NCBI GenBank assembly: GCA_903901045.1
Contig: CAIUPP010000026.1
Coordinates: 1 to 64,000 of the forward strand
DNA from: an uncultured Planctomycetota bacterium
Lineage (GTDB): Bacteria; Planctomycetota; Brocadiia; CAIUPP01
Reading direction: 5' to 3'
DNA length: 64,000 nucleotides
A program made the translations under genes and the position numbers. Positions 1 through 64,000 of this stretch are shown here, piece by piece. How positions within the stretch are numbered: the stretch's first letter is position 1; each line of letters begins with the position of its first letter. The notes beneath the pieces were generated by a model. It made no database searches, was not told the origin of the DNA, and saw nothing but the letters and a program-made list of their open reading frames with translations.

Positions 1-249
1 ACGACTCACGGGGCTGCACCCTGAGGGCGCCGGACTCCACGCCATCCAAAGCGGCGTCGTTGCCGCCGCACTCCACAAACCATCGCGCGCAGCGCGACCC
101 TTGACGCCACAGCCTGCGGCGCTCTTGAGATGCGTTTGCCCTGCTGCCGCGACGGAAAATGCCAAAGACCCGGGGCAAAGCCTGTCGGACTTTCGGCCAA
201 AGAAGTATAATGTCCCTGGAGTAATTTCAGAGGATTAGGGTGGACCCGG

Positions 250-2151
250 ATGGAGAATCAACCCGTCTCTTCCAAAGCGCGCCGCTGGATCGTCAGGGGG
301 GTGGTGCTGTTCGCCCTGCTGATGTTCTCCTGCCTGGGGTACTTCGTCATCTATCGGAACTGGCAGAATACGGAGTGCGAAGCGCAGTACGCCAAGGCCG
401 AGGCTCTTGCGAAGGGGGGGGATGCCGAGCAGGGACTGGCCGAGTACCGCGCCATCGCGGAACGCATGCCCGGCAGGCCGCTCGGGTTGCGCGCCGCAAG
501 CGAGGCGGAGCGGCTCGCCCCGTACGTCGCCTCCGCGCTGGCGCTCAAGCAGAAGGCGGACGCTCTCCTGCGCCAGTCCGAATTCGAGAAGGCCATTCCG
601 GTCTACCAGGATGTGCAGAAACAATTCCCGCTCAGCCGCATGGCCGCCGTGAGCAAAGAAGAGGAGGCGGTCTGCCGCGGCCTGGTCTGCAAGACCGGCC
701 TGGGCCTGGCTCAGAAAGCCGCCTCCGAAAAGCGCTGGCGCGACGTGCTCGGTTTCGCTCAGAAGATGGAGGAGATCGATCCGAGTTTCACCGCTGCGAA
801 GGAAGCGCGCCGCGACGCGCAGTCGCACGTGGACGCGTTCGACGCCTTGATGAAGCAGGCGAAGGCCGCCGCAGGGGCGGGGGACTGGCCCGGCTCCCGC
901 GCTTTCTGTGAGCAGGCGCTGGTCATCATGCCCTCCGACCCCGCCGCGTTCGATGGGCGCGTTGCCGCGATCAGGAACGGCCCCTGTCCCGCGGGGATGG
1001 TGCTGATCCTCCCCGGCTCGTTCACCGTCGGCTCGGCGGAGAGCGACGCCTCCGGCAATTCCGTGCGCGCGCTGGAAAGCCCCGGCTTCTACCTGGATGC
1101 CGCGGAAGTGACCAACGAGCAATACGCCCGTTTCATCGCTGCCGCCAAGCACAAGAGGCCGCCGCAATGGACGGGGAGCGAACTCACGCCCGAGCGGGCC
1201 AAACTGCCGGTCTGCTGCGTCTCATGGAACGACGCCGCCGCTTACGCCGCCTGGGCGGGAAAGCGACTGCCGACGGAAGTGGAATGGGAGCGCGCGGCGC
1301 GCGGCCGCACGGGGCGCATTTACCCCTGGGGGAACGAGTGCACCGGCGCGGAGGCGGTCTTCTCGCGCGGGCCCGCCCCGGCGGGGAGCGTGGCGTCGGA
1401 CCGCACCGAGGAAGGCTGCATGGACCTGGGAGGGAACCTCGCCGAGTGGGTCGCCTTCGAACAGGAGCCGCCTCCCTCGGACAAGGATACCGGCGCGTCG
1501 GTCGTTCCGCGTCCGATCCGCGGCGCCTCATGGGCCGGGGTCGAGACGGGCCGCCCGCAGCGCATCGCGCCGGAGTGCGTCGCCGACAAGCAGTCGAACC
1601 CCGCGCACGTCATCCTCACCGACTCGCCGGGCGTCTTCCTGGAGATACAGGCCCCGGTCGAGGAGGAGTTCTTCTTCAAGGGCATGTCGAGCGAGGTGGC
1701 GGTCTTCGAGCTTCGCAAATGGTTTCCGGAGTACGGGCGCGTGGTGAGTTGCAGCGTGCTGATCAAGGAAGGGCAGGCGATTGCCGGCTCGCGCACGATT
1801 CCCTCCGGCGCCTCCCCGGCGAGCCCCGCCGTCAAGGTGACGCTGGACAGCGGCTGCCGGCTGCTGCGCGTGACGTATGCGGAGAACCAGCGCCCGCGCG
1901 TGGTCTATGCCGATCGCTCCGGGCAGGAGCACGAAATGGCCATTAGCGAACATCCGGAACTGACTCCCCCTCGGAATATGGGACCGGATAGTCCCGCCGC
2001 GCAGCACGGCGCAGGTTCGTTCGGCCAGTTGCTGCGCACGCTCATGGCGGAGCCGCTGTCGGTGGCCGCCCGCGCGTCGAACCGCCGCACCGCGCCGGGG
2101 GATATGCTCTTCTGCAACGTCGGGTTCCGGTGCGCGAAGGACCTGCCGTGA
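250..2151 (+). CDS. Membrane-anchored FGE-sulfatase (formylglycine-generating-enzyme-like) domain protein
   Basis: 633 residues. One N-terminal membrane segment (about residues 15-38) is followed by a helical, TPR-like region (about 40-245). Then comes a formylglycine-generating-enzyme/SUMF1-type domain starting at PAGMVLILPGSF, with VTNEQYARF, LPTEVEWERAARG, YPWGNE, MDLGGNLAEW, RPIRGASW and a final VGFRCA. Proteins of this fold oxidise a sulfatase cysteine or have lost that activity and act as binding domains; no sulfatase gene is nearby. Odd feature: about 170 residues (roughly 430-600) sit between RPIRGASW and the terminal GFR motif, which are normally close together. ATG at 250 is the first in-frame start after the membrane-segment codons. 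The gene converges on the amidohydrolase, with 15 nt between stops. The fold is secure; catalytic function is unknown. Confidence 0.85.
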   Translation: MENQPVSSKARRWIVRGVVLFALLMFSCLGYFVIYRNWQNTECEAQYAKAEALAKGGDAEQGLAEYRAIAERMPGRPLGLRAASEAERLAPYVASALALKQKADALLRQSEFEKAIPVYQDVQKQFPLSRMAAVSKEEEAVCRGLVCKTGLGLAQKAASEKRWRDVLGFAQKMEEIDPSFTAAKEARRDAQSHVDAFDALMKQAKAAAGAGDWPGSRAFCEQALVIMPSDPAAFDGRVAAIRNGPCPAGMVLILPGSFTVGSAESDASGNSVRALESPGFYLDAAEVTNEQYARFIAAAKHKRPPQWTGSELTPERAKLPVCCVSWNDAAAYAAWAGKRLPTEVEWERAARGRTGRIYPWGNECTGAEAVFSRGPAPAGSVASDRTEEGCMDLGGNLAEWVAFEQEPPPSDKDTGASVVPRPIRGASWAGVETGRPQRIAPECVADKQSNPAHVILTDSPGVFLEIQAPVEEEFFFKGMSSEVAVFELRKWFPEYGRVVSCSVLIKEGQAIAGSRTIPSGASPASPAVKVTLDSGCRLLRVTYAENQRPRVVYADRSGQEHEMAISEHPELTPPRNMGPDSPAAQHGAGSFGQLLRTLMAEPLSVAARASNRRTAPGDMLFCNVGFRCAKDLP

Positions 2152-2166
2152 GGGACGCTGAATCCG

Positions 2167-3735
2167 TTAGCCCCGAAGGATTTTCCCCGGCCGCGCGCTT
2201 GTCACCTTGCCGCCTTCAATCACCGGCGTTCCGTTGACCAGCAGATGCCGCACGCCGCGCGATAATTGGAATGGCGCGTCGTAGGTGGCTGCGTCGGCAA
2301 TCTCCTTCGGGTCGAACACGACGATGTCCGCGTGGCAACCGGGGCGCAGCAGACCGCGCTCCTTGAGGCCGAAGCGTTGCGCCGGCAGGCTCGTCAGCCG
2401 CGCGATCCCCTCCGCCAGCGGCATCACCTTCCGGTTGAGCACGTACTCCCTCAGGAATCGCGCGCTGGAGCCGAACGCGCGCGGGTGCGGCTTTCCCTCC
2501 GCCGTCGGCCCGGTCAGGCTGCGCGCCGAGGAATCCGACCCGATGCTGACGAACGGCCAGCCCAGGATGCGCGCGAGGTTGTCCTCCGACATTTCGAAGA
2601 AGATCGCGGAGACATCCATCTTCGCCCGCCGTAGTAACTCCGCGGCCGCCTCGAACGGCTCCACCCCCAGCCGTTCCCCCGCCTGCGCCAGATTCAGCCC
2701 CTCGAATTCCTTCGCCCCTCCGGTCGCCACCGAAATGACGATCTTGTCCCAAAGCAGCCTGCGCTGCGAGCGCAGCGCCTCGGCTTTCAATTGCGCCAGC
2801 GTGCGGCGGTTGCGCAGCCGCTTCAGCGCCGCCTCGCCGCCGCCGGCCATCAGCCGGTCGGGGAAGATGGTGTACAGCTCCGTCATTGCGGCGGTGTAGG
2901 GGTAGCGGTCGGCGGTGACATCCATTCCACTGCGGCGCGCCTCGAACAGCCTGCGCTCCAGCGCGTCGATCTTCCACCAGTTCGACCGCCCGAAGGTCTT
3001 GACGTGGCTGACATGCAGCGGCGCGCGGCCGCGGCGGCAGATGGAGAGCGCCTCTTCGAGCGATTGCAGCAGGCGGCGTCCCTCGTTTCGCATGTGGGTG
3101 CAGTAGGGGCGGTCCTTCAGGTGGCGGCAGAGGCCGGCCAGTTCCGCCGTTCCCGCGAAGCAGCCCGGTGGGTAGCAGAGCCCGCTGCTCAAGCCCAGCG
3201 CGCCTTGTTCGAGCGATTCCTGAAGCAGCCGCTCCATGCGCTGCTGCTCATGGGCGGTGGCGGGACGCGGCTCATAACCGACCACCGCGCCTCGGAGCGC
3301 GCCGTGCCCGACCAGGAAGCCGCGGTTGATTGCGCTGCCATCCCTCTCGACGCGCGCGAAATAGCCGGCCGCATCGGTCCAATCCGCCTTGATCCGCCGC
3401 GCCGCAAGTTCCCTGCGGTGCGCCTCGCCCACCGCGCCGATCAGCGGGAAGAGAGAGAGTCCGCAGGTGCCGTTGACCTCGCTGGTCACGCCGTCGCGCA
3501 GGCGTCCCTCGGCGCGACTGTCCAGCAGGGCGTTGGTGTCGCTGTGGGAGTGCGCGTCGATGAACCCCGGCGTCACCATCATGCCGTCCGCGTCCAGAAT
3601 GCGCGCACCCGGCGCCTTCAGCCCCGCGCCGATGCGCGCGATGCGCCCGCGCTCGACCAGCAGGTCCGCGCGGACCGCCTTTGACCTGGGGGAGCCGTCC
3701 AGCACCATCCCGTTTCGTATCAGCAGAGCGGCCAT
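2167..3735 (-). CDS. N-acyl-D-amino-acid deacylase (D-aminoacylase) family amidohydrolase
   Basis: 522 residues, the usual size for the D-aminoacylase branch of the metal-dependent amidohydrolases, which hydrolyse N-acyl-D-amino acids in the cytoplasm. Visible metal and active-site motifs: DAHSHSD (His62, His64), the GTCGLS cysteine (Cys91) that bridges metals in this family, THMRNEG (His214), HVSHVKTFG (His241/His244), ADRYPYTA and GSDSS (Asp401). The N-terminal beta segment and the C-terminal HADIVVFDP strand complete the typical small beta-sandwich. ATG at 3735 has an AGAGGA ribosome site upstream on the minus strand. It stands alone and is convergent with the preceding gene. Substrate cannot be told apart from N-acyl-D-glutamate or dihydropyrimidinase-like relatives. 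Confidence 0.9.
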
Positions 3736-3810
3736 GCGGTGATCCTCTTGGCGGAGAACGTTTGTTGCGATGGAAGGATTATATCCGGGAGGGGAGGGAG
3801 GGGCAAAAGG

Positions 3811-3893
3811 GAGATTGGGAAATTAGGAGATTAGGTAATTGGGGTCGTTGTTAATCTCCCAATCTCCTAATTTCCCAATTACCCAATCTCCCC
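3811..3893. repeat. Octamer tandem repeat facing its own inverted copy
   Basis: Four 8-bp units of form (A/T)(G/A)ATT(A/G)GG run from 3812 to 3843 (AGATTGGG, AAATTAGG, AGATTAGG, TAATTGGG). After a short AT/GC spacer, five complementary units (CCCAATCT type) run from 3850 to 3889. The whole can fold into one long stem about 35 bp per arm. It lies between the amidohydrolase start and the promoter of the next gene. Origin unknown; compare the 7-bp AATCNNN tract at 4351-4389. Confidence 0.85.
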
Positions 3894-3896
3894 TCC

Positions 3897-3924
3897 TTGA
3901 CATCCCGGCGCGCTCCGTTAGACT
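3897..3924 (+). promoter_or_regulatory. Sigma70-type promoter for the coiled-coil gene
   Basis: Perfect -35 TTGACA at 3897-3902, 16-bp spacer, -10 TAGACT at 3919-3924. The downstream ATG is 48 bp away. Confidence 0.6.
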
Positions 3925-3971
3925 AGAAGCGGTTCAAGGCCACGCGGCACTCACACGAACGAGGGACAGGC

Positions 3972-4298
3972 ATGAGCGACGACATTTTTGAAACGATTTC
4001 GCGGCTGGAGAAACGCGCCGGGGAGACCGTGGAACGCGCCAAGCAGCAGGCGCGGCAGATGCGCGCCGAGGTGGAGCGCAAGCTCATGGCGCTCGCCGAC
4101 GAACTCGAGCGCGAACACGGCATGAAGCGCGCCGATATCGAGCGCGAACTGACCCGCCGCCGCGCGCAGATTCTCCGCGAGTTCGAAACCCGCATGAGCG
4201 CCAGCCTGGCCCGTCTGGACGACGTCAAGCGCAAGGAAGTGGGCCCCGTCGTTGCGCACGTTATCCGCGCCTTCATGGAATACACGCACGGCGATTGA
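3972..4298 (+). CDS. Small coiled-coil protein, possibly V/A-type ATPase peripheral-stalk-like
   Basis: 108 residues, almost entirely charged heptad-rich helix (residues about 5-90, Glu/Arg/Lys/Ala), ending in a less charged segment VGPVVAHVIRAFMEYTHGD. No signal peptide or membrane segment. Composition and length resemble peripheral-stalk subunits G/H or E of V/A-type ATPases or F-type subunit b fragments, but no other ATPase subunit gene is present, so the assignment is only by resemblance. It has its own promoter (3897-3924) and stands alone; start ATG 3972. Confidence 0.6.
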   Translation: MSDDIFETISRLEKRAGETVERAKQQARQMRAEVERKLMALADELEREHGMKRADIERELTRRRAQILREFETRMSASLARLDDVKRKEVGPVVAHVIRAFMEYTHGD

Positions 4299-4350
4299 AC
4301 TTCAATCTATTCCGAGTCGCCGGCATTCGTGCGCTACGAAGCGCCGTTCC

Positions 4351-4389
4351 AATCCCACATCGCCAATCGGTAATCAGTAATCTGCAATC
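4351..4389. repeat. AATCNNN heptamer repeat in a 308-bp intergenic region
   Basis: AATC recurs at 4351, 4365, 4372, 4379 and 4386, that is at multiples of 7 bp. The intergenic stretch 4299-4606 also holds the promoter at 4409 and a TCAACC-tat-GGTTGA hairpin (4456-4470) followed by AAGGAGG. No convincing gene was seen in it. Confidence 0.7.
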
Positions 4390-4408
4390 GCCGTCCCCCG
4401 CCGTCCCC

Positions 4409-4437
4409 TTGACTCGCCCGCCAACCTGGGCTGAAAT
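4409..4437 (+). promoter_or_regulatory. Candidate promoter for the Cys-rich peptide / radical SAM operon
   Basis: TTGACT (4409-4414), 17-bp spacer, TGAAAT (4432-4437). The predicted leader of about 160 nt contains a perfect 6-bp stem-loop at 4456-4470. Confidence 0.5.
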
Positions 4438-4606
4438 GAATTGAAATAGTCTGCGTCAACCTATGGTTGAAAGGAGGTGGAGCCGGGGGGATGCCGTTGG
4501 CTGCGTCTGTCACTGTTCTGAACCGATTTGCCGCCGTTGGGCAGGCGGGGAGCGCCGGCGTTGGGGCCGCGCGCTTTGAAAGCCTCTGGTGACTGAAAGG
4601 AAAGAC

Positions 4607-4810
4607 ATGAAGAAGCGCATGCTGAAGAAGACTCTCGCGGGCGTGAGCATTGCGGGCCTGGTTCTGACCGGCGCGCTGGGCATGGGCGGCTGCAAGAGCA
4701 GTTGCGGCGGCTCCTGCAAGGGCGGTTCCTGCAAGGGAAGTTCCTCCTGCACGGGGAGCTCGCAGTCGCAGCCCAAGACGGATGATTCCAAGAGCACGAT
4801 GCAGAAGTGA
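4607..4810 (+). CDS. Cys-rich small peptide, candidate RiPP precursor of the SbtA (selenobiotic) type
   Basis: 67 residues from ATG 4607, which has AAGGAA 5 nt upstream; a GTG at 4589 would add six residues and has no ribosome site. Residues 1-28 look like a lipoprotein-style hydrophobic leader (MKKRMLKKTLAGVSIAGLVL...) ending GMGGC. The rest is a Gly/Ser/Lys core with five cysteines at 29, 33, 37, 42 and 48, then a Ser/Gln/Lys tail. A leader with KKxLAGxSIAGL, a lipobox-like GC and a Gly/Ser/Cys core is what I recall for precursors acted on by SbtM-type radical SAM maturases, some of which carry selenocysteine. No in-frame TGA lies inside this one. The next gene is a radical SAM/SPASM protein 65 bp downstream. 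The alternative reading is a simple small lipoprotein. Confidence 0.75.
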   Translation: MKKRMLKKTLAGVSIAGLVLTGALGMGGCKSSCGGSCKGGSCKGSSSCTGSSQSQPKTDDSKSTMQK

Positions 4811-4824
4811 TCCGGCTCTCGACG

Positions 4825-4855
4825 CGGGACGGCTCGGCCTAGCCGGGCCGTCCCG
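4825..4855 (+). terminator. Strong hairpin between peptide and maturase genes
   Basis: CGGGACGGC pairs perfectly with GCCGTCCCG, with an inner CGGC-cta-GCCG stem. No T-run follows, so partial termination or mRNA stabilisation is more likely than full termination. Such hairpins commonly set a high precursor-to-maturase ratio. Confidence 0.6.
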
Positions 4856-4875
4856 AGGTCGTTTCTGGAGGCGCA

Positions 4876-6429
4876 TTGAACCTGAACGAAATCTACCCGA
4901 CGTGCCGCGCTCTCCTGGATTCGGGAGAATGGCGGCGCGCGAGCGCGGCTCTGGCGAAGGAGACCGGCCCCGAGGGGGTGGCCGGCATACCGGAGTTGCC
5001 GGAATTCCTCCCCGATCTGGCGAGGTTGGAATGGACGATGCACCGCGTCGCGACGGAGGCCGCGCCGTTCGGCGAGGTGGTTGCGCTGGAGGCCAACCCC
5101 ACCCTGGAGGCGCTGCACCTTTCATGGAAACTCTGCGCGACGGTCGCCTCGCGCGGGAAAGTTCCGCCGGAGCGCGGCGAAGAATGGGCGCTCGTCTGGC
5201 GTGACCCCGTGACCGGCGAAACTTCCCTGTCCGCCGCCACCGGCGACGACCTGCTGGCGATCAAGGTGGTGGTGGAGGATATCCCGTATGCGCAGGCGGC
5301 CGTCGCGGGGCGCATCCCCACGGCGGCGGTGGACATGGCCGTTCGCCGCGCCGCGGCGCGGGGGCTGCTGCTGGCCCCGCCATCGCGCATCCGCCGCGAC
5401 ACGGCGTTGCTCCCGCAGGGGAAGCGCACGCCGGAGGAGTTCGTCGCCGCGCGCAGCTTCGTCTTGCAATGGCACATCACCCACGCCTGCGATCTGCACT
5501 GCCGGCACTGTTACGACCGCAGCAACCGCGCCGCCGTGACCGTGGAGCAGGCCCGGCGGGTGCTCGACCAGTTGGGCGATTTCTGCGCCAGGCGCGGCGT
5601 GGCCGGGCATGTCTGCCTCACCGGCGGCAACCCGCTGCTGCACCCCGGCTTTCTCGATATCTACCGCGAGTCGGCGCAGCGCGGTTTCACCCTTTCCATC
5701 CTCGGAAACGCCGCGCCGCGCGAACGGGTCGAGCCGCTTTGCGGCATCCTCCGCCCCGACATGTACCAGGTGAGTCTGGAGGGGCTGCGCGAGCACAACG
5801 ACCATATTCGCGGCGCGGGGTACTTCGACCGCGTGATGCTCTTTCTGGACGTGCTGCGCGAGTTGGGAATCCCGTCCGCCGTGATGCTCACCCTGACTCG
5901 CGACAACCTCGACCAGGTCCTCCCGCTGGCGGAACTGCTGCGCGGCAAGACGGACTTCTTCACGTACAACCGGCTCTCCCCGGTGGGGGAGGGGGCGGCG
6001 CTGCAACTTCCCTCGCGGGAGGAATATGCCGGCTTTGTGCAGCAGTACGTGGAGGCGGCGCAGAAGAACCCGATCATGGGTTACAAGGACAACTTGATCG
6101 GCATCGAGCTGCGGCGGCGGGGGCTGGAGCCGTTCGGGGGGTGCTGCGGCTTCGGCTGCGGGGCGGGGTTCAACTTCCTGGCGCTGCTGCCCGACGGCGA
6201 GGCGCATGCCTGCCGCAAGTTCCCCTCCCCCATCGGCAACGTGCTGACGCAGGGGATCGCTGCGGTGTACGACGGCGAGGAGGCGGCGCGCTATCGCGCC
6301 GGGGCGGCCGCCTGCGCCGCGTGCGACCTGCGCGCCGTCTGCGGCGGATGCCTCGCGATCACGCGCGGCCACGGACTCGACCCCTTCCGCGACCGCGACC
6401 CGCATTGTTCCCTGGTCGGGACGGCGTGA
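4876..6429 (+). CDS. Radical SAM/SPASM peptide maturase, probably SbtM-like
   Basis: 517 residues. The N-terminal 190 residues are a helical region without a recognised motif. Then comes a radical SAM core: WHITHACDLHCRHCYD, with the 4Fe-4S ligands Cys205, Cys209 and Cys212, then the SAM-contact LTGGNP and a TIM-barrel body. The C-terminal part is cysteine-rich (GGCCGFGCGAG, ACRKF, CAACDLRAVCGGC, PHC), as expected for a SPASM/twitch domain binding auxiliary clusters. These enzymes modify ribosomal peptides by thioether, oxazole/thiazole or related chemistry. TTG 4876 is the preferred start, with GGAGG 5 nt upstream. Its partner is very likely the Cys-rich peptide just upstream. The radical SAM call is secure; the SbtM assignment rests on context and recall of the family. 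Confidence 0.85.
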   Translation: MNLNEIYPTCRALLDSGEWRRASAALAKETGPEGVAGIPELPEFLPDLARLEWTMHRVATEAAPFGEVVALEANPTLEALHLSWKLCATVASRGKVPPERGEEWALVWRDPVTGETSLSAATGDDLLAIKVVVEDIPYAQAAVAGRIPTAAVDMAVRRAAARGLLLAPPSRIRRDTALLPQGKRTPEEFVAARSFVLQWHITHACDLHCRHCYDRSNRAAVTVEQARRVLDQLGDFCARRGVAGHVCLTGGNPLLHPGFLDIYRESAQRGFTLSILGNAAPRERVEPLCGILRPDMYQVSLEGLREHNDHIRGAGYFDRVMLFLDVLRELGIPSAVMLTLTRDNLDQVLPLAELLRGKTDFFTYNRLSPVGEGAALQLPSREEYAGFVQQYVEAAQKNPIMGYKDNLIGIELRRRGLEPFGGCCGFGCGAGFNFLALLPDGEAHACRKFPSPIGNVLTQGIAAVYDGEEAARYRAGAAACAACDLRAVCGGCLAITRGHGLDPFRDRDPHCSLVGTA

Positions 6430-6550
6430 AGGGGACGCCCGCAGCGGCTTTCACCACGGCTGAAGTGGCATTGCTTCTTTTGCCTTTGGCCCGCCGCCCC
6501 GTGTAAAATCACACCCAGTGTGGGCGCTGAAAGCGAGAGAGTCCTCGACT

Positions 6551-8791
6551 ATGTCCCCGAACGTTGTGACCACTACGGAAAAAATGCGCCGCCTGCCCTG
6601 GTTCGTCACCATGCAGGCGTTCAACAGCATTTTCTGTTACCTCACGGTCTTCGGGCCGCTGTTCGTGTTGTTCCTGGGGGAGATGGGGCTGCCCAAGGGG
6701 CGGATCGGTTTCCTGACCGCTCTCTTCCCATTCTGCGGACTGCTGGCGCTGTTCGTCGCTCCGATGACCGAACGGATGGGGGTCAAGCGCGCTTTCCTCA
6801 CCTTCTATGCTTTGCGGAAATTCATCACCGCGTTGCTCCTGTTCACCCCCCTGGTCCTCGCCACGTACGACCTGAATACGGCGTTCTATTATGTCGCGGT
6901 CGTGATCGCATTGTTCGCGGTCTGCCGCTCCATCGCCGAGACGGCCTTCTGCCCGTGGAGCCAGGAGTTCATCCCGGACACGGTGCGCGGCAAGTACAAC
7001 GCCACCGTCAGTATCATTGCCACCCTCGCCACGGGTGCGGCGATCGTGGGCGCCAGCTTCTACATGGCGCGCAAGTCGGGACTGAGCGCGTACATGGGGC
7101 CGATGGCGGTCGGCGTGTTATTCGGATTCATCGGGGTGGCTGCCGGTTGCATGGTGCCCGGCGGGGCGCCGGTCGCGCGCAGTGAATCGCACTGGAACTT
7201 CCTGCGGCGCATGTTCGGCGCCTTCCGCGACCGCAAGTTCCGCCTCTACCTTGTCGGCATCGCGCTGGTGAGCCTCGGCTGGGCGGCGACCGCCAGTTTC
7301 CTTCCGCTGTACCTGCGCGAGCAGGTGGGACTCTCCTCCGGCATGGTGTTCATGCTGACCAACGGCGCGCTGCTGGGGACGCTGCTGTCCAGCTACGCCT
7401 GGGGCTGGGCGGCGGACCGTTACGGCAGCAAGCCGGTGATGCTCACCTCGGTGAACCTGCTGCTCCTGCTGCCGATCTGCTGGTGGCTGCTGCCGCGCGG
7501 CGGCGCGTTCACCATCCCACTCATCCTGTTCTTCAACGGGGTCAGCGGCGCGGCGCTGACCGGATGGGGAATTGCCTCCGACCGCCACCTGTACGTGGAC
7601 GTGGTGCCGCCGGAGAAGAAGATGCACTACCTGGCGCTGTTCTATGCCTACAGCGGCGTGGTGGGGGGGATCGGCCCGCTGGCGGCGGGCTATGCGCTGG
7701 AGCATTTCAGCCACCTCAGCGGGAACTTCGGCCCGGCGCGCCTGGATCAGTACACGCCGCTCTTTGCGGCCGGTTTCCTTCTGCTGCTGGCGGGGTTCCT
7801 GGTGCTCAGCCGCACGCGCGCGGGGGGAAGCATGCCCTCGGGGCGGTTCGTCGGGATGTTCCTCCAGGGGAATCCCTTCATGGCGCTGGAGTCCATGGTG
7901 CGCTACAACTTTGCGGGGGATGAGGACTCGCGCGTCTCGGTCGCGGAGCGGCTGGGGGAGGCGCGCAGCCCGCTCAACGTCAACGAGTTGATCGAAGCGC
8001 TGTCCGACCCCAGCTTCAACGTCCGGTATGAGGCGGTGATCTCCATGGCGCGCACCCGCAACGACCGGCGTTTCGTCCACGCTCTGGCGGGTGTGGTACA
8101 CGGGGGGGAACCGGAACTGGCCGCTGCCGCCGCCTGGGCGCTGGGGCGCATGGGGAACCGGGCCGCCATTCCTGCGTTGCGCCGCGGCCTGCAAGCGGAG
8201 ACGCCGCTGTTGCGGGCGCGTTGCGCGCGGGCGCTGGGGATGCTGGAGGATGCCGATTCCATCCCCGCGATCATGCAGTTGTTCCGCCTCGAACGGAACA
8301 GCGGCATTCGCATGGCCTACGCTTCGGCTCTGGGGGTGCTGCGCGCGCGTGAGACCGTGCCGGAACTGCTCGATTTCCTGCGCAGCCTCGATGCGCCGAT
8401 GCAGCGAATGGAACTGGCGCTGGCCGCCGCGCAGATGGTGGGGGATGAGGAGTACTTCGTCCGCCTTCAGCGCGACGCGGCCCTCAGCCCCGGCATGGTG
8501 TACAACCAGGCGCTGGAGGTGATCCGGCGCAAGATCATCCGCCATTCCTGGGCGGAAGGGGCTTCGGAGGCGCTGGGGAAAGTGGCCGACATCATGGCCC
8601 AGGAGCAGGTCGAGAAGGGGGCCCGCGTGCTGGCGGAGGTAATTGGCGATCTGCAACTTTCCGCCGTCGCGCCCGCGCGCGCCTCCGTCCTGCGCGAATG
8701 CATCGAGATGCTGCGCCTCGCGCCTCAGCGGCGGGAATACATCTTCCTCGCCCTCCACGCTCTCGACGCGGCGGCGGAGGAGGAGGAATGA
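6551..8791 (+). CDS. MFS transporter fused to a C-terminal HEAT-repeat domain
   Basis: 746 residues from ATG 6551. Residues about 10-430 form a 12-segment major facilitator fold, with cytoplasmic-loop motifs such as APMTERMGVKRAF and AADRYGSKPV after segments 2 and 8. From about residue 474 to 625, degenerate HEAT/PBS-lyase-type repeats follow (VNELIEALSDPSFNVRYEAV, PELAAAAAWALGRMGNRAAI, LLRARCARALGMLEDADSI, IRMAYASALGVLRARETV), then a helical tail. HEAT repeats usually bind proteins, so the tail may be a cytoplasmic regulatory platform. An upstream GTG at 6518 is in frame but would sit at the probable transcript start. It follows the radical SAM gene by 120 bp; a role in exporting the modified peptide is possible but unproven. 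Confidence 0.85.
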   Translation: MSPNVVTTTEKMRRLPWFVTMQAFNSIFCYLTVFGPLFVLFLGEMGLPKGRIGFLTALFPFCGLLALFVAPMTERMGVKRAFLTFYALRKFITALLLFTPLVLATYDLNTAFYYVAVVIALFAVCRSIAETAFCPWSQEFIPDTVRGKYNATVSIIATLATGAAIVGASFYMARKSGLSAYMGPMAVGVLFGFIGVAAGCMVPGGAPVARSESHWNFLRRMFGAFRDRKFRLYLVGIALVSLGWAATASFLPLYLREQVGLSSGMVFMLTNGALLGTLLSSYAWGWAADRYGSKPVMLTSVNLLLLLPICWWLLPRGGAFTIPLILFFNGVSGAALTGWGIASDRHLYVDVVPPEKKMHYLALFYAYSGVVGGIGPLAAGYALEHFSHLSGNFGPARLDQYTPLFAAGFLLLLAGFLVLSRTRAGGSMPSGRFVGMFLQGNPFMALESMVRYNFAGDEDSRVSVAERLGEARSPLNVNELIEALSDPSFNVRYEAVISMARTRNDRRFVHALAGVVHGGEPELAAAAAWALGRMGNRAAIPALRRGLQAETPLLRARCARALGMLEDADSIPAIMQLFRLERNSGIRMAYASALGVLRARETVPELLDFLRSLDAPMQRMELALAAAQMVGDEEYFVRLQRDAALSPGMVYNQALEVIRRKIIRHSWAEGASEALGKVADIMAQEQVEKGARVLAEVIGDLQLSAVAPARASVLRECIEMLRLAPQRREYIFLALHALDAAAEEEE

Positions 8792-8801
8792 GTGCAGAGC
8801 G

Positions 8802-8827
8802 CAGAATTCAGAATGAAGAATTCAGAA
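8802..8827. repeat. Degenerate GAATTCAGAA repeat
   Basis: GAATTCAGAA occurs twice in 26 bp, separated by TGAA, in the gap before hisA. It belongs to the same general class of low-complexity intergenic repeats seen across the window. Confidence 0.6.
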
Positions 8828-8906
8828 CAAACAAAACAGAACAACGGCGGACGCCTGCCAGTCCGTCCCATTGCCGCCGCGCCGCCTCTCTGGTATCCTT
8901 CCACGC

Positions 8907-9623
8907 ATGATTATCTTTCCAGCTATAGACCTGAAGGACGGTCGTTGTGTGCGCCTCGTGCAGGGTGAGGCGAGCCGGGAGACGGTGTTTTCGACCGACC
9001 CCCTTGAAGTGGCCGCCGGATTCCGCGAGGCGGGGGCGGAGCATCTGCACATGGTGGACCTGGATGGCGCGTTCGAAGGGGAGCCGCGGCACCTGGGGAT
9101 CGTGGCGGAGGTGGCGCGCGAGACGGGGCTGAAGGTGGAGATCGGCGGCGGCATCCGCACGCGCGACACGGTGCTGCGTTACCTCAACGCAGGGGTGGAT
9201 CGCGTGATCATCGGCACGCGCGCGCTGGAGTCCCCGGACTGGCTGGCGAAGCTGTGCGAGGAGTTCCCCGGCCGAATCGCCGCCGGCGTGGACGTGCGCG
9301 ACGGCAAGGTGGCGGTGCGCGGTTGGGTGGAGGTGTCGCAGATGACGGCGCTCGACCTCGCGGACCGATTGAAGGGGATTGCGCTGCGCGCGGTGATCTT
9401 CACCGATATCTCCGTGGATGGCACGCTGGCGGGGCCGGCCGTCGAGAGCACGCGCGCCTTCGCCGAGCGCGTGAAGCACCCGGTGGTCGCCTCCGGCGGA
9501 GTGGGGAGCCTCGAGCATGTCCGCGCCCTCGCGCAACTTCCCATCGAGGGCATCATCATCGGGCGGGCGCTGTACACCGGGGCGGTGGCGCTGCGGGAGG
9601 CGCTTGAGGTGGTCCGCAACTGA
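8907..9623 (+). CDS. hisA: Phosphoribosylformimino-5-aminoimidazole carboxamide ribotide isomerase HisA
   Basis: 238 residues, normal length for HisA, the (beta/alpha)8 isomerase converting ProFAR to PRFAR in histidine synthesis. The catalytic aspartates fall at the positions known for the family: Asp8 in PAIDLKDG and Asp129 in AAGVDV. Phosphate-binding GGGIR and ASGGVGS loops are intact, and FTDISVDGTL follows strand 6. I start at ATG 8907 (MIIFPAIDLKDG); 12 codons upstream are also open but contain no ribosome site and are not HisA-like. No other his gene is adjacent. It converges with the HAD-YvcK gene over a shared hairpin. Confidence 0.95.
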   Translation: MIIFPAIDLKDGRCVRLVQGEASRETVFSTDPLEVAAGFREAGAEHLHMVDLDGAFEGEPRHLGIVAEVARETGLKVEIGGGIRTRDTVLRYLNAGVDRVIIGTRALESPDWLAKLCEEFPGRIAAGVDVRDGKVAVRGWVEVSQMTALDLADRLKGIALRAVIFTDISVDGTLAGPAVESTRAFAERVKHPVVASGGVGSLEHVRALAQLPIEGIIIGRALYTGAVALREALEVVRN

Positions 9624-9638
9624 TCCGACGGATCAGTT
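9618..9638. terminator. Bidirectional hairpin between hisA and the YvcK fusion gene
   Basis: AACTGATCCG-A-CGGATCAGTT is a perfect 10-bp inverted repeat that includes the hisA stop codon. It sits between two convergent genes. Confidence 0.6.
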
Positions 9639-9651
9639 GGGTCTGTCCGAT

Positions 9652-11325
9652 CTACCGTAATTCCATGATAATCTTCGCCAGCTTGTTCGGGTCATGCCGC
9701 AGCAGATCCTGCTTTTCCCAGAGGACGCGCTGCTGGTCGAGGTCCTCCACGAGATCCTCCTCGATGATCTGTGGCCCCAGGGTGCGCAGTTCGGGGGTGG
9801 CCAGGACCAGTTGCGCGCCGGATTCCTCGTACCTGCCCAGCATCTCCTTGGGAGGGAGATGGTTGTTCACCAGCACGTAATCCAGCACGCCATCCCCCAG
9901 GTATTTCTGCACCGCGCGGACATGGTCGGCGGCGGTGTAGCCGTCGGTCTGGCCCGGCTGCGTGACGATGTTGCAGATGTAGACCACGCGCGCGTTCGAG
10001 GTGCGTATGGCGCGCGCGATGCCGCGCACCAGCAGGTTCGTGATGACGCTGGTGTACAGGCTCCCCGGCCCGATGACGATGGTGTCGGCGCGCTCGATCT
10101 CCTGCAACGCCTCCTCGGTCGCGCTGGCGGTCTCCGGTTCGAGGAAGAGGTGCTCGATGGGGGCCTTGTTCAGGCCGCGCACGTTGACCTCCTGCCGGAC
10201 GATGGTCCCGTCGGTCAGCACGGCGCAGACGTGGCAGTCGCTCAGGGTGCTGGCGATCACCTTCCCCTGAATTGCGAGAATCTCGCTGGCGGCGCGCAGG
10301 GCGGACTCGAATGATCCGGTGATCTTGGTCAGCGCGGCCAGGAAGAGATTGCCGAAACTCACCCCCGTCAGATCGCCATCCTCGAAGCGGTACTGAAACA
10401 ACTCATGGAGCTGGCGGCCGGTCTTCTCGCTGCTGGAGAGGGCGACCAGGCAGTTGCGCGCATCGCCGGGGGCGGGCATGCCCAGGTCGCGGCGCAGCTT
10501 GCCGGAGTGCCGGCCCGAATCGGTGACGGTGACGATGGCGGTGAGGTTGCGCGTGAACGCCTTGAGCCCCTGGAGCACCATGGGCAGGCCGGTGCCCCCG
10601 CCGATGGCCAGCACGCGCGCCTGCTCGCGGTGGCGCTGCTTGTTGGCGGATGCCAGCACCTCGCAGAGCTCGCCGATGCGCGCGATCTTGTACCCCGGCT
10701 CCTCGAACTCATCCTTCGGTTGCAGGCTGGCGTACCGCCCGTGCTGCATCTGGACGGTGGTCATGCGCAGGTAGTTGGCCACGCGGATTTCCGCGTCGAT
10801 GCGGTCTCCCACCACCATGCACTCCTGCGGCGTCAGGCCGTGGCGCGTCATCAGCTCGATGTAGCAGTCATCCAGGTCGGTGCCGATCTCCGAATCGTTG
10901 ATGAGCGTCTCGTCGAAATAGGAGGCCAGGCCGAGCATCTGGATCTTGCGTTCCTGGCGGAGGTGGACGCCGTTGGTGACCAGGAACAGAAGGTACCCCT
11001 GCGCGCGCAGGTTGCGCAGCAGGCTGACGGCATCCGGGAAGGGCTGGATGGTCTCGACTTCATCCTGGTTGTACGCCTTCATCGCGGCGGCGACGATCTC
11101 CTTGCCCATGCCGTAGCGCTCGGCGATGTCGTCGAACACCTTGTAACGCGGGCCGTAGCGCGCGTTCAACTGCACCTGGAGGTCGTAGATTTCTTCTTCG
11201 GAGCAGGGGAGGCCGCTGGCGATCATCGCCTTGGCGGCGCGGCGGCGCGCGGCGTCCACCAGGGAGCCGGAGCAATCGTAGAGCGTGTCGTCGAGGTCGA
11301 AGATAACCGCTTTGATTCGAGCCAT
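9652..11325 (-). CDS. HAD hydrolase fused to YvcK/CofD-like gluconeogenesis factor
   Basis: 557 residues with two complete domains. Residues 1-225 are a HAD-superfamily phosphatase: DLDDTLYD with nucleophile Asp10 and acid Asp12, the LVTNG motif II and GDRIDAEI motif IV. Residues 236-557 are a YvcK/CofD-like protein: IGGGTGLP (241-248), TVTDSGRHSGKLRRDL, PGDARNCLVAL, IVIGPGSLYTSVITNLLV and NIVTQPGQTDGYTA. YvcK is normally a stand-alone UDP-sugar-binding factor affecting cell wall and carbon metabolism. Fusion to a phosphatase suggests that the phosphatase acts on a related sugar phosphate, but that is inference. It is last in a likely three-gene operon read from the promoter at 12423-12451. 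Confidence 0.9.
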   Translation of the reverse strand: MARIKAVIFDLDDTLYDCSGSLVDAARRRAAKAMIASGLPCSEEEIYDLQVQLNARYGPRYKVFDDIAERYGMGKEIVAAAMKAYNQDEVETIQPFPDAVSLLRNLRAQGYLLFLVTNGVHLRQERKIQMLGLASYFDETLINDSEIGTDLDDCYIELMTRHGLTPQECMVVGDRIDAEIRVANYLRMTTVQMQHGRYASLQPKDEFEEPGYKIARIGELCEVLASANKQRHREQARVLAIGGGTGLPMVLQGLKAFTRNLTAIVTVTDSGRHSGKLRRDLGMPAPGDARNCLVALSSSEKTGRQLHELFQYRFEDGDLTGVSFGNLFLAALTKITGSFESALRAASEILAIQGKVIASTLSDCHVCAVLTDGTIVRQEVNVRGLNKAPIEHLFLEPETASATEEALQEIERADTIVIGPGSLYTSVITNLLVRGIARAIRTSNARVVYICNIVTQPGQTDGYTAADHVRAVQKYLGDGVLDYVLVNNHLPPKEMLGRYEESGAQLVLATPELRTLGPQIIEEDLVEDLDQQRVLWEKQDLLRHDPNKLAKIIMELR

Positions 11326-11335
11326 AAGCCTCTAC

Positions 11336-11363
11336 CAATGGGCAATGGTCAATGGGCAATTGC
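11336..11363. repeat. CAATGGG heptamer tract
   Basis: CAATG begins at 11336, 11343 and 11350, and CAATT at 11357, an exact 7-bp period. It lies upstream of the HAD-YvcK start codon. Confidence 0.65.
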
Positions 11364-11417
11364 CAGGGGACAACGGGCCGCGGACAACGCCCAGGTTTCA
11401 ATGTGCAGCGGGGAGGC

Positions 11418-11657
11418 TCATTCGCGCAGCACTTCGTACAGCCCGGATTCCTCCGGCGAGACTTCCGGCAGCCGCCGGGCGCCCGAGCCGCCGAGCATCT
11501 TGCGGATCTCTTCGATCTGCTTGCCGTAGAACATGATCAGACTCAGTTGAGAGCGCATGGCGCTCATGATTTTGAGTTGCACGATAAAGACGATGACGAA
11601 AGAGACAGGCACCATCCACTGCATGAATTTCTCGGTCCAATGGATCCACTCTGACAT
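11418..11657 (-). CDS. Small single-pass membrane protein of unknown function
   Basis: 79 residues: a short amphipathic start (MSEWIHWTEKFMQW), one hydrophobic segment (about residues 15-32, VPVSFVIVFIVQLKI), then a basic/acidic cytoplasmic tail with EEIRKMLGG and a Glu-rich end. No family recognised. The start is supported by AAGGAAA about 6 nt upstream on the minus strand, and by tight packing (18 bp) behind the exported-protein gene, implying co-transcription. Confidence 0.6.
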   Translation of the reverse strand: MSEWIHWTEKFMQWMVPVSFVIVFIVQLKIMSAMRSQLSLIMFYGKQIEEIRKMLGGSGARRLPEVSPEESGLYEVLRE

Positions 11658-11675
11658 CTTCGTTTCCTTGTCTTG

Positions 11676-12359
11676 TTAGAAGCTGAACGTCATGTACATT
11701 TTCTTGCCCGGATTATAGGGGTCCGGGATGACATACTTCTTCCCCGGTTCGGGGATTGTGTAGGTTTGCGACTTGATGCCGGTTTCGGTCTGCCACTCGA
11801 TCACGAAGGTGATCGGCTTCTTCTTCTCTTCGACCAGCGACGGGGGGGCGGCGTGGCCGCGCACCACGCGGTCCACCAGCATGAGCGGGGTGATGCCGTA
11901 ATCGGTGATCACTTTCGGGCCGACGCGGCCCATGAGGTAGATTTCCGTCTCCGGGGGGAGGGGGGTGTTGAAGAAGTCCTGCGCCTCCTTGTTATCGCGC
12001 GAGACGAAGCACATCACGTTGGAGCCGGAAGCGCGATGGGTGGTGAAGCCGAAGTACCCCCGGGAGGTGATTCCATTGCGCGTCGCCTCGCCCGGGAACT
12101 TGTTGTTGTCCACCCGCTCGCCGAAGTAGTCGGGCACCTGAACGTAATGCCCCTCGAAATCCTGGGGGAAACGGTTCAGCTTGTCGGGACCGACGGGGAT
12201 ATAGACCTTCGGCTCCTCGGTCGCCGTCTCGGTCTTCGCCTCGGGGGCGGCGGTCTTGGCGGCTGCGCCGGCGCCGGCCGTCTGGGCGCGAGCGCTCCAG
12301 ACGGCGACGAGCCCCAGCGCGGCGATCAACGCCATGGACGCAATGAGAATCTTGCGCAT
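11676..12359 (-). CDS. Exported or periplasmic protein of unknown function
   Basis: 227 residues. Residues 1-27 form a signal peptide (MRKILIASMALIAALGLVAV, cleavage near ARA-QTA). An Ala/Lys/Glu-rich linker of about 25 residues follows, then a beta-rich domain (YIPVGPDKLNRFPQDFEGHY, GRVGPKVITDYGITPLMLVD) with some OB-fold character, ending in KKMYMTFSF. No family assigned. ATG 12359 is chosen because GGAGAG lies 7 nt upstream; a longer reading to 12404 would bury the signal peptide. Probably the first gene of the operon running into the HAD-YvcK fusion. Confidence 0.75.
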   Translation of the reverse strand: MRKILIASMALIAALGLVAVWSARAQTAGAGAAAKTAAPEAKTETATEEPKVYIPVGPDKLNRFPQDFEGHYVQVPDYFGERVDNNKFPGEATRNGITSRGYFGFTTHRASGSNVMCFVSRDNKEAQDFFNTPLPPETEIYLMGRVGPKVITDYGITPLMLVDRVVRGHAAPPSLVEEKKKPITFVIEWQTETGIKSQTYTIPEPGKKYVIPDPYNPGKKMYMTFSF

Positions 12360-12422
12360 ATCTGCTCTCCTGCACGGCCGAAAGGACACTCCTCCGCGGC
12401 GCATGGCCGTTGCCTGACATTC

Positions 12423-12451
12423 TATATAGCCTACTTCGCAGGATTATTCAA
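12423..12451 (-). promoter_or_regulatory. Minus-strand promoter for the exported-protein / YvcK operon
   Basis: Read on the minus strand: TTGAAT (12451-12446), 17-bp spacer, TATATA (12428-12423). Confidence 0.6.
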
Positions 12452-12464
12452 TCCATTTTTGCCG

Positions 12465-12534
12465 CGTGGCGCGGAAGAAATGAGCGTTCCCCGCGGGGCG
12501 GATCACCCGCGCCACTCGTTTCTTCCGAGCCACG
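12465..12534. repeat. Imperfect 20-bp inverted repeat between divergent promoters
   Basis: CGTGGCGCGGAAGAAATGAG at 12465-12484 pairs with the reverse complement of 12515-12534 (CGTGGCTCGGAAGAAACGAG), 18 of 20 matching. It lies between the minus-strand promoter at 12423-12451 and the galK promoter at 12580-12608. It could be an operator or a small mobile repeat. Confidence 0.6.
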
Positions 12535-12579
12535 CGCGCAGGGCGTCGGCGGTTGCGCCCCGCAGGACGGGGCGACCGT

Positions 12580-12608
12580 TTGACCTCTTTGCGCCGTAGG
12601 AATACAAT
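12580..12608 (+). promoter_or_regulatory. Promoter for galK-trpD
   Basis: TTGACC (12580-12585), exact 17-bp spacer, TACAAT (12603-12608). Confidence 0.7.
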
Positions 12609-12644
12609 AAGCTCTCAGCGTTCCTGGCGGCGGAAATTTCCACC

Positions 12645-13817
12645 GTGTTGCGAGAGAGTCAAGTGCCCTCAAAGGAATTCCTCGACCTCTTCGGCCCCGG
12701 TCCCATCTCCATCGCGCGCGCGCCGGGGCGCGTCAATCTGATCGGCGATCATACCGACTACAACGGCGGCTACGTGCTGCCCGCGGCGATTGACCGCGAA
12801 GTGCGCATCGCCTTCCGCCCCGCCGACGACGCGCGCGTCGAGATCGCCGCGCTCGATTTCTCCGAGAAAGCCGCCTCCGACCTGAAAAGCCTGGACGCCG
12901 CGTCCGTTCCCGCCTGGGCGCGCTACCCGATGGGGGTGGCCTCCATCCTCCAGAAGGAGGGGCACGTTCTGCGCGGCATGCGCATGGCGCTGCGAAGCAA
13001 TGTGCCGATCGGGGCGGGACTGAGCTCCTCCGCCGCCGTCGAGGCGGCCTCGGCGCTGGCGTTCTGCCACGCCGCCAAACTGCGGATCGCGCCGGAGGAG
13101 TTGGCGCGCATCTGCCAGCGCGCGGAGAACGAATTCGTCGGGATGCGCTGCGGCATCATGGATCAGTTCGTCTCGCTGCTGGGGAAGAGCGGCTGCGCGC
13201 TCTTCATCGACTGCCAGACGCTTCAGCACGCGCTGGCGCCGCTGGATGACTCCAAGGCGCAGATGGTCATTTGCGACACGCGCGTCAAGCGCGAACTCAC
13301 CCGCAGCCCGTACAACCAGCGCCGCGAGGAGTGCGAGAAGGCGCTGGCGATCATCCGTCAACACCTCCCGTCGGCCGCCACCTACCATGACTTGAACGTC
13401 ACTCTCTTCAAGGCGCAGGAGCACCACCTGCCCGATCTGCTGCTCAAGCGCGCGCGGCACGTGGTGACCGAGAACGGGCGCGTGCTGCACGCGGTGAAGG
13501 TGCTTCGCGCAGGGGACCTGATCGCCTTCGGCGCGTTGATGGACGCTTCGCACGCCAGCCTGCGGGACGACTTCGAGGTGAGCTGCCCGGAACTGGACCT
13601 GCTGGTCGACGTGGCCGGGCGGAGTCCGGGGGTCTATGGCAGCCGGATGACCGGGGCCGGGTTCGGCGGTTGCACGGTGACGCTGGTCGCGCCGAGGAAC
13701 GCGGCGGATTTTGCGCAGGAGGCGGCGGCCGAGTTCAAGGCGCAGTTCGGCCGCGAACCCGCCGTGCACATGCTGAAAGCCTCCGACGGGGCCACTGTGG
13801 AGAGCGCGAAGCCATGA
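12645..13817 (+). CDS. galK: Galactokinase
   Basis: 390 residues. GHMP-kinase family member phosphorylating galactose to galactose-1-phosphate (Leloir pathway). Signatures: ARAPGRVNLIGDHTDYNGG near the N-terminus, the glycine-rich ATP loop PIGAGLSSSAAVE, CGIMDQFVSLLG with the catalytic Asp, and C-terminal SRMTGAGFGGCTV. Start uncertain: GTG 12645 gives the full reading, while GTG 12663 has GAGAGAG 4 nt upstream and would give MPSKEFLDLFGP. It has its own promoter. galT and galE are not in the window. It overlaps trpD by 4 bp (ATGA), an unusual operon partner. Confidence 0.93.
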   Translation: MLRESQVPSKEFLDLFGPGPISIARAPGRVNLIGDHTDYNGGYVLPAAIDREVRIAFRPADDARVEIAALDFSEKAASDLKSLDAASVPAWARYPMGVASILQKEGHVLRGMRMALRSNVPIGAGLSSSAAVEAASALAFCHAAKLRIAPEELARICQRAENEFVGMRCGIMDQFVSLLGKSGCALFIDCQTLQHALAPLDDSKAQMVICDTRVKRELTRSPYNQRREECEKALAIIRQHLPSAATYHDLNVTLFKAQEHHLPDLLLKRARHVVTENGRVLHAVKVLRAGDLIAFGALMDASHASLRDDFEVSCPELDLLVDVAGRSPGVYGSRMTGAGFGGCTVTLVAPRNAADFAQEAAAEFKAQFGREPAVHMLKASDGATVESAKP

Positions 13818-14851
13818 TTAAAGAGGCAATCAAAAGGCTGACGGAGCGGCGCGACCTGACGGCGGAAGAGGCCGCCCAGGCGATGAACGAGGTGATGAGC
13901 GGCGAGGCCAGCCCTGCGCAGGTCGCCGCCTTCATCGTCTCCCTGCGCATGAAGGGGGAGACCGGAGAGGAGATCGCCGGCTGCGCCCGCGTGATGCGCT
14001 CGAAGGCGCGCGCGATCCGCTGCGCGCCGGCACGTTATGAAGTGGTGGACACCTGCGGGACCGGCGGCGACGCGCGCAATACCTTCAATATATCGACCGC
14101 CGCCGCGCTGGTGGTCGCCGGGGCGGGCGTCACCGTTGCCAAGCATGGCAACCGCGCCGTCAGTTCGCACTGCGGTTCGGCCGACGTCCTGAAGCAACTC
14201 GGCGTCAACATCGAGGCGCCTGCTCCGGTGGTGGAGCGCTGCCTGAGGGAGTGCGGGATCGGCTTCCTGTTTGCGCCGATGCTGCACGAGGCGATGAAAT
14301 TCGCCATCGGCCCGCGCCGGGAGATCGGCGTGCGCACCGTCTTCAACCTGCTGGGCCCGCTGACCAACCCCGCCGGCGCGCGCTGCCAGGTGATGGGGGT
14401 GTATGACGCCGCCCTTGCGCCTGTTCTGGCCGGAGTGTTGCGCGACCTGGGCAGCCGCCGCTGCATGGTCGTGCATGGCGATGACGGCCTGGATGAGATC
14501 ACCACGACCGGGCGCACCGCCGTGGCGGAACTGCGCGACGGGCAGGTGCGAACCTACACCATCGCGCCGGAGGATTTCGGCCTGCCGCGCGCGAAGCTGT
14601 CCGATCTGGTGGTTCACACCCTGGAGGAAGCCTCCGCCGCCGTCCACGGCGTGCTGGCCGGCGAGAGCGGTCCGCGCCGGGATATCGTGCTGCTCAACGC
14701 GGGCGCGGCCATCATGGTCTCCGGGGCCGCCGCTGACTTGGCCGCCGGGATGAAACGCGCAGCGGAATCCATCGATTCCGGCGCGGCGGGAAAGACTCTG
14801 GCGCAACTGGTCAGCGTCTCGTCGGAGAGCGCGCCGGACGCCTCGAAGTAA
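13814..14851 (+). CDS. trpD: Anthranilate phosphoribosyltransferase
   Basis: 345 residues, standard for TrpD, which joins anthranilate and PRPP in tryptophan synthesis. Clear motifs: VDTCGTGGDARNTFNIST (PRPP binding), KHGNRAVSSHCGSADVLKQL, GVRTVFNLLGPLTNPA and DGLDEIT. ATG 13814 overlaps the galK stop in ATGA, so translation is probably coupled. No other trp gene is adjacent. Confidence 0.95.
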   Translation: MIKEAIKRLTERRDLTAEEAAQAMNEVMSGEASPAQVAAFIVSLRMKGETGEEIAGCARVMRSKARAIRCAPARYEVVDTCGTGGDARNTFNISTAAALVVAGAGVTVAKHGNRAVSSHCGSADVLKQLGVNIEAPAPVVERCLRECGIGFLFAPMLHEAMKFAIGPRREIGVRTVFNLLGPLTNPAGARCQVMGVYDAALAPVLAGVLRDLGSRRCMVVHGDDGLDEITTTGRTAVAELRDGQVRTYTIAPEDFGLPRAKLSDLVVHTLEEASAAVHGVLAGESGPRRDIVLLNAGAAIMVSGAAADLAAGMKRAAESIDSGAAGKTLAQLVSVSSESAPDASK

Positions 14852-14899
14852 TGAGGATGCGTCCGCTGTGGCGCGGCAGGAAAGAGTTTCCGCGGGCGG

Positions 14900-14913
14900 C
14901 GCAGCATGCTGCG
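14900..14913. repeat. CGCAGCATGCTGCG palindrome
   Basis: A 14-bp perfect palindrome sharing its core with the two 20-bp palindromes at 34428 and 34494. The rest of the 350-bp gap 14852-15201 shows only the promoter at 15082 and no gene. Confidence 0.6.
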
Positions 14914-15081
14914 TTTCCGCAAAAGCGGTTGTTATGCAAGCGGTTTGGATGACGAACTCCGTATCGTGCTATATGCCAGCAAGTTAGGGTTTAATTAGTG
15001 ATAGAACTGTCCTGGCGTTCTGAGCGTCGGCGATTCAGCGCAAAATGCGACATTACGCCCTCCCTCCGAGCCGTCAGTTCC

Positions 15082-15111
15082 TTGACATGTCTTTCTGCGC
15101 GCCCCTATAAT
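15082..15111 (+). promoter_or_regulatory. Near-consensus promoter for the pilus/secretion cluster
   Basis: TTGACA (15082-15087), 18-bp spacer, TATAAT (15106-15111): both hexamers perfect. The leader to the first PilB is about 85 nt. Confidence 0.85.
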
Positions 15112-15201
15112 CAAATTGAAGCATAGAGCATCGCGAGAGAACCGTTACGCTGCGTGAGGCCGTTCCTCCGGGCGTGACGGAAACTCTTGTGGAGAAACAA
15201 G

Positions 15202-16935
15202 ATGGCGGAAAAGAAGCAGCGTACCCTGGGCCAGGTGCTGGTTGAGAAGGGGATCATCACCGAGGAACAACTGGCCCAGGCTCGGCAACTGCTGGGCGAC
15301 AAGCCGGAGATGAAAATCGGTGACGTACTCGTCCAAACGCAGGCGGCCACTTGGGACCAGGTGTACGAGGCGCTGGCGGAGTTGCTCGGCTACCGATTCG
15401 TTGACCTGAGAAACACCCACGTTCCCGCCGAGGCGATCGAAGCGATGCCCAAGAGCATCGCGCGCAAGCATCGCCTGGTGCCCATCGGCGAGGAGGATGG
15501 CGTACTGATTGTGGCCATCACCGACCCGTTCGACCTCTACGCGATGGACAACCTGCGCTTCTACCTCGGGCGCGAGGTGCGCTGCGTCCTGGCCGCCCCC
15601 GACGCGGTCGAAGAGGCGATCAACAAGTATTACGGCATCGAGGAATCCACCGTCGACAACATGCTCGCGGAGTTCACCGAGAGCGACCTGGGTCTGGCCG
15701 CCGCAGCCGAGCAGGTCGAGGATGACAGCGAAGACTCCGCCATGATCCGCCTCGTCCAGTTGCTCATCACCGAAGCGGTGAAGATGCGCGCCAGCGACAT
15801 TCACATCGAGCCGATGAAGAACAAGCTGCGCGTGCGGTACCGCGTGGACGGCAACTGCCAGGAGATGGACAGCCCTCCCAAGAAACTCCAGGGGCCGATC
15901 ATCTCGCGCGTGAAGATTCTGGCCGGCATCGACATCGCCGAGAAGCGGCGGCCGACGGACGGGCGCATCTCCATGCGCGTCGCGACCAGTTCCTTCGATA
16001 TTCGCGTCAGCGCGCTGCCGGCCACCCACGGCGAGTCCGTCGTCATGCGCCTGCTCATGAAGGAGTCCGTGCTGATCAACCTTCAGGAGCTGGGGTTCTA
16101 CGAGACCGACTACCGCCGGTTCGAGGGCATCATCAAGCGCCCCAACGGCATCTTCCTGGTCACCGGGCCGACCGGGTCGGGCAAGACCACCACGCTGTAC
16201 GCGGCACTGCACGAATTGAACCGCCCCGACAAGAAGATCATCACCGCCGAGAACCCCGTGGAGTACAACCTCTCCGGCATCAACCAGTGCGAGGTGCGCG
16301 AGCGCATCGGCGTCACGTTCGCCCTGATCCTGCGCGCCATGCTGCGCCAGGCCCCCAACATCATCCTCGTCGGCGAAATCCGCGACGCCGAGACCGCGCA
16401 GATCGCCATCGAGGCCGCGCTCACGGGCCACTTGGTGTTCAGCACCCTGCACACCAACGACGCCCCCTCGACCATCGCGCGCCTCATCGACATGGGGATC
16501 AAGCCGTTCCTGGTCGCCTCCTCCGTGCAGGCGATCATGGCGCAGCGCCTCGTGCGCCGCATTTGCAGCGGCTGCAAGGCGCCGCACGTGTACGAGAAGC
16601 GCGAACTGGCCTCCATCGGCATCAAGCCCGAGGATATCAAGAACGTCACCCTCTACAAGGGGGCCGGTTGCCAGCGCTGCCGCGGCAAGGGCTATCGCGG
16701 GCGCGTGGCCGTATTCGAGTTGATGGAACTGGACAATCACCTGCGCGAGATGGCGTTCCGGCGCGACACCGTCACGGAGATCCGCAAGTATGCGCGCAGC
16801 GCCGGCATGGCTAGCCTGCGCGACGACGGCGTGCGCAAGATCATCGCCGGCGTCACCACCATCCCGGAAGTGCTGGAAATCACGGCCAAGGAGTACGACG
16901 AAAGCGAGTCCACCGCCGCCTCGGCGGGCGCTTGA
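15202..16935 (+). CDS. pilB: Type IV pilus / type II secretion assembly ATPase PilB/GspE (first copy)
   Basis: 577 residues. The N-terminal MshEN-like T2SSE_N domain (TLGQVLVEKGIITEEQL, about residues 7-70, plus a second half) can bind cyclic di-GMP in relatives; here the motif is degenerate. The C-terminal ATPase has Walker A GPTGSGKTTTLYAAL, an Asp-box region, Walker B ILVGEIRDAETAQIA and a His-box TLHTNDAPSTIARL. A four-cysteine zinc module (ICSGCK and GCQRCRGKGY) is present. ATG 15202 has GGAG 8 nt upstream; a GTG at 15187 would add five residues. First gene after the strong promoter. These hexameric cytoplasmic ATPases power pilus extension or secretion. Confidence 0.93.
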   Translation: MAEKKQRTLGQVLVEKGIITEEQLAQARQLLGDKPEMKIGDVLVQTQAATWDQVYEALAELLGYRFVDLRNTHVPAEAIEAMPKSIARKHRLVPIGEEDGVLIVAITDPFDLYAMDNLRFYLGREVRCVLAAPDAVEEAINKYYGIEESTVDNMLAEFTESDLGLAAAAEQVEDDSEDSAMIRLVQLLITEAVKMRASDIHIEPMKNKLRVRYRVDGNCQEMDSPPKKLQGPIISRVKILAGIDIAEKRRPTDGRISMRVATSSFDIRVSALPATHGESVVMRLLMKESVLINLQELGFYETDYRRFEGIIKRPNGIFLVTGPTGSGKTTTLYAALHELNRPDKKIITAENPVEYNLSGINQCEVRERIGVTFALILRAMLRQAPNIILVGEIRDAETAQIAIEAALTGHLVFSTLHTNDAPSTIARLIDMGIKPFLVASSVQAIMAQRLVRRICSGCKAPHVYEKRELASIGIKPEDIKNVTLYKGAGCQRCRGKGYRGRVAVFELMELDNHLREMAFRRDTVTEIRKYARSAGMASLRDDGVRKIIAGVTTIPEVLEITAKEYDESESTAASAGA

Positions 16936-16963
16936 CGCATTGGAATAGGAGATCGCACGGAAG

Positions 16964-18121
16964 ATGCAGATCAACAAACTCTTGCAGACAGTCGTGAACC
17001 AGAAAGCCTCCGACATCATCCTCACCGTCGGTTGCAAGCCGATGCTGCGCCTCCATGGACGCCTGGTGCCCCTCCAGACCAAAGTGCTCGAAGCCGAGGA
17101 CACCGTCACCCTGATGAAGAGCATCACCTCCGAGCGCGGCCAGCAGGAGCTGCAGGAGGTGGGGGGGACGGACTTCGGGTTCAGCTTCGGCGACCAGGCC
17201 CGCTTCCGCGTCGCCGTCTTCAAGCAGCGCGGGTACATCGGGGTGGTGCTTCGTTTCATCCCGAACAAGCTGCTCAGTTTCGACGAGATCGGCTTGAGCG
17301 AGACCATCAAGAAACTGCTCTGGCGTCCGCGCGGCCTCTTCCTCGTCACCGGCCCCACCGGCTCGGGCAAGAGCACCACCCTGGCCACCATGATCGACTA
17401 CATCAACCAGAGCCGGGACTGCCACATCATCACCATCGAAGACCCGATCGAGTACTACCATCCGCACAAGCGCTGCGTCGTCACGCAGCGTGAACTGGGG
17501 GTGGACGTTCCCAGCTTCGCCGAAGGGCTGCGCCGCGCACTGCGCCAGAACCCGGACGTGATTCTGGTCGGAGAAATGCGCGACCTGGAGACCATCGAAA
17601 CCGCCATTTCCGCCGCCGAGACAGGGCACCTCGTCTTCGCCACCCTCCACACCAACAGCGCCGAGGGAACGATCAACCGCATTGTGGACGCCTTCCCCCA
17701 GCAGCAGCAGGAGCAGGTGCGCATCCAGTTGGCCACCAACATGATCGCCGTGCTTTGTCAGGCGCTGCTGCCGGACACCACGGGCAAGAACCGCGTCGCC
17801 GCCTTCGAGATCATGGTCCAGACCCCGGCCATCAGCAACCTCATCCGCACCACCAAGGTGTACCAGATCGCCTCCGAAATTCAGACCGGCTCCAAGCACG
17901 GCATGATCCTGCTGGACGACTCGCTGGCGATCCTGTTCCACAAGGGGAAGATCACCGAGGAAGAAGCGATGAACCGTTGCCGCAGCCCCGTGGACATGGA
18001 GCAGAAGCTGCGCATGCCGCCGCGCATGTTCCTGGGGGATACTCCCGGGGCCGCGGGTGGCGAGGGAGACAAGGGACGCAAGCCGGCGATTCAGATTGAT
18101 ACGGCGCGCAAGTCGGAGTGA
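16964..18121 (+). CDS. pilT: Pilus retraction ATPase PilT
   Basis: 385 residues. PilT-type hexameric ATPase: ASDIILTVGCKPMLRLHG at the N-terminus, Walker A GPTGSGKSTTLATMIDYIN, ITIEDPIEY Asp box, Walker B ILVGEMRDLETIETAI, ATLHTNSAEGTINRIVD His box, and AFEIMVQTPAISNLIR (the AIRNLIR-like retraction motif). It lacks the N-terminal MshEN domain and zinc cysteines of PilB. The C-terminal 40 residues are an extra Lys/Gly-rich tail. It sits between two pilB copies in the same operon. PilT identity argues that at least part of this machine is a retractable pilus and not purely a T2SS. Confidence 0.92.
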   Translation: MQINKLLQTVVNQKASDIILTVGCKPMLRLHGRLVPLQTKVLEAEDTVTLMKSITSERGQQELQEVGGTDFGFSFGDQARFRVAVFKQRGYIGVVLRFIPNKLLSFDEIGLSETIKKLLWRPRGLFLVTGPTGSGKSTTLATMIDYINQSRDCHIITIEDPIEYYHPHKRCVVTQRELGVDVPSFAEGLRRALRQNPDVILVGEMRDLETIETAISAAETGHLVFATLHTNSAEGTINRIVDAFPQQQQEQVRIQLATNMIAVLCQALLPDTTGKNRVAAFEIMVQTPAISNLIRTTKVYQIASEIQTGSKHGMILLDDSLAILFHKGKITEEEAMNRCRSPVDMEQKLRMPPRMFLGDTPGAAGGEGDKGRKPAIQIDTARKSE

Positions 18122-18156
18122 CCGTTTCGGACGTGTGAAAGGAAGAGACCACAGGG

Positions 18157-20154
18157 ATGGCTCAGGAACCGAAAAAGAAGGCGGCGCCCCCCGCGCCCGC
18201 CCCGGCAACACCGGCGGCGAAGGCGGCTCCCGCGGTGACGGCGGCGAAGGTGTCGGCCGCCGCCCCGGCCGCAAAGGGGGCGGCCGCAGCGTCCGCCGCC
18301 AAGCCGCCAGCCGCTGCGCCTGCCGCGAAGGCGACCGCCGCTGCAACCCCCGCGAAGGGGGCAGCCGCTGCGCCCGCCGCGCCGGTGGAACCCGCCGGCA
18401 TCGGTCCGGGCACCTTCGGCGAAGTGCCCGAGACGCCCCCGCAGGCCGAGCGTAAGCCGATCGGCCAGATCCTCAAGGAAATGCGCCTCGTCACCGAGAG
18501 CCAGATTCAGGAAGCGCTGGCCATCCAGAAGCAGTCCGGCGGCGCGCTCGGGACGATCCTGGTCAGCCTCAACTACGTCACCGAACAGGAAGTGCTCACG
18601 GCCCTGGGCATCCAGGCCGGCATGGACGTGGTCGATCTGGACACGATGGACATCCCGGAAGATGTGATCGCGCGGGTCTCTCCCTCCATTGCGCAGGTCT
18701 ACCACATCATCCCCACGAAGTACGAAAACGGCGTCCTGACCGTGGCGATGGCCGACTCGCTGAACATCAAGACGCTGGATGACCTGCGCTTCCTGCTGGA
18801 CGTGGAGGCGCGCGGCGCCGTCAGCAACGACGCCGCGGTCAGCCGCGCGCTGGAGCGGTACTATGCCGGCGTGCAGGAGTCCGTCGAGAGCCTGCTGGCC
18901 GAGCTGGATGACGGCACGATGGCGGATATCGTCAACACCGCCAGCGAGTCCATCGACCTGCAGACCCTTGAGGAAATGGCCGACGCCGCGCCGGTCCGCA
19001 AACTGCTCAACTATGTGCTGCTGGTAGCCATTCGCGACAAGGCCTCCGACATTCACTTCGAGCCGTTCGAGGAAGAATTCAAGATCCGTTACCGCATCGA
19101 CGGCGTGCTTTATGAAATGGTGCCCCCGCCGAAGCAACTGGCGCTGGCCATCGCCTCGCGCATCAAGGTCATGGCGGACCTGGACATCGCCGAGCGCCGC
19201 ATGCCGCAGGACGGACGCGTCGAGCTCAACATCAGCGGCAACCCGGTCGACCTGCGCGTCAGCATCCTGCCCACCATGTTCGGCGAGAGCTGCGTGCTGC
19301 GCGTGCTCGACCGCTCGGTCGTCCAGCTTGACCTGCGCCGCCTGGGGCTGCGCGATGACGAACTCATCGCCTTCGACCACCTGCTCCAACTGCCCAACGG
19401 CATTATCGTGGTCACCGGCCCGACCGGCTGCGGCAAGACCACCACCCTGTACGCCGCCCTCAATACCGTCAACACGATCGACGTCAAGATCATCACCACC
19501 GAAGACCCCGTCGAGTACGACCTGGAAGGGGTGGTGCAGGTGCAGATCAACTCCGAAATCGGGCTGACCTTCGCCGCCTGCCTGCGCAGCATCCTGCGGC
19601 AGGACCCCGACAAGATCCTCGTCGGCGAAATCCGCGACGTGGAAACCGCCCAGATCGCCGTGCAGGCCAGCCTGACGGGGCACGTGGTGTTGAGCACCCT
19701 CCACACCAACGACGCCCCGAGCACCGTCACGCGCCTCATCGATATGGGGCTGGAGCCTTACCTGATCACCGCCACGCTGGAGGCGGTGGTGGCGCAGCGG
19801 CTCGTGCGCCGCATCTGCTCGCGCTGCAAGAAGGAATTCACCCCGACCGAGGACATGCTTCTCGAACTGAACCTGCGCCCCGCCGACGTGCGCGGCAAGC
19901 GCTTCTTCTATGGCCCGGGCTGCGACACCTGCAACAACACCGGGTACAAGGGGCGCATGGCGATTTTCGAAATTCTCTCGCTGGATGACGAAATCCGCGA
20001 GATCGTCATGAGCCAGGGCTCGACCCAGGCGATTCGCGAAGTCGGCTCCCGGCGCGGGATGCGCTCGCTGCGCGAAAGCGGCCTGCTGGCCATCTACGAC
20101 GGGGATACGACCATCGAGGAAGTCGTCCGAGAGACGATCCTTACCGGACAATGA
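18157..20154 (+). CDS. Type IV pilus / type II secretion assembly ATPase PilB/GspE (second copy)
   Basis: 665 residues. The first 75 or so are a low-complexity Ala/Pro/Lys stretch (repeats of APAAKG/AAAAP), unlike the first copy. Then an MshEN-like domain (PIGQILKEMRLVTESQIQEA), the ATPase core with Walker A GPTGCGKTTTLYAAL, TTEDPVEYD, Walker B ILVGEIRDVETAQIA and TLHTNDAPSTVTRL, and a zinc module (ICSRCK and GCDTCNNTGYKG). The two copies share domain order but not the linker, so they probably serve two assembly systems or states. Start ATG 18157; AAGGAAG lies upstream. Confidence 0.92.
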   Translation: MAQEPKKKAAPPAPAPATPAAKAAPAVTAAKVSAAAPAAKGAAAASAAKPPAAAPAAKATAAATPAKGAAAAPAAPVEPAGIGPGTFGEVPETPPQAERKPIGQILKEMRLVTESQIQEALAIQKQSGGALGTILVSLNYVTEQEVLTALGIQAGMDVVDLDTMDIPEDVIARVSPSIAQVYHIIPTKYENGVLTVAMADSLNIKTLDDLRFLLDVEARGAVSNDAAVSRALERYYAGVQESVESLLAELDDGTMADIVNTASESIDLQTLEEMADAAPVRKLLNYVLLVAIRDKASDIHFEPFEEEFKIRYRIDGVLYEMVPPPKQLALAIASRIKVMADLDIAERRMPQDGRVELNISGNPVDLRVSILPTMFGESCVLRVLDRSVVQLDLRRLGLRDDELIAFDHLLQLPNGIIVVTGPTGCGKTTTLYAALNTVNTIDVKIITTEDPVEYDLEGVVQVQINSEIGLTFAACLRSILRQDPDKILVGEIRDVETAQIAVQASLTGHVVLSTLHTNDAPSTVTRLIDMGLEPYLITATLEAVVAQRLVRRICSRCKKEFTPTEDMLLELNLRPADVRGKRFFYGPGCDTCNNTGYKGRMAIFEILSLDDEIREIVMSQGSTQAIREVGSRRGMRSLRESGLLAIYDGDTTIEEVVRETILTGQ

Positions 20155-20229
20155 CACGGGATGTTCCGCCGCGCGGCGGAGGAGATTGGCGCCGGCCTGC
20201 CTGACGGCACGCTGGAGGAGGGTGAGACA

Positions 20230-21465
20230 ATGGCGACCTACCGATTTGAGGCGATGAACGCGCAGGGCCAGTCGGTCCGCAACGAGATCGAGGCCGGCTC
20301 CGAAGAGGAGGCGATCCAGAAGATCCGCGCGCAGAAGCTCTTCCCCACCAGCATCAAGGAGAAGGTCGGCAAGCACGGCACGACGGCCGGGGCCGGGCCC
20401 AAGGCGCGCAAGAAGACGATGGCGTTCGGCGGCGTCAGCAACAAGGCGCTGACGCTGTTCACCCGGCAGCTCTCCACGCTTCAGGACGCCGGCCTGCCCA
20501 TCGTGCGCAGCTTGAAGATTCTGGAAGGGCAGCAGAAGCCCGGCACCTTGAAGAACACCCTCATCAGCGTCAGCGACGACGTCGAAGGTGGCATGACCTT
20601 CAGCGAGGCGCTGAGCAAGCACCCCAAGGTGTTCGACAAGCTGTACGTGAACATGGTGCGCGCCGGGGAGGTGGGCGGTATTCTGGACTCCATTCTCCAG
20701 CGCCTCGCGGACTTCCGCGAAAAGGCCCAGCGTCTGAAGAAACAGATCATCGGCGCCATGATCTACCCCGCCGCGGTCATCACGGTGGCCGGCGGCATCC
20801 TCGCGGGCATCATGATCGGCATCGTGCCGAAGTTCAAGAAGATGTTCGAGGAACTGGACGTCACCCTGCCCACCATGACCCTCATCCTCATCTCGGCGAG
20901 CAACTTCATCGCGAACAAGTACTACTGGGGGCTGGCCTTCATCGCCGGCGTCATTGTGGTGATCAAGGCGATTACCGCAACCTCCGGCGGGCGCTTCATC
21001 GTGGATAAGCTGAAGCTGAAAGTGCCCCTGTTCGGCAACATCATCAACAAGGCGGTCATCGCGCGCTTCACGCGCACGCTGGGCACGCTGGTGGCGGCGG
21101 GCGTGCCGATTCTGGAGGCGCTGAACATCACCAAGGACACCTCCGGCAACATGGTCGTGGCGCGCGCCATCGGGCACGTCCACGACAGCATTCGCGAGGG
21201 AGAAAGCATCGCCGAACCCCTCGCCCAGAGCAAGATATGCGACGACATGGTGGTCAACATGGTGGACGTCGGCGAGGAAACCGGCGACTTGGACAAGATG
21301 CTCCTGAAGATCGCCGACCAGTACGACGAAGATGTGGACGTGGCGGTCGCGAGCATGACCAGCTTGATCGAGCCCATGATGATCATCTTCCTGGGAGGCG
21401 CGGTCGGCTTCATCGTCATCTCCCTGTTCCTCCCGCTCATTAAGCTGATGAACAGCATTGGATGA
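20230..21465 (+). CDS. pilC: Inner-membrane platform protein PilC/GspF
   Basis: 411 residues from ATG 20230, preceded by GGAGGAGGG. Two tandem GspF/T2SSF domains: LTLFTRQLSTLQDAGLPIVRSLK with LYVNMVRAGEVGG in the first half, and FTRTLGTLVAAGVPILEALN with MVVNMVDVGEETGDLDKML in the second. Each is followed by hydrophobic segments (VITVAGGILAGIMIGIVPKF; MMIIFLGGAVGFIVISLFLP). It forms the membrane platform that couples the PilB/PilT motors to pilin assembly. The reading frame is open upstream to 20161, but that extension has no family match. Confidence 0.93.
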   Translation: MATYRFEAMNAQGQSVRNEIEAGSEEEAIQKIRAQKLFPTSIKEKVGKHGTTAGAGPKARKKTMAFGGVSNKALTLFTRQLSTLQDAGLPIVRSLKILEGQQKPGTLKNTLISVSDDVEGGMTFSEALSKHPKVFDKLYVNMVRAGEVGGILDSILQRLADFREKAQRLKKQIIGAMIYPAAVITVAGGILAGIMIGIVPKFKKMFEELDVTLPTMTLILISASNFIANKYYWGLAFIAGVIVVIKAITATSGGRFIVDKLKLKVPLFGNIINKAVIARFTRTLGTLVAAGVPILEALNITKDTSGNMVVARAIGHVHDSIREGESIAEPLAQSKICDDMVVNMVDVGEETGDLDKMLLKIADQYDEDVDVAVASMTSLIEPMMIIFLGGAVGFIVISLFLPLIKLMNSIG

Positions 21466-21527
21466 CAAGGTGGAAGTATGAAGCATGAAGGAAGCAGTGA
21501 AGGATTGAGTTTTCAAGGAGCCGGCAG

Positions 21528-22466
21528 ATGAATACTTTCAGGCTGAACCGGTCTTGGGCCGGCGCGTTCACCCTCATCGAAATGCTGGTGGTGATCGCCA
21601 TCATCGGGATTCTGGCCGGTATTTTGCTTCCGGTGATCGGCATGGCCCGCGCCAAGGCGCGCTTCACGCAGGCGCGTTCCGACGTGGCGGGCTTGGAGCA
21701 GGCGCTGACGCAGTACGCGCTTGACTTCGGCGCGCTGCCGCCGGACAGCAACGCGGGACTGAGCTCCCCCGGGACGGACTTCTCGCCCATGGACACCCCC
21801 AACGAATGTCTCGTCTGGTTCCTCACGCGCACCTGGAGCCGCGCCAACACCGCACCGGGCTGCCCCTGGGGCAGTTGGCCCGCGAGCCCGGCCAGTTGCT
21901 CCACCGTCCATTCCCGTTTGGCAGGCGGTCCCTATTTCAGTCCCAAAGCCAAGCAGACCCGCGACTATGACAGTGACGGCTTCAACGAGTTCGTGGACCC
22001 GTGGGGAATGCCGTACTTCTATCGCTCCCGCTACAACGTGACGACCGACACGGCCGATCCGAGCTACCAGCCGCTGCACAGCGCCGAGGGGGGGGACGTC
22101 TATTCCGTCGGAGTGAATGAGAAAACTCACGGGAGCTGGAAGGTCGCGAGCGTCAGCATGAACGGCGCGAAGTACAGGATCACCCTGGCCGCCGGAGAGG
22201 CCCGGGCCGGCTGGAACGCCGTCTCGGTGAATTTCGGCGGCGCGGAGTTCTTCGTCACCGGCTGGGGGGACAACTATGTGGAAATTGACAGCAACCCGGG
22301 CGCGGTGAGTTCCGCCCTGATCCTCTATCATTTCAACAAACCGTACGGCGGCAATGAAGTGCGCGGCCTGTGGGGGAGCAGTGGCGACGGCAACGACATC
22401 GAAGGCGCCAATTCCAACGTCATCGCCGAAGAGAAAGATCGCGACGACGTCTGCAACTGGCAGTGA
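21528..22466 (+). CDS. Type II secretion/pilus pseudopilin, GspG-like
   Basis: 312 residues. Class III signal: cleavage expected in SWAGA|FTLIEMLVVIAIIG, with Glu at +5 and a 20-residue hydrophobic helix, then the GspG-style helix ARAKARFTQARSDVAGLEQALTQYALDFGALPP. The C-terminal 200 residues are an elongated globular domain with DPWGMPYFYRSRYN, a common pseudopilin strand. Start ATG 21528 with AAGGAG upstream. A short degenerate repeat of the GAAGTATGAAGCATGAAGG type lies just upstream (21472-21508). First of a run of seven prepilin-like genes. Confidence 0.88.
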   Translation: MNTFRLNRSWAGAFTLIEMLVVIAIIGILAGILLPVIGMARAKARFTQARSDVAGLEQALTQYALDFGALPPDSNAGLSSPGTDFSPMDTPNECLVWFLTRTWSRANTAPGCPWGSWPASPASCSTVHSRLAGGPYFSPKAKQTRDYDSDGFNEFVDPWGMPYFYRSRYNVTTDTADPSYQPLHSAEGGDVYSVGVNEKTHGSWKVASVSMNGAKYRITLAAGEARAGWNAVSVNFGGAEFFVTGWGDNYVEIDSNPGAVSSALILYHFNKPYGGNEVRGLWGSSGDGNDIEGANSNVIAEEKDRDDVCNWQ

Positions 22467-22474
22467 GGACGCGG

Positions 22475-22993
22475 ATGAACGCGAAACAGAACCATCCGGC
22501 GGCGGGGTTGACGCTTATTGAGTTGCTCGTGGTGATCGCCATCATCACGATCATCGTCAGCGCCATCGTCGTCGCTTCCTTCTCCGCCCTGAAGGCCGGA
22601 CAGATTCGCGGCACGCGCGCCGTCATGCAGAAGATTGCCCTGGGCCTGGCGCAGTACAAGCTCGATAACGGCATGTACCGCCCCTCCGGCGTCAACGGCG
22701 TGCCGTACAACTCCCCGGCGGACAGCACCTACGCATTGTGGGAAGCGCTGGAGGCGGATGGCAAGTACCTGAGCGTGCCGGCGGCCAACAAACTGGCGGA
22801 CACGGCCGGCCCGCCGGAAGCGCCGAACCCGCGCTATAAGTACATCGACGCCTGGAAGCAGCCGCTCTGGTACCAGTGCGATGGCCCGGACTATTCGACG
22901 TTCAAGCTCACCAGCGGCGGCCCGGACCTGATCCTTGGCGACCCGACGAACCCGTCCGACGATACCGTCGGCGATAACATTGTTGTCGAGTAA
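22475..22993 (+). CDS. GspG-like major pseudopilin
   Basis: 172 residues. Cleavage site PAAG|LTLIELLVVIAIITIIV with Glu at +5, the GspG helix GTRAVMQKIALGLAQYKLDNGMYR, and a C-terminal YIDAWKQPLWYQCDGPDYS segment containing the conserved Trp/Pro pattern. Size and layout fit the major pseudopilin (PulG/GspG). ATG 22475 follows the upstream stop by 8 bp. Confidence 0.88.
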   Translation: MNAKQNHPAAGLTLIELLVVIAIITIIVSAIVVASFSALKAGQIRGTRAVMQKIALGLAQYKLDNGMYRPSGVNGVPYNSPADSTYALWEALEADGKYLSVPAANKLADTAGPPEAPNPRYKYIDAWKQPLWYQCDGPDYSTFKLTSGGPDLILGDPTNPSDDTVGDNIVVE

Positions 22994-22996
22994 CGT

Positions 22997-23773
22997 ATGA
23001 TGAAGATGAGTTCATTCAGCCGTCTTGGCGGAGCGCCCAGTCCCCGGCGCGCCGGGGGTAAGGCGCGCTCCGCTGCCGCCTTCACCCTGATCGAAATGCT
23101 CGTCGTCCTGGCGATCATCGGCGTCGTGGCGGCAATGAGCCTCCCGTTGGTGCTTCCGATGATGCGCCGCAAGAGCATCGACCAGGCGACCGAGCAGGTG
23201 AAATCCTCTCTCATCTTCGCCCGCAGCCGCGCGATTCAGACCCAGCGCATGGTCAACGTCACCTTCCTGGCCCGGGAGCGCGCCATCGTCGTCAGCGATT
23301 ACGACGTCCTGCGCGGCTCCACGCGGCCCCCGTTCTGCGCGCATAACACATTCAACTACGAGCCTTACGGGAATACGACGGCGGGCAACCGCGTCGCTAA
23401 AGCCGATGATCGTTTCATAAAGCTCACCGCTGCCGCCGTGCCCGTCGGGAGTTCGACGATTCAGTACCTCCCGGAAGGATGCAACTTCGACTTGGGGGTC
23501 GGCGCCACGTATGATCCGAACGATGGGGCCCGGGTGGCCCTGACTTACATATTCCTCCCCGGCGGATCGGTCTGGACGCTCCCGCCATCCGCTGACACGG
23601 GACTCAGAGATGTCGAGGATGGTTGGATCAAGACCACCCTGACGGGGAGTAACGGCAAGCCGATCGGGCCTATCATCATCGGGCCGCAGCGCAAGGGCCC
23701 CAACGACGTTTCCACCGTTCAGGTGGCGGTGTATGCCATGACCGGCCAGGTGACCAGCGAGCAGTTGCAATGA
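22997..23773 (+). CDS. GspH/FimT-like minor pseudopilin
   Basis: 258 residues. Cleavage site SAAA|FTLIEMLVVLAIIGVVAA, then a helix carrying KSSLIFARSRAIQTQRMVNVTF, the sequence typical of GspH/FimT. The C-terminal beta domain includes YIFLPGGSVWTLPP. Start ATG 22997, immediately after the upstream stop. Minor pseudopilins of this type form or prime the tip of the pseudopilus. Its stop overlaps the next start in ATGA. Confidence 0.86.
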   Translation: MMKMSSFSRLGGAPSPRRAGGKARSAAAFTLIEMLVVLAIIGVVAAMSLPLVLPMMRRKSIDQATEQVKSSLIFARSRAIQTQRMVNVTFLARERAIVVSDYDVLRGSTRPPFCAHNTFNYEPYGNTTAGNRVAKADDRFIKLTAAAVPVGSSTIQYLPEGCNFDLGVGATYDPNDGARVALTYIFLPGGSVWTLPPSADTGLRDVEDGWIKTTLTGSNGKPIGPIIIGPQRKGPNDVSTVQVAVYAMTGQVTSEQLQ

Positions 23774-25335
23774 AAAAAATGACTAATGACGAAGCCCCCA
23801 TGACGAATGAAACGGAGAGACGGACCGGCGTCGGATTCCGCCGTTTGGCTTCTTTGCCGTTTATTTCGTCATTGCCGAGTGCGTCGTCCTTTTCCGTTCC
23901 ATCGGCCTATTCCTCGCGCGGCTTCGCTCCCCGCCGGGCTGAACGCGCCTTCAGCCTCATCGAAGTCCTCATCGCCATGTTCGTCTTTCTCGTGGGCGTG
24001 CTGGGGGTGCTCTCCATATTCCCGGTCGCGATGAGCAGCGCCGGGCGCTCGACGGGGGAAGTGCGCTCCACCATCCTCGCGCAGGACGTTGTCGCCCAAA
24101 TGAACGCCGACAGCCAGGCGGCGTACGAGCGCGGCGTTTGCGTCGACAATGGGGGCAACGTTTTCCAACTCAAACGGCAGGTCGCCGGCGCGGACCGGAG
24201 CGGACAGTTCGTCACGCTCACCAGCGGACTCGGCAAGTGGCAGAGCCGGCTGATCTGCCAGGACAGCGGCACGATCATGCAGGTGGTGCCCAATTGGGAT
24301 TCCACAGGCGGCTGGAGCGCCCCTGTTGCGGGAGACACTTATGTCGTCACACGCATCGGGCTGCCGTTGCCCCCGGCGACACCATTTGGCCTTCGCAGCG
24401 GCTACGTTCGCGACATCGGCGGCGACACGATTTACGCCGGGAAAGCCAATGTCAGCAGCCCCTCCAACCCGCAGGTGGACGCTCTGGCGGTCGGCAACTG
24501 CGCTCCCACCCCGGCGGCGTTGGGGGACACCGTCGCCAATGGCGGGGGCACCGACCATATCAAGGGTTTCAGCGTCACGTGGGGCGTGGATGTTTTTCGC
24601 GGCAAACTGCTGCTGATCACGAAGGATTCGGACCAATACGGTCCGGCGGTGGGGCAGGTCCGCTGGATCACCTCTAACTCCACCGACACGCTGCAGATTT
24701 ATCCCTCGCTGGCGCTGCAGCCGGACTGGACCAAGGATGTGCGGTTTGAAATCCATGACACGTTCGGCTACTTCCTGGTCATCACCTCCGGGCGCGCCTC
24801 GGGGCGCGTCTTCCCGATCACCGGCTACAGCTCCGATGCAGCCAACGGCGACCACATCACCTGCGGTGGGGTCAGCTTCTCAAGCCTCAACGTGAAGGGG
24901 GCCAGACGGGGGACGACCTACCCGCTGAGCGGCGCCGACAGCTTCGCCATCATCGGCGGTTCTTCCACGCTGTTGACGGCGTTCCCCGTGATCCAGATCG
25001 TGGGCGTGCCTGGATTGAATGACGACTGGCGCAACTATGTTTTCAACTCATTTGGTCGGCCCAACATAGCGGAAAGACAAAAGCGGGGGCCAGGACAGGT
25101 GGGTGGGGATGTTTATAAGCGCAACAATCTCGAAAAGGAGGCCTCCGACTTCGGCGTCGTCGCGATCTTGAGCCCGGAGGACCGACTTGACCTGAGCAGT
25201 GCGGACAAGCGCAACGAAGCGCCGGTGCGCGCGGATGTCTTTATCTTCCGCAACTATGACAGCGCCAAATTCCCCCAGGATAACCAAAGGGCGCTGGGGT
25301 ATATGACCGGCTACATTGGAAGGCCCAAGCCGTGA
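23770..25335 (+). CDS. GspI/PilV-like minor pseudopilin with repeat-derived leader
   Basis: 521 residues. The prepilin site AERA|FSLIEVLIAMFVFLVGVLGV lies at residue 60, far deeper than the usual 5-20-residue leader. The DNA for the leader (about 23780-23880) contains AATGACGAA and ATGACGAAT units and the inverse TTCGTCATT, as in dispersed repeats elsewhere in the window, so the leader may have grown by repeat insertion; alternatively translation starts downstream at a non-ATG codon. The mature part (521 residues against about 120-200 for GspI/PilV) carries at least two copies of a beta module with ...GQVRWI... and ...GRVFPITG... cores, also found in the next two genes. Start overlaps the preceding stop by 4 bp. 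Confidence 0.8.
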   Translation: MKKMTNDEAPMTNETERRTGVGFRRLASLPFISSLPSASSFSVPSAYSSRGFAPRRAERAFSLIEVLIAMFVFLVGVLGVLSIFPVAMSSAGRSTGEVRSTILAQDVVAQMNADSQAAYERGVCVDNGGNVFQLKRQVAGADRSGQFVTLTSGLGKWQSRLICQDSGTIMQVVPNWDSTGGWSAPVAGDTYVVTRIGLPLPPATPFGLRSGYVRDIGGDTIYAGKANVSSPSNPQVDALAVGNCAPTPAALGDTVANGGGTDHIKGFSVTWGVDVFRGKLLLITKDSDQYGPAVGQVRWITSNSTDTLQIYPSLALQPDWTKDVRFEIHDTFGYFLVITSGRASGRVFPITGYSSDAANGDHITCGGVSFSSLNVKGARRGTTYPLSGADSFAIIGGSSTLLTAFPVIQIVGVPGLNDDWRNYVFNSFGRPNIAERQKRGPGQVGGDVYKRNNLEKEASDFGVVAILSPEDRLDLSSADKRNEAPVRADVFIFRNYDSAKFPQDNQRALGYMTGYIGRPKP

Positions 25336-25430
25336 GAAGCTGCGCACTATATGGTGGAACGCGCTGTCCTCAGCGGGTTTGCGTAAGACGAAGCGCGGTG
25401 GGGACGCCGCGCTCCACCACGGCTGACGCC

Positions 25431-26474
25431 ATGCGCTCAGCCGGCGGCTTCACGCTCATCGAACTGCTCGTGGCGCTGGGGCTGATGGCGATACTGCTGA
25501 CCATGATCGCGCAGATCTTCTTCCAGGCCAGCCAGTCCTTCCGCCTCGCGCGCGCCTCCGTCGAGAGCCATCGCAACGCGCGCGCCGCGCTGGACGTCAT
25601 GCAGCGCGATTTTGCCGCGGCGAAGCTGGTCAGCTACGGGCCGATGAGCACCGCTGCCGCCGGGACCGCGGCGTTCCGCGGCGTATTTCACTATGAATCG
25701 ATAGTTGACCCGGAATCCGCCGCCGGCCTGCCCACGGTCCCTTCGATCACCTTCACCACGCTGGCAGGGCAGGCGGGGATACGCAGCCTTTACCCGAGCG
25801 AGGACAGCCAGGTCGCCCTTGTGCGCTACACGCTGGAATGGAACGGCACCCAGACCAAGTTGATCGACGAGAACACCGGGCTGCTGGGGGCCGAGCAACC
25901 GGTGTACACGCTGGTGAAGAAGGTTCGCCTTCCCAACCTGCAGGATCGCGACCTGAACATGAACGAATGGGGGACGATGTACACGGGCGTCGCGGCCAAT
26001 CCGACTGGCGGGTCGTTGCTGACCGCCACGGGCGTCACGGCCATGGCGGTAGTCGCCGGCTGCCCCCCGCAGCCGTCTTGGGATGCCAACGGCCTGGCCA
26101 GAGCGCGCGCCTCGGTGCGGTTCACCAGCGGCAGTTGCAATGGCCAAGTGTGGCAAATCAGGGAAAGCACGAACACCCCCTCGCTGACGCTGACCGATGC
26201 TTTCGTGCAGACGCCCGTCCCGGGCGACTCGTTTCAGATCATTCCAACGATCACCTCCGAACCGGTGGCGTTCAACGTTCTGGAGATGAACGTGCGCGTT
26301 TACCAGACGCCGGTGGGCGCAGGCAATGTGCCCGGCTGGATCGAACTGGGCGCTACGACCGACTTCAACCCCGTTCCGTACATGATCGAAATCACGCTGA
26401 AGATGGCGGATCAGCATATCCTCAAAGTGAACACCTTCACCGCGCGGATCTACATGCCCGCGTCGGTGGAATGA
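25431..26474 (+). CDS. GspJ/PilW-like minor pseudopilin
   Basis: 347 residues from ATG 25431, giving the compact leader MRSAGG|FTLIELLVALGLMAI. The frame is open back to GTG 25332, overlapping the previous stop, and the intervening 100 bp carries an imperfect inverted repeat (TGGTGGAACGCG at about 25361 and CGCGCTCCACCACG at 25408). GspJ/PilW-like features: QSFRLARASVESHRNARAALDVMQRDF after the helix and VAFNVLEMNVRVYQT near the end. Residues encoded at 26104-26253 contain the FTSGSCNGQVWQI module shared with its neighbours. Confidence 0.82.
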   Translation: MRSAGGFTLIELLVALGLMAILLTMIAQIFFQASQSFRLARASVESHRNARAALDVMQRDFAAAKLVSYGPMSTAAAGTAAFRGVFHYESIVDPESAAGLPTVPSITFTTLAGQAGIRSLYPSEDSQVALVRYTLEWNGTQTKLIDENTGLLGAEQPVYTLVKKVRLPNLQDRDLNMNEWGTMYTGVAANPTGGSLLTATGVTAMAVVAGCPPQPSWDANGLARARASVRFTSGSCNGQVWQIRESTNTPSLTLTDAFVQTPVPGDSFQIIPTITSEPVAFNVLEMNVRVYQTPVGAGNVPGWIELGATTDFNPVPYMIEITLKMADQHILKVNTFTARIYMPASVE

Positions 26475-26493
26475 GAAACGGCAAAGGCTTGCG

Positions 26494-26613
26494 CCGCAGA
26501 GACGCAGAGAACGGATTGGCGGGACTGCGAGTTGACTGAACGCGTAAAGAGGATGCGGGCGCCGCTGCTTTGAAAAGTCGTTGCTGTCCTCGGTGTTCTC
26601 TGCGTCTCCGCGG
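26494..26613. repeat. CCGCAGAGACGCAGAGAAC inverted pair
   Basis: CCGCAGAGACGCAGAGAAC (26494-26512) and its complement (26595-26613) match at 18 of 19 positions and bracket about 80 bp without a gene. The arms show the 10-bp periodic CGCAGAGA unit. Confidence 0.75.
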
Positions 26614-26650
26614 TGAACGCCGTTCGTTATGAGAAGAGGCGGGTGGTGCG

Positions 26651-29600
26651 ATGAGACTGCAAAAGAGAACGGAACAGGCGATTGTGCTGATCGTGGTGGT
26701 CGGCGTGCTGGCGGTGTTGAGCCTGCTTGCCGCCACCTTCGGCATGCTCATGTCGATCGAGCTTTCCGCCAGCCGGAACCAGACCCAGCATGAAATGGCC
26801 AGCGAAGCCGCGCAGGCGGCGGCGATGGACCTCGTCGCGCAGGTGGACTCCTTCGTCAAAGTCAACGGCTACATGCCGGCGGATCTGTCCACGGTCTTGG
26901 CAGCGCCGGTCGACAACCTCGGCACGCGCGAGTTGTATCGGCGCGACAAGGTGAAGGTCTACACGGCGCTCAGTCCGATCCCTTCGATTCCCGGCACCCC
27001 GCCCACCGGTTCGCCCACCGCCTGGACGCTGCCGCTGGGGCGCTCCTACCACATCTTATTTGACGGCGTCGCCGGCGTTGGCAGCAGTGGTACGAGCCTT
27101 GTGGACTCTGACGCTGGCCGGGGTTGGACGGCGACTGACTTCACCGGCTGCTACGTGATGCAGGCCAGCGGCAACGGCACAGGGGAGTTCCGGCGGATTA
27201 CGGGCGCCGTTGGAAGCACGCTGACGGTCTCGCCGGCATGGAGCACCGTTCCGGTTGCCGGCATCGAGTACTGGGTCATCCCCAGCGTCTATTCCGGCGA
27301 GTTCAACCTCAATGCCATGGGTTACGCGGGGGACTTGGGCAAGGAGAATTCCGGCTACTACCGCACCAGCTTCGACGCCAGCCTGCGCCGGCTGATCGCC
27401 TCCGCTTTCGACGCGATGAGCCCGTCGGACAAGAGCACCGTCAATGCGCACTGGGGCGGTTTCAGCGGCAGCGCCGCCACGCGCCAGAACGTCGCCGGAG
27501 TCATCGCCGATGCCATCGTCAACTGGCGCAACGGCGTGGACTACTCCGCGGGCAACCGCATGGCTCAGGACAAGCGGCCCGACCAGTTGTCGGATGCGAA
27601 CGCGGAGGCGTTGTTCCAGTATAGCCTGGGAACCGTGAACGCATCCAACATCAGCGCAAACGTGACCGGCAACGGCACCAGTTGGGACGCGTGCATGGTG
27701 GGGGGGACGATCACCATTGCCGGAGGCTCTGGACCTGTTGAAATTGTGGCGGTTCCTTCCGCCACACAGTTGACGCTGGCGTCGAACTATACGGCCACCG
27801 TCAACAGCGCGACGTACGTCATTGACGGACGATCGGTCGTCGGCTCCGGCGTGTCCTGGGGCAAGGTGGCCTTCGATCCCCCCGGCAACGTGGTGACGGC
27901 AACCACGGCCTGGTGGAACAACAGGTGGACCGGCGCGTATCTGACCTTCGGCTCCGGGCGCGCGAAGGGGGTCACCTATTATGTGTCCAACGACAGCGGC
28001 GGCGCCATGGCGCTCACCGGCGGCCCCAACCCGCTCCTCGCCCAGGCCGGCGACAGCTTCTGCCTGCACACCGGGGCCGTGTCTCCCGACCCGCTCACAT
28101 TCCTCGGCACGCGCGATGACAAACCCGATGGGATCGAATGGCCCGACGCCGTGCGGTTCACCAACGGATTGGAGCGCACCGCCGGAACCGTGATGACCGA
28201 GGGAGGGGTGCTCTGGCGCGTCTTCGACAGCGGCTGTGTCTCAACCGTGGCGGGGGCGACGTTCACCGACGGACTGAAGAACTGGACCGTGGACCATGTG
28301 AACTGTCTCGTTTGGCTCAATGGGGGCGTGGGCGCGGGACAGGTCAGGCGCATCGCTTCCACGGCCGGCACTGCGCTGACCATTGATTCGACGACCCCTT
28401 GGACTACCGCACCGACGCCCTACACCACCGCGCCTGCGCTCAATTACACCACCTACCGGTTGCTCTACCCTGTGCCGGCCGTGACCGGCACGGTGACAAC
28501 CGTCAACAATGCTCCCGGCAACGTGACGCTGGACGTCGCTGGCATCAACAACCAGGCGGACCAATTCGATAATTGCTTCCTCTTCATTTGGGCAGGCCCC
28601 GGGAAGGGGCAGGCGCGCAGGATTGTCACCAACGACGCTTCGGGGCACATTGTCCTCGAAAACGCGCCGTGGCAGGCGGGCGATGTGCCCCTGGCAAACC
28701 AAAGCCGGTATGGGATCGAACGCTACTCGGGCGAGCCGACGCAATATAACCCGCTCAAAGCGCCCGCCACCGCCCCCATCTATGACGACCGCGCCTTCAA
28801 CTCGACGGCGGACATCCTGCCGGTGATCGTCGAGGCGCTGGCGCGGTCGGGCATGAACTATTCAGACGCGGGGAAGGTCGGCGGCATCCTGTACAACTCC
28901 ATCCGCGACTACCTCACCGCGGCCCCCGGGCGGATGCCTCCGGGGACTGTCTGCATCAACGATTGGTCCCTGGATGGTTATGACAACAACAATAACGGGA
29001 CGGCGGATGAGCCGGGCGAGACCGGCCCGACCGCGCAGCAACTTTACGACGGCCTTGGCCTGAAGGCCTGGGCGGGCAATGATGTCACGAAAATCGAACA
29101 GGCCGCGCAACTCGTCGCCAACATCATGGACTTCCGCGATGCGGACAGCGTACCCACCGTTCTAACGCATGCCCAGATTGATGCGATCCCTGGCGCCGGG
29201 GTGCCCACCATTTATGGCGCCGAGGGACTCCACCTCACCGAAATCATGTGCGCCCAGGACAGGGTGACGGCGACGGTGGGCAGCATCACGAACGACGACG
29301 TGGGCCTGCCGGATGCGGTCGCCAACCCCAGCGCGGATGAAGACGGAGATATCGACCAACTTGGAACAGGCACCAATCCTGACAGAGATGGGTGGGACTG
29401 GAATGCGGCGGGCGGCTATTGGTACGTATATTGTGCACAAGATGCCACGGGCATCTGGGTGTTCCCCAATATAGCCCCCGGCACCTACGCGATTCGTTTG
29501 CAGGGAGACAGTGATGGGGACAATCTCTTCCTCATGGATGGCGCAACCGCGTATGGGGCGGATATTAATAAAAAAGGGGACGGGACGTTCTGGGGATATC

Positions 29601-31447
29601 CGCTCAACGGCGGCAAACTGCCCGCCGTTGTTGTAGGCGCCGACAGAAAGCTGACACTCACGATCAAAGCCGCGCATAATGTTGTGTTCCGCGGCTTCCA
29701 ACTGCTTCCTCAGTTCATCGAATTTACTAACGCCTCCGCCAATGATATCACGGCCGAAAATGAGGAACTGACCCTTACGACGGATGCGGGAAGCTTTAAG
29801 CTGCCGCCGTTGGGGACGCGGATGACCATTCCCGGGGCGAGCGGCGACGGCAAGTTCCCCGTCAACTACGGCAGCTTGGTCATCGCCCTGGGCCAGGTCC
29901 CCTATGAGAAGCAGTGGGGGGACGACCATGACGGAGTGTGGGGTAATACGCCTAACGAGAACTACCCCGTTCTATTTGTTGAGAACCTCGGCGAGGCCGC
30001 GCTGGATGCCATGCTTCTGGGCGACGTGTCAACGTACGATACGGGCAAGGTTGTGACAGTCTCCTTGGATTCTCATGTGGTTGGCAAGAATGGCACGGCC
30101 TGGACCATGAGCATGGTCAACTCAAAGATTATCATCGACGGGCACGAGTCCATCATTCAGTCCGTGAATGTCGCGACCCAGGAATTGACCGTGGATCCGG
30201 CGCCCAATCTGGACCACCCTGATCCGGGGACGGACTACAAGATAGTCGGGCACTTCATGGTGCCCAAAGTCAGCTTGACAGTCTCCGACGGCGGGGCGCT
30301 GATTGCCGGCACGGAAATCGGGAACATAACGGATCCCGGCGTGGATGGTCAGTTGTGCGCGCCGGTTCCCACTTGTTCGAGTATCGAAAAGAACGTTCTG
30401 CTTCAGCCGACATACGACAAGGCCGGCGTGTTCTGGGCGCCGCATGATCCCGGCGCCACGGCTTTGGAAGCCAGCCAGAATCAGCATGTCACCACCGCGC
30501 CCAACGATATCTTTACGAACCTGAACAGGCAGTTCGCTCCTCTCTGGGCCACTTATCCGACCACCTTGAACACCGGGCTTGCCGCCCCCCAGGTGCTTCC
30601 CATCATCCTGAACCGTCCATACCCGAGCCCGGGGTGGCTCGGACTGGTCCCCACCAGCAATGCCCCGTGGCGCACGGTGGACTCGAACCCCGCTCGGTCC
30701 ACGCCGGAGGAATTGCTGGGAATGCTTATGGACAAAGCGTGCGTGGGGCATGCTTTTGCGCAGATCAACCTGAACACCGCACCGTACGCCGTGCTGCGGT
30801 CGGTCCTGCCCCCGGCCGCCGCCGCGAATTTGCTGGCCGCGCGAGAGAAGACAACGCCATGGAAGGCATGGCATTCGTGGGAAGACGTTCTCAATGATGT
30901 CCGCTTCAACAATAGCGGGGCGACGGAGTATGTCGGCTTCGGGGCTAATGGCATCGAGGATTCCGGCGCAAACAGCTTTGCGGACGACTCGGTCGACGAT
31001 TCCGACGAGGGCGAGGAATGGGCCCGCCGCTACAGCAATATCTTCACCCTGCACTCGCAGACGATGAAGTACGTCGTCTCCGGCCTGGTGTACGACCAGT
31101 TGGCCGGCCTGCTCCGCTATGACACGGGGACGGCGAAGTTGACCGCCGACAGCGCCTCGGTTGATGCCAAGGGCGGGGCTAACTGGAGCGGCGTGCTGCC
31201 GGGCATGGAAATCATCGTGTATGGGCCGACTACCTACCGGGGCACGGTCAAGTCCGTCGTGACCGGCGGCGGAACCCTCACGCTGAGCGGCGCGCTGCCG
31301 ACGGGGGCCCACGTGGGCCTCGACCCCAATGGCTCGCCCTATGAGATCCTGCTGCGCGGCCCGCTGGCGCAGGTCCGCATCGAGGTGGAGTTGGAGCAGA
31401 CCCCGACGGGCGTCGTTATGCGCAGTTGGCGGTACTTGACGGATTGA
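26651..31447 (+). CDS. Giant GspK-like pseudopilus tip protein
   Basis: 1598 residues; ordinary GspK proteins have about 320. The N-terminus (MRLQKRTEQAIVLIVVVGVLAVLSLLAATF) has the GspK-type hydrophobic helix without Glu at +5, but the residue before the likely cleavage point is Gln, not Gly. Near the C-terminus (about residue 1372) is the GspK helix-hairpin-helix INLNTAPYAVLRSVL...NLLAAREKTTPWKAW. The middle holds five to seven copies of a 60-75-residue Gly/Thr-rich beta module, for example FTGCYVMQASGNGTGEFRRI (27135 region), WLNGGVGAGQVRRIAS (28315) and IWAGPGKGQARRIVTN (28590), and a DxDGD-like segment (NPSADEDGDIDQLGTGTNPD). It probably caps the pseudopilus and may display the modules outside. 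Start ATG 26651. Confidence 0.8.
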   Translation: MRLQKRTEQAIVLIVVVGVLAVLSLLAATFGMLMSIELSASRNQTQHEMASEAAQAAAMDLVAQVDSFVKVNGYMPADLSTVLAAPVDNLGTRELYRRDKVKVYTALSPIPSIPGTPPTGSPTAWTLPLGRSYHILFDGVAGVGSSGTSLVDSDAGRGWTATDFTGCYVMQASGNGTGEFRRITGAVGSTLTVSPAWSTVPVAGIEYWVIPSVYSGEFNLNAMGYAGDLGKENSGYYRTSFDASLRRLIASAFDAMSPSDKSTVNAHWGGFSGSAATRQNVAGVIADAIVNWRNGVDYSAGNRMAQDKRPDQLSDANAEALFQYSLGTVNASNISANVTGNGTSWDACMVGGTITIAGGSGPVEIVAVPSATQLTLASNYTATVNSATYVIDGRSVVGSGVSWGKVAFDPPGNVVTATTAWWNNRWTGAYLTFGSGRAKGVTYYVSNDSGGAMALTGGPNPLLAQAGDSFCLHTGAVSPDPLTFLGTRDDKPDGIEWPDAVRFTNGLERTAGTVMTEGGVLWRVFDSGCVSTVAGATFTDGLKNWTVDHVNCLVWLNGGVGAGQVRRIASTAGTALTIDSTTPWTTAPTPYTTAPALNYTTYRLLYPVPAVTGTVTTVNNAPGNVTLDVAGINNQADQFDNCFLFIWAGPGKGQARRIVTNDASGHIVLENAPWQAGDVPLANQSRYGIERYSGEPTQYNPLKAPATAPIYDDRAFNSTADILPVIVEALARSGMNYSDAGKVGGILYNSIRDYLTAAPGRMPPGTVCINDWSLDGYDNNNNGTADEPGETGPTAQQLYDGLGLKAWAGNDVTKIEQAAQLVANIMDFRDADSVPTVLTHAQIDAIPGAGVPTIYGAEGLHLTEIMCAQDRVTATVGSITNDDVGLPDAVANPSADEDGDIDQLGTGTNPDRDGWDWNAAGGYWYVYCAQDATGIWVFPNIAPGTYAIRLQGDSDGDNLFLMDGATAYGADINKKGDGTFWGYPLNGGKLPAVVVGADRKLTLTIKAAHNVVFRGFQLLPQFIEFTNASANDITAENEELTLTTDAGSFKLPPLGTRMTIPGASGDGKFPVNYGSLVIALGQVPYEKQWGDDHDGVWGNTPNENYPVLFVENLGEAALDAMLLGDVSTYDTGKVVTVSLDSHVVGKNGTAWTMSMVNSKIIIDGHESIIQSVNVATQELTVDPAPNLDHPDPGTDYKIVGHFMVPKVSLTVSDGGALIAGTEIGNITDPGVDGQLCAPVPTCSSIEKNVLLQPTYDKAGVFWAPHDPGATALEASQNQHVTTAPNDIFTNLNRQFAPLWATYPTTLNTGLAAPQVLPIILNRPYPSPGWLGLVPTSNAPWRTVDSNPARSTPEELLGMLMDKACVGHAFAQINLNTAPYAVLRSVLPPAAAANLLAAREKTTPWKAWHSWEDVLNDVRFNNSGATEYVGFGANGIEDSGANSFADDSVDDSDEGEEWARRYSNIFTLHSQTMKYVVSGLVYDQLAGLLRYDTGTAKLTADSASVDAKGGANWSGVLPGMEIIVYGPTTYRGTVKSVVTGGGTLTLSGALPTGAHVGLDPNGSPYEILLRGPLAQVRIEVELEQTPTGVVMRSWRYLTD

Positions 31448-31547
31448 TGAACGGGTGCAACGATTTCTGCCGCGAAGGACGCGAAGAACGGGTGGACCAA
31501 GTAACCCTAAGAACGACGAATAATACAGCGAAGCTGAAACGGGTGAC

Positions 31548-32366
31548 ATGATCATACGCATGGGACAATCCGGCCGGCGCGGCTTTACCCTGGTCGAGAT
31601 GCTGGTGGTGCTCGCCCTGATCGGGATGCTCACCGCGATTCTGGGCGCGGCGCTGGTGTCGGCGCGTCGCGCCAGCATCCGGCTGGAGTGCCAGAGCAAG
31701 CTCAGCCAGATCGGGCAGATCATCCAGCAGTTGACCTTGAACAATGCGGGAATTTATCCGATGCTGGAACAGAAGCCCGTTGGCGGGACCTATCCGGCGA
31801 TCAGTCCCCCGATCCCCTCGCAAGCGGGGGGGACGCCCTGGTGGGTGAGGGTCTATCAGCAGACACAGGGCGCCGCGTTTGATGCCGCCACGCCGGGAGC
31901 GCAACTCCCCGCCTCGATGCAGATGTTCCACTGTCGCATGGCCCCGGCGCTGGACATCTCCAACCTGGGCGGGACACTCTCCTACGGACTGAATTTCGAC
32001 ACGAAGCGCATTGATGGGGCTCTGTATCAGTGTTCCGCCGGTTCCAACAGCTTGATGATCGGGCCGCGCGCCGGCCAAGCCGATGACAAGAACCCGGACC
32101 AGATCAGCTACACCAAGATCGCCCAACCGAGCGAGTTCATCCTGGCTGCCGAGGGAGATGGCTACGCCATCACCTCGAAGAAAGCCTCTGATGCGGGGGA
32201 CGTGAGCGCGCCCAAACCCGTCGTCGGGCGGCACGGCAGTCAGGGCAACGTCCTCTTTGCCGACCTGCACGTCGAGCTGAGGTGGGCGGCGCCGGTTGAA
32301 GCGGGTGACATCGAAAGCCGCAACATCAATCTGGACACACGCCTCTGGACGCTGCCGGCGGACTGA
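31548..32366 (+). CDS. Prepilin-type protein with H-X9-D(G)-like C-terminus
   Basis: 272 residues. Cleavage site GRRG|FTLVEMLVVLALIGMLTA with Glu at +5. The C-terminal region has RHGSQGNVLFADLHVELR, matching the prepilin-type processing-associated H-X9-DG pattern common in Planctomycetes and relatives, except Leu replaces Gly after Asp. PSEFILAAEGDG precedes it, as is usual for this family. Last of the prepilin gene run; start ATG 31548 (a second ATG at 31560 would remove four residues). Confidence 0.85.
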   Translation: MIIRMGQSGRRGFTLVEMLVVLALIGMLTAILGAALVSARRASIRLECQSKLSQIGQIIQQLTLNNAGIYPMLEQKPVGGTYPAISPPIPSQAGGTPWWVRVYQQTQGAAFDAATPGAQLPASMQMFHCRMAPALDISNLGGTLSYGLNFDTKRIDGALYQCSAGSNSLMIGPRAGQADDKNPDQISYTKIAQPSEFILAAEGDGYAITSKKASDAGDVSAPKPVVGRHGSQGNVLFADLHVELRWAAPVEAGDIESRNINLDTRLWTLPAD

Positions 32367-32506
32367 GCGGAGGCGTTCTCGGATGGACACGGATACGCGC
32401 AGATATCAGAGAAGGGCAACGACGGCTTCAGCAACAGAAATGCGAGTCCGTCTATCTGCCTTTATCGGTGCGCCTCTGCGGAAAAATTGTCATGGAGGAG
32501 GTCATC

Positions 32507-33331
32507 GTGGCTGAGCGCACAGTGAAGGTGGGGGAGTTCTTCATCGGCGAGGGGCAGGAGCTGGCGCTCATGGCCGGCCCGTGCGTCATCGAATCGCGCG
32601 AGGTCTGCTTCAAAATCGCCGAATCGATGAAGGGCCTTTGCGCGCGGCTGGGAATTCCGTACATCTTCAAAGCCTCCTACGACAAGGCGAACCGCACCGC
32701 GCTCAACTCCTTCCGCGGGCCGGGGCTTCAGGAAGGGCTGCGCATCCTGGAGGAAGTGAAGCGCCGTTTCGAATTGCCCGTGATGAGCGATGTCCACCAG
32801 CCGCAGGAATGCGCCGCGGCCGCCGAGGTGCTGGACCTGCTTCAGATCCCCGCCTTCCTCTGCCGCCAGACCGACCTGGTGGTCGCGGCGGCGAAAACCG
32901 GCAAGCCGCTCAATATCAAGAAGGCGCAGTTCATGGCCCCCGAGGATATGGGGAACGTCTGCAACAAGGCGCGCGCGATGGGCAACTCGCAGGTGATCCT
33001 CACGGAGCGCGGGACGAGTTTCGGCTACCACCGGCTCATCACCGACATGCGGGCCATCCCCCGGATGCAATCGCTGGGCTGCCCGGTGATTTTCGACGGC
33101 ACGCACAGCGTGCAGGAACCCGGCGGCAAGGGGGACCGCAGCGGCGGCGACCGCGCGATGATCGCCCCCCTTTGCCTGGCGGCGGTTGCGGCCGGCGCCG
33201 ACGGGCTGTTCCTGGAAGTGCACCCGGACCCGGAGAAGGCGCTCAGCGACGCGGCCTCCATGCTGCCGCTCTCCGGAGCGCTCGAATTGCTCAGCCGCGC
33301 GCGCGCGATACGGCATTTGTTCATCGAGTGA
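32507..33331 (+). CDS. kdsA: 3-deoxy-D-manno-octulosonate 8-phosphate (Kdo8P) synthase
   Basis: 274 residues. Condenses arabinose 5-phosphate with PEP for LPS core Kdo. Characteristic blocks: LMAGPCVIES, IFKASYDKANRTALNSFRGP, VMSDVHQP, LCRQTDLVVAAAKTGKPLNI, LTERGTSFGY and VIFDGTHSVQEPGG. Start taken at GTG 32507 because GGAGGAGG ends 5 nt upstream; ATG 32492 is also in frame. Its presence implies an LPS-bearing outer membrane. A degenerate GGATGGACACGGATA repeat lies upstream (about 32380). Confidence 0.95.
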   Translation: MAERTVKVGEFFIGEGQELALMAGPCVIESREVCFKIAESMKGLCARLGIPYIFKASYDKANRTALNSFRGPGLQEGLRILEEVKRRFELPVMSDVHQPQECAAAAEVLDLLQIPAFLCRQTDLVVAAAKTGKPLNIKKAQFMAPEDMGNVCNKARAMGNSQVILTERGTSFGYHRLITDMRAIPRMQSLGCPVIFDGTHSVQEPGGKGDRSGGDRAMIAPLCLAAVAAGADGLFLEVHPDPEKALSDAASMLPLSGALELLSRARAIRHLFIE

Positions 33332-33373
33332 GTCGCGCGCGCCGGCCGGACCTGCCGGCCAAACGCCAACCTT

Positions 33374-33401
33374 ATGAAGGTTTGTGCGGGCCTTCGCAAG
33401 G
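33374..33401. repeat. Copy A of a 28-bp hairpin repeat also found inside dapF
   Basis: ATGAAGGTTTGT...CCTTCGCAAGG matches 21 of 28 bases of 63919-63946. Both copies can pair GAAGG with CCTTC. Confidence 0.5.
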
Positions 33402-33439
33402 TTTTGCGCCGGTCGGCAAGGCGGTTTTCGTTTTCCGCC

Positions 33440-33469
33440 TTGACGCCCAATTTAACCGGGTGCTATAAT
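33440..33469 (+). promoter_or_regulatory. Extended -10 promoter for the lipoprotein gene
   Basis: TTGACG (33440-33445), 18-bp spacer ending in TGC, TATAAT (33464-33469): a perfect -10 with the TGn extension. Confidence 0.85.
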
Positions 33470-33545
33470 CTGTTGCCCTTACGTGCCGCCGGCGCGCAGG
33501 CGGAAGGTCGCTGTTGGACAGCCGTTACTCCGAAGGGGAGTCCCG

Positions 33546-34265
33546 ATGAAATTGAGCTTGTTTGTCGGCGCGGTTCTCCTGGGCGCCGCCGTCCTCACCG
33601 GGTGCGCCGAGAGCCGCACCTACAAGTCCTACAGCGATGAGGTGGGCAGCTGGTCGTATCCGAAGAAAGTCGGCATCACAATTAAAGACTGGTTCGCCGA
33701 TGCCAGCGATATCGCCAGCGTGGAGATGGGCACCGGCGAGACGATCGGCATCGACATCCAGCCGACCAAGATTTTTGAAGTCGGCGCGCTGACCGGCGAC
33801 GTATTCAAATTCGGCTGGCGCGAGCGCGCAACCGGTTTCTGGCGCGAAGTGCGCACCGAAGGCGGTTTCTCCTGGTTCTACTATCGCGATGAACGCATCG
33901 AGCCGGTCCTTGGCACCGCGGCGCTGTTCGAGCGTCCGCGCCTCTTCAAGGGCTTCCCGATCCGATACAACAAACCGTATCACTGGATGGATTGCGGGGC
34001 GGAGGTGGGGGTGATCTTCTTCCAGGTTGGCGCGCACGTCAGCCCGAAGCAGACCTTGGACTTCCTCATCAGCACCGTCATGCTGCCGGTGAACATCATC
34101 ATCAAACCGCCGCTGGATGCCGTGGGACTCCACTTGCCTGAGATCGATATCTGCGATGACGACACCGCCGCGGCGGTGCGGAAGAAGTACGACCTCAAAC
34201 TGGTCAACTACCCGGAGAGCTTCGAGCCGGTCGAGACGTTCAACGACATCTTCCTGAAGTACTGA
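33546..34265 (+). CDS. Lipoprotein of unknown function
   Basis: 239 residues from ATG 33546 with AGGGGAG upstream. The signal MKLSLFVGAVLLGAAVLTGC ends in a clean LTGC lipobox, so it is lipidated. The mature part contains WSYPKKVGITIKDWFADASD, FKFGWRERATGFWREVR and a hydrophobic segment (TLDFLISTVMLPVNIIIKPP) near residue 185. No family is recognised with certainty; the pattern resembles outer-membrane-associated conserved lipoproteins. It has a strong promoter and a following hairpin, so it is a single-gene transcript. Confidence 0.85.
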   Translation: MKLSLFVGAVLLGAAVLTGCAESRTYKSYSDEVGSWSYPKKVGITIKDWFADASDIASVEMGTGETIGIDIQPTKIFEVGALTGDVFKFGWRERATGFWREVRTEGGFSWFYYRDERIEPVLGTAALFERPRLFKGFPIRYNKPYHWMDCGAEVGVIFFQVGAHVSPKQTLDFLISTVMLPVNIIIKPPLDAVGLHLPEIDICDDDTAAAVRKKYDLKLVNYPESFEPVETFNDIFLKY

Positions 34266-34287
34266 TCCGGCTGGATAGAACGTGAAT

Positions 34288-34325
34288 AACGCGGCCCGGC
34301 ATCCCTGGGGATGACGGGCCGCGTT
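34288..34325 (+). terminator. Terminator-like hairpin after the lipoprotein gene
   Basis: AACGCGGCCCG and CGGGCCGCGTT form an 11-bp perfect stem with an inner ATCCC/GGGAT stem. It is not followed by a strong T-run. Confidence 0.6.
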
Positions 34326-34420
34326 GCTTCCTGGTGGATCGCGCATTCCCCAGCGGGCCTGGAGTTGAGCCAACCCGTGTAGCGCGGGTTATCAAACCCG
34401 CGGGGAATTGAGCCTGCCTT

Positions 34421-34547
34421 CCGCCGAGGGCGCAGCATGCTGCGCCCCTACAACAGCCGCATTCGCTACGTCCGCTCACTTGTCTTGCGCCGAGGGCGCA
34501 GCATGCTGCGCCCCTACAACAAGCGCAAGCGCTGCGCCCGCTCACTT
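34421..34547. repeat. Two 61-bp tandem copies with GGGCGCAGCATGCTGCGCCC palindromes
   Basis: Units begin at 34421 and 34487 (66-bp period) and share CCGAGGGCGCAGCATGCTGC, GCCCCTACAACA and CCGCTCACTT. Each has a perfect 20-bp palindrome (34428-34447, 34494-34513). The second unit runs into the 3' end of the glycosyltransferase, whose stop codon lies in the repeat. Confidence 0.85.
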
Positions 34548-35648
34548 CTGCGCGTCAAGAACTTCGCGATAGACCGCCAGCGTGCGCTCGACCATCATCC
34601 CCGAGGAGAACTCCTGTTCGACGGTTCGACGCCCCGCCTCGGCCAAGCGTTGGGCCAGCGGCTGGTCGGAGAGCAGCCGCAGAATGCAGCGTGCCAGCGC
34701 GGCGCTGTCCCCGGCGTGCGCAACCAGCGCATTCTCGCCGTCGCGCACCACCTCGGCCAGCCCGCCGGCGTCGGTCGAGGCCACGGGGCGGCGCATCGCC
34801 ATCGCCTCAAGCACGGCCGTCCCCAGCCCCTCCATCCGCGAGGACATGCAGAACAGGTCGAATTCCGCGAGGCAGGTCGGCACGTCGGAGCGCTCTCCCG
34901 GAAGGTGCACGCGCTGCTGAATTCCCAGCGCGCGCGCCTGCGCTTCCAGCGCGGGGCGCAGCGGGCCTTCCCCGAGAATAACGAAGTGCGCCTCCGGCCT
35001 TTCGCGCAGCACCCGCGCCGCGGCGTCGAGCAGGTCGGTGTGCGACTTGTGCCCCACCAGCGCGCCCACCGCGCCCACCAGCGGGGCATCGGCCGGTACG
35101 TTCCATTCCGCGCGCAGTTCGGGCCGGCGCGGAACATTCTCAAAGCGCGCGAGGTCGGTGCAACTGTGGACGATGGAGATTTTGCCGGGCGGGATGCCGT
35201 CGCGCACCATCACGTCGCGCACGGCGGATGTGATGGCGATGTACCGGTCCACCCCCCAGCGGTACTTCAACCCGCTCAAGCGCAGCGGCATTTTGTGCAG
35301 GCTGAAGTCCACCCGGCGATGCACGATGCAAGCCGGCCGGCGTCGCGCCCAACGCGCCGCCAGCACGCAGGCCAGGTGCGTTCGCGACGTGTGCGCGTGG
35401 ACGACCTCCGCGCCCGTGCTGTCCAGGAATTTCGCCAGCCGCCACGCGGCGGGAATATCCAGGTCGCCGCATATCCCCAGCGGCTGCACCGGGAGGCCCA
35501 TTTTCACCGCCTGCTCCGCACAGAGGCTCTCCGGACGGCAGACGACATGCGCCATGTGGCCGCGATCCTGCAACCCGCGCGCGAGGGTGCACATCTGCCG
35601 CTCCCCGCCGCGCCAGGTGCGCTCCGTGTTCACATGCACCGTAACCAT
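34542..35648 (-). CDS. GT4-type glycosyltransferase
   Basis: 368 residues from ATG 35648 (MVTVHVNTERTWRGGERQM, the usual GT-B opening). The frame is open about 155 codons further upstream but without homology. Domains: N-terminal acceptor half with GDLDIPAAWRLAKFL and VVHAHTSRTHLA; C-terminal GT1/GT4 half with GAVGALVGHKSH, FVILGEGPLRPALEAQA, and the Glu-x7-Glu motif in SSRMEGLGTAVLEAMAM followed by STDAGGLAEVV. Retaining nucleotide-sugar glycosyltransferase, probably in LPS or exopolysaccharide assembly; donor unknown. kdsA nearby fits an envelope role. Confidence 0.9.
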   Translation of the reverse strand: MVTVHVNTERTWRGGERQMCTLARGLQDRGHMAHVVCRPESLCAEQAVKMGLPVQPLGICGDLDIPAAWRLAKFLDSTGAEVVHAHTSRTHLACVLAARWARRRPACIVHRRVDFSLHKMPLRLSGLKYRWGVDRYIAITSAVRDVMVRDGIPPGKISIVHSCTDLARFENVPRRPELRAEWNVPADAPLVGAVGALVGHKSHTDLLDAAARVLRERPEAHFVILGEGPLRPALEAQARALGIQQRVHLPGERSDVPTCLAEFDLFCMSSRMEGLGTAVLEAMAMRRPVASTDAGGLAEVVRDGENALVAHAGDSAALARCILRLLSDQPLAQRLAEAGRRTVEQEFSSGMMVERTLAVYREVLDAQK

Positions 35649-35869
35649 GAATCGCTCACTCTGCCGCGCAAACCGATAGGGTGTGGGTTGTCCGACCCGC
35701 CATTTCGTCCGTTCCAGCCGTTCACCAACGCGAGTACACACAATTTGCGGCGGAATGTCAATGAGGGATAGTTGTGAAATACGCGAAGGGGCCGAAAGGA
35801 ACGCAGCGATGCTGCGCAGCCGCACTACCTTCGGGCTGTTTTGCAGCTTCCCTTCTCCGGCAATCCCGC

Positions 35870-35898
35870 TTGACTCTGTCCCCGCAAACGACAATACT
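35870..35898 (+). promoter_or_regulatory. Candidate promoter upstream of the lipoyl-domain gene
   Basis: TTGACT (35870-35875), 17-bp spacer, AATACT (35893-35898). Confidence 0.45.
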
Positions 35899-35933
35899 GC
35901 GGCTATGGACCGTGGCGGAAGACAGATATTGTG

Positions 35934-36143
35934 ATGTATGAGAACACGACGCACCTGAGCATGCCGGTGTTCCGCAAAGAGGTCAAAATCCTCGGATCGG
36001 ATGGCGACCCCTTCACCGTCAACAGGAAGGAGGTCGTCCATATCTATCCCACCGTCGGGGATGTGGATGGCGACCGTGTCGCCGATGTTGTTTTCGGGGG
36101 TGAATCCGAGCAACTGTATTTTGCGCGCGGGATCAAACGGTAG
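35934..36143 (+). CDS. Small ORF with a VCBS/FG-GAP-like DxDGDxxxD motif, possible fragment
   Basis: 69 residues from ATG 35934. The C-terminal half, IYPTVGDVDGDRVADVVFGG, has the calcium-loop pattern of FG-GAP/VCBS beta-propeller repeats, but there is only one unit and no signal peptide. It ends 18 bp before the next ATG. Could be a remnant of a larger propeller gene or a genuine small protein behind the promoter at 35870. Codon use is ordinary. Confidence 0.4.
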   Translation: MYENTTHLSMPVFRKEVKILGSDGDPFTVNRKEVVHIYPTVGDVDGDRVADVVFGGESEQLYFARGIKR

Positions 36144-36161
36144 TTGAGTTTGGGAGAGAGC

Positions 36162-36644
36162 ATGGCTGTTCTAGCGCGTCTGCCCCAGCTTGGGGAGAAC
36201 ATCACCGAGGGCGTGGTCGGCTGTTGGCGCAAGAAGGAAGGGGAGGCGGTCGCGGCGGGGGAGCCGCTGGTGGAGATCATCACCAGCAAGGCGACGTTCG
36301 ACGTGGAATCCCCCGCGCCGGGCATCCTGCGCCGCGCGCTGGCCCCGGAGAAGAGCCACATTCCCGTGGGATACATTCTCGCGATCATCGGCGCGCCGGA
36401 GGAGGCGTTGCCGGAGGTCGCCGTCGAGAATGAGCGGGTGATGGCCGCCTTCCGCGCCCAGGCGCTGGCCGGGCCGGCGGACGCCGCCGTCCCGCGCGCG
36501 GGCACGGTGAAGGCCACCCCCGGCGCCCGCCGCCTGGCGCGCGAGGGGAATGTCGATCTGGCCCGCATCCCGTTGCCTGCAGGGCGGGATATCCTGCGCG
36601 AGGAGGATGTGCGCGCGTTTCTTAACGGCAACGGAAAGAGATAG
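36162..36644 (+). CDS. Stand-alone lipoyl domain plus E3-binding domain protein
   Basis: 160 residues. Residues 1-80 are a biotinyl/lipoyl domain (RLPQLGENITEGVVGCWRKK, with the lipoylated Lys in EIITSKATFDVESP). Residues about 118-157 are a peripheral-subunit-binding domain (KATPGARRLAREGNVDLARI, then DILREEDVRAFL). The catalytic acyltransferase domain of a normal 2-oxoacid dehydrogenase E2 is absent: the gene stops after the binding domain. No E1, E3 or lipoate ligase gene is adjacent. It could be a swinging-arm carrier for an unlinked enzyme. ATG 36162 has GGGAGAGAG upstream. Confidence 0.8.
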   Translation: MAVLARLPQLGENITEGVVGCWRKKEGEAVAAGEPLVEIITSKATFDVESPAPGILRRALAPEKSHIPVGYILAIIGAPEEALPEVAVENERVMAAFRAQALAGPADAAVPRAGTVKATPGARRLAREGNVDLARIPLPAGRDILREEDVRAFLNGNGKR

Positions 36645-36648
36645 TCCA

Positions 36649-36775
36649 CAGATTACACAGATTGGCGCAGATTACGGAAACAGCAGAGATGAGTAACGGC
36701 AGCTATCAGAATCCAGCGCCGGACTCCGATTCTATTTCGTAATTTGTGAAAATCTGCGCAATCTGCGGACAATCC
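36649..36775. repeat. CAGATTAC repeat pair, cargo-less
   Basis: CAGATT recurs at 36649, 36658 and 36668. The complementary AATCTGCG units occur at 36752-36770. The enclosed 60 bp encodes nothing recognisable. Same repeat family as 46793-47062. Confidence 0.75.
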
Positions 36776-36875
36776 GTTGTCGTGCCGTCGTTGCCGTATC
36801 CGCGCAGACCGGTGCGCATGGCGCGCGGCTTTGCATTTATCTTCGGCTAACCTGAGCAGTGTGGGAGTTGATGCC

Positions 36876-38543
36876 TTGCGTTTCTCCCCCGTCATCCTCT
36901 CTCTCATTCTCTGCGCCCTGCCCGCCGCCGCCCGCGCCCAGGAGCAGATCAAGATACAGTTGGCCCCCACGGTCGGGCAGTATGCGCGGGAGGAGATCAG
37001 CTTTCAGCTTCCCCGCGAGCAGGGGAACCCCTGCGATCCGGCGCAAATCGCAGTGGATGGGGAATTCACCACCCCGTCCGGGCAAAAGCTGCTCCTCCCG
37101 GCGTTCAACTGGGAGGGGGCGCAGCCGGCGGCAGGAAGAGCGGGAGAGGCGGCGACCTGGAAGCTGCGGTTCAGCCCAGTCGAGATCGGCTCGTACATTC
37201 TGCGGGTTCGGGTCTCGCGGCACGGCCAGCCGGCGCAACAGGCGGGGATCGCCGCGTTCGATTGCATCGCCTCGAATCGCACGGCATTCGTTCGGCGGTC
37301 GGGGAGATATTTCAAGCTCAGCACCGGCGAAGGCTTCCTTCCCGTCGGGGCCAACCGCTGCTGGGGGGAGCCGGGGGCGCTCGATCCGTACCTTCAGGAC
37401 ATGAAGGCGCTCTCCGACGCGGGAGCAAACTGCCTTCGCATCTGGCTGGCCCCCTGGTGGCTCCCGATCGAGAAGGGGCCGGGCGTGTACGATCCGGCGG
37501 TTGCGGCGCGGCTGGACCGGATCGTCGAGCAGGCGGAGGCGCTGGGGCTGCGCCTGGTGGTCTGCATCGAACAGCATGGGAATCTCCAGGAGGCGGGGTC
37601 CGAGATTGCGCTGTGGCGGCTGCACCCGTACAACGCCGTCAACGGCGGGCCCTGCGCGGCGCCGGCGGAGTTCTTCACCAAACCGGAGGCGCTCGGGCTG
37701 TTCCGGAACCGGCTGCGCTATCTTGTGGCGCGCTGGGGATACAGCAGTTCGGTGATGGCGTGGGAACTGTTCAACGAAGTGGAGTTCGCCGACTACGGGC
37801 CGGGCGATTTCGATGCCCACCGGGGGGAGGTGCTGGCGTGGCACAGGGAGATGGCCCGCTGCCTGCGCGAGTGCGATCCATGGCATCACCTCGTGGCCAC
37901 TTCCTCCGACATCGACTTGCAGCGCCGGCTGCTGGACGAAGAGGCGCTCGACATGATTCAGCTTCACCTCTACGACCGGCAGGACGTCGCCACGCGGCTC
38001 GCGGAGAAGTGCGCGGAATTGACGCGGCTCGTTGAAGCGCCGCTGCTGGTGGGGGAGTTCGGCCGGAAAGATGAAAATGCCGGCCCTGCCCTGGTCACCG
38101 ACGGGGTCGTCGCCGCCGCGATGGGAGGGATCGGCGTGGGGGCGCTGCCCTGGCTGCAGGATGTCACGGCTCCTTCCGCCTGCTATGCGCGTCTGGGCGC
38201 GGCGCGGCTCTTCCTGGAAGGGATTCGCTGGGAGGAGGGGCAGTTCGAGCCGATGCCGGTTTCCATAGTCCGGCAAACCGGCGCGCCGGCGCATGGAATC
38301 GGGCTGAAAGGACGCAAGCAGATGCTGGCGGTCGCCTGGCCCGGTCCGGGCGCGCGGGAGGGGGAGGAATTGACACTGCGCATCGGCGGGGCGCATGGGC
38401 GTTTCACCTGCGAGGTATGGGACCTGGAGCGCGGGAAAACGCTGCGCAACAGCATTCTGACCGCCACGGCGGACGCCCTGGACCTGGACATGGTCGCTGT
38501 TGTGGGGCCGGTCGGCTTCAAGATTGAACAGATTCAACGTTGA
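36876..38543 (+). CDS. Exported cellulase-like (GH5/GH-A clan) glycosidase with DUF5060-like N-terminus
   Basis: 555 residues from TTG 36876, which places GGGAG 9 nt upstream and gives a neat signal peptide (LRFSPVILSLILCALPAAARAQ). The frame is open upstream to 36777, and GTG 36861 is an alternative. Residues about 25-150 are a beta domain (EISFQLPREQG, SYILRVRVSR) like the DUF5060/Ig-like domain preceding many GH5-like enzymes. The TIM barrel holds FLPVGANRCW, NCLRIWLAPWW, the acid/base Glu in AWELFNEVEF and the nucleophile Glu in LLVGEFGRK. A C-terminal beta segment ends the protein. Polysaccharide substrate unknown. Confidence 0.82.
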   Translation: MRFSPVILSLILCALPAAARAQEQIKIQLAPTVGQYAREEISFQLPREQGNPCDPAQIAVDGEFTTPSGQKLLLPAFNWEGAQPAAGRAGEAATWKLRFSPVEIGSYILRVRVSRHGQPAQQAGIAAFDCIASNRTAFVRRSGRYFKLSTGEGFLPVGANRCWGEPGALDPYLQDMKALSDAGANCLRIWLAPWWLPIEKGPGVYDPAVAARLDRIVEQAEALGLRLVVCIEQHGNLQEAGSEIALWRLHPYNAVNGGPCAAPAEFFTKPEALGLFRNRLRYLVARWGYSSSVMAWELFNEVEFADYGPGDFDAHRGEVLAWHREMARCLRECDPWHHLVATSSDIDLQRRLLDEEALDMIQLHLYDRQDVATRLAEKCAELTRLVEAPLLVGEFGRKDENAGPALVTDGVVAAAMGGIGVGALPWLQDVTAPSACYARLGAARLFLEGIRWEEGQFEPMPVSIVRQTGAPAHGIGLKGRKQMLAVAWPGPGAREGEELTLRIGGAHGRFTCEVWDLERGKTLRNSILTATADALDLDMVAVVGPVGFKIEQIQR

Positions 38544-38679
38544 ACATTCAAGTGAGGGCGAAGGAGGGGAACGACGGCGTTTTCAGCCCTGCGCCCGCAT
38601 CGGGGCCGTATTCGTTGCTCATGGAGCGTCGAGCGTCGAACGCCGGAAGTGGGGCCCGGAGTCCGTCTCCCTCATTTGT

Positions 38680-38708
38680 TTGCGTTCAAGCGCTTAATCT
38701 GTTATAAA
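38680..38708 (+). promoter_or_regulatory. Promoter for the TPR-alphaCTD gene
   Basis: TTGCGT (38680-38685), 17-bp spacer, TATAAA (38703-38708). The 290-bp gap before it (38544-38833) carries short degenerate repeats (CGTCGAGCGTCGAACG near 38627) but no gene. Confidence 0.55.
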
Positions 38709-38833
38709 CGCAAGTTCAAGTTACCCGTTGGGAGCGCGGACTCACCGGGCTTGCCCGCCCGCGCAGCGCGCCGGGAACCATGGCCAGGGATGAAACGGCT
38801 GGCCTTCAACTTTGCAGACCTGAGGGATAGCGC

Positions 38834-40141
38834 ATGGCAGATGTCAAGCAGTCCGCGATCAAAGAGATTTTCGATGATCCCAAGACGGGCCGACTGGACT
38901 TCATCAACGCCCGGACGATAGCGTACAGCGTCGCAGGGGAGATGGACACCGTCGCCCAGTGCGTCACCGAGGCGCAGGAGAAGAAGGGTGCGCGCGCCGC
39001 GGTGATCGCCGGCGTGGGGCTCTGGATCATGGCTAAATATCGCGAGGCGGCGGACGCCCTCGCCGCCGCGGCCGACGAGGCCGATGGCGGGTACTTCCTT
39101 GCCCTGTGCCAGATCGAGCTGGGGCAATACGACGCGGCGATCAAGAGCATTCAGCAGACGGCGCGCGCCGGGCAGGATGAATTCGCCTGCGGCGTCGCCC
39201 ACGTGGAAGCGCTGCGCCGCGCCGGCAAGATCGAGGAGGCGCTCGCCAAGGTCAAGACCCTGCAGAAGGGGCACGAGCAGGAAGCGGAATTGCACTATCA
39301 ACTCGGCCGCTGCCTGGAAGAGCAGATCGGCTTCGAGAAGGCGGTTGAGTCGTATGAGCGCGCCGTGGAACTGGACCCGCAGCACACCGCCGCCCTCTTC
39401 CGTCTCGGCTTCTGGAACGACCTGCGCGGCAACGACGAACAGGCGCTCGATTACTATGAGAAGGCCGTCGCCATCCGCCCGGTGCACACCAACGTGCTGT
39501 TGAATCTCGGCCTGCTTTACGAAGACCGCGGCGACTACCCGAAGGCGGCGGAGATGTTCGGCCGCCTCCGCGAAGCGCTTCCCACCGACCCGCGCGTCAA
39601 GATGTTCAACAAGGATGTCGCCGCCAGCCTGGACATGTTCTACGACGAGGCGATGGAGCGGCGCGAGCACCGCACCGCGGCGCTGCTGCGCATCCCGCTC
39701 AGCGAATTCGAGCTTTCCGCTCGTTCGCGCGCCTGCCTCGAAAAGATGAACGTGCGTACGCTGGGCGACCTGGCGCGCCTCACCGAACACGAAGTCGCCA
39801 ACTCCAAGAACTTCGGCGAGACCAGCCTCTCCGAACTGCGCGCGCTGCTGGAGTCCAAGGGCCTGCAGTTCGGCCTGGGCCGCACCGAACGCGCCACCGC
39901 GCCGGCGGCGCTGGGCGCCCCCGAGGATCAGGGGGACGTGCTCGCCAGAAAGGTCGGCGAACTCGACCTGTCCGTGCGCAGCCTCAAGTGCATCCGCTCG
40001 CTCGGCTGCGAGACGCTGGCCGACCTCGTCCAGCATTCGGACAAGGAATTGCTGGAATGCCCCAATTTCGGTCAGACCTCCCTCACTGAAGTGAAGCGCC
40101 GGCTGGAAGCGTTCGGACTGACGCTCAAAGGGCGGGAGTGA
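38834..40141 (+). CDS. TPR protein with two C-terminal RNA polymerase alpha-CTD domains
   Basis: 435 residues, no signal peptide. Residues about 30-270 are TPR repeats (for example YFLALCQIELGQYDAAIKSI, AALFRLGFWNDLRGNDEQAL, VLLNLGLLYEDRGDYPKAAE). Residues about 289-347 and 374-434 each match the RNA polymerase alpha C-terminal domain: LSARSRACLEKMNVRTLGDL...NFGETSLSELRALL and LSVRSLKCIRSLGCETLADL...NFGQTSLTEVKRRL. The arginine equivalent to E. coli R265 is kept in both. The equivalents of N268 and K298 are changed (Ala/Lys and Thr), so UP-element-like DNA binding may be altered. The first alphaCTD follows the TPRs directly. Suggests a transcription-linked adaptor. RuvA follows. Confidence 0.9.
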   Translation: MADVKQSAIKEIFDDPKTGRLDFINARTIAYSVAGEMDTVAQCVTEAQEKKGARAAVIAGVGLWIMAKYREAADALAAAADEADGGYFLALCQIELGQYDAAIKSIQQTARAGQDEFACGVAHVEALRRAGKIEEALAKVKTLQKGHEQEAELHYQLGRCLEEQIGFEKAVESYERAVELDPQHTAALFRLGFWNDLRGNDEQALDYYEKAVAIRPVHTNVLLNLGLLYEDRGDYPKAAEMFGRLREALPTDPRVKMFNKDVAASLDMFYDEAMERREHRTAALLRIPLSEFELSARSRACLEKMNVRTLGDLARLTEHEVANSKNFGETSLSELRALLESKGLQFGLGRTERATAPAALGAPEDQGDVLARKVGELDLSVRSLKCIRSLGCETLADLVQHSDKELLECPNFGQTSLTEVKRRLEAFGLTLKGRE

Positions 40142-40185
40142 CCGGAGCGCGCTTCAGGGCGCGCAACCGTCGCGGCGGGCCATAG

Positions 40186-40770
40186 ATGTACGATCACATT
40201 CAAGGCGATCTGGTTTCCAAATCGCCGACGCAGGCGGTCATCTCGGCCGGCGGCGTCGGCTACCGCCTGACCATCCCACTTTCCACCTTCGACGCGCTGC
40301 CCGCCGGCGGGTCGGCGCGTCTTTTTGCCTACCTCCAGGTGCGCGATGACGCCCTCAAGCTCTACGGCTTCGCCAGCGAGGCGGAGCGCCGCCTCTTCAC
40401 GCAACTGATCAGCGTCAGCGGCATCGGGCCGAACACCGCCATCGCCGTGCTCAACGGCATCCGCCCGGAGGACTTCCGCCGCGCCGTGGCCGCCGAGAAA
40501 GCGGATGAACTCTGTCGCATCAAGGGGATCGGCCGCAAAACGGCGGAGCGCATCATCGTCGATCTCAAGCGGGAGATGGAGCGCGAACTGATCGAGGAGA
40601 CCGGCAAGAGCTCCGGCGCGCGAGGGGCCGTTTCCGACGCCGTCGCCGCCATGCTCGCCCTGGGCTACACCCGCAGCTCCGCCGAGAAGGCCGTCACCCG
40701 CGCCCTCGACAAACTCGGACGCGAAGCGCCGCCGGAAGAGGTGGTAAGGGAAGCGCTGCAGTTGGTGTGA
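40186..40770 (+). CDS. ruvA: Holliday junction DNA helicase subunit RuvA
   Basis: 194 residues, normal RuvA. OB-fold domain I (YDHIQGDLVSKSPTQAVISA), two HhH motifs (LISVSGIGPNTAIAVLNG and LCRIKGIGRKTAERIIVDLK) and the C-terminal domain III (SDAVAAMLALGYTRSSAEKA) that binds RuvB. RuvA tetramers hold Holliday junctions for the RuvB motor. The ruvB gene is 5 kb away and ruvC is not in the window. Confidence 0.95.
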   Translation: MYDHIQGDLVSKSPTQAVISAGGVGYRLTIPLSTFDALPAGGSARLFAYLQVRDDALKLYGFASEAERRLFTQLISVSGIGPNTAIAVLNGIRPEDFRRAVAAEKADELCRIKGIGRKTAERIIVDLKREMERELIEETGKSSGARGAVSDAVAAMLALGYTRSSAEKAVTRALDKLGREAPPEEVVREALQLV

Positions 40771-40840
40771 GACGGGCGGCGGAGAAGCGGATGCGCAGGG
40801 GCGTTCCACGAACTCGGCACAATTCAAGGATGCAAAATCA

Positions 40841-41902
40841 ATGAAGATGGAACCTGTTCGCATCGGAATCATCGGTTGCGGGGTGATCGCTCAGCGCCAT
40901 TTGAAGGGGGCGGCTGGCTCGCCGCTGATCGACGTGGTGGCGGTGGCGGACATCCGCGAAGACGCAGCGCGGCAGACCGCCCGGACCTTCGGCGTCGCGA
41001 CGGTGTACCACAGCGCCGAAGCCCTCCTGAACGACGAGCGCGTGGAGGCCGTGGTGCTGGCGATGCCTGCGGCGCCGCGCACGAAGATTGCGCTGCGCGC
41101 CCTGGCGAAGGGAAAACACCTCCTGACGGAAAAACCCGTGGCCATGAGCGCCCTAGAGGTCAGGAAGATTATCGCCGCGCGGCGAGGGCGCGTGGCGGCG
41201 TGCTGCTCTTCGCGCATGCGGTTCCAGCCCTCGGCCCGGGCGGCGTCTGAGTTCATTGCCACCGGCGCGCTCGGGGCCATTCGCCTGCTGCAATGCCGCT
41301 GCCTCTACCCGGACGGCGGCGCTCCCAAGAGCGCGCCGCCCACCTGGCGGCTTCGCACGGTGGAGAACGGCGGGGGCATCCTGATGAACTGGGGCTGCTA
41401 CGACCTCGATTACCTGCTGGGCCTGTGCGGCTGGACGCTTCGGCCCAAGTTGGTCCTGGCCCAGACGTGGACGATCGCGCCCCAGTTCGCCTCGCACATC
41501 GCCCCCGACTCGGACGCCGAGACGTATTACGCGGCGATGATCCGCTGCGAGAAGGGGGAGATGATTTCTCTCGAACGGGGGGAGTACTGCGCCGCCGCCG
41601 AGGAGGATTCCTGGCGCATTGTCGGCACGAAGGGATCCCTGCGCCTGACGATGACTCCCGCGCAGGGCAAGAAGCTCTACCACGACGACGGGTCGAAAGG
41701 AAACGGCATCGAGACGCGCGTCCTGTGGAAGGGGGATGAGAATTACGATACGGCCAACTTCGGCCCCATCCGCGACTTTGCGCAGGCGATCCGGGAGAAG
41801 CGTTCTCCGATGACCACTCTGGAGCAGGCGCTTGTCCTCCAGCAGATCAGCGACGCCATCTATGCTTCCGCCGCGCGGGGCAAGGCCATCACGCTCCGCT
41901 GA
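40841..41902 (+). CDS. Gfo/Idh/MocA-family NAD(P)-dependent oxidoreductase
   Basis: 353 residues. N-terminal Rossmann fold with GIIGCGVIAQRHLKG and VVAVADI, the EKPVA motif (KHLLTEKPVAMS), and a C-terminal alpha/beta substrate domain (ENGGGILMNWGCYDLDYLLG, close to the family G-G-G-hydrophobic-D-x-G-x-H pattern with Tyr in the His position). Members oxidise or reduce sugars and inositols. The next gene is a sugar isomerase of the AP-endonuclease-like family; these two families commonly pair in inositol or sugar-acid catabolism. Start ATG 40841. Confidence 0.9.
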   Translation: MKMEPVRIGIIGCGVIAQRHLKGAAGSPLIDVVAVADIREDAARQTARTFGVATVYHSAEALLNDERVEAVVLAMPAAPRTKIALRALAKGKHLLTEKPVAMSALEVRKIIAARRGRVAACCSSRMRFQPSARAASEFIATGALGAIRLLQCRCLYPDGGAPKSAPPTWRLRTVENGGGILMNWGCYDLDYLLGLCGWTLRPKLVLAQTWTIAPQFASHIAPDSDAETYYAAMIRCEKGEMISLERGEYCAAAEEDSWRIVGTKGSLRLTMTPAQGKKLYHDDGSKGNGIETRVLWKGDENYDTANFGPIRDFAQAIREKRSPMTTLEQALVLQQISDAIYASAARGKAITLR

Positions 41903-41935
41903 AGTCTGCGAGGCGGAGCATTCAGGAGACCACCG

Positions 41936-42736
41936 ATGAAGTACGCGTTTATGACGTTTTCCTGCCCGGAGTTGACGCTGGACCAAGTCCTCGCGATGGC
42001 CACACGCTTCGGGTACGACGCGGTTGAGCCCAGGATTGACAGCCAACACGGCCACGGGATTGAGACGAGCCTGACTGCCGCCGAGCGCGCTCAGGTCCGC
42101 CGGAAGGTTGCCGCAGGCGGCGTCGCGCTGTGCTGCCTGGCAACGTCGCACTCGTACGCTGATCCGGCCAAGGCGGCCAAAGAGGTCGAAGGAACCATCG
42201 CCAGCGTTCGACTGGCCGCCGACGTGGGCGCTCCGCGCGTGCGCGTCTTTGGCGGACGCATTCCCGCCGGGGTCTCGCGAGAACAGGCCAGCGACCTTCT
42301 CGTGGATTCCCTGCGCTCCGTTGCCAGGGAAATCGCCGGCCTGGGCGTCACCGTGTGCATGGAGACGCATGACGATTGGTGCGACCCGTCCGATCTGGCG
42401 GCGGTCATCCGGCGCGTCAACCACGGGGCCATCGCCGTCAACTGGGACATCATGCACCCCGTGCGACGGGCGCATAAGACGGTGCAGGAGGCTTTCGACA
42501 CCCTGAAGCCATGGATACAGCACGTTCATTTCCATGACGGCGTCACCGCCGGAGATGGGAACCTGGTCTTTGCCCGCATCGGTTCCGGCGAGGTGGATCA
42601 TCGCGCCGCCGTGCGTCTGCTGAAACAGGCGAAGTACGCCGGCTACCTCAGCGGCGAGTGGATGGACTGGGAACCCGCCGAGACGCACCTCCCTCGCGAG
42701 TTGGCGACGATGAAGCAGTACGAGAAGGGACGGTAA
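41936..42736 (+). CDS. Sugar phosphate isomerase/epimerase (Xyl-isomerase-like TIM barrel)
   Basis: 266 residues of the AP-endonuclease-2/xylose-isomerase-like family. Metal ligands expected in the barrel are visible: Glu in DAVEPRID, Glu in VCMETHDDWCD, Asp in AVNWDIMHP, His in IQHVHFHDG and Glu in GYLSGEWMDWEP. It lies 33 bp after the Gfo/Idh/MocA gene and is presumably co-transcribed with it. Substrate not determined. RBS AGGAG upstream of ATG 41936. Confidence 0.88.
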   Translation: MKYAFMTFSCPELTLDQVLAMATRFGYDAVEPRIDSQHGHGIETSLTAAERAQVRRKVAAGGVALCCLATSHSYADPAKAAKEVEGTIASVRLAADVGAPRVRVFGGRIPAGVSREQASDLLVDSLRSVAREIAGLGVTVCMETHDDWCDPSDLAAVIRRVNHGAIAVNWDIMHPVRRAHKTVQEAFDTLKPWIQHVHFHDGVTAGDGNLVFARIGSGEVDHRAAVRLLKQAKYAGYLSGEWMDWEPAETHLPRELATMKQYEKGR

Positions 42737-42852
42737 TCTTCCGTTTGCGGGAACTCACAGGAGCCGCCGCGAGCGCGTCCTTTTGCTGCGCTTCGGCGCA
42801 CGAAGCCGCGCCGGGTTCCATTCGACTTCGCTTCAAAGCAAGGAGCGTGAGC

Positions 42853-43329
42853 GTGATTATCCCGCGCGGCGCATTCCGTGGATCAGTGGGGCTCCTCTTC
42901 TGCCTTCTGCTTGCCGGTTGCGCTCAGCCGAAGGTGCAAGTGATTCGCTGGGATGCTCTCACGGCGCGTGGGTATGCCGCGTCCGATCCCATTGCCTATT
43001 CCCGCGTGAATATCGACCTGGACGAAGCCGGGCAGGCGTTCCAAATCCGAATGCCGGGGGGCAAAATCCTGCCGACGTCCGCCATCACGTTGGAGATGTT
43101 CTCGCAGGGCGGTCCTCAGAAAGATGATGCCCAGGGCGCCCGCTTCTTCAATGTTCTTTTTCCCGCATTGTGGAGGTCGGGGGGCGGGTACACCTTTGAG
43201 TTCGAGAATGGCCGGTTGGTCGGGCTCGGCATCGGCGTACTTAATTTTCAGGTTCCCGATGAGGGGCGGCCGGCGATTGGCAAATCAGGCGCGACGGTGC
43301 TGTACACGCTGCCGCTGACGGAATCCTAA
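42853..43329 (+). CDS. Small lipoprotein of unknown function
   Basis: 158 residues from GTG 42853, 7 nt after AAGGAG (GTG 42847 is also possible). The signal ends in the lipobox LLLAGC (MIIPRGAFRGSVGLLFCLLLAGC). The mature domain has YSRVNIDLDEAGQAFQIRMP, ITLEMFSQGGPQKDDAQGAR and VLYTLPLTES, a beta-rich pattern. No family recognised. The reading frame is open far upstream into the isomerase gene, but that part is antisense-like noise. Confidence 0.7.
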   Translation: MIIPRGAFRGSVGLLFCLLLAGCAQPKVQVIRWDALTARGYAASDPIAYSRVNIDLDEAGQAFQIRMPGGKILPTSAITLEMFSQGGPQKDDAQGARFFNVLFPALWRSGGGYTFEFENGRLVGLGIGVLNFQVPDEGRPAIGKSGATVLYTLPLTES

Positions 43330-43491
43330 CTGGTTGACCTCTTCGGCCCGTATCGAGACAAGATCATCGTATCGGGATTCGATGCGCCGGTAAGCCTGCC
43401 CCCCGCACAATAGCCGCCGATGCTCGCCAAGGCTTGCGAGACATTATCCGTTTGATGGCGTGAAGACCGGTTATTTGGACGAGGTGGCGTC

Positions 43492-43643
43492 AGAAGCTGT
43501 TTTGCTCTGTTGAAACCATCGTGACGGCGTGTCGCTCTTCGTGTGGTCGAGGTGGGGACACAAAACTTTCCTTTGGAAAGTATTGTGTCCCCACCGGCCC
43601 GGCCTGCCAACCGGGATGATTTCAACAGAGCAAAACAGCTTCT
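43492..43643. mobile_element. Nested double palindrome (MITE-like) at the 3' end of the GGDEF gene
   Basis: Outer arms: 24 bp at 43492-43515 are perfectly inverted at 43620-43643 (29 of 30 if extended inward). Inner hairpin 43551-43595: GGTGGGGACACAAAACTTTC and its complement, with one A/A mismatch and a 3-nt loop. The TAG of the HDOD-GGDEF gene overlaps the outer right arm. The inner hairpin is like the terminal sequences I associate with REP-associated tyrosine transposases, but no transposase is present. The rest of the 312-bp gap (43330-43491) holds no gene. Confidence 0.8.
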
Positions 43644-45264
43644 AGGTTTCCTTCGGCCGGCTGTTGTCGGGCAAGTCGATGTAGCGCGTGCGGTTGCGGC
43701 CTGCTTGCTTGGCCTGGTAGAGACACCGGTCGGCTTCTTCGAGCATGATGGCTCCGTCGAGGCTGTCGGAGTCGTGGCGGACAAAGGCCACCCCGACGCT
43801 GATCGTGATGCCGGGCACGCCGGGCACCCAGCGCTTGGAAGATTCCTCGATGCCCATGCGCATCTTCTCGGCCACCGTCAGCGCTCCCTCCAGCGTCGAT
43901 TCCGGCAGCAGCGCAACGAACTCCTCGCCTCCGATGCGCGCCACGCAGTCGGAGCGGCGCGATTCCGTGAGAAGATATCTGCCTATGCCGCTCAGCACCT
44001 GGTCGCCCACGGGATGGCCGTACGTGTCGTTGACCTTCTTGAAATGGTCCACGTCGAACATCAGCAGGCCGAGGTCGTGCCCGTGTCGCCGCGAGCGCGC
44101 CGTTTCGGCGGCGAGTTGCTTGAGGAACTCGCGGCGGTTGGGCAGTTGCGTCAACTCGTCGCAGGAGGCCAGGCGCTGCAACTCGCTGGCCTCCGCCTTG
44201 AGCTGGCGCAGCTCCTCCTCGTGGTGCTGAGCGCGCTCGGTCGCAATCTCGGCGTCGCGCCCCAGGTCGATGGCCAGCCGCGCCACTTCCTGCGTCGCCT
44301 GACGCCGGATCTCGGCATAGTTCGGAATGGAACTGGGGTCGAGATGGAACAGCATGCAGGTCTGGCGCACCCCCTGCTCGGTGCGGGTCAGAATGGATTG
44401 CAGCGCTTCCTCGGACAGGCCGAAATCCAGTTCGGCGCTCTGCTGAACGGCGACCTGGCTGATGCCCTTGGTCTTGTAGTGAAAAAGCTTGGCCACGTCG
44501 GACCCCAGCCCCAGAATCTGGGCGATGCGGACGATCTCCGGCGGGAGCCCCGCCTCGCGCGCCTTCTGCGACGTGTGGTGGAAGGCGACGGCGGAGCAGA
44601 CATCCTCCGGCAATCCCCACCCGCTGAGCAGGGCGCTGCCGACTTCCATGTGGCTCGCGCCCAGGATCTGCCTTTCGATGTCCTGCAGGTCCATCGTGGG
44701 ATGCTCCCGGCGGAACGCGAACACTTCCGCATAGGCCTCGGGCGCGGCGCACTCGATTGCCACCATGCCGATATCCTGAAGCAGCCCGGCGGAGAAGGCG
44801 TCATCGCGCTTGGCGGGCCACACCGTCTCGGCGATCAGGCGGGCGGCGGTGGCGGTGGTCAGAGAGTGTTTCCAGAAGCGGTCGGCTTCGAACTCCGGCG
44901 GGACCTTCCCGGCAATCTCGCTTTCGAGCGTGAAGCCCAGCACCGTCATGCGGGTGACTTTCAGCCCCATCCGCACGACCGCCTCATTCACCGAAGCGAT
45001 CTTCTTCTGCCCGCCGAACACCGCCGAGTTGGCCATGCGCAGAAGCTTGGCGACCATGGCGGCATCCGCCGAGATCGCCGTCGCCAGCCGCGCAAACGTC
45101 ACATCGGGGTCCTTCGTCAACGCCAGCACGTTGGCCGCCACGGCGGGCACGGAAGGAATGGTGGGGCTGGAACAGACCCTTGTGATAAAGGCCTGTGCGC
45201 GCGCATCCGTGGCGCTTGGGTCGGCTTTGGTCATTGCCATCGTCTCGACTCGACCGGGCGGCAT
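43642..45264 (-). CDS. HDOD-GGDEF diguanylate cyclase
   Basis: 540 residues from ATG 45264 (AAGG 5 nt upstream); the frame is open to 45354 but without a ribosome site. N-terminal HDOD domain (IPSVPAVAANVLALTKDPDV, GLLQDIGMVAIE, AFHHTSQKAREAG) with the HD-like residues degenerate. Then a coiled-coil linker (AEIATERAQHHEEELRQLKA) and a GGDEF domain: DELTQLPNRREFLKQL, MFDVDHFKKVNDTYGH, and active-site RIGGEEFVALLP. RRSD five residues before GGEEF is an RxxD inhibitory I-site, so product feedback is likely. Cytoplasmic source of cyclic di-GMP, which could act on the MshEN domains of the PilB proteins. Confidence 0.9.
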   Translation of the reverse strand: MPPGRVETMAMTKADPSATDARAQAFITRVCSSPTIPSVPAVAANVLALTKDPDVTFARLATAISADAAMVAKLLRMANSAVFGGQKKIASVNEAVVRMGLKVTRMTVLGFTLESEIAGKVPPEFEADRFWKHSLTTATAARLIAETVWPAKRDDAFSAGLLQDIGMVAIECAAPEAYAEVFAFRREHPTMDLQDIERQILGASHMEVGSALLSGWGLPEDVCSAVAFHHTSQKAREAGLPPEIVRIAQILGLGSDVAKLFHYKTKGISQVAVQQSAELDFGLSEEALQSILTRTEQGVRQTCMLFHLDPSSIPNYAEIRRQATQEVARLAIDLGRDAEIATERAQHHEEELRQLKAEASELQRLASCDELTQLPNRREFLKQLAAETARSRRHGHDLGLLMFDVDHFKKVNDTYGHPVGDQVLSGIGRYLLTESRRSDCVARIGGEEFVALLPESTLEGALTVAEKMRMGIEESSKRWVPGVPGITISVGVAFVRHDSDSLDGAIMLEEADRCLYQAKQAGRNRTRYIDLPDNSRPKET

Positions 45265-45377
45265 CCTGCCTTTCCCGGTGAGCGCGTCCTCCAGGACATG
45301 GGTCGTAACATTTTCGCTGCCGCGCTTCGCGGCTCCGGTTTCAAATGCGCCCACGACAGAGCAAACGACGGGCGCAT

Positions 45378-45406
45378 ACTATACGCTAATGTGCCGCAAT
45401 TGTGAA
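45378..45406 (-). promoter_or_regulatory. Promoter for the HDOD-GGDEF gene
   Basis: On the minus strand: TTCACA (45406-45401), 17-bp spacer, TATAGT (45383-45378). Confidence 0.55.
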
Positions 45407-45485
45407 GCGACTTTGCCCTGCCATGCGGCGGCAATCCCTCAGTTACGGTGGGCGGGAGGCGCGCCGCGGTCGCACCGCTCGAACG

Positions 45486-45528
45486 CTGGGGACACAAAAC
45501 TTTGCTCCGCAAAGTATTGTGTCCCCAG
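45486..45528. repeat. Solo copy of the GGGGACACAAAACTTT hairpin
   Basis: CTGGGGACACAAAACTTTGC, tcc loop, and its complement ending GTGTCCCCAG. Relative to 43551-43595 the outer GT/AC pairs have become CT/AG and an inner C-G pair has become G-C, so stems are preserved by paired changes. Confidence 0.8.
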
Positions 45529-45582
45529 TTCGCGCAGGGATTGCATGCGGCGCCGGCTGGGGGGGGGCGCTACGCCGTCGGC

Positions 45583-45611
45583 ATGACTTTTGCCATGCGA
45601 TGCCGTATAAT
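45583..45611 (+). promoter_or_regulatory. Promoter for ruvB
   Basis: ATGACT (45583-45588), 17-bp spacer, perfect TATAAT (45606-45611). Gives a leader of about 120 nt containing the two-hairpin element. Confidence 0.65.
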
Positions 45612-45653
45612 CCGATCAGTTGCAGAGAAGCGCGCCACAGACCACACAGAGTC

Positions 45654-45734
45654 GCGAGCACATTAACCGCGCGAACGACTGCGCGGTTGGCGCATTCGTA
45701 TGAACTGCCCAACGGCGGGTAGTTCATTGGGAGA
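45654..45734 (+). promoter_or_regulatory. Two-hairpin repeated element, copy 1 (ruvB leader)
   Basis: Hairpin 1: AACCGCGC-gaacgact-GCGCGGTT (45665-45688). Hairpin 2: ATGAACTGCCC-aacggc-GGGTAGTTCAT (45700-45727), one G-U pair. GGGAG then starts 2 nt later and the ruvB ATG is at 45741. Copy 2 lies before fabG. Confidence 0.75.
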
Positions 45735-45740
45735 AACGTC

Positions 45741-46769
45741 ATGGGTGATCCGAAGGCCGAAGACATCCTTCTGCGCGAGGGGCAGCCGGAGGACTCCACG
45801 CTCGACCAGACCTTGCGGCCGAAGCGCTTCGACGACTTCATCGGGCAGGAGCGGGTCAAAGAGAACCTGCTCATCTACATTAAGGCCGCGCGCGGGCGCA
45901 AAGAGCCGCTGGACCACATCCTCTTCAGCGGCCCTCCCGGACTCGGCAAGACCACCCTGGCCTGCATCATCGCCCACGAGATGGGGGCGGAACTGAAATC
46001 CACCTCCGGCCCCGCAATCGAAAAGGCGGGGGATCTGGCGGGTCTGCTCACGAAACTGCGCGAGGGGGATGTGCTGTTCATCGACGAGATTCACCGCATC
46101 AGCGCCACCGTCGAGGAGTACCTCTACTCGGCGATGGAGGATTATGTCATCGACATCATCCTGGACCAGGGGCCGTCCGCGCGCTCGGTGCGCATCCCGC
46201 TGCCGCGTTTCACGCTGGTTGGCTCCACCACGCGCGAAGGGCTCCTCACCGCGCCGTTCCGGGGGCGATTCGGCGTCGTCGAGCGGCTGGACTTCTATCC
46301 CTGGCAGGACCTCTTCCAGATCGCGCTCAACAGCGCCAAGGCGCTGAACATTCCCATCGAGGAGCCGGGGGCGGAGGAAATCGCCAAACGCTCGCGCGGC
46401 ACCCCGCGGCTGGTCAACCGTTTCCTGCGGCGGCTGCGCGACATGGCGCAGGTGCTGGCCAAGGGGGTCATTACCAAGTCGGTCGCCGAGAGCGGCCTGG
46501 ACCGGCTGGGGGTGGACCAGCGCGGCCTCGGCGCGATGGACCGGCGCATCATCGAAACCATCCTGCGCATGCGCGGCCAGCCGGTCGGACTCAAGACGAT
46601 CGCCGTGACGGTGGGGGAGGAGGAGGACACCATCGAGGATGTGTACGAGCCGTACCTGATCCAGGCCGGCTACCTCGACAAGACCCCGCGCGGGCGGATT
46701 GCCACCGAGGCGGCGATCCGCGATTACGGGAATGACCTTGGCGGGCGGAAAGCGAAGAGCTTGTTCTGA
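45741..46769 (+). CDS. ruvB: Holliday junction branch migration motor RuvB
   Basis: 342 residues. Complete RuvB: LRPKRFDDFIGQ, Walker A FSGPPGLGKTTLACIIAHEM, Walker B LFIDEIHR, sensor 1 LVGSTTREGLLTAPFRGRFG with the arginine finger, sensor 2 SRGTPRLVNRFLRRLRD, and the C-terminal winged helix (RGLGAMDRRIIETI, EPYLIQAGYLDKTPRGR). Hexameric AAA+ motor acting with RuvA. ATG 45741 has GGGAG 7 nt upstream, within the repeated two-hairpin leader, so translation of ruvB might respond to that structure. Confidence 0.96.
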   Translation: MGDPKAEDILLREGQPEDSTLDQTLRPKRFDDFIGQERVKENLLIYIKAARGRKEPLDHILFSGPPGLGKTTLACIIAHEMGAELKSTSGPAIEKAGDLAGLLTKLREGDVLFIDEIHRISATVEEYLYSAMEDYVIDIILDQGPSARSVRIPLPRFTLVGSTTREGLLTAPFRGRFGVVERLDFYPWQDLFQIALNSAKALNIPIEEPGAEEIAKRSRGTPRLVNRFLRRLRDMAQVLAKGVITKSVAESGLDRLGVDQRGLGAMDRRIIETILRMRGQPVGLKTIAVTVGEEEDTIEDVYEPYLIQAGYLDKTPRGRIATEAAIRDYGNDLGGRKAKSLF

Positions 46770-46792
46770 ACGGAAACGGCAGGATAATCCGC

Positions 46793-47062
46793 AGATTACG
46801 CAGATTTTCGCAGATTACGGAAAACGGGTACGGTAGCAGTGAGTATGCGCAGGTGCTTAATTACTTGAAAGCGACAGAGTTCCGGCGCGGGCTTCTGATT
46901 AACTTTGGCAGTCCAAGTCTTGAGACGCGCAGACTCATCCACACGCCGTTGGGCGGCAGTCAGTAGGACACCCAGCCGCAAACTTAGAGGTTCCTGTTTC
47001 AATGTCTTTTTCTCTTGTCCTTTCTTTCCGTAATCTGCGAAAATCTGCGTAATCTGTGGATC
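46793..47062. mobile_element. 36-bp inverted repeats of CGCAGATTAC type flanking a decayed GxxExxY gene
   Basis: Left arm TCCGCAGATTACGCAGATTT... (about 46793-46823) and its complement (about 47026-47060) agree at 35 of 36 positions. The CAGATT unit has a period of about 10 bp. The enclosed stretch holds the remnant gene described next, and nothing else. Confidence 0.8.
46841..46966 (+). pseudogene. C-terminal remnant of a GxxExxY-family protein
   Basis: The frame reads EYAQVLNYLKATEFRRGLLINFGSPSLETRRLIHT and ends at TAG 46964. This matches the conserved end of GxxExxY proteins (PDDEXK_3-like, small nuclease-fold family): the QVLNYLKAT and GLLINFG blocks. The N-terminal GxxExxY part and start codon are missing, so the gene is truncated. 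No intact copy is in the window. Confidence 0.75.
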
Positions 47063-47099
47063 CCTTCTTTTCCGTTGTCGTTATGTCGGGTCAATGGTC

Positions 47100-47669
47100 A
47101 TGAAAGTCCTCATACATATTTGCTGCGCGCCTTGTCTGATCGGGCCGTTGGGGGCGCTGCGCGCGGAGGGGATCGAGCCGGCGGGGTTTTTCTACAATCC
47201 CAACATCCACCCCTTGCTCGAGTTCCGCAAGCGCATCAAGGGGCTGCGGGTGCTCATGGAGCGCGACCCGATCCCCGTGGAGATCGACGAGATGTACGGG
47301 CTGGAGCAGTTCATCTGTGAAACCTACAACCCCGATCCGAAGAAACGCTGCGAGCGCTGCCACGCGCACCGCATGGGGGTTGCCGCCATGAAAGCCGCGC
47401 GGGGCGGGTTCGAGGCGTTCACCAGCACGCTGCTGGGCAGTCCGCACCGCGACCACGAGATGGTGCGCGCGCTGGGCGAACGCGCGGCGGCGCAGGCGGG
47501 GATCCAGTTCCTCTACAGGGACTTCCGCCCGCTGAGCGAAGCCGGGCACGAGGAGGCCCGGCGGCGCGGCATCTACCTGCAACCGTACTGCGGCTGCTGC
47601 TTCAGCGAGTACGAGCGGTTCCGCGACACCACGCGCGAGTTGTACCGCGGCGGCGGAGTGCCAACGTGA
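47100..47669 (+). CDS. queH: Epoxyqueuosine reductase QueH
   Basis: 189 residues. QueH (DUF208) reduces epoxyqueuosine to queuosine in tRNA. Conserved HICCAPC near the N-terminus, later paired cysteines in PKKRCERCHAHRM, and the C-terminal YCGCCFSE; these bind a 4Fe-4S cluster and an adjacent metal. Also FYNPNIHPLLEFRKR and TLLGSPHRDHE. ATG 47100 is used; ATG 47094 adds two residues, and neither has an obvious ribosome site. Shares the pathway with tgt one gene downstream, and overlaps the SpoIID-like gene start. Confidence 0.92.
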   Translation: MKVLIHICCAPCLIGPLGALRAEGIEPAGFFYNPNIHPLLEFRKRIKGLRVLMERDPIPVEIDEMYGLEQFICETYNPDPKKRCERCHAHRMGVAAMKAARGGFEAFTSTLLGSPHRDHEMVRALGERAAAQAGIQFLYRDFRPLSEAGHEEARRRGIYLQPYCGCCFSEYERFRDTTRELYRGGGVPT

Positions 47670-48919
47670 GCAGAGCCAGAGGGCGGTCTTTCGCGTTGGC
47701 GGCTCTGGCCTGCGGGGCCACGCTCGCGCTTTACTCCTGCTATGAGCCCCCTCCGCCCCCGCGCGGTTTCGGCGTCGGGCCGATCATTCCGCTCGTCACC
47801 ACTACCACCACCACCACCGTTCCACCGCGCGCGGAGTTGCCGCCGGTCCCGCATTACGACGCGGCGCCACTGTTGCGCGTCTGGCTCTCGGACCTCTCAG
47901 CGGAGCCGACGGTGATGGTGCGCGGCCCCTGCCGGTTGCAAGAGCGCGGCTCCGCGACTGTCACCACGCTGCCGCGATTCGGACCGGCCAAAGTCCGCCT
48001 CATTAGCGGCGGCTTCAAGCTCGGCGCGGAAAGCTACATGACCACCGCGTTGGAGATCCGACCGGAGGAGGGCTCCGCGCTCTTCATCAACAATATATTG
48101 TACTCCGGCGCGGTCCGCATCATCCGGGGATCGGACGTCCCTGCGATCATCAACCTCATCGATGTGGAAAGCTATCTCCTGGGCGTTCTCGGAAGCGAAA
48201 TGCCGCGCGACTGGCCGGCCGAGGCGCTGAAGGCGCAGGCGGTTGCCGCGCGCAGTTACGCGCTGAGCATGGCGCGCGACCGCGCCGCGACCGAGTGGGA
48301 CATGGTCTCCACCGTCGAGGACCAGGTGTACGACGGCGGGCGGGCGGGGCGGGCGGTCGAAAGCGCCGTCACCGCCACCGCGGGGCAGGTGCTGCTGCAT
48401 GACAACCAGTTCTTTCCCGCCTTCTTCCACTCCACCTGCGGCGGGCACACCGAGAAGCCTTCCGTTGCGCTGGGGAAGCCCGAGTACGATTTTCTGGAAG
48501 GGGTCGAGTGCCCCTGGTGCGCCGCTTCGCCGCACGCGCGCTGGCAGGCGCGCGTGAACCGGTGGGACCTTGCGCGCCGGCTGACGGCGGCGGGGGTCGA
48601 GGTCAATGCCAGCCTCAGCGAGGTGCGGGTGATCGAGCCGTCCGGCGGGCTGGAGCGCAAAATTGAGCTGGTGTATGATGGCGGGGAAAAGCAGGTGACG
48701 ATCACCGACTTCCGCCGCGCCGTCGGCCGGATGGTCATCAAGAGCGGACGCTTCGAGAGCTCGCGCTCGGGCGATGTTTTCCAGTTCGAAGGACGCGGCC
48801 TGGGCCACGGCGCGGGGATGTGCCAGTACGGCGCCAAAGGAATGGCCGAGGCGGGGAAGACGTGGCGGGAGATACTTTCGCACTACTATCAGAACACGGC
48901 GATGGAGAAGCTCTATTGA
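47666..48919 (+). CDS. SpoIID/LytB-domain exported protein
   Basis: 417 residues; GTG 47666 overlaps the queH stop in GTGA. The N-terminus is a signal, probably lipoprotein type (ALAALACGATLALYSC), followed by a Pro/Thr-rich linker (PPPPPRGFG, TTTTTTVPP). The SpoIID domain includes VESYLLGVLGSEMPRDWPAE, LKAQAVAARSYALS, FFHSTCGGHTEKPS with the catalytic-type pattern, and C-terminal GRGLGHGAGMCQYGAKGMA. SpoIID relatives are lytic transglycosylase-like peptidoglycan enzymes; in non-sporulating diderms they act in septal or cell-envelope remodelling. Confidence 0.88.
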   Translation: MSRARGRSFALAALACGATLALYSCYEPPPPPRGFGVGPIIPLVTTTTTTTVPPRAELPPVPHYDAAPLLRVWLSDLSAEPTVMVRGPCRLQERGSATVTTLPRFGPAKVRLISGGFKLGAESYMTTALEIRPEEGSALFINNILYSGAVRIIRGSDVPAIINLIDVESYLLGVLGSEMPRDWPAEALKAQAVAARSYALSMARDRAATEWDMVSTVEDQVYDGGRAGRAVESAVTATAGQVLLHDNQFFPAFFHSTCGGHTEKPSVALGKPEYDFLEGVECPWCAASPHARWQARVNRWDLARRLTAAGVEVNASLSEVRVIEPSGGLERKIELVYDGGEKQVTITDFRRAVGRMVIKSGRFESSRSGDVFQFEGRGLGHGAGMCQYGAKGMAEAGKTWREILSHYYQNTAMEKLY

Positions 48920-48939
48920 TTCTGTCCGCCTTACTTTGA

Positions 48940-50076
<1,137 letters not shown>

Positions 50077-50120
50077 CGTGCGACGCAATTTTCTCTTTTC
50101 TGATTGACAGGAGAAGCTCC

Positions 50121-50450
50121 ATGTTTTTTCTCGCAGATGCGCCCGCGGACGCCCCCGGCGGCAGTCCGCTCCTGCTCATCGTTTGGCTCGTACTCATTGT
50201 CGGTGTATTCTATTTCCTGGTGATGCGCCCGCAGAAGAAGCGCGACAATGAGCGCAAGGCGATGCTGAGCAAGCTCCAGAAGGGAGACCGCATTCTGACG
50301 ATCGGCGGGATCTATGGCGACGTCGTTACCGTCAAAGAGGACTACGTGCTCGTCCAGGTGGACAAGGAGCGCGGGGTCACACTCAAGATGAATCGCACGG
50401 CGATCAATAGCGTGGTGACCCCCGAGTCCGCCGAACAGGAAGAAAAGTAG
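50121..50450 (+). CDS. yajC: Preprotein translocase subunit YajC
   Basis: 109 residues. A short extracytoplasmic N-terminus rich in Asp/Ala/Pro, one membrane segment (LLIVWLVLIVGVFYFLVMRPQ), then the YajC signature RPQKKRDNERKAMLSKLQKGDRIL and GGIYGDVVTV. YajC associates with SecDF and the Sec translocon. RBS AGGAG upstream of ATG 50121; 15 bp before secDF. Confidence 0.93.
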   Translation: MFFLADAPADAPGGSPLLLIVWLVLIVGVFYFLVMRPQKKRDNERKAMLSKLQKGDRILTIGGIYGDVVTVKEDYVLVQVDKERGVTLKMNRTAINSVVTPESAEQEEK

Positions 50451-50464
50451 GAGTCTTCTCCGAT

Positions 50465-53400
50465 ATGAATTCTGACAAACTTCCCCGGCTGTACCTGCGG
50501 TTGATTCTGGTGCTGGCGCTGATTGTGGCGTCGGGGCTGATCCTCTGGCAGAACGCCCGTCCCCCCTCAGGCTCCCCGGCCGGTACGGCCTGGCACAGCC
50601 CCATCCCGGAAGGGCTGGACCTGCGCGGCGGAACCGAATTGCGCTACCGCATCCGCACCGAACGGCTTTCCGAGGCGGATAAGAAGGACGTCGTCGAGCG
50701 CACCATCGGCGTGATCGAGAAGCGCATCGACCCGGAAGGGCGTTTGGAGATCGACGTGCGCCCGGCCGGGGAGTTCCGCTTCTACATCCAGTTGCCGGGC
50801 ATGGGGCCGGAAGACTCCCGCCGCATCGAGGAGTTGATCCGCCGCGCCGGCCAACTCCGATTCCACCTGGTGAATGACGACCCCACCGACCGCCAGATCG
50901 CCCGCCGGGGCGAAGTGGTTCCCAACTGCACCCCCTTCCTCCCGCGGCGCAACAGCAAGGGGGAAGTCGGCCTCTGGAAGCGCGGCACCTATCAGGAACT
51001 GGCGGACCTGCCTGAAGCCGAGACCCGCTGGTACCTGGTGGAGAACACCTCGCGCGTCACCGGTCAGGACCTGACCAACCCGCGCCCGACCACCGATCAG
51101 AACGGCGCTCCCGCTGTGGGTTTCAGCTTCAAAGGCAAGGGAAGGATCGAATTCGAGCAGCTTACGGAAGAGTGCAAGCGCGTGGGGGACAAACCGGGGC
51201 GGCAACTCGCCATCATTCTGGATGAGGACCTGTACAGCGCCCCGGAGATTCAGTCGCGCATCTCCGGCGACGGCATCATCACCGGACGCTTCACCCTGGA
51301 GGAGGTCAACGACCTGGTCGCCGTCCTGCGCGCCGGTCAGTTGCCCGCCGACATCGAACTGGAATGGAACAACACCGTCGGCGCGCAGTTGGGCGAGGAC
51401 AGCATCCACGCCGGCATCCGCGCCAGCATCGTGGCGGCGATTGTGGTCATTGCCTTCATGGCCGGCTATTACTTCCTCACCGGCGTGATCGCCGACTTCG
51501 CCGTGATGCTGAATATCCTCGTTGTGCTCGTGGCCATGTCGGCCATGCAGAGCGTGATGACGCTGCCGGGCATCGCCGGCCTTGTGCTCACGCTGGGCAT
51601 GGCGGTGGACGCCAACATTCTGATCAACGAACGCATCCGCGAGGAAATGGACCGAGGGAAGGGGATGCGGATGGCCATCCGCGCGGGGTATGACCGCGCG
51701 TTCATCACCATTTTGGACAGCCACGTCTGCAACCTGGTCGCCGGCATCATTCTGTTCGGCGTCGGCGCAGGCCCGGTGCGCGGCTTCGCCGTCACCCTCT
51801 GTCTGGGCATCATCACCAGCCTCTTCACCTCCGTCTGGATCACCCGCTGGATCCTGGACTATATGGTCGAAAAGGGCTGGGTCAACAACCTGCACATGGT
51901 CCACCTGCTGACCAAGCCGAACGTTCCCTTCAGCCGGTTGCGCTTCGTCTGCATGGGCGGCTCGCTGGTGTGCATCATCCTCGGCCTCTTCGTCTTCTTC
52001 AGCCGCGGCAGGGACATTTACGACGCCGACCTCAACGGCGGGTTCCGCGCGGAAATGGAAGTGTCCAAGGGGATTCCCATCGCGGAATTCCGCAAGCGAG
52101 TCTCCGGCATCTTCAAGAAGAGCGACGTGCAGAGCATCTGGAGCACCTCGGGCGCCAAAGCGGACCAGGCCCCCACGCGCTTCTCCATCCGCATCCAGGA
52201 ACTCACCGATGAGCAGAAGATGGACAAGATCCGGCACGACCTGGCTGAAATGCTCCGGGTCAACGGCGACGCCGGGACCGTCCAGCAGGTTGACAAGTGG
52301 AAGTACGATCTGAAGCTCTCGAAGCCGCGGACCGTTGAGTCGCTGCTTGTGCTGCTGACGAACGAGCGGTACAGCGAAGCATCCATCAGCAACCTCGTGC
52401 TCGAAGGGAAGGAGTCGACGGAGTTCGTCATCAAGCCCGTCATCTCCGTGCTCGAAGACAAGCATCCCGACGAGCAGATCGCCAAGGTCGTTGAGGCGCT
52501 CAATCCGTGGATGGTTCGCAAGACCATCCGGATCACGATCGGCGACATCCAAACCGAGCAGGGGAGTGCGGCGCAGAAGGATGCCATCATGCGCGGGAGC
52601 CTCACCCTGAAGCTGGGCGAGGCGGCCGGCGCCAGCGCGGTGCGCGAGGCGATCATCAAGGAGATGCTGCAGGGGACGCGGCCGGATGACCTGCGCGTCA
52701 GCGGCAGCGGCGCCGATGCCGGGGCCGAAATCGCCCGCGAAATGATCGTGCGCGCCAAGGTGAGCGACCTTGAGCGCATCAGGGAATACACTCGGAAGGA
52801 ACTGCCGGTGTGGACTTTCTCCACGCCCTCCACCGATGCGGTCAGCGTCTCCCTGCAATCGCCCATGTCCGAGACGGAACTGCTCAGCAGGCTCGATGAA
52901 GCCAAAGTGCGCAACCTCGTACACTCCATCATCCCCGTTGGGGTGGAGGGAACCCATTTCGTCCTGACGGCCAACGGGCTCTCCGAGGACAAGACCGCTG
53001 AGAAGATCCGCGAGCAGCTCGAAGCGGAGTTCGCCCCCGAGCTCATGACTCTGGCGGGAGGCAAGGCGCTGGTTGTGACGTCGGCGCCGAGCGATCCTCC
53101 CGCTTTCCTGGACAACGGGGCGCAGCAGGTATCTCAGGGATACCAGTTCTTCAAGCTCGATTTCTCCGCTCCGCTGCAGTTGCAGTTTGTCCATGAGCGG
53201 CTCAGCAAGGCGCGCCTGGCGGACGACCTGGTGGTGCAGGGAGACATCAACAACAGCAAGGTAGCCGCGCAGGAAGTCAGCGCCGTTATCGTGAGGCTGA
53301 AGGGGACGCCGCAACTGATTGAAGCCGATTTGCTGCGCGCCAAGGACGCAATCCAGACCCGCGAAGCGTTCCGCAGCATCGAAGCGATCGGCGCGCGCGT

Positions 53401-53989
53401 GGCGGGTGAAATGAAGGACAAGGCCATCATCGCCATTGTGCTGAGCTGGCTGGCGATGCTGTGCTACCTCTGGTTCCGGTTCGGCGAGGTGAAGTTCGGC
53501 TTCGCGACCGTCATCGCCCTGATCCATGACGTCCTGTTCACCCTGGGCGCAGTGGGGGTGGCCGATCTGCTCTCCCGGACTTCGTTCGGAGCCGCGCTGG
53601 GGCTCAGCGATATCAAGATCAATATCACCGTCATTGCCGCTTTCATGACGCTGATGGGCTACTCCGTGAACGACACCATCGTCGTGTTCGACCGAATCCG
53701 CGAAAACATGGGCGGGGTCAAGCGCCGCCTGGATTCGAACCTCGTCGATACCAGCGTCAACCAGACCTTGTCGCGAACGATCCTGACCAGCGTGACGGTC
53801 TTCCTGGTGCTGATCGTGCTGTACTTGACGGGCGGGCCGGGGATACATGGCTTTGCGTTCGTCATGCTGTTCGGCGTGTTCATCGGGACGTACTCCTCGG
53901 TCTTCATCGCCGCCCCCATCCTCATCGGCTGGGAAAACGCGATGGCGCGCTTGCGGAAACTGTTCAAAATCGTTACATTCCGCTTCTGA
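50465..53989 (+). CDS. secDF: Fused protein translocase subunit SecDF with enlarged SecF periplasmic region
   Basis: 1174 residues; typical fused SecDF is about 750-850. SecD half: signal-like TM1 (LYLRLILVLALIVASGLIL), GLDLRGGTELRYRI, P1 domain, and the TM2-6 block with LTLGMAVDANILINERIREE and AGYDRAFITILDSHVCNL. SecF half: TM1 (VCMGGSLVCIILGLFVFFSR), then about 470 residues outside the membrane (encoded at about 52020-53424, against about 100 in E. coli SecF), then TM2-6 with FMTLMGYSVNDTIVVFDRIREN. The extra region has repeated segments (PTRFSIRIQELTDEQKMDKI; VVIVRLKG-like) without a recognised family. It uses the proton gradient to complete protein export. Confidence 0.93.
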   Translation: MNSDKLPRLYLRLILVLALIVASGLILWQNARPPSGSPAGTAWHSPIPEGLDLRGGTELRYRIRTERLSEADKKDVVERTIGVIEKRIDPEGRLEIDVRPAGEFRFYIQLPGMGPEDSRRIEELIRRAGQLRFHLVNDDPTDRQIARRGEVVPNCTPFLPRRNSKGEVGLWKRGTYQELADLPEAETRWYLVENTSRVTGQDLTNPRPTTDQNGAPAVGFSFKGKGRIEFEQLTEECKRVGDKPGRQLAIILDEDLYSAPEIQSRISGDGIITGRFTLEEVNDLVAVLRAGQLPADIELEWNNTVGAQLGEDSIHAGIRASIVAAIVVIAFMAGYYFLTGVIADFAVMLNILVVLVAMSAMQSVMTLPGIAGLVLTLGMAVDANILINERIREEMDRGKGMRMAIRAGYDRAFITILDSHVCNLVAGIILFGVGAGPVRGFAVTLCLGIITSLFTSVWITRWILDYMVEKGWVNNLHMVHLLTKPNVPFSRLRFVCMGGSLVCIILGLFVFFSRGRDIYDADLNGGFRAEMEVSKGIPIAEFRKRVSGIFKKSDVQSIWSTSGAKADQAPTRFSIRIQELTDEQKMDKIRHDLAEMLRVNGDAGTVQQVDKWKYDLKLSKPRTVESLLVLLTNERYSEASISNLVLEGKESTEFVIKPVISVLEDKHPDEQIAKVVEALNPWMVRKTIRITIGDIQTEQGSAAQKDAIMRGSLTLKLGEAAGASAVREAIIKEMLQGTRPDDLRVSGSGADAGAEIAREMIVRAKVSDLERIREYTRKELPVWTFSTPSTDAVSVSLQSPMSETELLSRLDEAKVRNLVHSIIPVGVEGTHFVLTANGLSEDKTAEKIREQLEAEFAPELMTLAGGKALVVTSAPSDPPAFLDNGAQQVSQGYQFFKLDFSAPLQLQFVHERLSKARLADDLVVQGDINNSKVAAQEVSAVIVRLKGTPQLIEADLLRAKDAIQTREAFRSIEAIGARVAGEMKDKAIIAIVLSWLAMLCYLWFRFGEVKFGFATVIALIHDVLFTLGAVGVADLLSRTSFGAALGLSDIKINITVIAAFMTLMGYSVNDTIVVFDRIRENMGGVKRRLDSNLVDTSVNQTLSRTILTSVTVFLVLIVLYLTGGPGIHGFAFVMLFGVFIGTYSSVFIAAPILIGWENAMARLRKLFKIVTFRF

Positions 53990-54091
53990 GAGTACGCTGC
54001 CGAGGCGTCGCATAAGGTATCAGCCGCGCAGTCAGGCGCCTGGAAGCGCTTGGCGGGCGGAGGAATCGCATAGACAGGAAAGGGCCGGAAC

Positions 54092-54802
54092 ATGCAGAGG
54101 GATGTCAAGATCGGGATCGCCATTGGCGTGCTTTTGATTGCGCTCATCGCTATATTCTGGTGGGTGAGGAATCATCAGGCGGCCGGCAACGAGAATGAGA
54201 TGCCCGCTGCGACGAATGAGACGATGCCGGGGCCGATCAGCCCGGTGGCTCCTGCCGATGGCGGCAGCACGGTGGCCGACGGTTCCGCGATCTCCGCCCC
54301 TGGCGCAACGACCACCACGCTTCCCGGCGGGGCTCCCGCGGCCGGCGCAACCGCTGCTTCCGGCGCGACTGGCGCTGTGCCTCCGGCTCCGACCCCTGCC
54401 GCCGCCGCGAGCTACACCGTGGTCGCCGGGGACTCGCTGGCGAAGATTTCCAAACAGTCCTATGGCACCGAAGCCAAATGGAAGCTGATCGCGGATGCCA
54501 ACCACCTGACCGCGCCGTATGCGCTGAAGCTCGGCCAGAAACTGGTCATCCCGCCGTCCGATTCCTCGACCCCGGCGCCTGCCGCGGGCGCTACCGGCCC
54601 GGCCGCCACGACCCCGTCGCACGCGACGCCGCCGGCCGCCGGCGCCAAGACGCACAAGGTGGTCAAGGGAGACACTCTGACCAAGATTTCCACGCAGTAT
54701 TACGGCAACGCGTCCCACGTGGATGCCATCTATCAGGCCAACAAGGCCAAGATGACGAGCAAGGATGACCTCAAGGAAGGCATGGTTCTGACCATCCCCT
54801 GA
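54092..54802 (+). CDS. Membrane-anchored protein with two LysM domains
   Basis: 236 residues. N-terminal membrane anchor (IGIAIGVLLIALIAIFWWV, about residues 7-25). A Pro/Ala/Thr-rich linker follows, then LysM 1 (YTVVAGDSLAKISKQSYGTE...LKLGQKLVIP), another Ala/Pro/Thr linker, and LysM 2 (HKVVKGDTLTKISTQYYGNA...LKEGMVLTIP). LysM binds peptidoglycan GlcNAc, so the protein probably tethers the inner membrane to the wall. Start ATG 54092. Confidence 0.9.
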   Translation: MQRDVKIGIAIGVLLIALIAIFWWVRNHQAAGNENEMPAATNETMPGPISPVAPADGGSTVADGSAISAPGATTTTLPGGAPAAGATAASGATGAVPPAPTPAAAASYTVVAGDSLAKISKQSYGTEAKWKLIADANHLTAPYALKLGQKLVIPPSDSSTPAPAAGATGPAATTPSHATPPAAGAKTHKVVKGDTLTKISTQYYGNASHVDAIYQANKAKMTSKDDLKEGMVLTIP

Positions 54803-54849
54803 CCGGGGAGGCTGGAGCCGGTTGCGTTGTAGATGAGATAGCCTCAGTT

Positions 54850-54878
54850 GCAGGGGCAAGGCAATGCCTTGCCCCTGC
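54850..54878. terminator. Perfect palindrome GCAGGGGCAAGGC/GCCTTGCCCCTGC
   Basis: A 13-bp perfect stem with an AAT loop just after the LysM gene. No T-run, so it may be a terminator or a dispersed repeat; it is the only such copy seen. The rest of the 370-bp gap 54803-55173 holds the promoter at 54920. Confidence 0.6.
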
Positions 54879-54919
54879 GGCTGTCCGGCTGGGACGGGCG
54901 CGGGCGGAACGGGCGTAGC

Positions 54920-54948
54920 TTGACTTTAGGCCGGATTTTGCGTACCAT
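54920..54948 (+). promoter_or_regulatory. Promoter for the rpmF-fab operon
   Basis: TTGACT (54920-54925), 17-bp spacer, TACCAT (54943-54948). Leader of about 220 nt to rpmF. Confidence 0.55.
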
Positions 54949-55173
54949 AACTTGACTCGTTGTCGTGCCTGCACAACGCCGGCCGCGCCCTTGCAGCTTG
55001 GAGTTTATCAGGCGGAGTGCGGGCGGCTCAGGTTGCGTCCTTAGTGCGCAACCCCCACCGCGTGGATGACCCTGCCCCTGCGTGCGACGGGGCGGCGTGA
55101 CGCAAGCCGTATCCCAGTCGGCCGCCGAATGGGCGGCGACAATTGCATTGGAAGCGAACCAGGAGGTTGTTCA

Positions 55174-55356
55174 ATGGCATTGCCCAAACGAAGGCACTCC
55201 GTGACCCGTGGCCGCAAGCGCCGCTCGCACAACGCGCTGAAGAAGCCGGGCGTCACGACTTGCCCGCGCTGTGACGCCGTCAAGGAACCGCACCGCGTAT
55301 GCGCCAACTGCGGCCATTACGCGAACCGCGAAGTCATTGCCATGGAGAAATCGTGA
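55174..55356 (+). CDS. rpmF: 50S ribosomal protein L32
   Basis: 60 residues. MALPKRRHSVTRGRKRRSHN, then the zinc cysteines Cys30, Cys33, Cys43 and Cys46 (CPRC and CANC): the C+ form of L32. ATG 55174 lies 8 nt after AGGAGG. The frame is open upstream to 55066, which is not L32-like. First gene of rpmF-plsX-fabH-fabD-fabG-acpP-fabF. Confidence 0.97.
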   Translation: MALPKRRHSVTRGRKRRSHNALKKPGVTTCPRCDAVKEPHRVCANCGHYANREVIAMEKS

Positions 55357-55359
55357 GCG

Positions 55360-56379
55360 ATGCGTATCGCCCTCGATGCTATGGGCGGCGACTACGCGCC
55401 GCGTGAGACCGTCCTCGGCGCGTTGAGCGCCGCGGAAAGCCGCAGCGAACACACCTTCCTCCTGATCGGCGACCGCGCCGCGATTGAGGCGGAGTTGGCT
55501 GCCAACGCAGGCGCGCGCCCCTCGAATATCGAAATCATCCACGCTTCCCAGGCCGTCGCCATGGACGAGAAGCCGGTGGATGCCATCCGCAAGAAACCCG
55601 ATAGCTCCATCCTCGTGGGGATGAAGATGGTCGCCGCCAAGCAGGCGGACGCCATCGTCAGCGCCGGGAACACCGGGGCCATGGTCGCTGCGGCCACCAT
55701 CTGCCTGCGTCCCTTGCCGGGGGTCCGGCGCGTTGGGATCGCCATCAGTTTTCCCTCGGCGCACGGACGCTGCACCGTGATGGACGTCGGCGCCAACCTG
55801 AACTGCAAGCCGGTGCATCTGTGCCAGTATGGGGTGATGGGCAGCATCTATCACCGGGCGTTGTACAACGTGGAGAGCCCCCGCGTGGGGATGCTCAACG
55901 TCGGCGAGGAAGACTCCAAAGGGGGGCCGACCATTCAGGAAGCCGCCGGGCTGCTTGCGCAGGCCCCGATCCGCTTCGTAGGAATGGCCGAAGGGCGCGA
56001 CATCTTCCGCGGCGAGCACGATGTGGTCGTCTGCGACGGCTTCACCGGCAATGCGCTCCTGAAGGCGATTGAGGGGTACGGAGAGCTGCTGACCGGCATC
56101 CTGGGCGCCTCCATCAGCGACGACGCGTGGGGGCGGCTGAGTTCCAATCTAATGAAGCCGGCGATGGAGAAGCTGCGGCATATCACCGATTTCGCCGAGT
56201 ACGGCGGCGGCTTGCTGATGGGGGTGGACGGCGGCGTGGTGATCTGCCACGGACGCTCGAACGCCCGCGCCATCCATACCGCGCTGCAAATGACGCTCGA
56301 CCTGGTCGCGCATGACGTCAACGGCTCCATCGTGGAGGCGTTCCGGAACATGCCGAATCCCGCGACTCCGGAGAAGTGA
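55360..56379 (+). CDS. plsX: Phosphate acyltransferase PlsX
   Basis: 339 residues. Converts acyl-ACP to acyl-phosphate at the start of phospholipid synthesis. Characteristic ALDAMGGDYAPRETVLGAL, VSAGNTGAMVAAATICLR, NVGEEDSKGG and VVCDGFTGNALLKAIEGYGE. Four bp after rpmF; start codon ATG 55360. Its stop overlaps the fabH start region in GTGATG. Confidence 0.95.
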   Translation: MRIALDAMGGDYAPRETVLGALSAAESRSEHTFLLIGDRAAIEAELAANAGARPSNIEIIHASQAVAMDEKPVDAIRKKPDSSILVGMKMVAAKQADAIVSAGNTGAMVAAATICLRPLPGVRRVGIAISFPSAHGRCTVMDVGANLNCKPVHLCQYGVMGSIYHRALYNVESPRVGMLNVGEEDSKGGPTIQEAAGLLAQAPIRFVGMAEGRDIFRGEHDVVVCDGFTGNALLKAIEGYGELLTGILGASISDDAWGRLSSNLMKPAMEKLRHITDFAEYGGGLLMGVDGGVVICHGRSNARAIHTALQMTLDLVAHDVNGSIVEAFRNMPNPATPEK

Positions 56380-57371
56380 TGAACAGCAAGAAGACCAGGG
56401 CGGCGATTGTCGGCACCGGTTCGTGCCTCCCGGACCGGGTGCTCAACAACCATGATCTCGAGAAGATGGTGGAGACCTCGGACGAGTGGATATTCACCCG
56501 GACGGGTATTCGCGAGCGCCGCGTCGCGGCCGAGGGGCAGACCACCAGCGACCTCGGCGCGGAGGCGGCGCGCCGCGCCTTGAAGGCGGCGGAGCTCACG
56601 CCGGACGACCTGACCCTCATCATCACCGCCACCATCACCCCCGACTTCGTCTTCCCCAGCACCTCCTGCCTGATCCAGAACAAGCTTGGCGCGCACAACA
56701 CCGGCGGCTTCGACCTCTCCGCCGCCTGCGCCGGCTTCGTTTACGCCACCATCATGGGAGCGCGCTTCATCGAAGCCGATCCCACGCAGACGGTGCTGGT
56801 GATCGGCGCGGAGACCCTCACGCGGTTCACCGATTACACCGACCGTTCCAGTTGCATCCTCTTCGGCGACGGGGCGGGCGCGGCGGTGATGCGCGCCACG
56901 AGCGACGGGCGCGGCGTGATGGCCAGCGAGTATGGCGTGGATGGCAGCGGCGGCGAGTTCATGAAGCTGCCCGCCGGCGGCTCCGCCTTGCCCGCCAGCG
57001 CCGAAACGGTCGCCAAGCGCCTCCACTACATGCAGGTCAACGGGCGGGAAACCTTCCGCTTCGCCGTCGTCAAGATGGCCGATCTGGTGACGGAGACTCT
57101 CGAAAAGAGCGGCCTGACCATGGACGACGTGGCCCTCATCGTTCCGCACCAGGTCAACAGCCGCATCCTGACGGCGGCCGCGGAGCGCCTGAACATCAGC
57201 ATGGACAAGCTCTACTGCAATATCGACCGCTTCGGCAACACGTCGGCCGCCTCGGTGCCGATCGCGCTGGACGAGGCGGTGCGCAACGGCCGCATTAAGA
57301 CGGGGGACGTTATCGTCCTGGTGGCTTTCGGCGGGGGGCTCTCCTGGAGCTCCGCGGTCATACGGTGGTGA
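56379..57371 (+). CDS. fabH: 3-oxoacyl-ACP synthase III (FabH)
   Basis: 330 residues from ATG 56379 (GTG 56376 is also in frame and overlaps the plsX stop). Starter condensing enzyme of type II fatty-acid synthesis. Catalytic triad: Cys in LSAACAGFVYA, His in IVPHQVNSRIL and Asn in FGNTSAASVPIAL. GIRERRVA and GAGAAVMR also typical. Coupled to plsX and fabD. Confidence 0.95.
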   Translation: MNSKKTRAAIVGTGSCLPDRVLNNHDLEKMVETSDEWIFTRTGIRERRVAAEGQTTSDLGAEAARRALKAAELTPDDLTLIITATITPDFVFPSTSCLIQNKLGAHNTGGFDLSAACAGFVYATIMGARFIEADPTQTVLVIGAETLTRFTDYTDRSSCILFGDGAGAAVMRATSDGRGVMASEYGVDGSGGEFMKLPAGGSALPASAETVAKRLHYMQVNGRETFRFAVVKMADLVTETLEKSGLTMDDVALIVPHQVNSRILTAAAERLNISMDKLYCNIDRFGNTSAASVPIALDEAVRNGRIKTGDVIVLVAFGGGLSWSSAVIRW

Positions 57372-57373
57372 GC

Positions 57374-58303
57374 ATGGCCAAGACGGCGATACTGTTCCCC
57401 GGACAGGGTGCGCAGACGGTGGGCATGGGCAAGGATTTTCATGACGCCTGCCCCGCCGCCGCGCGCGTCTATCGCGAGGCTGCCGAGACGCTCGGCTGGG
57501 ATGTCGCCGCGGTCTGCTTCAGCGGCCCGCAGGCGGAGTTGGACCGCACGGCGGTTTGCCAGCCGGCGATCCTGACCACGAGCATGGCGATCCTGGCGGC
57601 GATGCGGGAAGCCGGATACGCGCCGCTGGCCAACGTCACCGCGACGGCCGGGCTGAGCCTGGGCGAGTACACCGCGCTGGTGGCGGCCGGGTCGATGAGC
57701 TTTGCGGACGCGCTGAGGCTGGTGCAGAAGCGCGGCCAGTACATGGAAGAAGCGTGCAAGCAGAACCCCGGCGCGATGATGAGCATCATCGGGCTGGAGG
57801 ATGATGCGGTCGAAGCCGTTTGCGCGGAGGCGCGCGAAGCCGGTGTGGTCGTCCCGGCCAACTACAACAGCCCGGGCCAGTTGGTCATCAGCGGCTCCGT
57901 TCAGGGAGTGCAGCGGGCGGCGGAACTGGCCAAGGCGCGCGGAGCGAAGCGCGCGCTCCCGCTGGCCGTCAGCGGCGCGTTTCACAGCCCGTTGATGGAG
58001 CCGGCCGCCGGGCGGCTGGAGCAGGCGCTGGCGGCGACCGCCGTCGTGTCGCCGACGATGACGGTGATCGCCAACGTCAGCGCCGAACCGGTGAGCGACC
58101 CGGCGCAGATACGGCAGTCACTTGCGCGGCAGGTCAAGAGTGCGGTACGCTGGAGCCCTTCTATGAAGCGTCTGGTCGCTGACGGGTACGGCCAGTTCAT
58201 CGAAGTGGGACCGGGGAAGGTGCTCAGCGGACTGATGAAGCGGATCGCCCCCGAGGCGCAGGTCGCGAATATCTCGTCGCTGGACGCGCTCAAGACAGCC
58301 TGA
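57374..58303 (+). CDS. fabD: Malonyl-CoA:ACP transacylase (FabD)
   Basis: 309 residues from ATG 57374; the frame is also open from GTG 57365. Loads malonyl on ACP. FPGQGAQTVGMGKD at the N-terminus, nucleophile Ser in GLSLGEYTAL, Arg in LRLVQKRGQYM, His in SGAFHSPLM, and EVGPGKVLSGLMKR near the end. Its stop lies about 100 bp before fabG, with the two-hairpin element between. Confidence 0.95.
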   Translation: MAKTAILFPGQGAQTVGMGKDFHDACPAAARVYREAAETLGWDVAAVCFSGPQAELDRTAVCQPAILTTSMAILAAMREAGYAPLANVTATAGLSLGEYTALVAAGSMSFADALRLVQKRGQYMEEACKQNPGAMMSIIGLEDDAVEAVCAEAREAGVVVPANYNSPGQLVISGSVQGVQRAAELAKARGAKRALPLAVSGAFHSPLMEPAAGRLEQALAATAVVSPTMTVIANVSAEPVSDPAQIRQSLARQVKSAVRWSPSMKRLVADGYGQFIEVGPGKVLSGLMKRIAPEAQVANISSLDALKTA

Positions 58304-58310
58304 CAACCAT

Positions 58311-58390
58311 GTGCGAGCAGTTAGCCGCGCGAACGACTGCGCGGCTGGTGCAAGAGTATGGACTTCCCAACGGCGGGCAGTTCATTAGGA
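58311..58390 (+). promoter_or_regulatory. Two-hairpin repeated element, copy 2 (upstream of fabG)
   Basis: Hairpin 1: AGCCGCGC-gaacgact-GCGCGGCT (58323-58346). Relative to copy 1, an A-T pair has become G-C. Hairpin 2: ATGGACTTCCC-aacggc-GGGCAGTTCAT (58358-58385), one wobble and one mismatch. AGGAGGAGG follows at once. No promoter hexamers stand out between fabD and the element. Confidence 0.75.
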
Positions 58391-58402
58391 GGAGGATACA
58401 AG

Positions 58403-59155
58403 ATGCCCAGAAATCCGACCCCGTTGAAGGGGCAAACCGCCGTCATTACCGGCGGGGCCCGTGGCATCGGCAAGATCACCGCGCTGACGCTGGCCGGCGC
58501 CGGGGCCAACTGCGCGCTGCTGGACGTCATGGATGAAGTGAAGGCCACCGCCGCGGAAGTCGCCGCCCTGGGCGTCCGCGCCGAGGGATACGTCGCCGAC
58601 GTGACCAATTCGGAGCAGATCACCGAGCTGATGAAGACGATCAACGAGACCTTCGGCGCGATCGACATCCTGGTGAACAACGCCGGGATCACGCGCGACA
58701 ACCTGCTGCTGCGGATGACCGACGAGGAGTGGGACAAGGTGATCGCCATCAACCTGCGCGGCGCCTTCGTCTGCACGCGCGCCGCCGCCCGCTACATGCT
58801 GAAGCAGCAGCGCGGACGGATGATCAACATCGCTTCCGTCGTCGGGGTGATCGGAAACCCCGGGCAGTGCAACTACTCCGCCAGCAAGGCGGGGATGATC
58901 GGCCTGACCAAGTCCGCGGCGCGCGAACTGGCCAGCCGCAGTATCACGGTGAACGCTATCGCGCCCGGCTATGTCAAGACGGCGATGACCGACAAGCTGC
59001 CGGAAAAGGCGAAAGAGGCGATCATGGGCATGATTCCGTTGCGGCGTCTGAGCGAGCCGCAGGACATCGCCAACGCCGTGCTGTTCCTGGCGAGCGAGGA
59101 ATCGAGCTACATCACGGGCCACGTCCTCCATGTGGACGGTGGCATGGGTATGTAA
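58403..59155 (+). CDS. fabG: 3-oxoacyl-ACP reductase (FabG)
   Basis: 250 residues from ATG 58403 (AGGAGGAGG upstream). Short-chain dehydrogenase: cofactor loop TGGARGIGK, LVNNAGITRDNL with the structural Asn, catalytic Ser in NIASVVGVIG, Tyr and Lys in YSASKAG, and C-terminal LHVDGGMGM. NADPH-dependent reduction of 3-ketoacyl-ACP. 24 bp before acpP. Confidence 0.96.
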   Translation: MPRNPTPLKGQTAVITGGARGIGKITALTLAGAGANCALLDVMDEVKATAAEVAALGVRAEGYVADVTNSEQITELMKTINETFGAIDILVNNAGITRDNLLLRMTDEEWDKVIAINLRGAFVCTRAAARYMLKQQRGRMINIASVVGVIGNPGQCNYSASKAGMIGLTKSAARELASRSITVNAIAPGYVKTAMTDKLPEKAKEAIMGMIPLRRLSEPQDIANAVLFLASEESSYITGHVLHVDGGMGM

Positions 59156-59179
59156 CCAATCAGGAAAGGAGAACCAGCC

Positions 59180-59437
59180 GTGGCGGACAAGAACGAGATT
59201 ACGGAACGGATTATCGAGATCGTGGCGGAGAAGATGGACAAGCCGAAAGAGGAGATCACCCCGGAGAAGTCGTTCATCAACGACCTGGGCGCGGACAGCC
59301 TGGACACCGTCGAGTTGATGATGGACATCGAGGACGAGTTCGACCTGAGCATTCCGGAAGAGGAAGCCCAGAAGATCGTCACCATCGGCGACGCGATCAA
59401 GTACGTTGAAGAGCATGGGGGCGAAAAGAAGGCCTAG
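59180..59437 (+). CDS. acpP: Acyl carrier protein
   Basis: 85 residues; GTG start 59180 with AAAGGAG upstream. The phosphopantetheine Ser40 is in LGADSLDTVELMM, and the acidic helix FDLSIPEEEAQKI is intact. Carries the growing acyl chain between the fab enzymes around it. Confidence 0.96.
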   Translation: MADKNEITERIIEIVAEKMDKPKEEITPEKSFINDLGADSLDTVELMMDIEDEFDLSIPEEEAQKIVTIGDAIKYVEEHGGEKKA

Positions 59438-59487
59438 GCGCATCGCCCCGGCGGTTTGCCGGGGCCATGCTGCGGAGGAGTAAAGGC

Positions 59488-60735
59488 GTGAGCCAAACGC
59501 GACGAGTGGTCATCACCGGTCTGGGGATCGTTGCATCCGTCGGACAGAACATCCCGGCTTACTGGGAGAGCCTGCTGGCGTGCCGTTCCGGGGTCAAGAA
59601 GATCACCGGCTTCGACACCACGGGCTTCTCCACGCAGATTGCCGGGGAGATTCAGGATTTCGACCCCAACAAGGTGCTGGACAAGCGCACGTCGGGCCGG
59701 CTGGACCGTTTCAGCCAGTTCGGTCTGGTGGCGGCCATCCAGGCGGTGAAGGATTCCGGGCTCGACTTTGCCAAGGAAGACCCGACCCGCTGCGGCGTGA
59801 TGATCGGCAGCGGCATCGGCGGGCTGTGGGAAATCGAAGAGCAGATGCGTCGGCTCATCGAAAAAGGCCCCGGCCGCGTCAGCCCCTTCCTCGTCCCCAA
59901 GCTCATGGTCAACGCCTGTGCCGGGCAGGTCTCGATTCACTACCACATCAAGGGGCCGAACCTGGCGGGAGTCACCGCCTGTGCCTCCAGCAGCCACTCG
60001 CTCGGCCTGGCCTTCCGTTCGATTCGCAGCGGCGACGCGGACGTCATTATCAGCGGCGGCAGCGAAGCGGCGATCACCCCGCTGGGAATGGCCGGCTTCT
60101 GCTCCGCCAAGGCGCTCTCCACCCGCAACGACGATCCCGCCACCGCCTCCAGGCCGTTCGACCTGGACCGCGACGGCTTTGTCATGGGGGAGGGCTCCGG
60201 CATCATCGTGCTTGAGGAGCTCGAACACGCCAAAGCGCGCGGCGCGCGCATTTATGGGGAGTTCCTCGGCTTCGGCATGTCCGGCGACGGCTCGCATATC
60301 GTCGAGCCGGACCCCACCGGCTCCGGCCCCGCCCTGGCCATGAAGATGGCGATGCGCGACGGCAGCACGAACCCGGAGGAAATCGTCTACATCAACGCTC
60401 ACGGCACCAGCACGCCGCTGGGGGACAAGGCCGAGACCAACGCGGTCAAGGCAGCCCTCGGCGAGCATGCGCGTAAGGTCGCCATCAGCTCCACCAAGAG
60501 CATGATCGGCCACCTGTTGGGCGCCAGCGGCGGCGCGGAGATCGTCGCCACCGTCCTGTGCGTCCATCACGGCACCATTCATCCCACCGCCAACTACCAC
60601 ACCCCCGACCCGGCCTGCGACCTGGATTACGTTCCTAACCAGCCGCGTCAGGCGCAGGTGACCAAGGCGCTGTCGAACTCTTTCGGGTTCGGCGGCCACA
60701 ATGCGAGCTTGCTTGTGGGCAAGTTCGTCGGGTAG
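59488..60735 (+). CDS. fabF: 3-oxoacyl-ACP synthase II (FabF)
   Basis: 415 residues. Start GTG 59488, 7 nt after GGAGGAG; an in-frame ATG at 59467 precedes the ribosome site. Elongating ketosynthase: catalytic Cys in VTACASSSHS, His in INAHGTSTPLGD, Lys in SSTKSMIGHLLGA, second His in NSFGFGGHNASLLVGKF. The DNA coding its last 16 codons recurs in decayed form at about 61590-61640, after higBA. Confidence 0.96.
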   Translation: MSQTRRVVITGLGIVASVGQNIPAYWESLLACRSGVKKITGFDTTGFSTQIAGEIQDFDPNKVLDKRTSGRLDRFSQFGLVAAIQAVKDSGLDFAKEDPTRCGVMIGSGIGGLWEIEEQMRRLIEKGPGRVSPFLVPKLMVNACAGQVSIHYHIKGPNLAGVTACASSSHSLGLAFRSIRSGDADVIISGGSEAAITPLGMAGFCSAKALSTRNDDPATASRPFDLDRDGFVMGEGSGIIVLEELEHAKARGARIYGEFLGFGMSGDGSHIVEPDPTGSGPALAMKMAMRDGSTNPEEIVYINAHGTSTPLGDKAETNAVKAALGEHARKVAISSTKSMIGHLLGASGGAEIVATVLCVHHGTIHPTANYHTPDPACDLDYVPNQPRQAQVTKALSNSFGFGGHNASLLVGKFVG

Positions 60736-60787
60736 GTTCTGGTTGCAGGCGCGTCTTGCCTCATCGGTCCCCGCGACCACCACGCCA

Positions 60788-60816
60788 TTGCTATGTATAA
60801 CGTTACACGTTATAAT
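60788..60816 (+). promoter_or_regulatory. Promoter for higBA, overlapped by its operator
   Basis: TTGCTA (60788-60793), 17-bp spacer, TATAAT (60811-60816). A 19-bp palindrome TATAACGT-TAC-ACGTTATA spans 60796-60814. Confidence 0.7.
60796..60814. promoter_or_regulatory. HigA operator palindrome
   Basis: 8-bp arms, 3-bp centre, covering the spacer and -10 box of the higBA promoter, as expected for autorepression by the antitoxin. Confidence 0.65.
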
Positions 60817-60854
60817 CCCAGACGATATCCGGCGGCGCGCAGAAGGAGACCGCA

Positions 60855-61148
60855 TTGATTCGTTCGTTCTTCGATCAGGGGACCGAGGACCTGTTCAACC
60901 GCGCCCGGACGAAAGCGGCTCGGCGAATATGCCCGATGGGTATATGGCCGGTGGCGTGGCGGAAGCTGGACCAGCTCAATGCGGCCGTATCTCTGTCATC
61001 GTTGCGGATACCCCCCGGAAACCGGCTGGAGAGGCTAACAGGAAGCCGCGCCGGGCAGTGGAGTATCAGGATCAGCGGCCAGTACCGCCTGTGCTTCGCT
61101 TGGGCAGGAGAAGGCCCTGAACGCGTGGAGATTGTGGACTACCATTGA
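60855..61148 (+). CDS. higB: HigB-family (RelE/ParE superfamily) toxin
   Basis: 97 residues. TTG start at 60855, 7 nt after AGAAGGAG. Conserved HigB pattern: MIRSFFDQGTEDLFN, LNAAVSLSSLRIPPGNRLERL, QWSIRISGQYRLCF and terminal VEIVDYH. HigB toxins are ribosome-dependent mRNA endonucleases, neutralised by the downstream HigA. Toxin-first order and 47-bp spacing are typical for hig modules. Confidence 0.92.
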   Translation: MIRSFFDQGTEDLFNRARTKAARRICPMGIWPVAWRKLDQLNAAVSLSSLRIPPGNRLERLTGSRAGQWSIRISGQYRLCFAWAGEGPERVEIVDYH

Positions 61149-61195
61149 GTTGCTTCAACGTCCGTGAGGGCGCGAAGCGGGTGAAGGAGCGAGAC

Positions 61196-61513
61196 ATGAT
61201 GCGCATTCCGAAGAATGGCCCGCCGACGCGTCCCGGGGAGATGCTGTTGGAGGAATTTCTCAAGCCGTTGGGGATGACGCAGTCCGCACTGGCTGAGAAA
61301 ATTGGGGTGTCGTACCCGCGCGTCAACGAAATTGTCCAGGGCAAGCGGGGGGTCACGCCGGACACGGCGTTGCGGCTTGAAAGCCTCTTCGGAATGGAGG
61401 CGCAATTCTGGCTGAACCTGCAATTGGCCTGGGACCTGTATCACGCCATCCACTCGCCGGCGGCTCGGGAAATCCGGAAAATACGAAGGCTGCGTACGTT
61501 TGCCGCAAGGTAG
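61196..61513 (+). CDS. higA: HigA-family XRE antitoxin
   Basis: 105 residues from ATG 61196, 6 nt after AAGGAG. GPPTRPGEMLLEEFLKPLGM, then a helix-turn-helix (TQSALAEKIGVSYPRVNEIV), RGVTPDTALRLESLFGMEAQ and FWLNLQLAWDLY: the standard HigA layout. Binds the toxin and probably the palindrome at 60796-60814. Confidence 0.93.
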   Translation: MMRIPKNGPPTRPGEMLLEEFLKPLGMTQSALAEKIGVSYPRVNEIVQGKRGVTPDTALRLESLFGMEAQFWLNLQLAWDLYHAIHSPAAREIRKIRRLRTFAAR

Positions 61514-61586
61514 GCGGGGCGCATTCACGCTGATTTCGCATGCTTTCGCACATTCCGCGACGCGGGGCACGCCGTCGCTCCCACCT

Positions 61587-61640
61587 CGATGAGTTCGGCC
61601 CGCATATCGCCTGCTTGCTTGTGAGCAAGTTCATGGGATA
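61587..61640 (+). pseudogene. Decayed duplicate of the fabF 3' end
   Basis: In one frame reads DEFGPHIACLLVSKFMG-stop, parallel to FGFGGHNASLLVGKFVG-stop of fabF. Of the last 48 nt, 36 match, and GCTTGCTTGTGrGCAAGTTC (60707-60726 and 61613-61632) matches at 19 of 20. It lies 906 bp from the original, with higBA between. No start codon or upstream ketosynthase sequence is seen. Confidence 0.6.
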
Positions 61641-61680
61641 GACTGGACCGAGGAGTTGGACGGTAATTCTCCCGGACAGG

Positions 61681-63774
61681 ATGGCGGCACACCCGAGCAT
61701 GGCAACGACCCAGAGCCACAGTCTCTCCTCTACGGAAGCCTTCGGGCGGCCCGGCGACGTCCTGGCCCGCTTGGACGCGATGGACCCGGAGGCCCCCCTG
61801 GTGGCTTTCGGGCAGACGCCGTTCTGGGATGAACCTCTCAAATCCCTCTTCGCCGCGCACACCCGCAGGCGCATCCTGGTCGGCATCCACGATTTGGACT
61901 ATTTCTCCCGCGTACACTCCCCGTTGCCGGGCCCTCGCTGGCAACTCATCGGCCGCAACGACGCCGCCTGGCGCGACCCCTGGATCGCCGCCGGTGAAAT
62001 CTCCGCTCTTCTCGGGGCCGAGGTGTGGCCCAGCCGCCCGCGGTTGCTGGAGGCGGGCGTCCAACTGGACAGGATGTTCAGCGGGCGCTCGGCGCAGGGG
62101 CACATGGCGCGCGCCACGGAGGGGTGGGGATGGCGCGGCATCGTCGAAAACGTCCCGCGTCCCGCGGTTATCTGTGACCTGCCTGCCGCCTCCGCGCTGC
62201 CGGCCATCGAGGAACTGCTGCAATGGGGCTTCGCCGAGACGGAGCGGCTGCTGTCCGAGGCCGAGGCGCGCCATTCCGCGCGCGCGCTGGGGCATGAGTT
62301 GATCGGCGAAGCGCGCCAGTTTGTCCAGGCGCGCCCTGCCGCCTCCGTGGCGGATCTCTATAGCGAGTTGCTTCGGCGGATGTATCAGCTTCTATTGGGC
62401 GAAATTCCCGCCAACGTCGAGTTCATCGGCACGCGCGACCTGCTGCGATTCAACCGGCGCACCGCCGGGCTGCCCCGTTTCCGCTTCGTTTCCCATTTTC
62501 TCGACCCGCGCCACGCTCAGGCCAGCCGCGCTGCGTACGAGGAGGCTGCGAAAGAGACGGCACGGTCCGCCCCGCCCGATAGCGGGGAAGGTTCGCTGCC
62601 GTTCGAAGTGTACGTTCCGGGACGCGGCAGGGGGGAACTGCGCCTGCAGCCGGACCGATTGCTGATCGCCACGGAGCCGCCGGTCGAGGTGCGCCTGAAG
62701 ACGCCGGTGCAATCGGTCGAGCAGTTGGCGGAGGTTCTGGAGGGGGCGGCGGGGGCGGAATTGTCCCTTGTGGGCAAGGCGCTGGCGCTGCCGCCGATGC
62801 TCAACGGCGAATTCGTGATGACGCTCATGGAGAGCGGCTCGGCTTACATGCCGCGCACGCAGCGGATGCTGGCGCACATGGCCCGCGCCGGGGTGCCGGT
62901 GCGCGTGCGCCCGCTCCTGCGGCTGCGGCTGCGGAGTTGGGACTCCCTGGGGGAGTGCAAAGGGGGACTGCGGCTGCCGGAACACCTGGAGCAGGCGTTC
63001 GGCGTCAAGACGCTGAGCACTGCGGAGTTTGCGCGGGGATGGCGTCGCGCGGTCCGGGGGCAGGAAAAACTCATTCAGCGTCTGCGGCGCGTCAACACCC
63101 CCTGCGACCTCGCGGAGTTGCTCGGGCGGGAAGAACACGAGGCATGGTTCCGCCGTCTGGAGCAGTGCCGGCGCGCGCAACAGGCGCTGCTGGAGGTTCA
63201 GCGCCAGGCGGACCAGTTGCGCCACGAAGCGCTCGATATGCAGATCAAGGAGGATGAAACGCTCCTGGAGGTGAGGCAGCTTGAGAACAAACGCGGGACG
63301 CTGAGCCGCGAACTGCTGCGTCCGCTGAAGCGCCGCCTGGCGGATGCCGAGGCGGGGGTGGTGGCGGAGGACATGCGGAAGCTTCGCGAGGAGCATGCCC
63401 GCGCGGAGGGGCTGGGGCGCGCGCTGCTGATGGCGCTGGAGAGCAAACAGGCGGAGCGCAAGAATTGGCGCAAGCGCCGGGCGGCGCTGGTGGCGCGTCT
63501 GCGGACGCTGGAGCGCTGCGGCAAGGCGGGGCGGGCGCGGCGCGTCCTGGCGACGATGGAGCGGCTGGCGGGCCGCGTCCGGCTGCGTCTCGCGCGCCAT
63601 GCGATCCTCGCGGCCGACTCCCTGCCGCATGCCGATCTGCGTCCCGCCGCCTGGTGGTTCCCGGCGCTCGACCCGGCCGGGGCATGGTTTGCCCGCGTGC
63701 GGCGCAGCGCGCGCGCGCGCCTCGAGCCTTTGTTGAACGAGGAGGGGCCGGATGCTGCCGTTCATCAAGGTTGA
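61681..63774 (+). CDS. Unrecognised 697-residue protein with central coiled coil
   Basis: No family recognised. An N-terminal alpha/beta part (LVAFGQTPFWDEPLKSLF, RILVGIHDLDYFSRVH, FIGTRDLLRFNRRTAGLPRF) has an Asp/His-rich look. Residues about 270-390 include FEVYVPGRGRGELRLQPDRL. From about 470 to 610 it is a long Arg/Glu/Leu coiled coil (ALLEVQRQADQLRHEALDMQ, LRPLKRRLADAEAGVVAEDM). No signal peptide. Start ATG 61681 is uncertain: neither it nor ATG 61699 has a ribosome site. The end overlaps the dapF start by 23 bp, so the two are co-transcribed. Confidence 0.75.
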   Translation: MAAHPSMATTQSHSLSSTEAFGRPGDVLARLDAMDPEAPLVAFGQTPFWDEPLKSLFAAHTRRRILVGIHDLDYFSRVHSPLPGPRWQLIGRNDAAWRDPWIAAGEISALLGAEVWPSRPRLLEAGVQLDRMFSGRSAQGHMARATEGWGWRGIVENVPRPAVICDLPAASALPAIEELLQWGFAETERLLSEAEARHSARALGHELIGEARQFVQARPAASVADLYSELLRRMYQLLLGEIPANVEFIGTRDLLRFNRRTAGLPRFRFVSHFLDPRHAQASRAAYEEAAKETARSAPPDSGEGSLPFEVYVPGRGRGELRLQPDRLLIATEPPVEVRLKTPVQSVEQLAEVLEGAAGAELSLVGKALALPPMLNGEFVMTLMESGSAYMPRTQRMLAHMARAGVPVRVRPLLRLRLRSWDSLGECKGGLRLPEHLEQAFGVKTLSTAEFARGWRRAVRGQEKLIQRLRRVNTPCDLAELLGREEHEAWFRRLEQCRRAQQALLEVQRQADQLRHEALDMQIKEDETLLEVRQLENKRGTLSRELLRPLKRRLADAEAGVVAEDMRKLREEHARAEGLGRALLMALESKQAERKNWRKRRAALVARLRTLERCGKAGRARRVLATMERLAGRVRLRLARHAILAADSLPHADLRPAAWWFPALDPAGAWFARVRRSARARLEPLLNEEGPDAAVHQG

Positions 63775-64000
63775 AGCGGCCGGGAACGACCTGGTGCTCG
63801 TGGACGCGCGCGGGCGCGCATTGCCGCCGCTGGCGGAATTGGCCGTCGCGATATGCGACCGGCATTTTGGCGTCGGGAGCGACGGGCTGCTGGTGATCGA
63901 GGAGGGGGGCGCTGCATCCTGCGAAGGTTCGTCTGCTCCTTCGCAAGGCGGCGGCAAACTCCCGCTCATGCGGATGTTCAACCCGGATGGCACTGAGGAC
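63752..64000 (+). CDS. dapF: Diaminopimelate epimerase, 5' part
   Basis: 83 residues to the window end, then cut off. DapF interconverts LL- and meso-diaminopimelate for lysine and peptidoglycan. FIKVEAAGNDLVLVDARG, ICDRHFGVGSDGLLVIE and MRMFNPDGTED match the family; the two catalytic cysteines lie beyond 64000. Between LLVIE and MRMFN there are about 18 residues where relatives have about 8; the extra DNA (63919-63947) is the hairpin repeat also seen at 33374. ATG 63752 overlaps the preceding gene. Confidence 0.92.
   Translation, partial: MLPFIKVEAAGNDLVLVDARGRALPPLAELAVAICDRHFGVGSDGLLVIEEGGAASCEGSSAPSQGGGKLPLMRMFNPDGTED
63919..63947. repeat. Copy B of the 28-bp hairpin repeat, inside dapF
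   Basis: TGCGAAGG ... CCTTCGCA is a perfect 8-bp stem. Matches copy A (33374-33401) at 21 of 28 bases. It keeps the dapF frame open. Confidence 0.5.

Follow-up and report, generated by a model that had tools for sequence, protein, structure and literature searches.

What do a gene for a 67-residue, cysteine-rich peptide and the radical SAM enzyme gene behind it produce together, and where in the cell would that product act? The two genes lie on the same strand of the window, by which we mean the whole 64,000-nucleotide stretch analysed here, from a 154-contig assembly that is 94.1% complete. They comprise 67 codons (4607-4810) and 517 codons (4876-6429), each has a good ribosome-binding site, and the 65-base gap between them contains a strong hairpin. 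The explanation that we favour, as reasonably probable, is that the two genes form a thiooxazole RiPP locus with an exported product, which may buffer a soft metal in an anoxic envelope. The features of the locus are as follows.

4595-4603 (+): ribosome-binding site of the precursor gene, AAAGGAAAG (sequence)
4607-4810 (+): SbtA-type precursor peptide, 67 aa, ATG start, TGA stop included (TIGR04081 and leader profile)
4607-4690 (+): leader, residues 1-28, MKKRMLKKTLAGVSIAGLVLTGALGMGG, which probably doubles as a lipoprotein-type Sec signal peptide (charged n-region, uncharged h-region of 20 residues; 34 of 35 lipobox-type SbtAs have Gly at -1)
4691-4693 (+): Cys29, the +1 residue of the lipobox MGGC and predicted to be lipidated (homologous position in lipobox-type SbtAs)
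4694-4765 (+): core, residues 30-53, with Cys33, Cys37, Cys42 and Cys48 in Ser/Gly context, predicted thiooxazole sites (family core motif)
4825-4855 (+): intergenic hairpin, 14 pairs (-47.5 kcal/mol, z -3.65)
4867-4871 (+): sbtM ribosome-binding site, GGAGG (sequence)
4876-6429 (+): SbtM, thio(seleno)oxazole radical SAM maturase, 517 aa, TTG start (TIGR04082)
4876-5400 (+): SbtM N-terminal PME1-like module, residues 1-175, a helical DUF2063-like part plus an RRE fold
5488-5511 (+): radical SAM [4Fe-4S] cluster motif CxxxCxxC, C205, C209 and C212 (invariant in 20 SbtMs; PF04055)
6142-6408 (+): SPASM domain, eight invariant Cys from C423 to C511, auxiliary Fe-S clusters (PF13186 and alignment)

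Judged by its sequence, the enzyme is SbtM. It matches TIGR04082 with 677.3 bits (cut-off 350) over model positions 1-516 of 516, and this was the best model in a profile search against RiPP maturase families, bearing out the SbtA/SbtM family named in the original prediction. PF04055 (E 4.2e-17) and the SPASM model PF13186 (28.1 bits) are both over their cut-offs. The C205-C209-C212 triad and the Cys-rich C-terminus had been placed correctly; in an alignment of 20 homologues, eight further cysteines are invariant (C423, C428, C446, C480, C483, C489, C492 and C511). The gene is single-copy in its genome. An AlphaFold model of the whole enzyme (pLDDT 85.9) is closest to SuiB, SkfB, ChlB and CteB (Z 23 to 25) and, because these structures are peptide maturases, SbtM groups with the peptide-modifying SPASM enzymes, as had been proposed. 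SuiB, SkfB and CteB share with it the radical SAM and SPASM fold and an N-terminal leader-binding module, but these sactipeptide and ranthipeptide maturases carry out cross-linking chemistry rather than thiooxazole formation and lie far below TIGR04082 on sequence models. PapB (59.7 bits, cut-off 340) and StsB (55.6 bits, cut-off 625) both fall far short, and no SCIFF maturase model appears among the best 25 of 68. With TIGR04082 as the best family model and no SCIFF model among those 25, the enzyme is not placed with the sactipeptide or ranthipeptide maturases. In vitro, another SbtM removes four hydrogens per Cys or Sec and forms a thiooxazole (Lewis et al. 2021, as relayed in PMC11002830). 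Given that account, calling the product unknown was too strong for the chemistry; the phrase stands for the biological role, since the literature found assigns a chemistry to the SbtA/SbtM product and gives it no role.

The peptide, by leader profile and position, is an SbtA-type precursor. It scores 25.3 bits (E 9.2e-6) on positions 1-25 of 27 of the SbtA leader model TIGR04081, about 5 bits under the cut-off of 30.5, and for this reason we do not file it under that model; a leader profile built from 18 homologues finds it with E 1.4e-9. A peptide adjoining an SbtM at another locus (L041) is likewise under the TIGR04081 cut-off, at 28.9. The leader resemblance noted at the outset is therefore real, yet below threshold, in a peptide that occupies the SbtA position. 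A leader-profile search across 78 SbtM loci returned 77 SbtA-like peptides at 65 of them, with the precursor adjoining the enzyme at most, and all 77 start with a charged segment followed by a KKxLAGxxxAGL-like hydrophobic stretch. This co-occurrence bears on the idea that SbtM works on another substrate and leaves the window peptide unmodified, as a metallothionein-like lipoprotein. A small Cys-rich lipoprotein could indeed bind metal unmodified, but we regard this account as very improbable, both because SbtA-like leaders accompany SbtM so regularly and because SbtM carries an RRE-containing module of the kind that binds precursor leaders in homologous systems.

Across the family, the core motif is S/G-[C/U]-G/S, with G or S preceding 212 of the 223 Cys or Sec positions and following 192 of them, and the window core fits this pattern with four cysteines flanked by Ser/Gly. 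The core had been described as Cys-only, and there is no in-frame TGA ahead of the stop; Cys-only cores also occur at four further SbtM loci (L033, L036, L041 and L042). Because SelB and tRNA-Sec are present in the window's genome, on one contig, the Cys-only core is a choice of the peptide and not a consequence of missing machinery. Compared with the SbtA/SbtM system (TIGR04081/TIGR04082; Lewis et al. 2021, Biochemistry 60:3347), the window locus has the same enzyme family and domain order, precursor-then-maturase gene order, leader pattern and Ser/Gly-Cys core, and differs in its Cys-only core and its sub-threshold precursor. It is a genuine member of that system. The strong hairpin reported between the two genes is also there, none of 200 shuffled sequences being equally stable. 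It lacks a T-run and is not called a terminator; how much peptide is made per enzyme may depend on it. No Rfam elements were found within the window.

How SbtM would recognize this leader is suggested by a match obtained in the first survey, where a gene of genome G092 hit TIGR04082 only at positions 1-173. The product of that gene (L122:2327-3055) is a DUF2063 protein (PF09836, 44.6 bits), and the gene immediately before it codes for an MNIO (PF05114, 329.6 bits); by its sequence the protein is a PME1, the MNIO partner protein. Residues 6-168 of the window SbtM are 38% identical to it (BLASTP, E 3e-18). With E values from 2e-11 to 7e-40, a profile of the SbtM N-terminus retrieves PME1s in seven further genomes of the phylum to which the window belongs, and an MNIO gene adjoins PME1 in every one of these loci. 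Distant Buf2-type PME1s also align to SbtM N-termini (hhalign, 96.9%, E 2e-10). A structure search with the whole enzyme did not reveal the N-terminal fold, so the module was folded separately (AlphaFold, pLDDT 92); its best structure is then gonococcal PME1 (3DEE, Z 12.4, 160 residues), followed by TglI in the TglHI complex (Z 11.4, 168 residues), with stand-alone RRE domains of other RiPP enzymes at Z 6 to 7.6. SbtM residues 1-175 received no score on PF09836 in Pfam, and PDB sequences gave no useful match to the N-terminal profile; the link is therefore drawn from three kinds of comparison: direct alignment of sequences, profile against profile, and structure. On this evidence, residues 1-175 are almost certainly homologous to PME1 (DUF2063 plus RRE), with the PME1-like module in SbtM fused to the enzyme. 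In a tree, which is unrooted, a single branch with support 100/99 separates SbtM N-termini from PME1s. The module is missing from four shorter SbtMs (L050 and L106-L108). The enzymes of L106, L107 and L108, from Nitrospirota-phylum genomes, have 354-409 aa and no recognisable SbtA nearby.

The leaders themselves look like ordinary Sec signal peptides, as called by sequence pattern. An apparent lipobox ends the leader in 35 of the 77 SbtAs, and most of the others have AxA-like signal peptidase I sites, so that nearly all of the leaders carry one ending or the other. Besides the Gly at -1, the lipobox type has its Cys at position 27-30 in 34 of 35 peptides and at 23 in the remaining one. Sec is encoded elsewhere in 27 of the 35, and here the lipobox residue is Cys whereas the later positions are Sec (in-frame TGA) in 65 of 67 cases. 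Fisher's test on the lipobox (p 1e-21) is not independent because the class is partly defined by a Cys at that position; as a description of the class, a Cys kept at the lipobox beside a Sec core is what lipidation of the Cys thiol would demand. Eleven loci encode two SbtAs, one of the lipobox type and one of the signal peptidase I type (L065, L066, L084, L088, L090, L092, L093, L097, L101, L110 and L112), so that one SbtM apparently supplies peptides to two places in the cell.

A different reading is that the leader is a recognition sequence with a chance likeness to signal peptides, and that the peptide, once modified, remains cytoplasmic. The KKxLAGxxxAGL pattern is conserved beyond the needs of a generic signal peptide, as this reading would have it. 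However, the two leader endings match two signal peptidases, and the retention of Cys at the lipobox in those 27 Sec-encoding peptides also speaks against it. Moreover, the signal peptide of bufferins, which are products of MNIO systems, is suspected to share in recognition (PMC12452194), and roles in recognition and export are therefore compatible. We consider cytoplasmic retention improbable and continue with export. In the window peptide, the lipobox MGGC29 is less canonical than in most relatives. Cys29 would be lipidated, judging from the family pattern, leaving Cys33, Cys37, Cys42 and Cys48 for modification. The five cysteines originally listed (29, 33, 37, 42 and 48) are all correctly positioned and the lipoprotein-like leader holds up, but family comparison assigns Cys29 to the lipobox and reduces the five core cysteines to four.

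These features recall the MNIO systems. Most MNIO precursors have Sec signal peptides, some of them lipoprotein-type, and thiooxazole bufferins sequester copper in the periplasm (PMC12452194). Captophorins are copper-binding thiooxazole peptides (PMC12668002), and their authors point out that the SbtM-modified peptide has the same 305 nm absorbance (PMC13097082). Bufferin and captophorin loci (MNIO PF05114, PME1 and a Cys-rich precursor) thus resemble SbtA/SbtM in a homologous recognition module, a Sec or lipoprotein signal-peptide leader, a repeated Ser/Gly/Lys-Cys-Gly core and a reported 5-thiooxazole product group. They differ in that the SbtM oxidase is a radical SAM enzyme, not an MNIO, which uses O2, and has the recognition module fused to it; copper binding is reported for bufferins and captophorins, whereas for SbtA it would be an extension by analogy. 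Where the PME1 of an MNIO locus is SbtM-like, the encoded precursors have a lipobox and repeats of SCGGKDG, SSCSGDK or KSCGGDK (L122, L139, L143 and L144), and related precursors are found at L141 and L142. Because the MNIO-linked precursors give no match to TIGR04081, their homology to SbtA is suggested by design only.

The window precursor fits, by pattern, the signal peptide and repeated Cys that mark captophorins and bufferins. Membership of the locus in that group is nevertheless rejected because the window's genome (G000) has no MNIO (PF05114) at E 1e-10, although the locus may work like one. An MNIO occurs in 1 of 79 SbtM genomes; against a background of just 5 of 223 in one phylum, mutual exclusion of MNIO and SbtM is not significant. 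The one genome with both is a Verrucomicrobiota member (L050:5968-11106), where a short SbtM without the N-terminal module lies 3.3 kb from an MNIO (10249-11106, minus strand) and a membrane-anchored SCGSSCG-repeat protein is encoded at 8613-8816 (minus strand). Separately, the MNIO and PME1 loci whose PME1 is unusually near to SbtM N-termini (L122:1141-3058, L138-L144 and L150), with lipobox SCGG/SSCSGDK-repeat precursors, appear to form a bufferin-like group of the window's phylum that has received little description.

Taken step by step, the mechanism that we propose begins with binding of the SbtA leader by the PME1-like (DUF2063 plus RRE) module of SbtM, as its homology would predict. The radical SAM/SPASM part would then oxidise Cys33, Cys37, Cys42 and Cys48 by four electrons each to 5-thiooxazoles, which is very likely in view of the reaction described for another SbtM. 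The leader would next be read as a Sec signal peptide, with Cys29 lipidated, the leader cut and the peptide anchored in a membrane of the cell envelope, a step that we think likely. Finally, the row of thiooxazoles could, where oxygen is absent, bind and buffer a soft metal such as copper in the way that the MNIO-made bufferins and captophorins do; this role is argued by analogy, has about an even chance of being right and is the weakest step of the mechanism. The locus may thus be an oxygen-free counterpart of MNIO copper-peptide chemistry. We give an even chance to the broader proposal that radical SAM SbtM and O2-dependent MNIO are non-homologous oxidases which replaced one another while the recognition module and the type of precursor, exported and with Cys repeats, stayed the same, with SbtA/SbtM as the anoxic, lipid-anchored and often selenium-containing branch of the copper-binding thiooxazole metallophores.

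The neighbourhood and distribution of SbtM bear on what the exported product might do. No conserved transporter, peptidase or immunity gene was found among 84 neighbouring proteins at 22 SbtM loci, and no metal-responsive gene adjoins the window locus. The absence of conserved neighbours fits export by housekeeping Sec and lipoprotein machinery, for which no dedicated exporter or protease is needed. Among 147 related genomes, only that of the window encodes an SbtM over the TIGR04082 cut-off, while 39 of 395 and 20 of 245 genomes do so in two other phyla; named carriers are Desulfobacterota-like, Nitrospirota, KSB1, Omnitrophota, Acidobacteria, Lentisphaerae and other MAGs. This patchiness suggests horizontal transfer. 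It is also accessory-trait-like and, together with the frequent bioactivity of RiPPs, would suit a thio(seleno)oxazole natural product, secreted or displayed on the surface, that acts on other cells or as a signal and buffers no metal. We think such a product unlikely, since no exporter, protease or immunity gene recurs beside SbtM and the lipobox in half of SbtAs would keep the peptide on its producer.

Three findings behind the favoured reading, namely a module shared with PME1, a leader of signal-peptide type and MNIO-linked precursors of similar make-up, combine into a specific hypothesis, metal buffering in the envelope without oxygen, and the same comparison predicts which Cys is lipidated and which are modified. 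If true, anaerobes and selenium would come within the range of thiooxazole metallophores, and enzymes of two unrelated classes would converge on one product via the same docking domain. The comparison of 78 SbtM loci adds the signal-peptide type of SbtA leaders and the homology of SbtM to PME1; no mention of the shared module or of the SbtA lipobox was found in the MNIO and captophorin literature, the original description of SbtM, which may note the domain, lying outside that search. The link between SbtM and PME1 is probably surprising to RiPP specialists and is directly testable.

Elsewhere in the window, an MFS transporter with C-terminal HEAT repeats (PF07690, PF13646) is encoded directly behind sbtM at 6518-8791 (+), a gene not recurrent among the neighbours of the 22 SbtM loci. 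By eye, the gene at 250-2151 (+) appears to encode an N-terminal TM/repeat region and a formylglycine-generating-enzyme-type domain. Genes of type IV pilus type, also recognized by eye, occupy 15187-21465 (+), with PilB-like ATPases at 15187-16935 and 18157-20154, a PilT-like ATPase at 16964-18121 and a PilC-like protein at 20161-21465, followed by pseudopilin-like proteins.

Follow-up and report, generated by a model that had tools for sequence, protein, structure and literature searches.

A two-hairpin repeat upstream of ruvB and fabG in a Planctomycetota genome, probably a low-copy dispersed palindrome

A two-hairpin element located upstream of ruvB in an uncultured Planctomycetota bacterium is most probably (about 0.8) a low-copy, species-restricted dispersed palindromic repeat of about 83 bp, similar to REP/BIME elements or to a tiny MITE. 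This reading is based on the occurrence of many copies in one genome, all of them intergenic and in both orientations, on the presence of single-module and composite copies, on empty syntenic sites in a same-family relative, and on stems that stay paired. Among the dispersed bacterial palindromes, it is best classified as a new low-copy member, and it demonstrates that covariation, fixed loops and a ribosome-site position, which resemble the marks of a conserved RNA leader, can also be displayed by a DNA palindrome of this kind.

Two copies of the element in the window

The window, i.e., the whole stretch of 64,000 nucleotides that was analysed, contains two copies of the repeat, each of ~83 nt by direct reading (Table 1). 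An element of about 80 nt with two stems in front of ruvB and a second copy in front of fabG had been proposed by a sequence-only reading of this DNA, and both were recovered with slightly shifted limits. Each copy consists of two equally oriented hairpin modules, both with an AACGRC loop, which are separated by a linker of 9 nt. The stems of both hairpins comprise 11 pairs when G-U pairs are included, and the Watson-Crick core of hairpin 1 is 8 bp long, in agreement with the 8-bp and 11-bp stems described before. The hairpin 1 core, CCGCGC/GCGCGG, is lengthened by A-T or G-C plus U-G pairs, whereas the hairpin 2 stem is formed by ATGAACTGCC(C)/(G)GGCAGTTCAT, with one mismatch in the fabG copy. 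The loops GAACGACT and AACGGC show no difference between the two copies, and one stem pair is exchanged (A45666-T45687 in the ruvB copy versus G58324-C58345 in the fabG copy); both features had been pointed out by the same reading. The folding z-scores of the two copies are -3.95 and -2.40. Given the candidate promoter upstream of ruvB, the ruvB copy probably lies within the 5' UTR of this gene.

Table 1. Coordinates of the repeat copies and adjacent features in the window
Feature	Position	Strand	Details
Two-hairpin repeat before ruvB	45651..45733	+	Conserved 5' flank GTCGCGAGCACAT, 3' GGGAG; 103.3 bits (covariance model)
Hairpin 1, ruvB copy	45663..45690	+	Hexaloop AACGAC; fold and covariation
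Hairpin 2, ruvB copy	45700..45727	+	Hexaloop AACGGC; fold and covariation
ruvB	45741..46769	+	342 aa; 81% identical to RuvB of Planctomycetota bacterium UR.bin147
Promoter-like ATGACT-17-TATAAT	45583..45611	+	10/12, consensus match only
Two-hairpin repeat filling the fabD-fabG gap	58310..58391	+	90.2 bits (covariance model)
Hairpin 1, fabG copy	58321..58348	+	Hexaloop AACGAC; fold and covariation
Hairpin 2, fabG copy	58358..58385	+	Hexaloop AACGGC; fold and covariation
Shine-Dalgarno AGGAGGAG of fabG	58387..58394	+	Shared with the element-free fabD-fabG gap of UR.bin147
fabG, downstream gene	58403..59155	+	ATG at 58403

Copies across the genome

A covariance model was built from seven copies, which match it by construction. 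In the 4.77-Mb genome, this model gave eight strong matches (68–103 bits, E below 1e-16) along with weaker partial ones. BLAST with one copy as the query found nine places in the genome, so the repeat is not a product of chance. In total, there are eight full or nearly full copies and about four single-hairpin or partial ones; about ten of these, including antisense and single-hairpin copies, are additional to the pair noticed originally. Hairpin 1 alone is present in the C88 and C130 copies, and hairpin 2 alone in the C103 (before murE) and C79 (near mutY) copies, where the C79 and C130 matches have weak scores and were taken in after inspection.

The gene context was obtained from home-made gene calls in an 821-kb sample (687 genes, 85% coding), in which all twelve copies are intergenic. 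Sense copies were found near the start codons of ruvB (7 nt), fabG (11 nt), a glycosyltransferase gene (5 nt) and murE (9 nt). Antisense copies are located near groEL (16 nt, in the groES-groEL gap), a gene on C11 whose product starts with MESVVLKRSK (10 nt before it), a gene on C130 (39 nt) and in the mutY region. The C70, C23 and C88 copies are far from starts, and the C136 copy is at a contig edge. The neighbouring genes share no theme, and those identified are not guanidine genes.

The copies follow no orientation rule, the close ones being four sense and four antisense. An arrangement in either orientation without covariation had been named in advance as the mark of a simple dispersed DNA repeat; the first part of this description applies here, whereas covariation is present (see below). 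A role as a leader, or as a regulator of the riboswitch type acting on the gene downstream, is not supported, given the occurrence of copies in both orientations, before unrelated genes and in some cases far from starts, the empty syntenic sites of a same-family genome and the absence of copies from the other genomes searched.

Three copies show further features in their surroundings or structure. The C70 copy has a long hairpin (GGGGAAAGGGGGTCAGGCAACTTTTC..GAAAAGCAGCCCGACCCCTTTTCCCC) immediately 5' of it (L002 1436-1495). The C23 copy is followed about 110 nt downstream by an RNA of the nhaA-I family, a lithium riboswitch class (L007 1686-1739; 59.2 bits), and the next called gene, at least ~240 nt further on, is prepilin-like and not a cation transporter. 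In the C123 copy (L046 1550-1600), the apex of hairpin 2 is swapped for a different hairpin (GGTGCGCATGGCGCACC), with the ATGAAC/GTTCAT stem base retained.

Proximity to start codons and empty sites in relatives

Six of the twelve copies lie at most 16 nt from a start codon, compared with 7.5% of intergenic positions (binomial p about 1e-4). This excess over random intergenic placement is real and not fully explained; the check proposed earlier, whether copies always sit next to start codons, places this half at starts and some of the others far away from them. NGGAG is found at the 3' border of the ruvB, fabG, C70, groEL and murE copies, from which we infer, as the simplest account of the start proximity, insertion just 5' of GGAG. 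Start-codon proximity could reflect function too.

Planctomycetota bacterium UR.bin147, the closest relative with a name (RuvB 81% identical), was taken as a member of the same family and has ruvB, tgt, plsX, fabH, fabD and fabG on one contig. Its fabD-fabG gap of 42 nt possesses no element and has AAGGAGGAG before the start codon; the gap here is 99 nt long, with the element directly before AGGAGGAG, a Shine-Dalgarno sequence that is kept in UR.bin147. The empty gap of the relative together with the retained AGGAGGAG indicates a recent insertion directly 5' of a pre-existing ribosome site. The possibility that the 3' GGAG is a ribosome site carried by the element itself is weakened by the presence of AGGAGGAG in this empty site. 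The ruvB leader of UR.bin147 has no element, and its sequence is unrelated.

The covariance-model search that had been recommended succeeded within the genome, with eight strong matches beyond chance, but no copy was found by this model or by BLAST across 57 genomes belonging to the same class; weak model matches in these relatives (E 0.015–0.07) were inspected in part and judged to be chance. A strict pattern, which diverged relatives could escape, found no copy in 84,980 species genomes or in viral contigs. Among the genomes searched, the repeat is in all likelihood restricted to one species.

These observations can be combined in a mechanism in which the repeat would spread as hairpin DNA, probably single-stranded, and would be mobilised in trans by a Y1-type or similar transposase, with positions immediately 5' of GGAG, as in Shine-Dalgarno sequences, being tolerated or preferred. 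Transcribed copies would contribute two stable hairpins to a 5' UTR or an intercistronic region, with a possible modest effect on the stability or translation of the mRNA. The genome encodes five Y1 transposases above the cut-off; none of the five genes is flanked by the two-hairpin element, as a RAYT/IS200 parent would be, and the mobiliser was not found. If the preference for positions 5' of GGAG is real, the repeat represents a clean case of repeated insertion at ribosome sites without their removal, by which hairpins are added to the leaders of housekeeping genes.

Covariation and conservation

In an alignment of nine rows of copies, 93% of the cells pair, and changes on both sides were observed at three pair positions (seven cells). 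The number of paired cells, the number of cells with both partners changed and the covariation score were higher than in any of the 500 column shuffles or any slid control; no excess over shuffles was seen for the counts of changed pairs or of pair types. The pairwise difference between copies is 0.13–0.19 in stems and loops and 0.37–0.43 in flanks and linker, and, with values of 0.13–0.14, the loops are conserved as much as the stems and far more than the flanks. The covariation above shuffles and the low stem and loop difference demonstrate that pairing and loops are constrained. A transposase that recognises hairpin DNA could impose this constraint, and so could an RNA role; covariation alone cannot separate the two. 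The earlier proposal that pairing matters is thus upheld by the covariation, but a pairing constraint is also true of REP/MITE DNA palindromes and does not single out an RNA. The equal conservation of loops and stems counts against a mobile repeat, since simple decay predicts otherwise, whereas the conservation that extends into the unpaired flanks (GYGCGAGCACATTA) is what recent copying would be expected to give.

The three pairs that are broken in the antisense groEL copy are without exception A-C when read on the element strand, which corresponds to G-U on the transcribed strand, and close sense copies gained G-U pairs. This pattern, which comprises very few events, hints that pairing is kept in the transcript; a transcription-linked mutation bias would give the same wobble pattern. 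An element of mobile origin may have been domesticated and kept in transcripts as an mRNA stabiliser, attenuator or translation spacer at operon junctions, like some REP/BIME elements. We consider this scenario unlikely, because the lack of orientation bias, the existence of degraded copies and the usual location of REPs downstream of genes (PMC3733652) weigh against the positions in the fabD-fabG, groES-groEL and ftsI-murE gaps, the start-codon enrichment, the stable folds and the wobble pattern on the transcript strand, all of which speak in its favour.

Comparison with known RNA families

No Rfam family matches the element at the gathering score, which agrees with its initial description as lying outside the known families; searched alone, it has no convincing match at E up to 10 either. 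The ANTAR-target RNAs are defined by two hairpins with A1 and G4 in their hexaloops and a linker of 2–25 nt, and they have been described at ribosome sites (PMC3369931, PMC8164766). The AACGRC loops provide A1 and G4 in both hairpins, the 9-nt linker satisfies this RNA-side definition, and several copies are at ribosome sites, where four sense copies abut them and equally many copies are antisense. Moreover, dual ANNGNN hairpins (stem ≥7, within 30 nt) occur in the 821-kb sample only in the two-hairpin repeat family; outside this family, there are two AACGRC loops, both in single hairpins. An ANTAR-target-like RNA, possibly spread as a repeat, would be bound at its hexaloop pair (A1, G4) by a regulator that controls downstream termination or translation. 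However, no ANTAR domain was found in the genome, which is 94% complete (best 14.4 bits versus a cut-off of 27.3), or in the 57 relatives, whereas five of five clostridia, used as a positive control, gave 50–65 bits. In addition, reverse-complement copies lose the A1 loop and the target genes have no common theme, which makes this explanation improbable. Membership in the ANTAR-target class was rejected on this domain search, and the element further differs from it in its antisense copies and DNA-level copying. There is a slim chance that a mobile palindrome with a dual-hexaloop RNA site lands by preference directly 5' of Shine-Dalgarno sequences and places ruvB, fabG, murE and other, unrelated genes under one loop-binding regulator; if true, a transposable riboregulator would have assembled a regulon in this way.

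A guanidine-II (mini-ykkC)-like riboswitch, in which two ACGR-loop hairpins kiss via their CG dinucleotides, shares with the element two such hairpins upstream of ribosome sites, in the same overall layout (PMC5486947). The ACGR loop of guanidine-II is closed by a G-C pair, and its G stacks on guanidinium (PMC5486947), whereas here ACGR is flanked by A...C. Membership was rejected on this closing position and on the RF01068 model, which matches no copy in the genome; with adjacent genes of other functions among those identified, a guanidine-II-like riboswitch is highly improbable. The apex of hairpin 2, CC-AACGGC-GG, is also present in one hairpin of the narK RNA (RF03032), but the match is partial and at chance level (11 bits versus a gathering score of 43.2), and matches to narK RNA in relatives are at chance level only.

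Comparison with dispersed palindromes

The genome is rich in dispersed palindromes, as seen from a GTCATTGCGAG-tagged set and from a GGGGACACAAAACTTT...AAAGTATTGTGTCCCC family. The fifteen GTCATTGCGAG-tagged palindromes in the sample are all intergenic and differ strongly in their inner stems. They fit the class of CGTC-tagged REPs, which begin with CGTC-AT, have loops of 4–5 nt and possess no dedicated transposase (Di Nocera et al. 2013, PMC3733652). In two copies, the two-hairpin repeat is fused with CGTCATTGCGAG-type repeats: at C88 it is continuous with a GTCATTGCGAG tag, and at C130 it borders directly on the reverse complement of one, these being two of the fifteen tags. Only these two join the GTCATTGCGAG tag, while the others have GYTGCGAG or none (GTAG/CGTC checked). 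A literature text search for the CATTGCGAG repeat gave nothing usable.

The window contains two near-perfect palindromes of the GGGGACACAAAACTTT...AAAGTATTGTGTCCCC family, one at 43554-43592 and one at 45488-45526. In the sample, 27 of 28 pattern matches to this family are intergenic, where a single palindrome often matches both strands, and sequence related to its ends flanks a Y1 transposase gene (L073). The GTCATTGCGAGGAG...GCAATCTT elements (C23:149444, C120:3558, C120:4432, C123:87213 and others) have inner stems that are almost wholly different and still complementary; these elements are hypervariable and always palindromic.

Similar to an IS200/IS605-derived MITE or a RAYT-mobilised REP, the two-hairpin repeat has conserved flanks, a pair of equally oriented, subterminal-like hairpins and Y1 transposases in its genome, but no parent element with its ends was found there. 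It differs from REP/BIME elements in its greater length, in having two same-orientation hairpins and in its hexaloops, which replace the shorter loops of CGTC REPs. REPs often number over 100 copies, whereas the repeat has ~12, most of them without a clear CGTC/GTAG tag and often upstream of starts. At the same time, it is short, intergenic, dispersed in both orientations and has G-T pairs in its stems, as REP/BIME elements including CGTC REPs do. The missing flanking RAYT gene does not count against kinship with the CGTC REPs, since these also lack a dedicated transposase at their flanks, and their families, like this one, are confined to one species.
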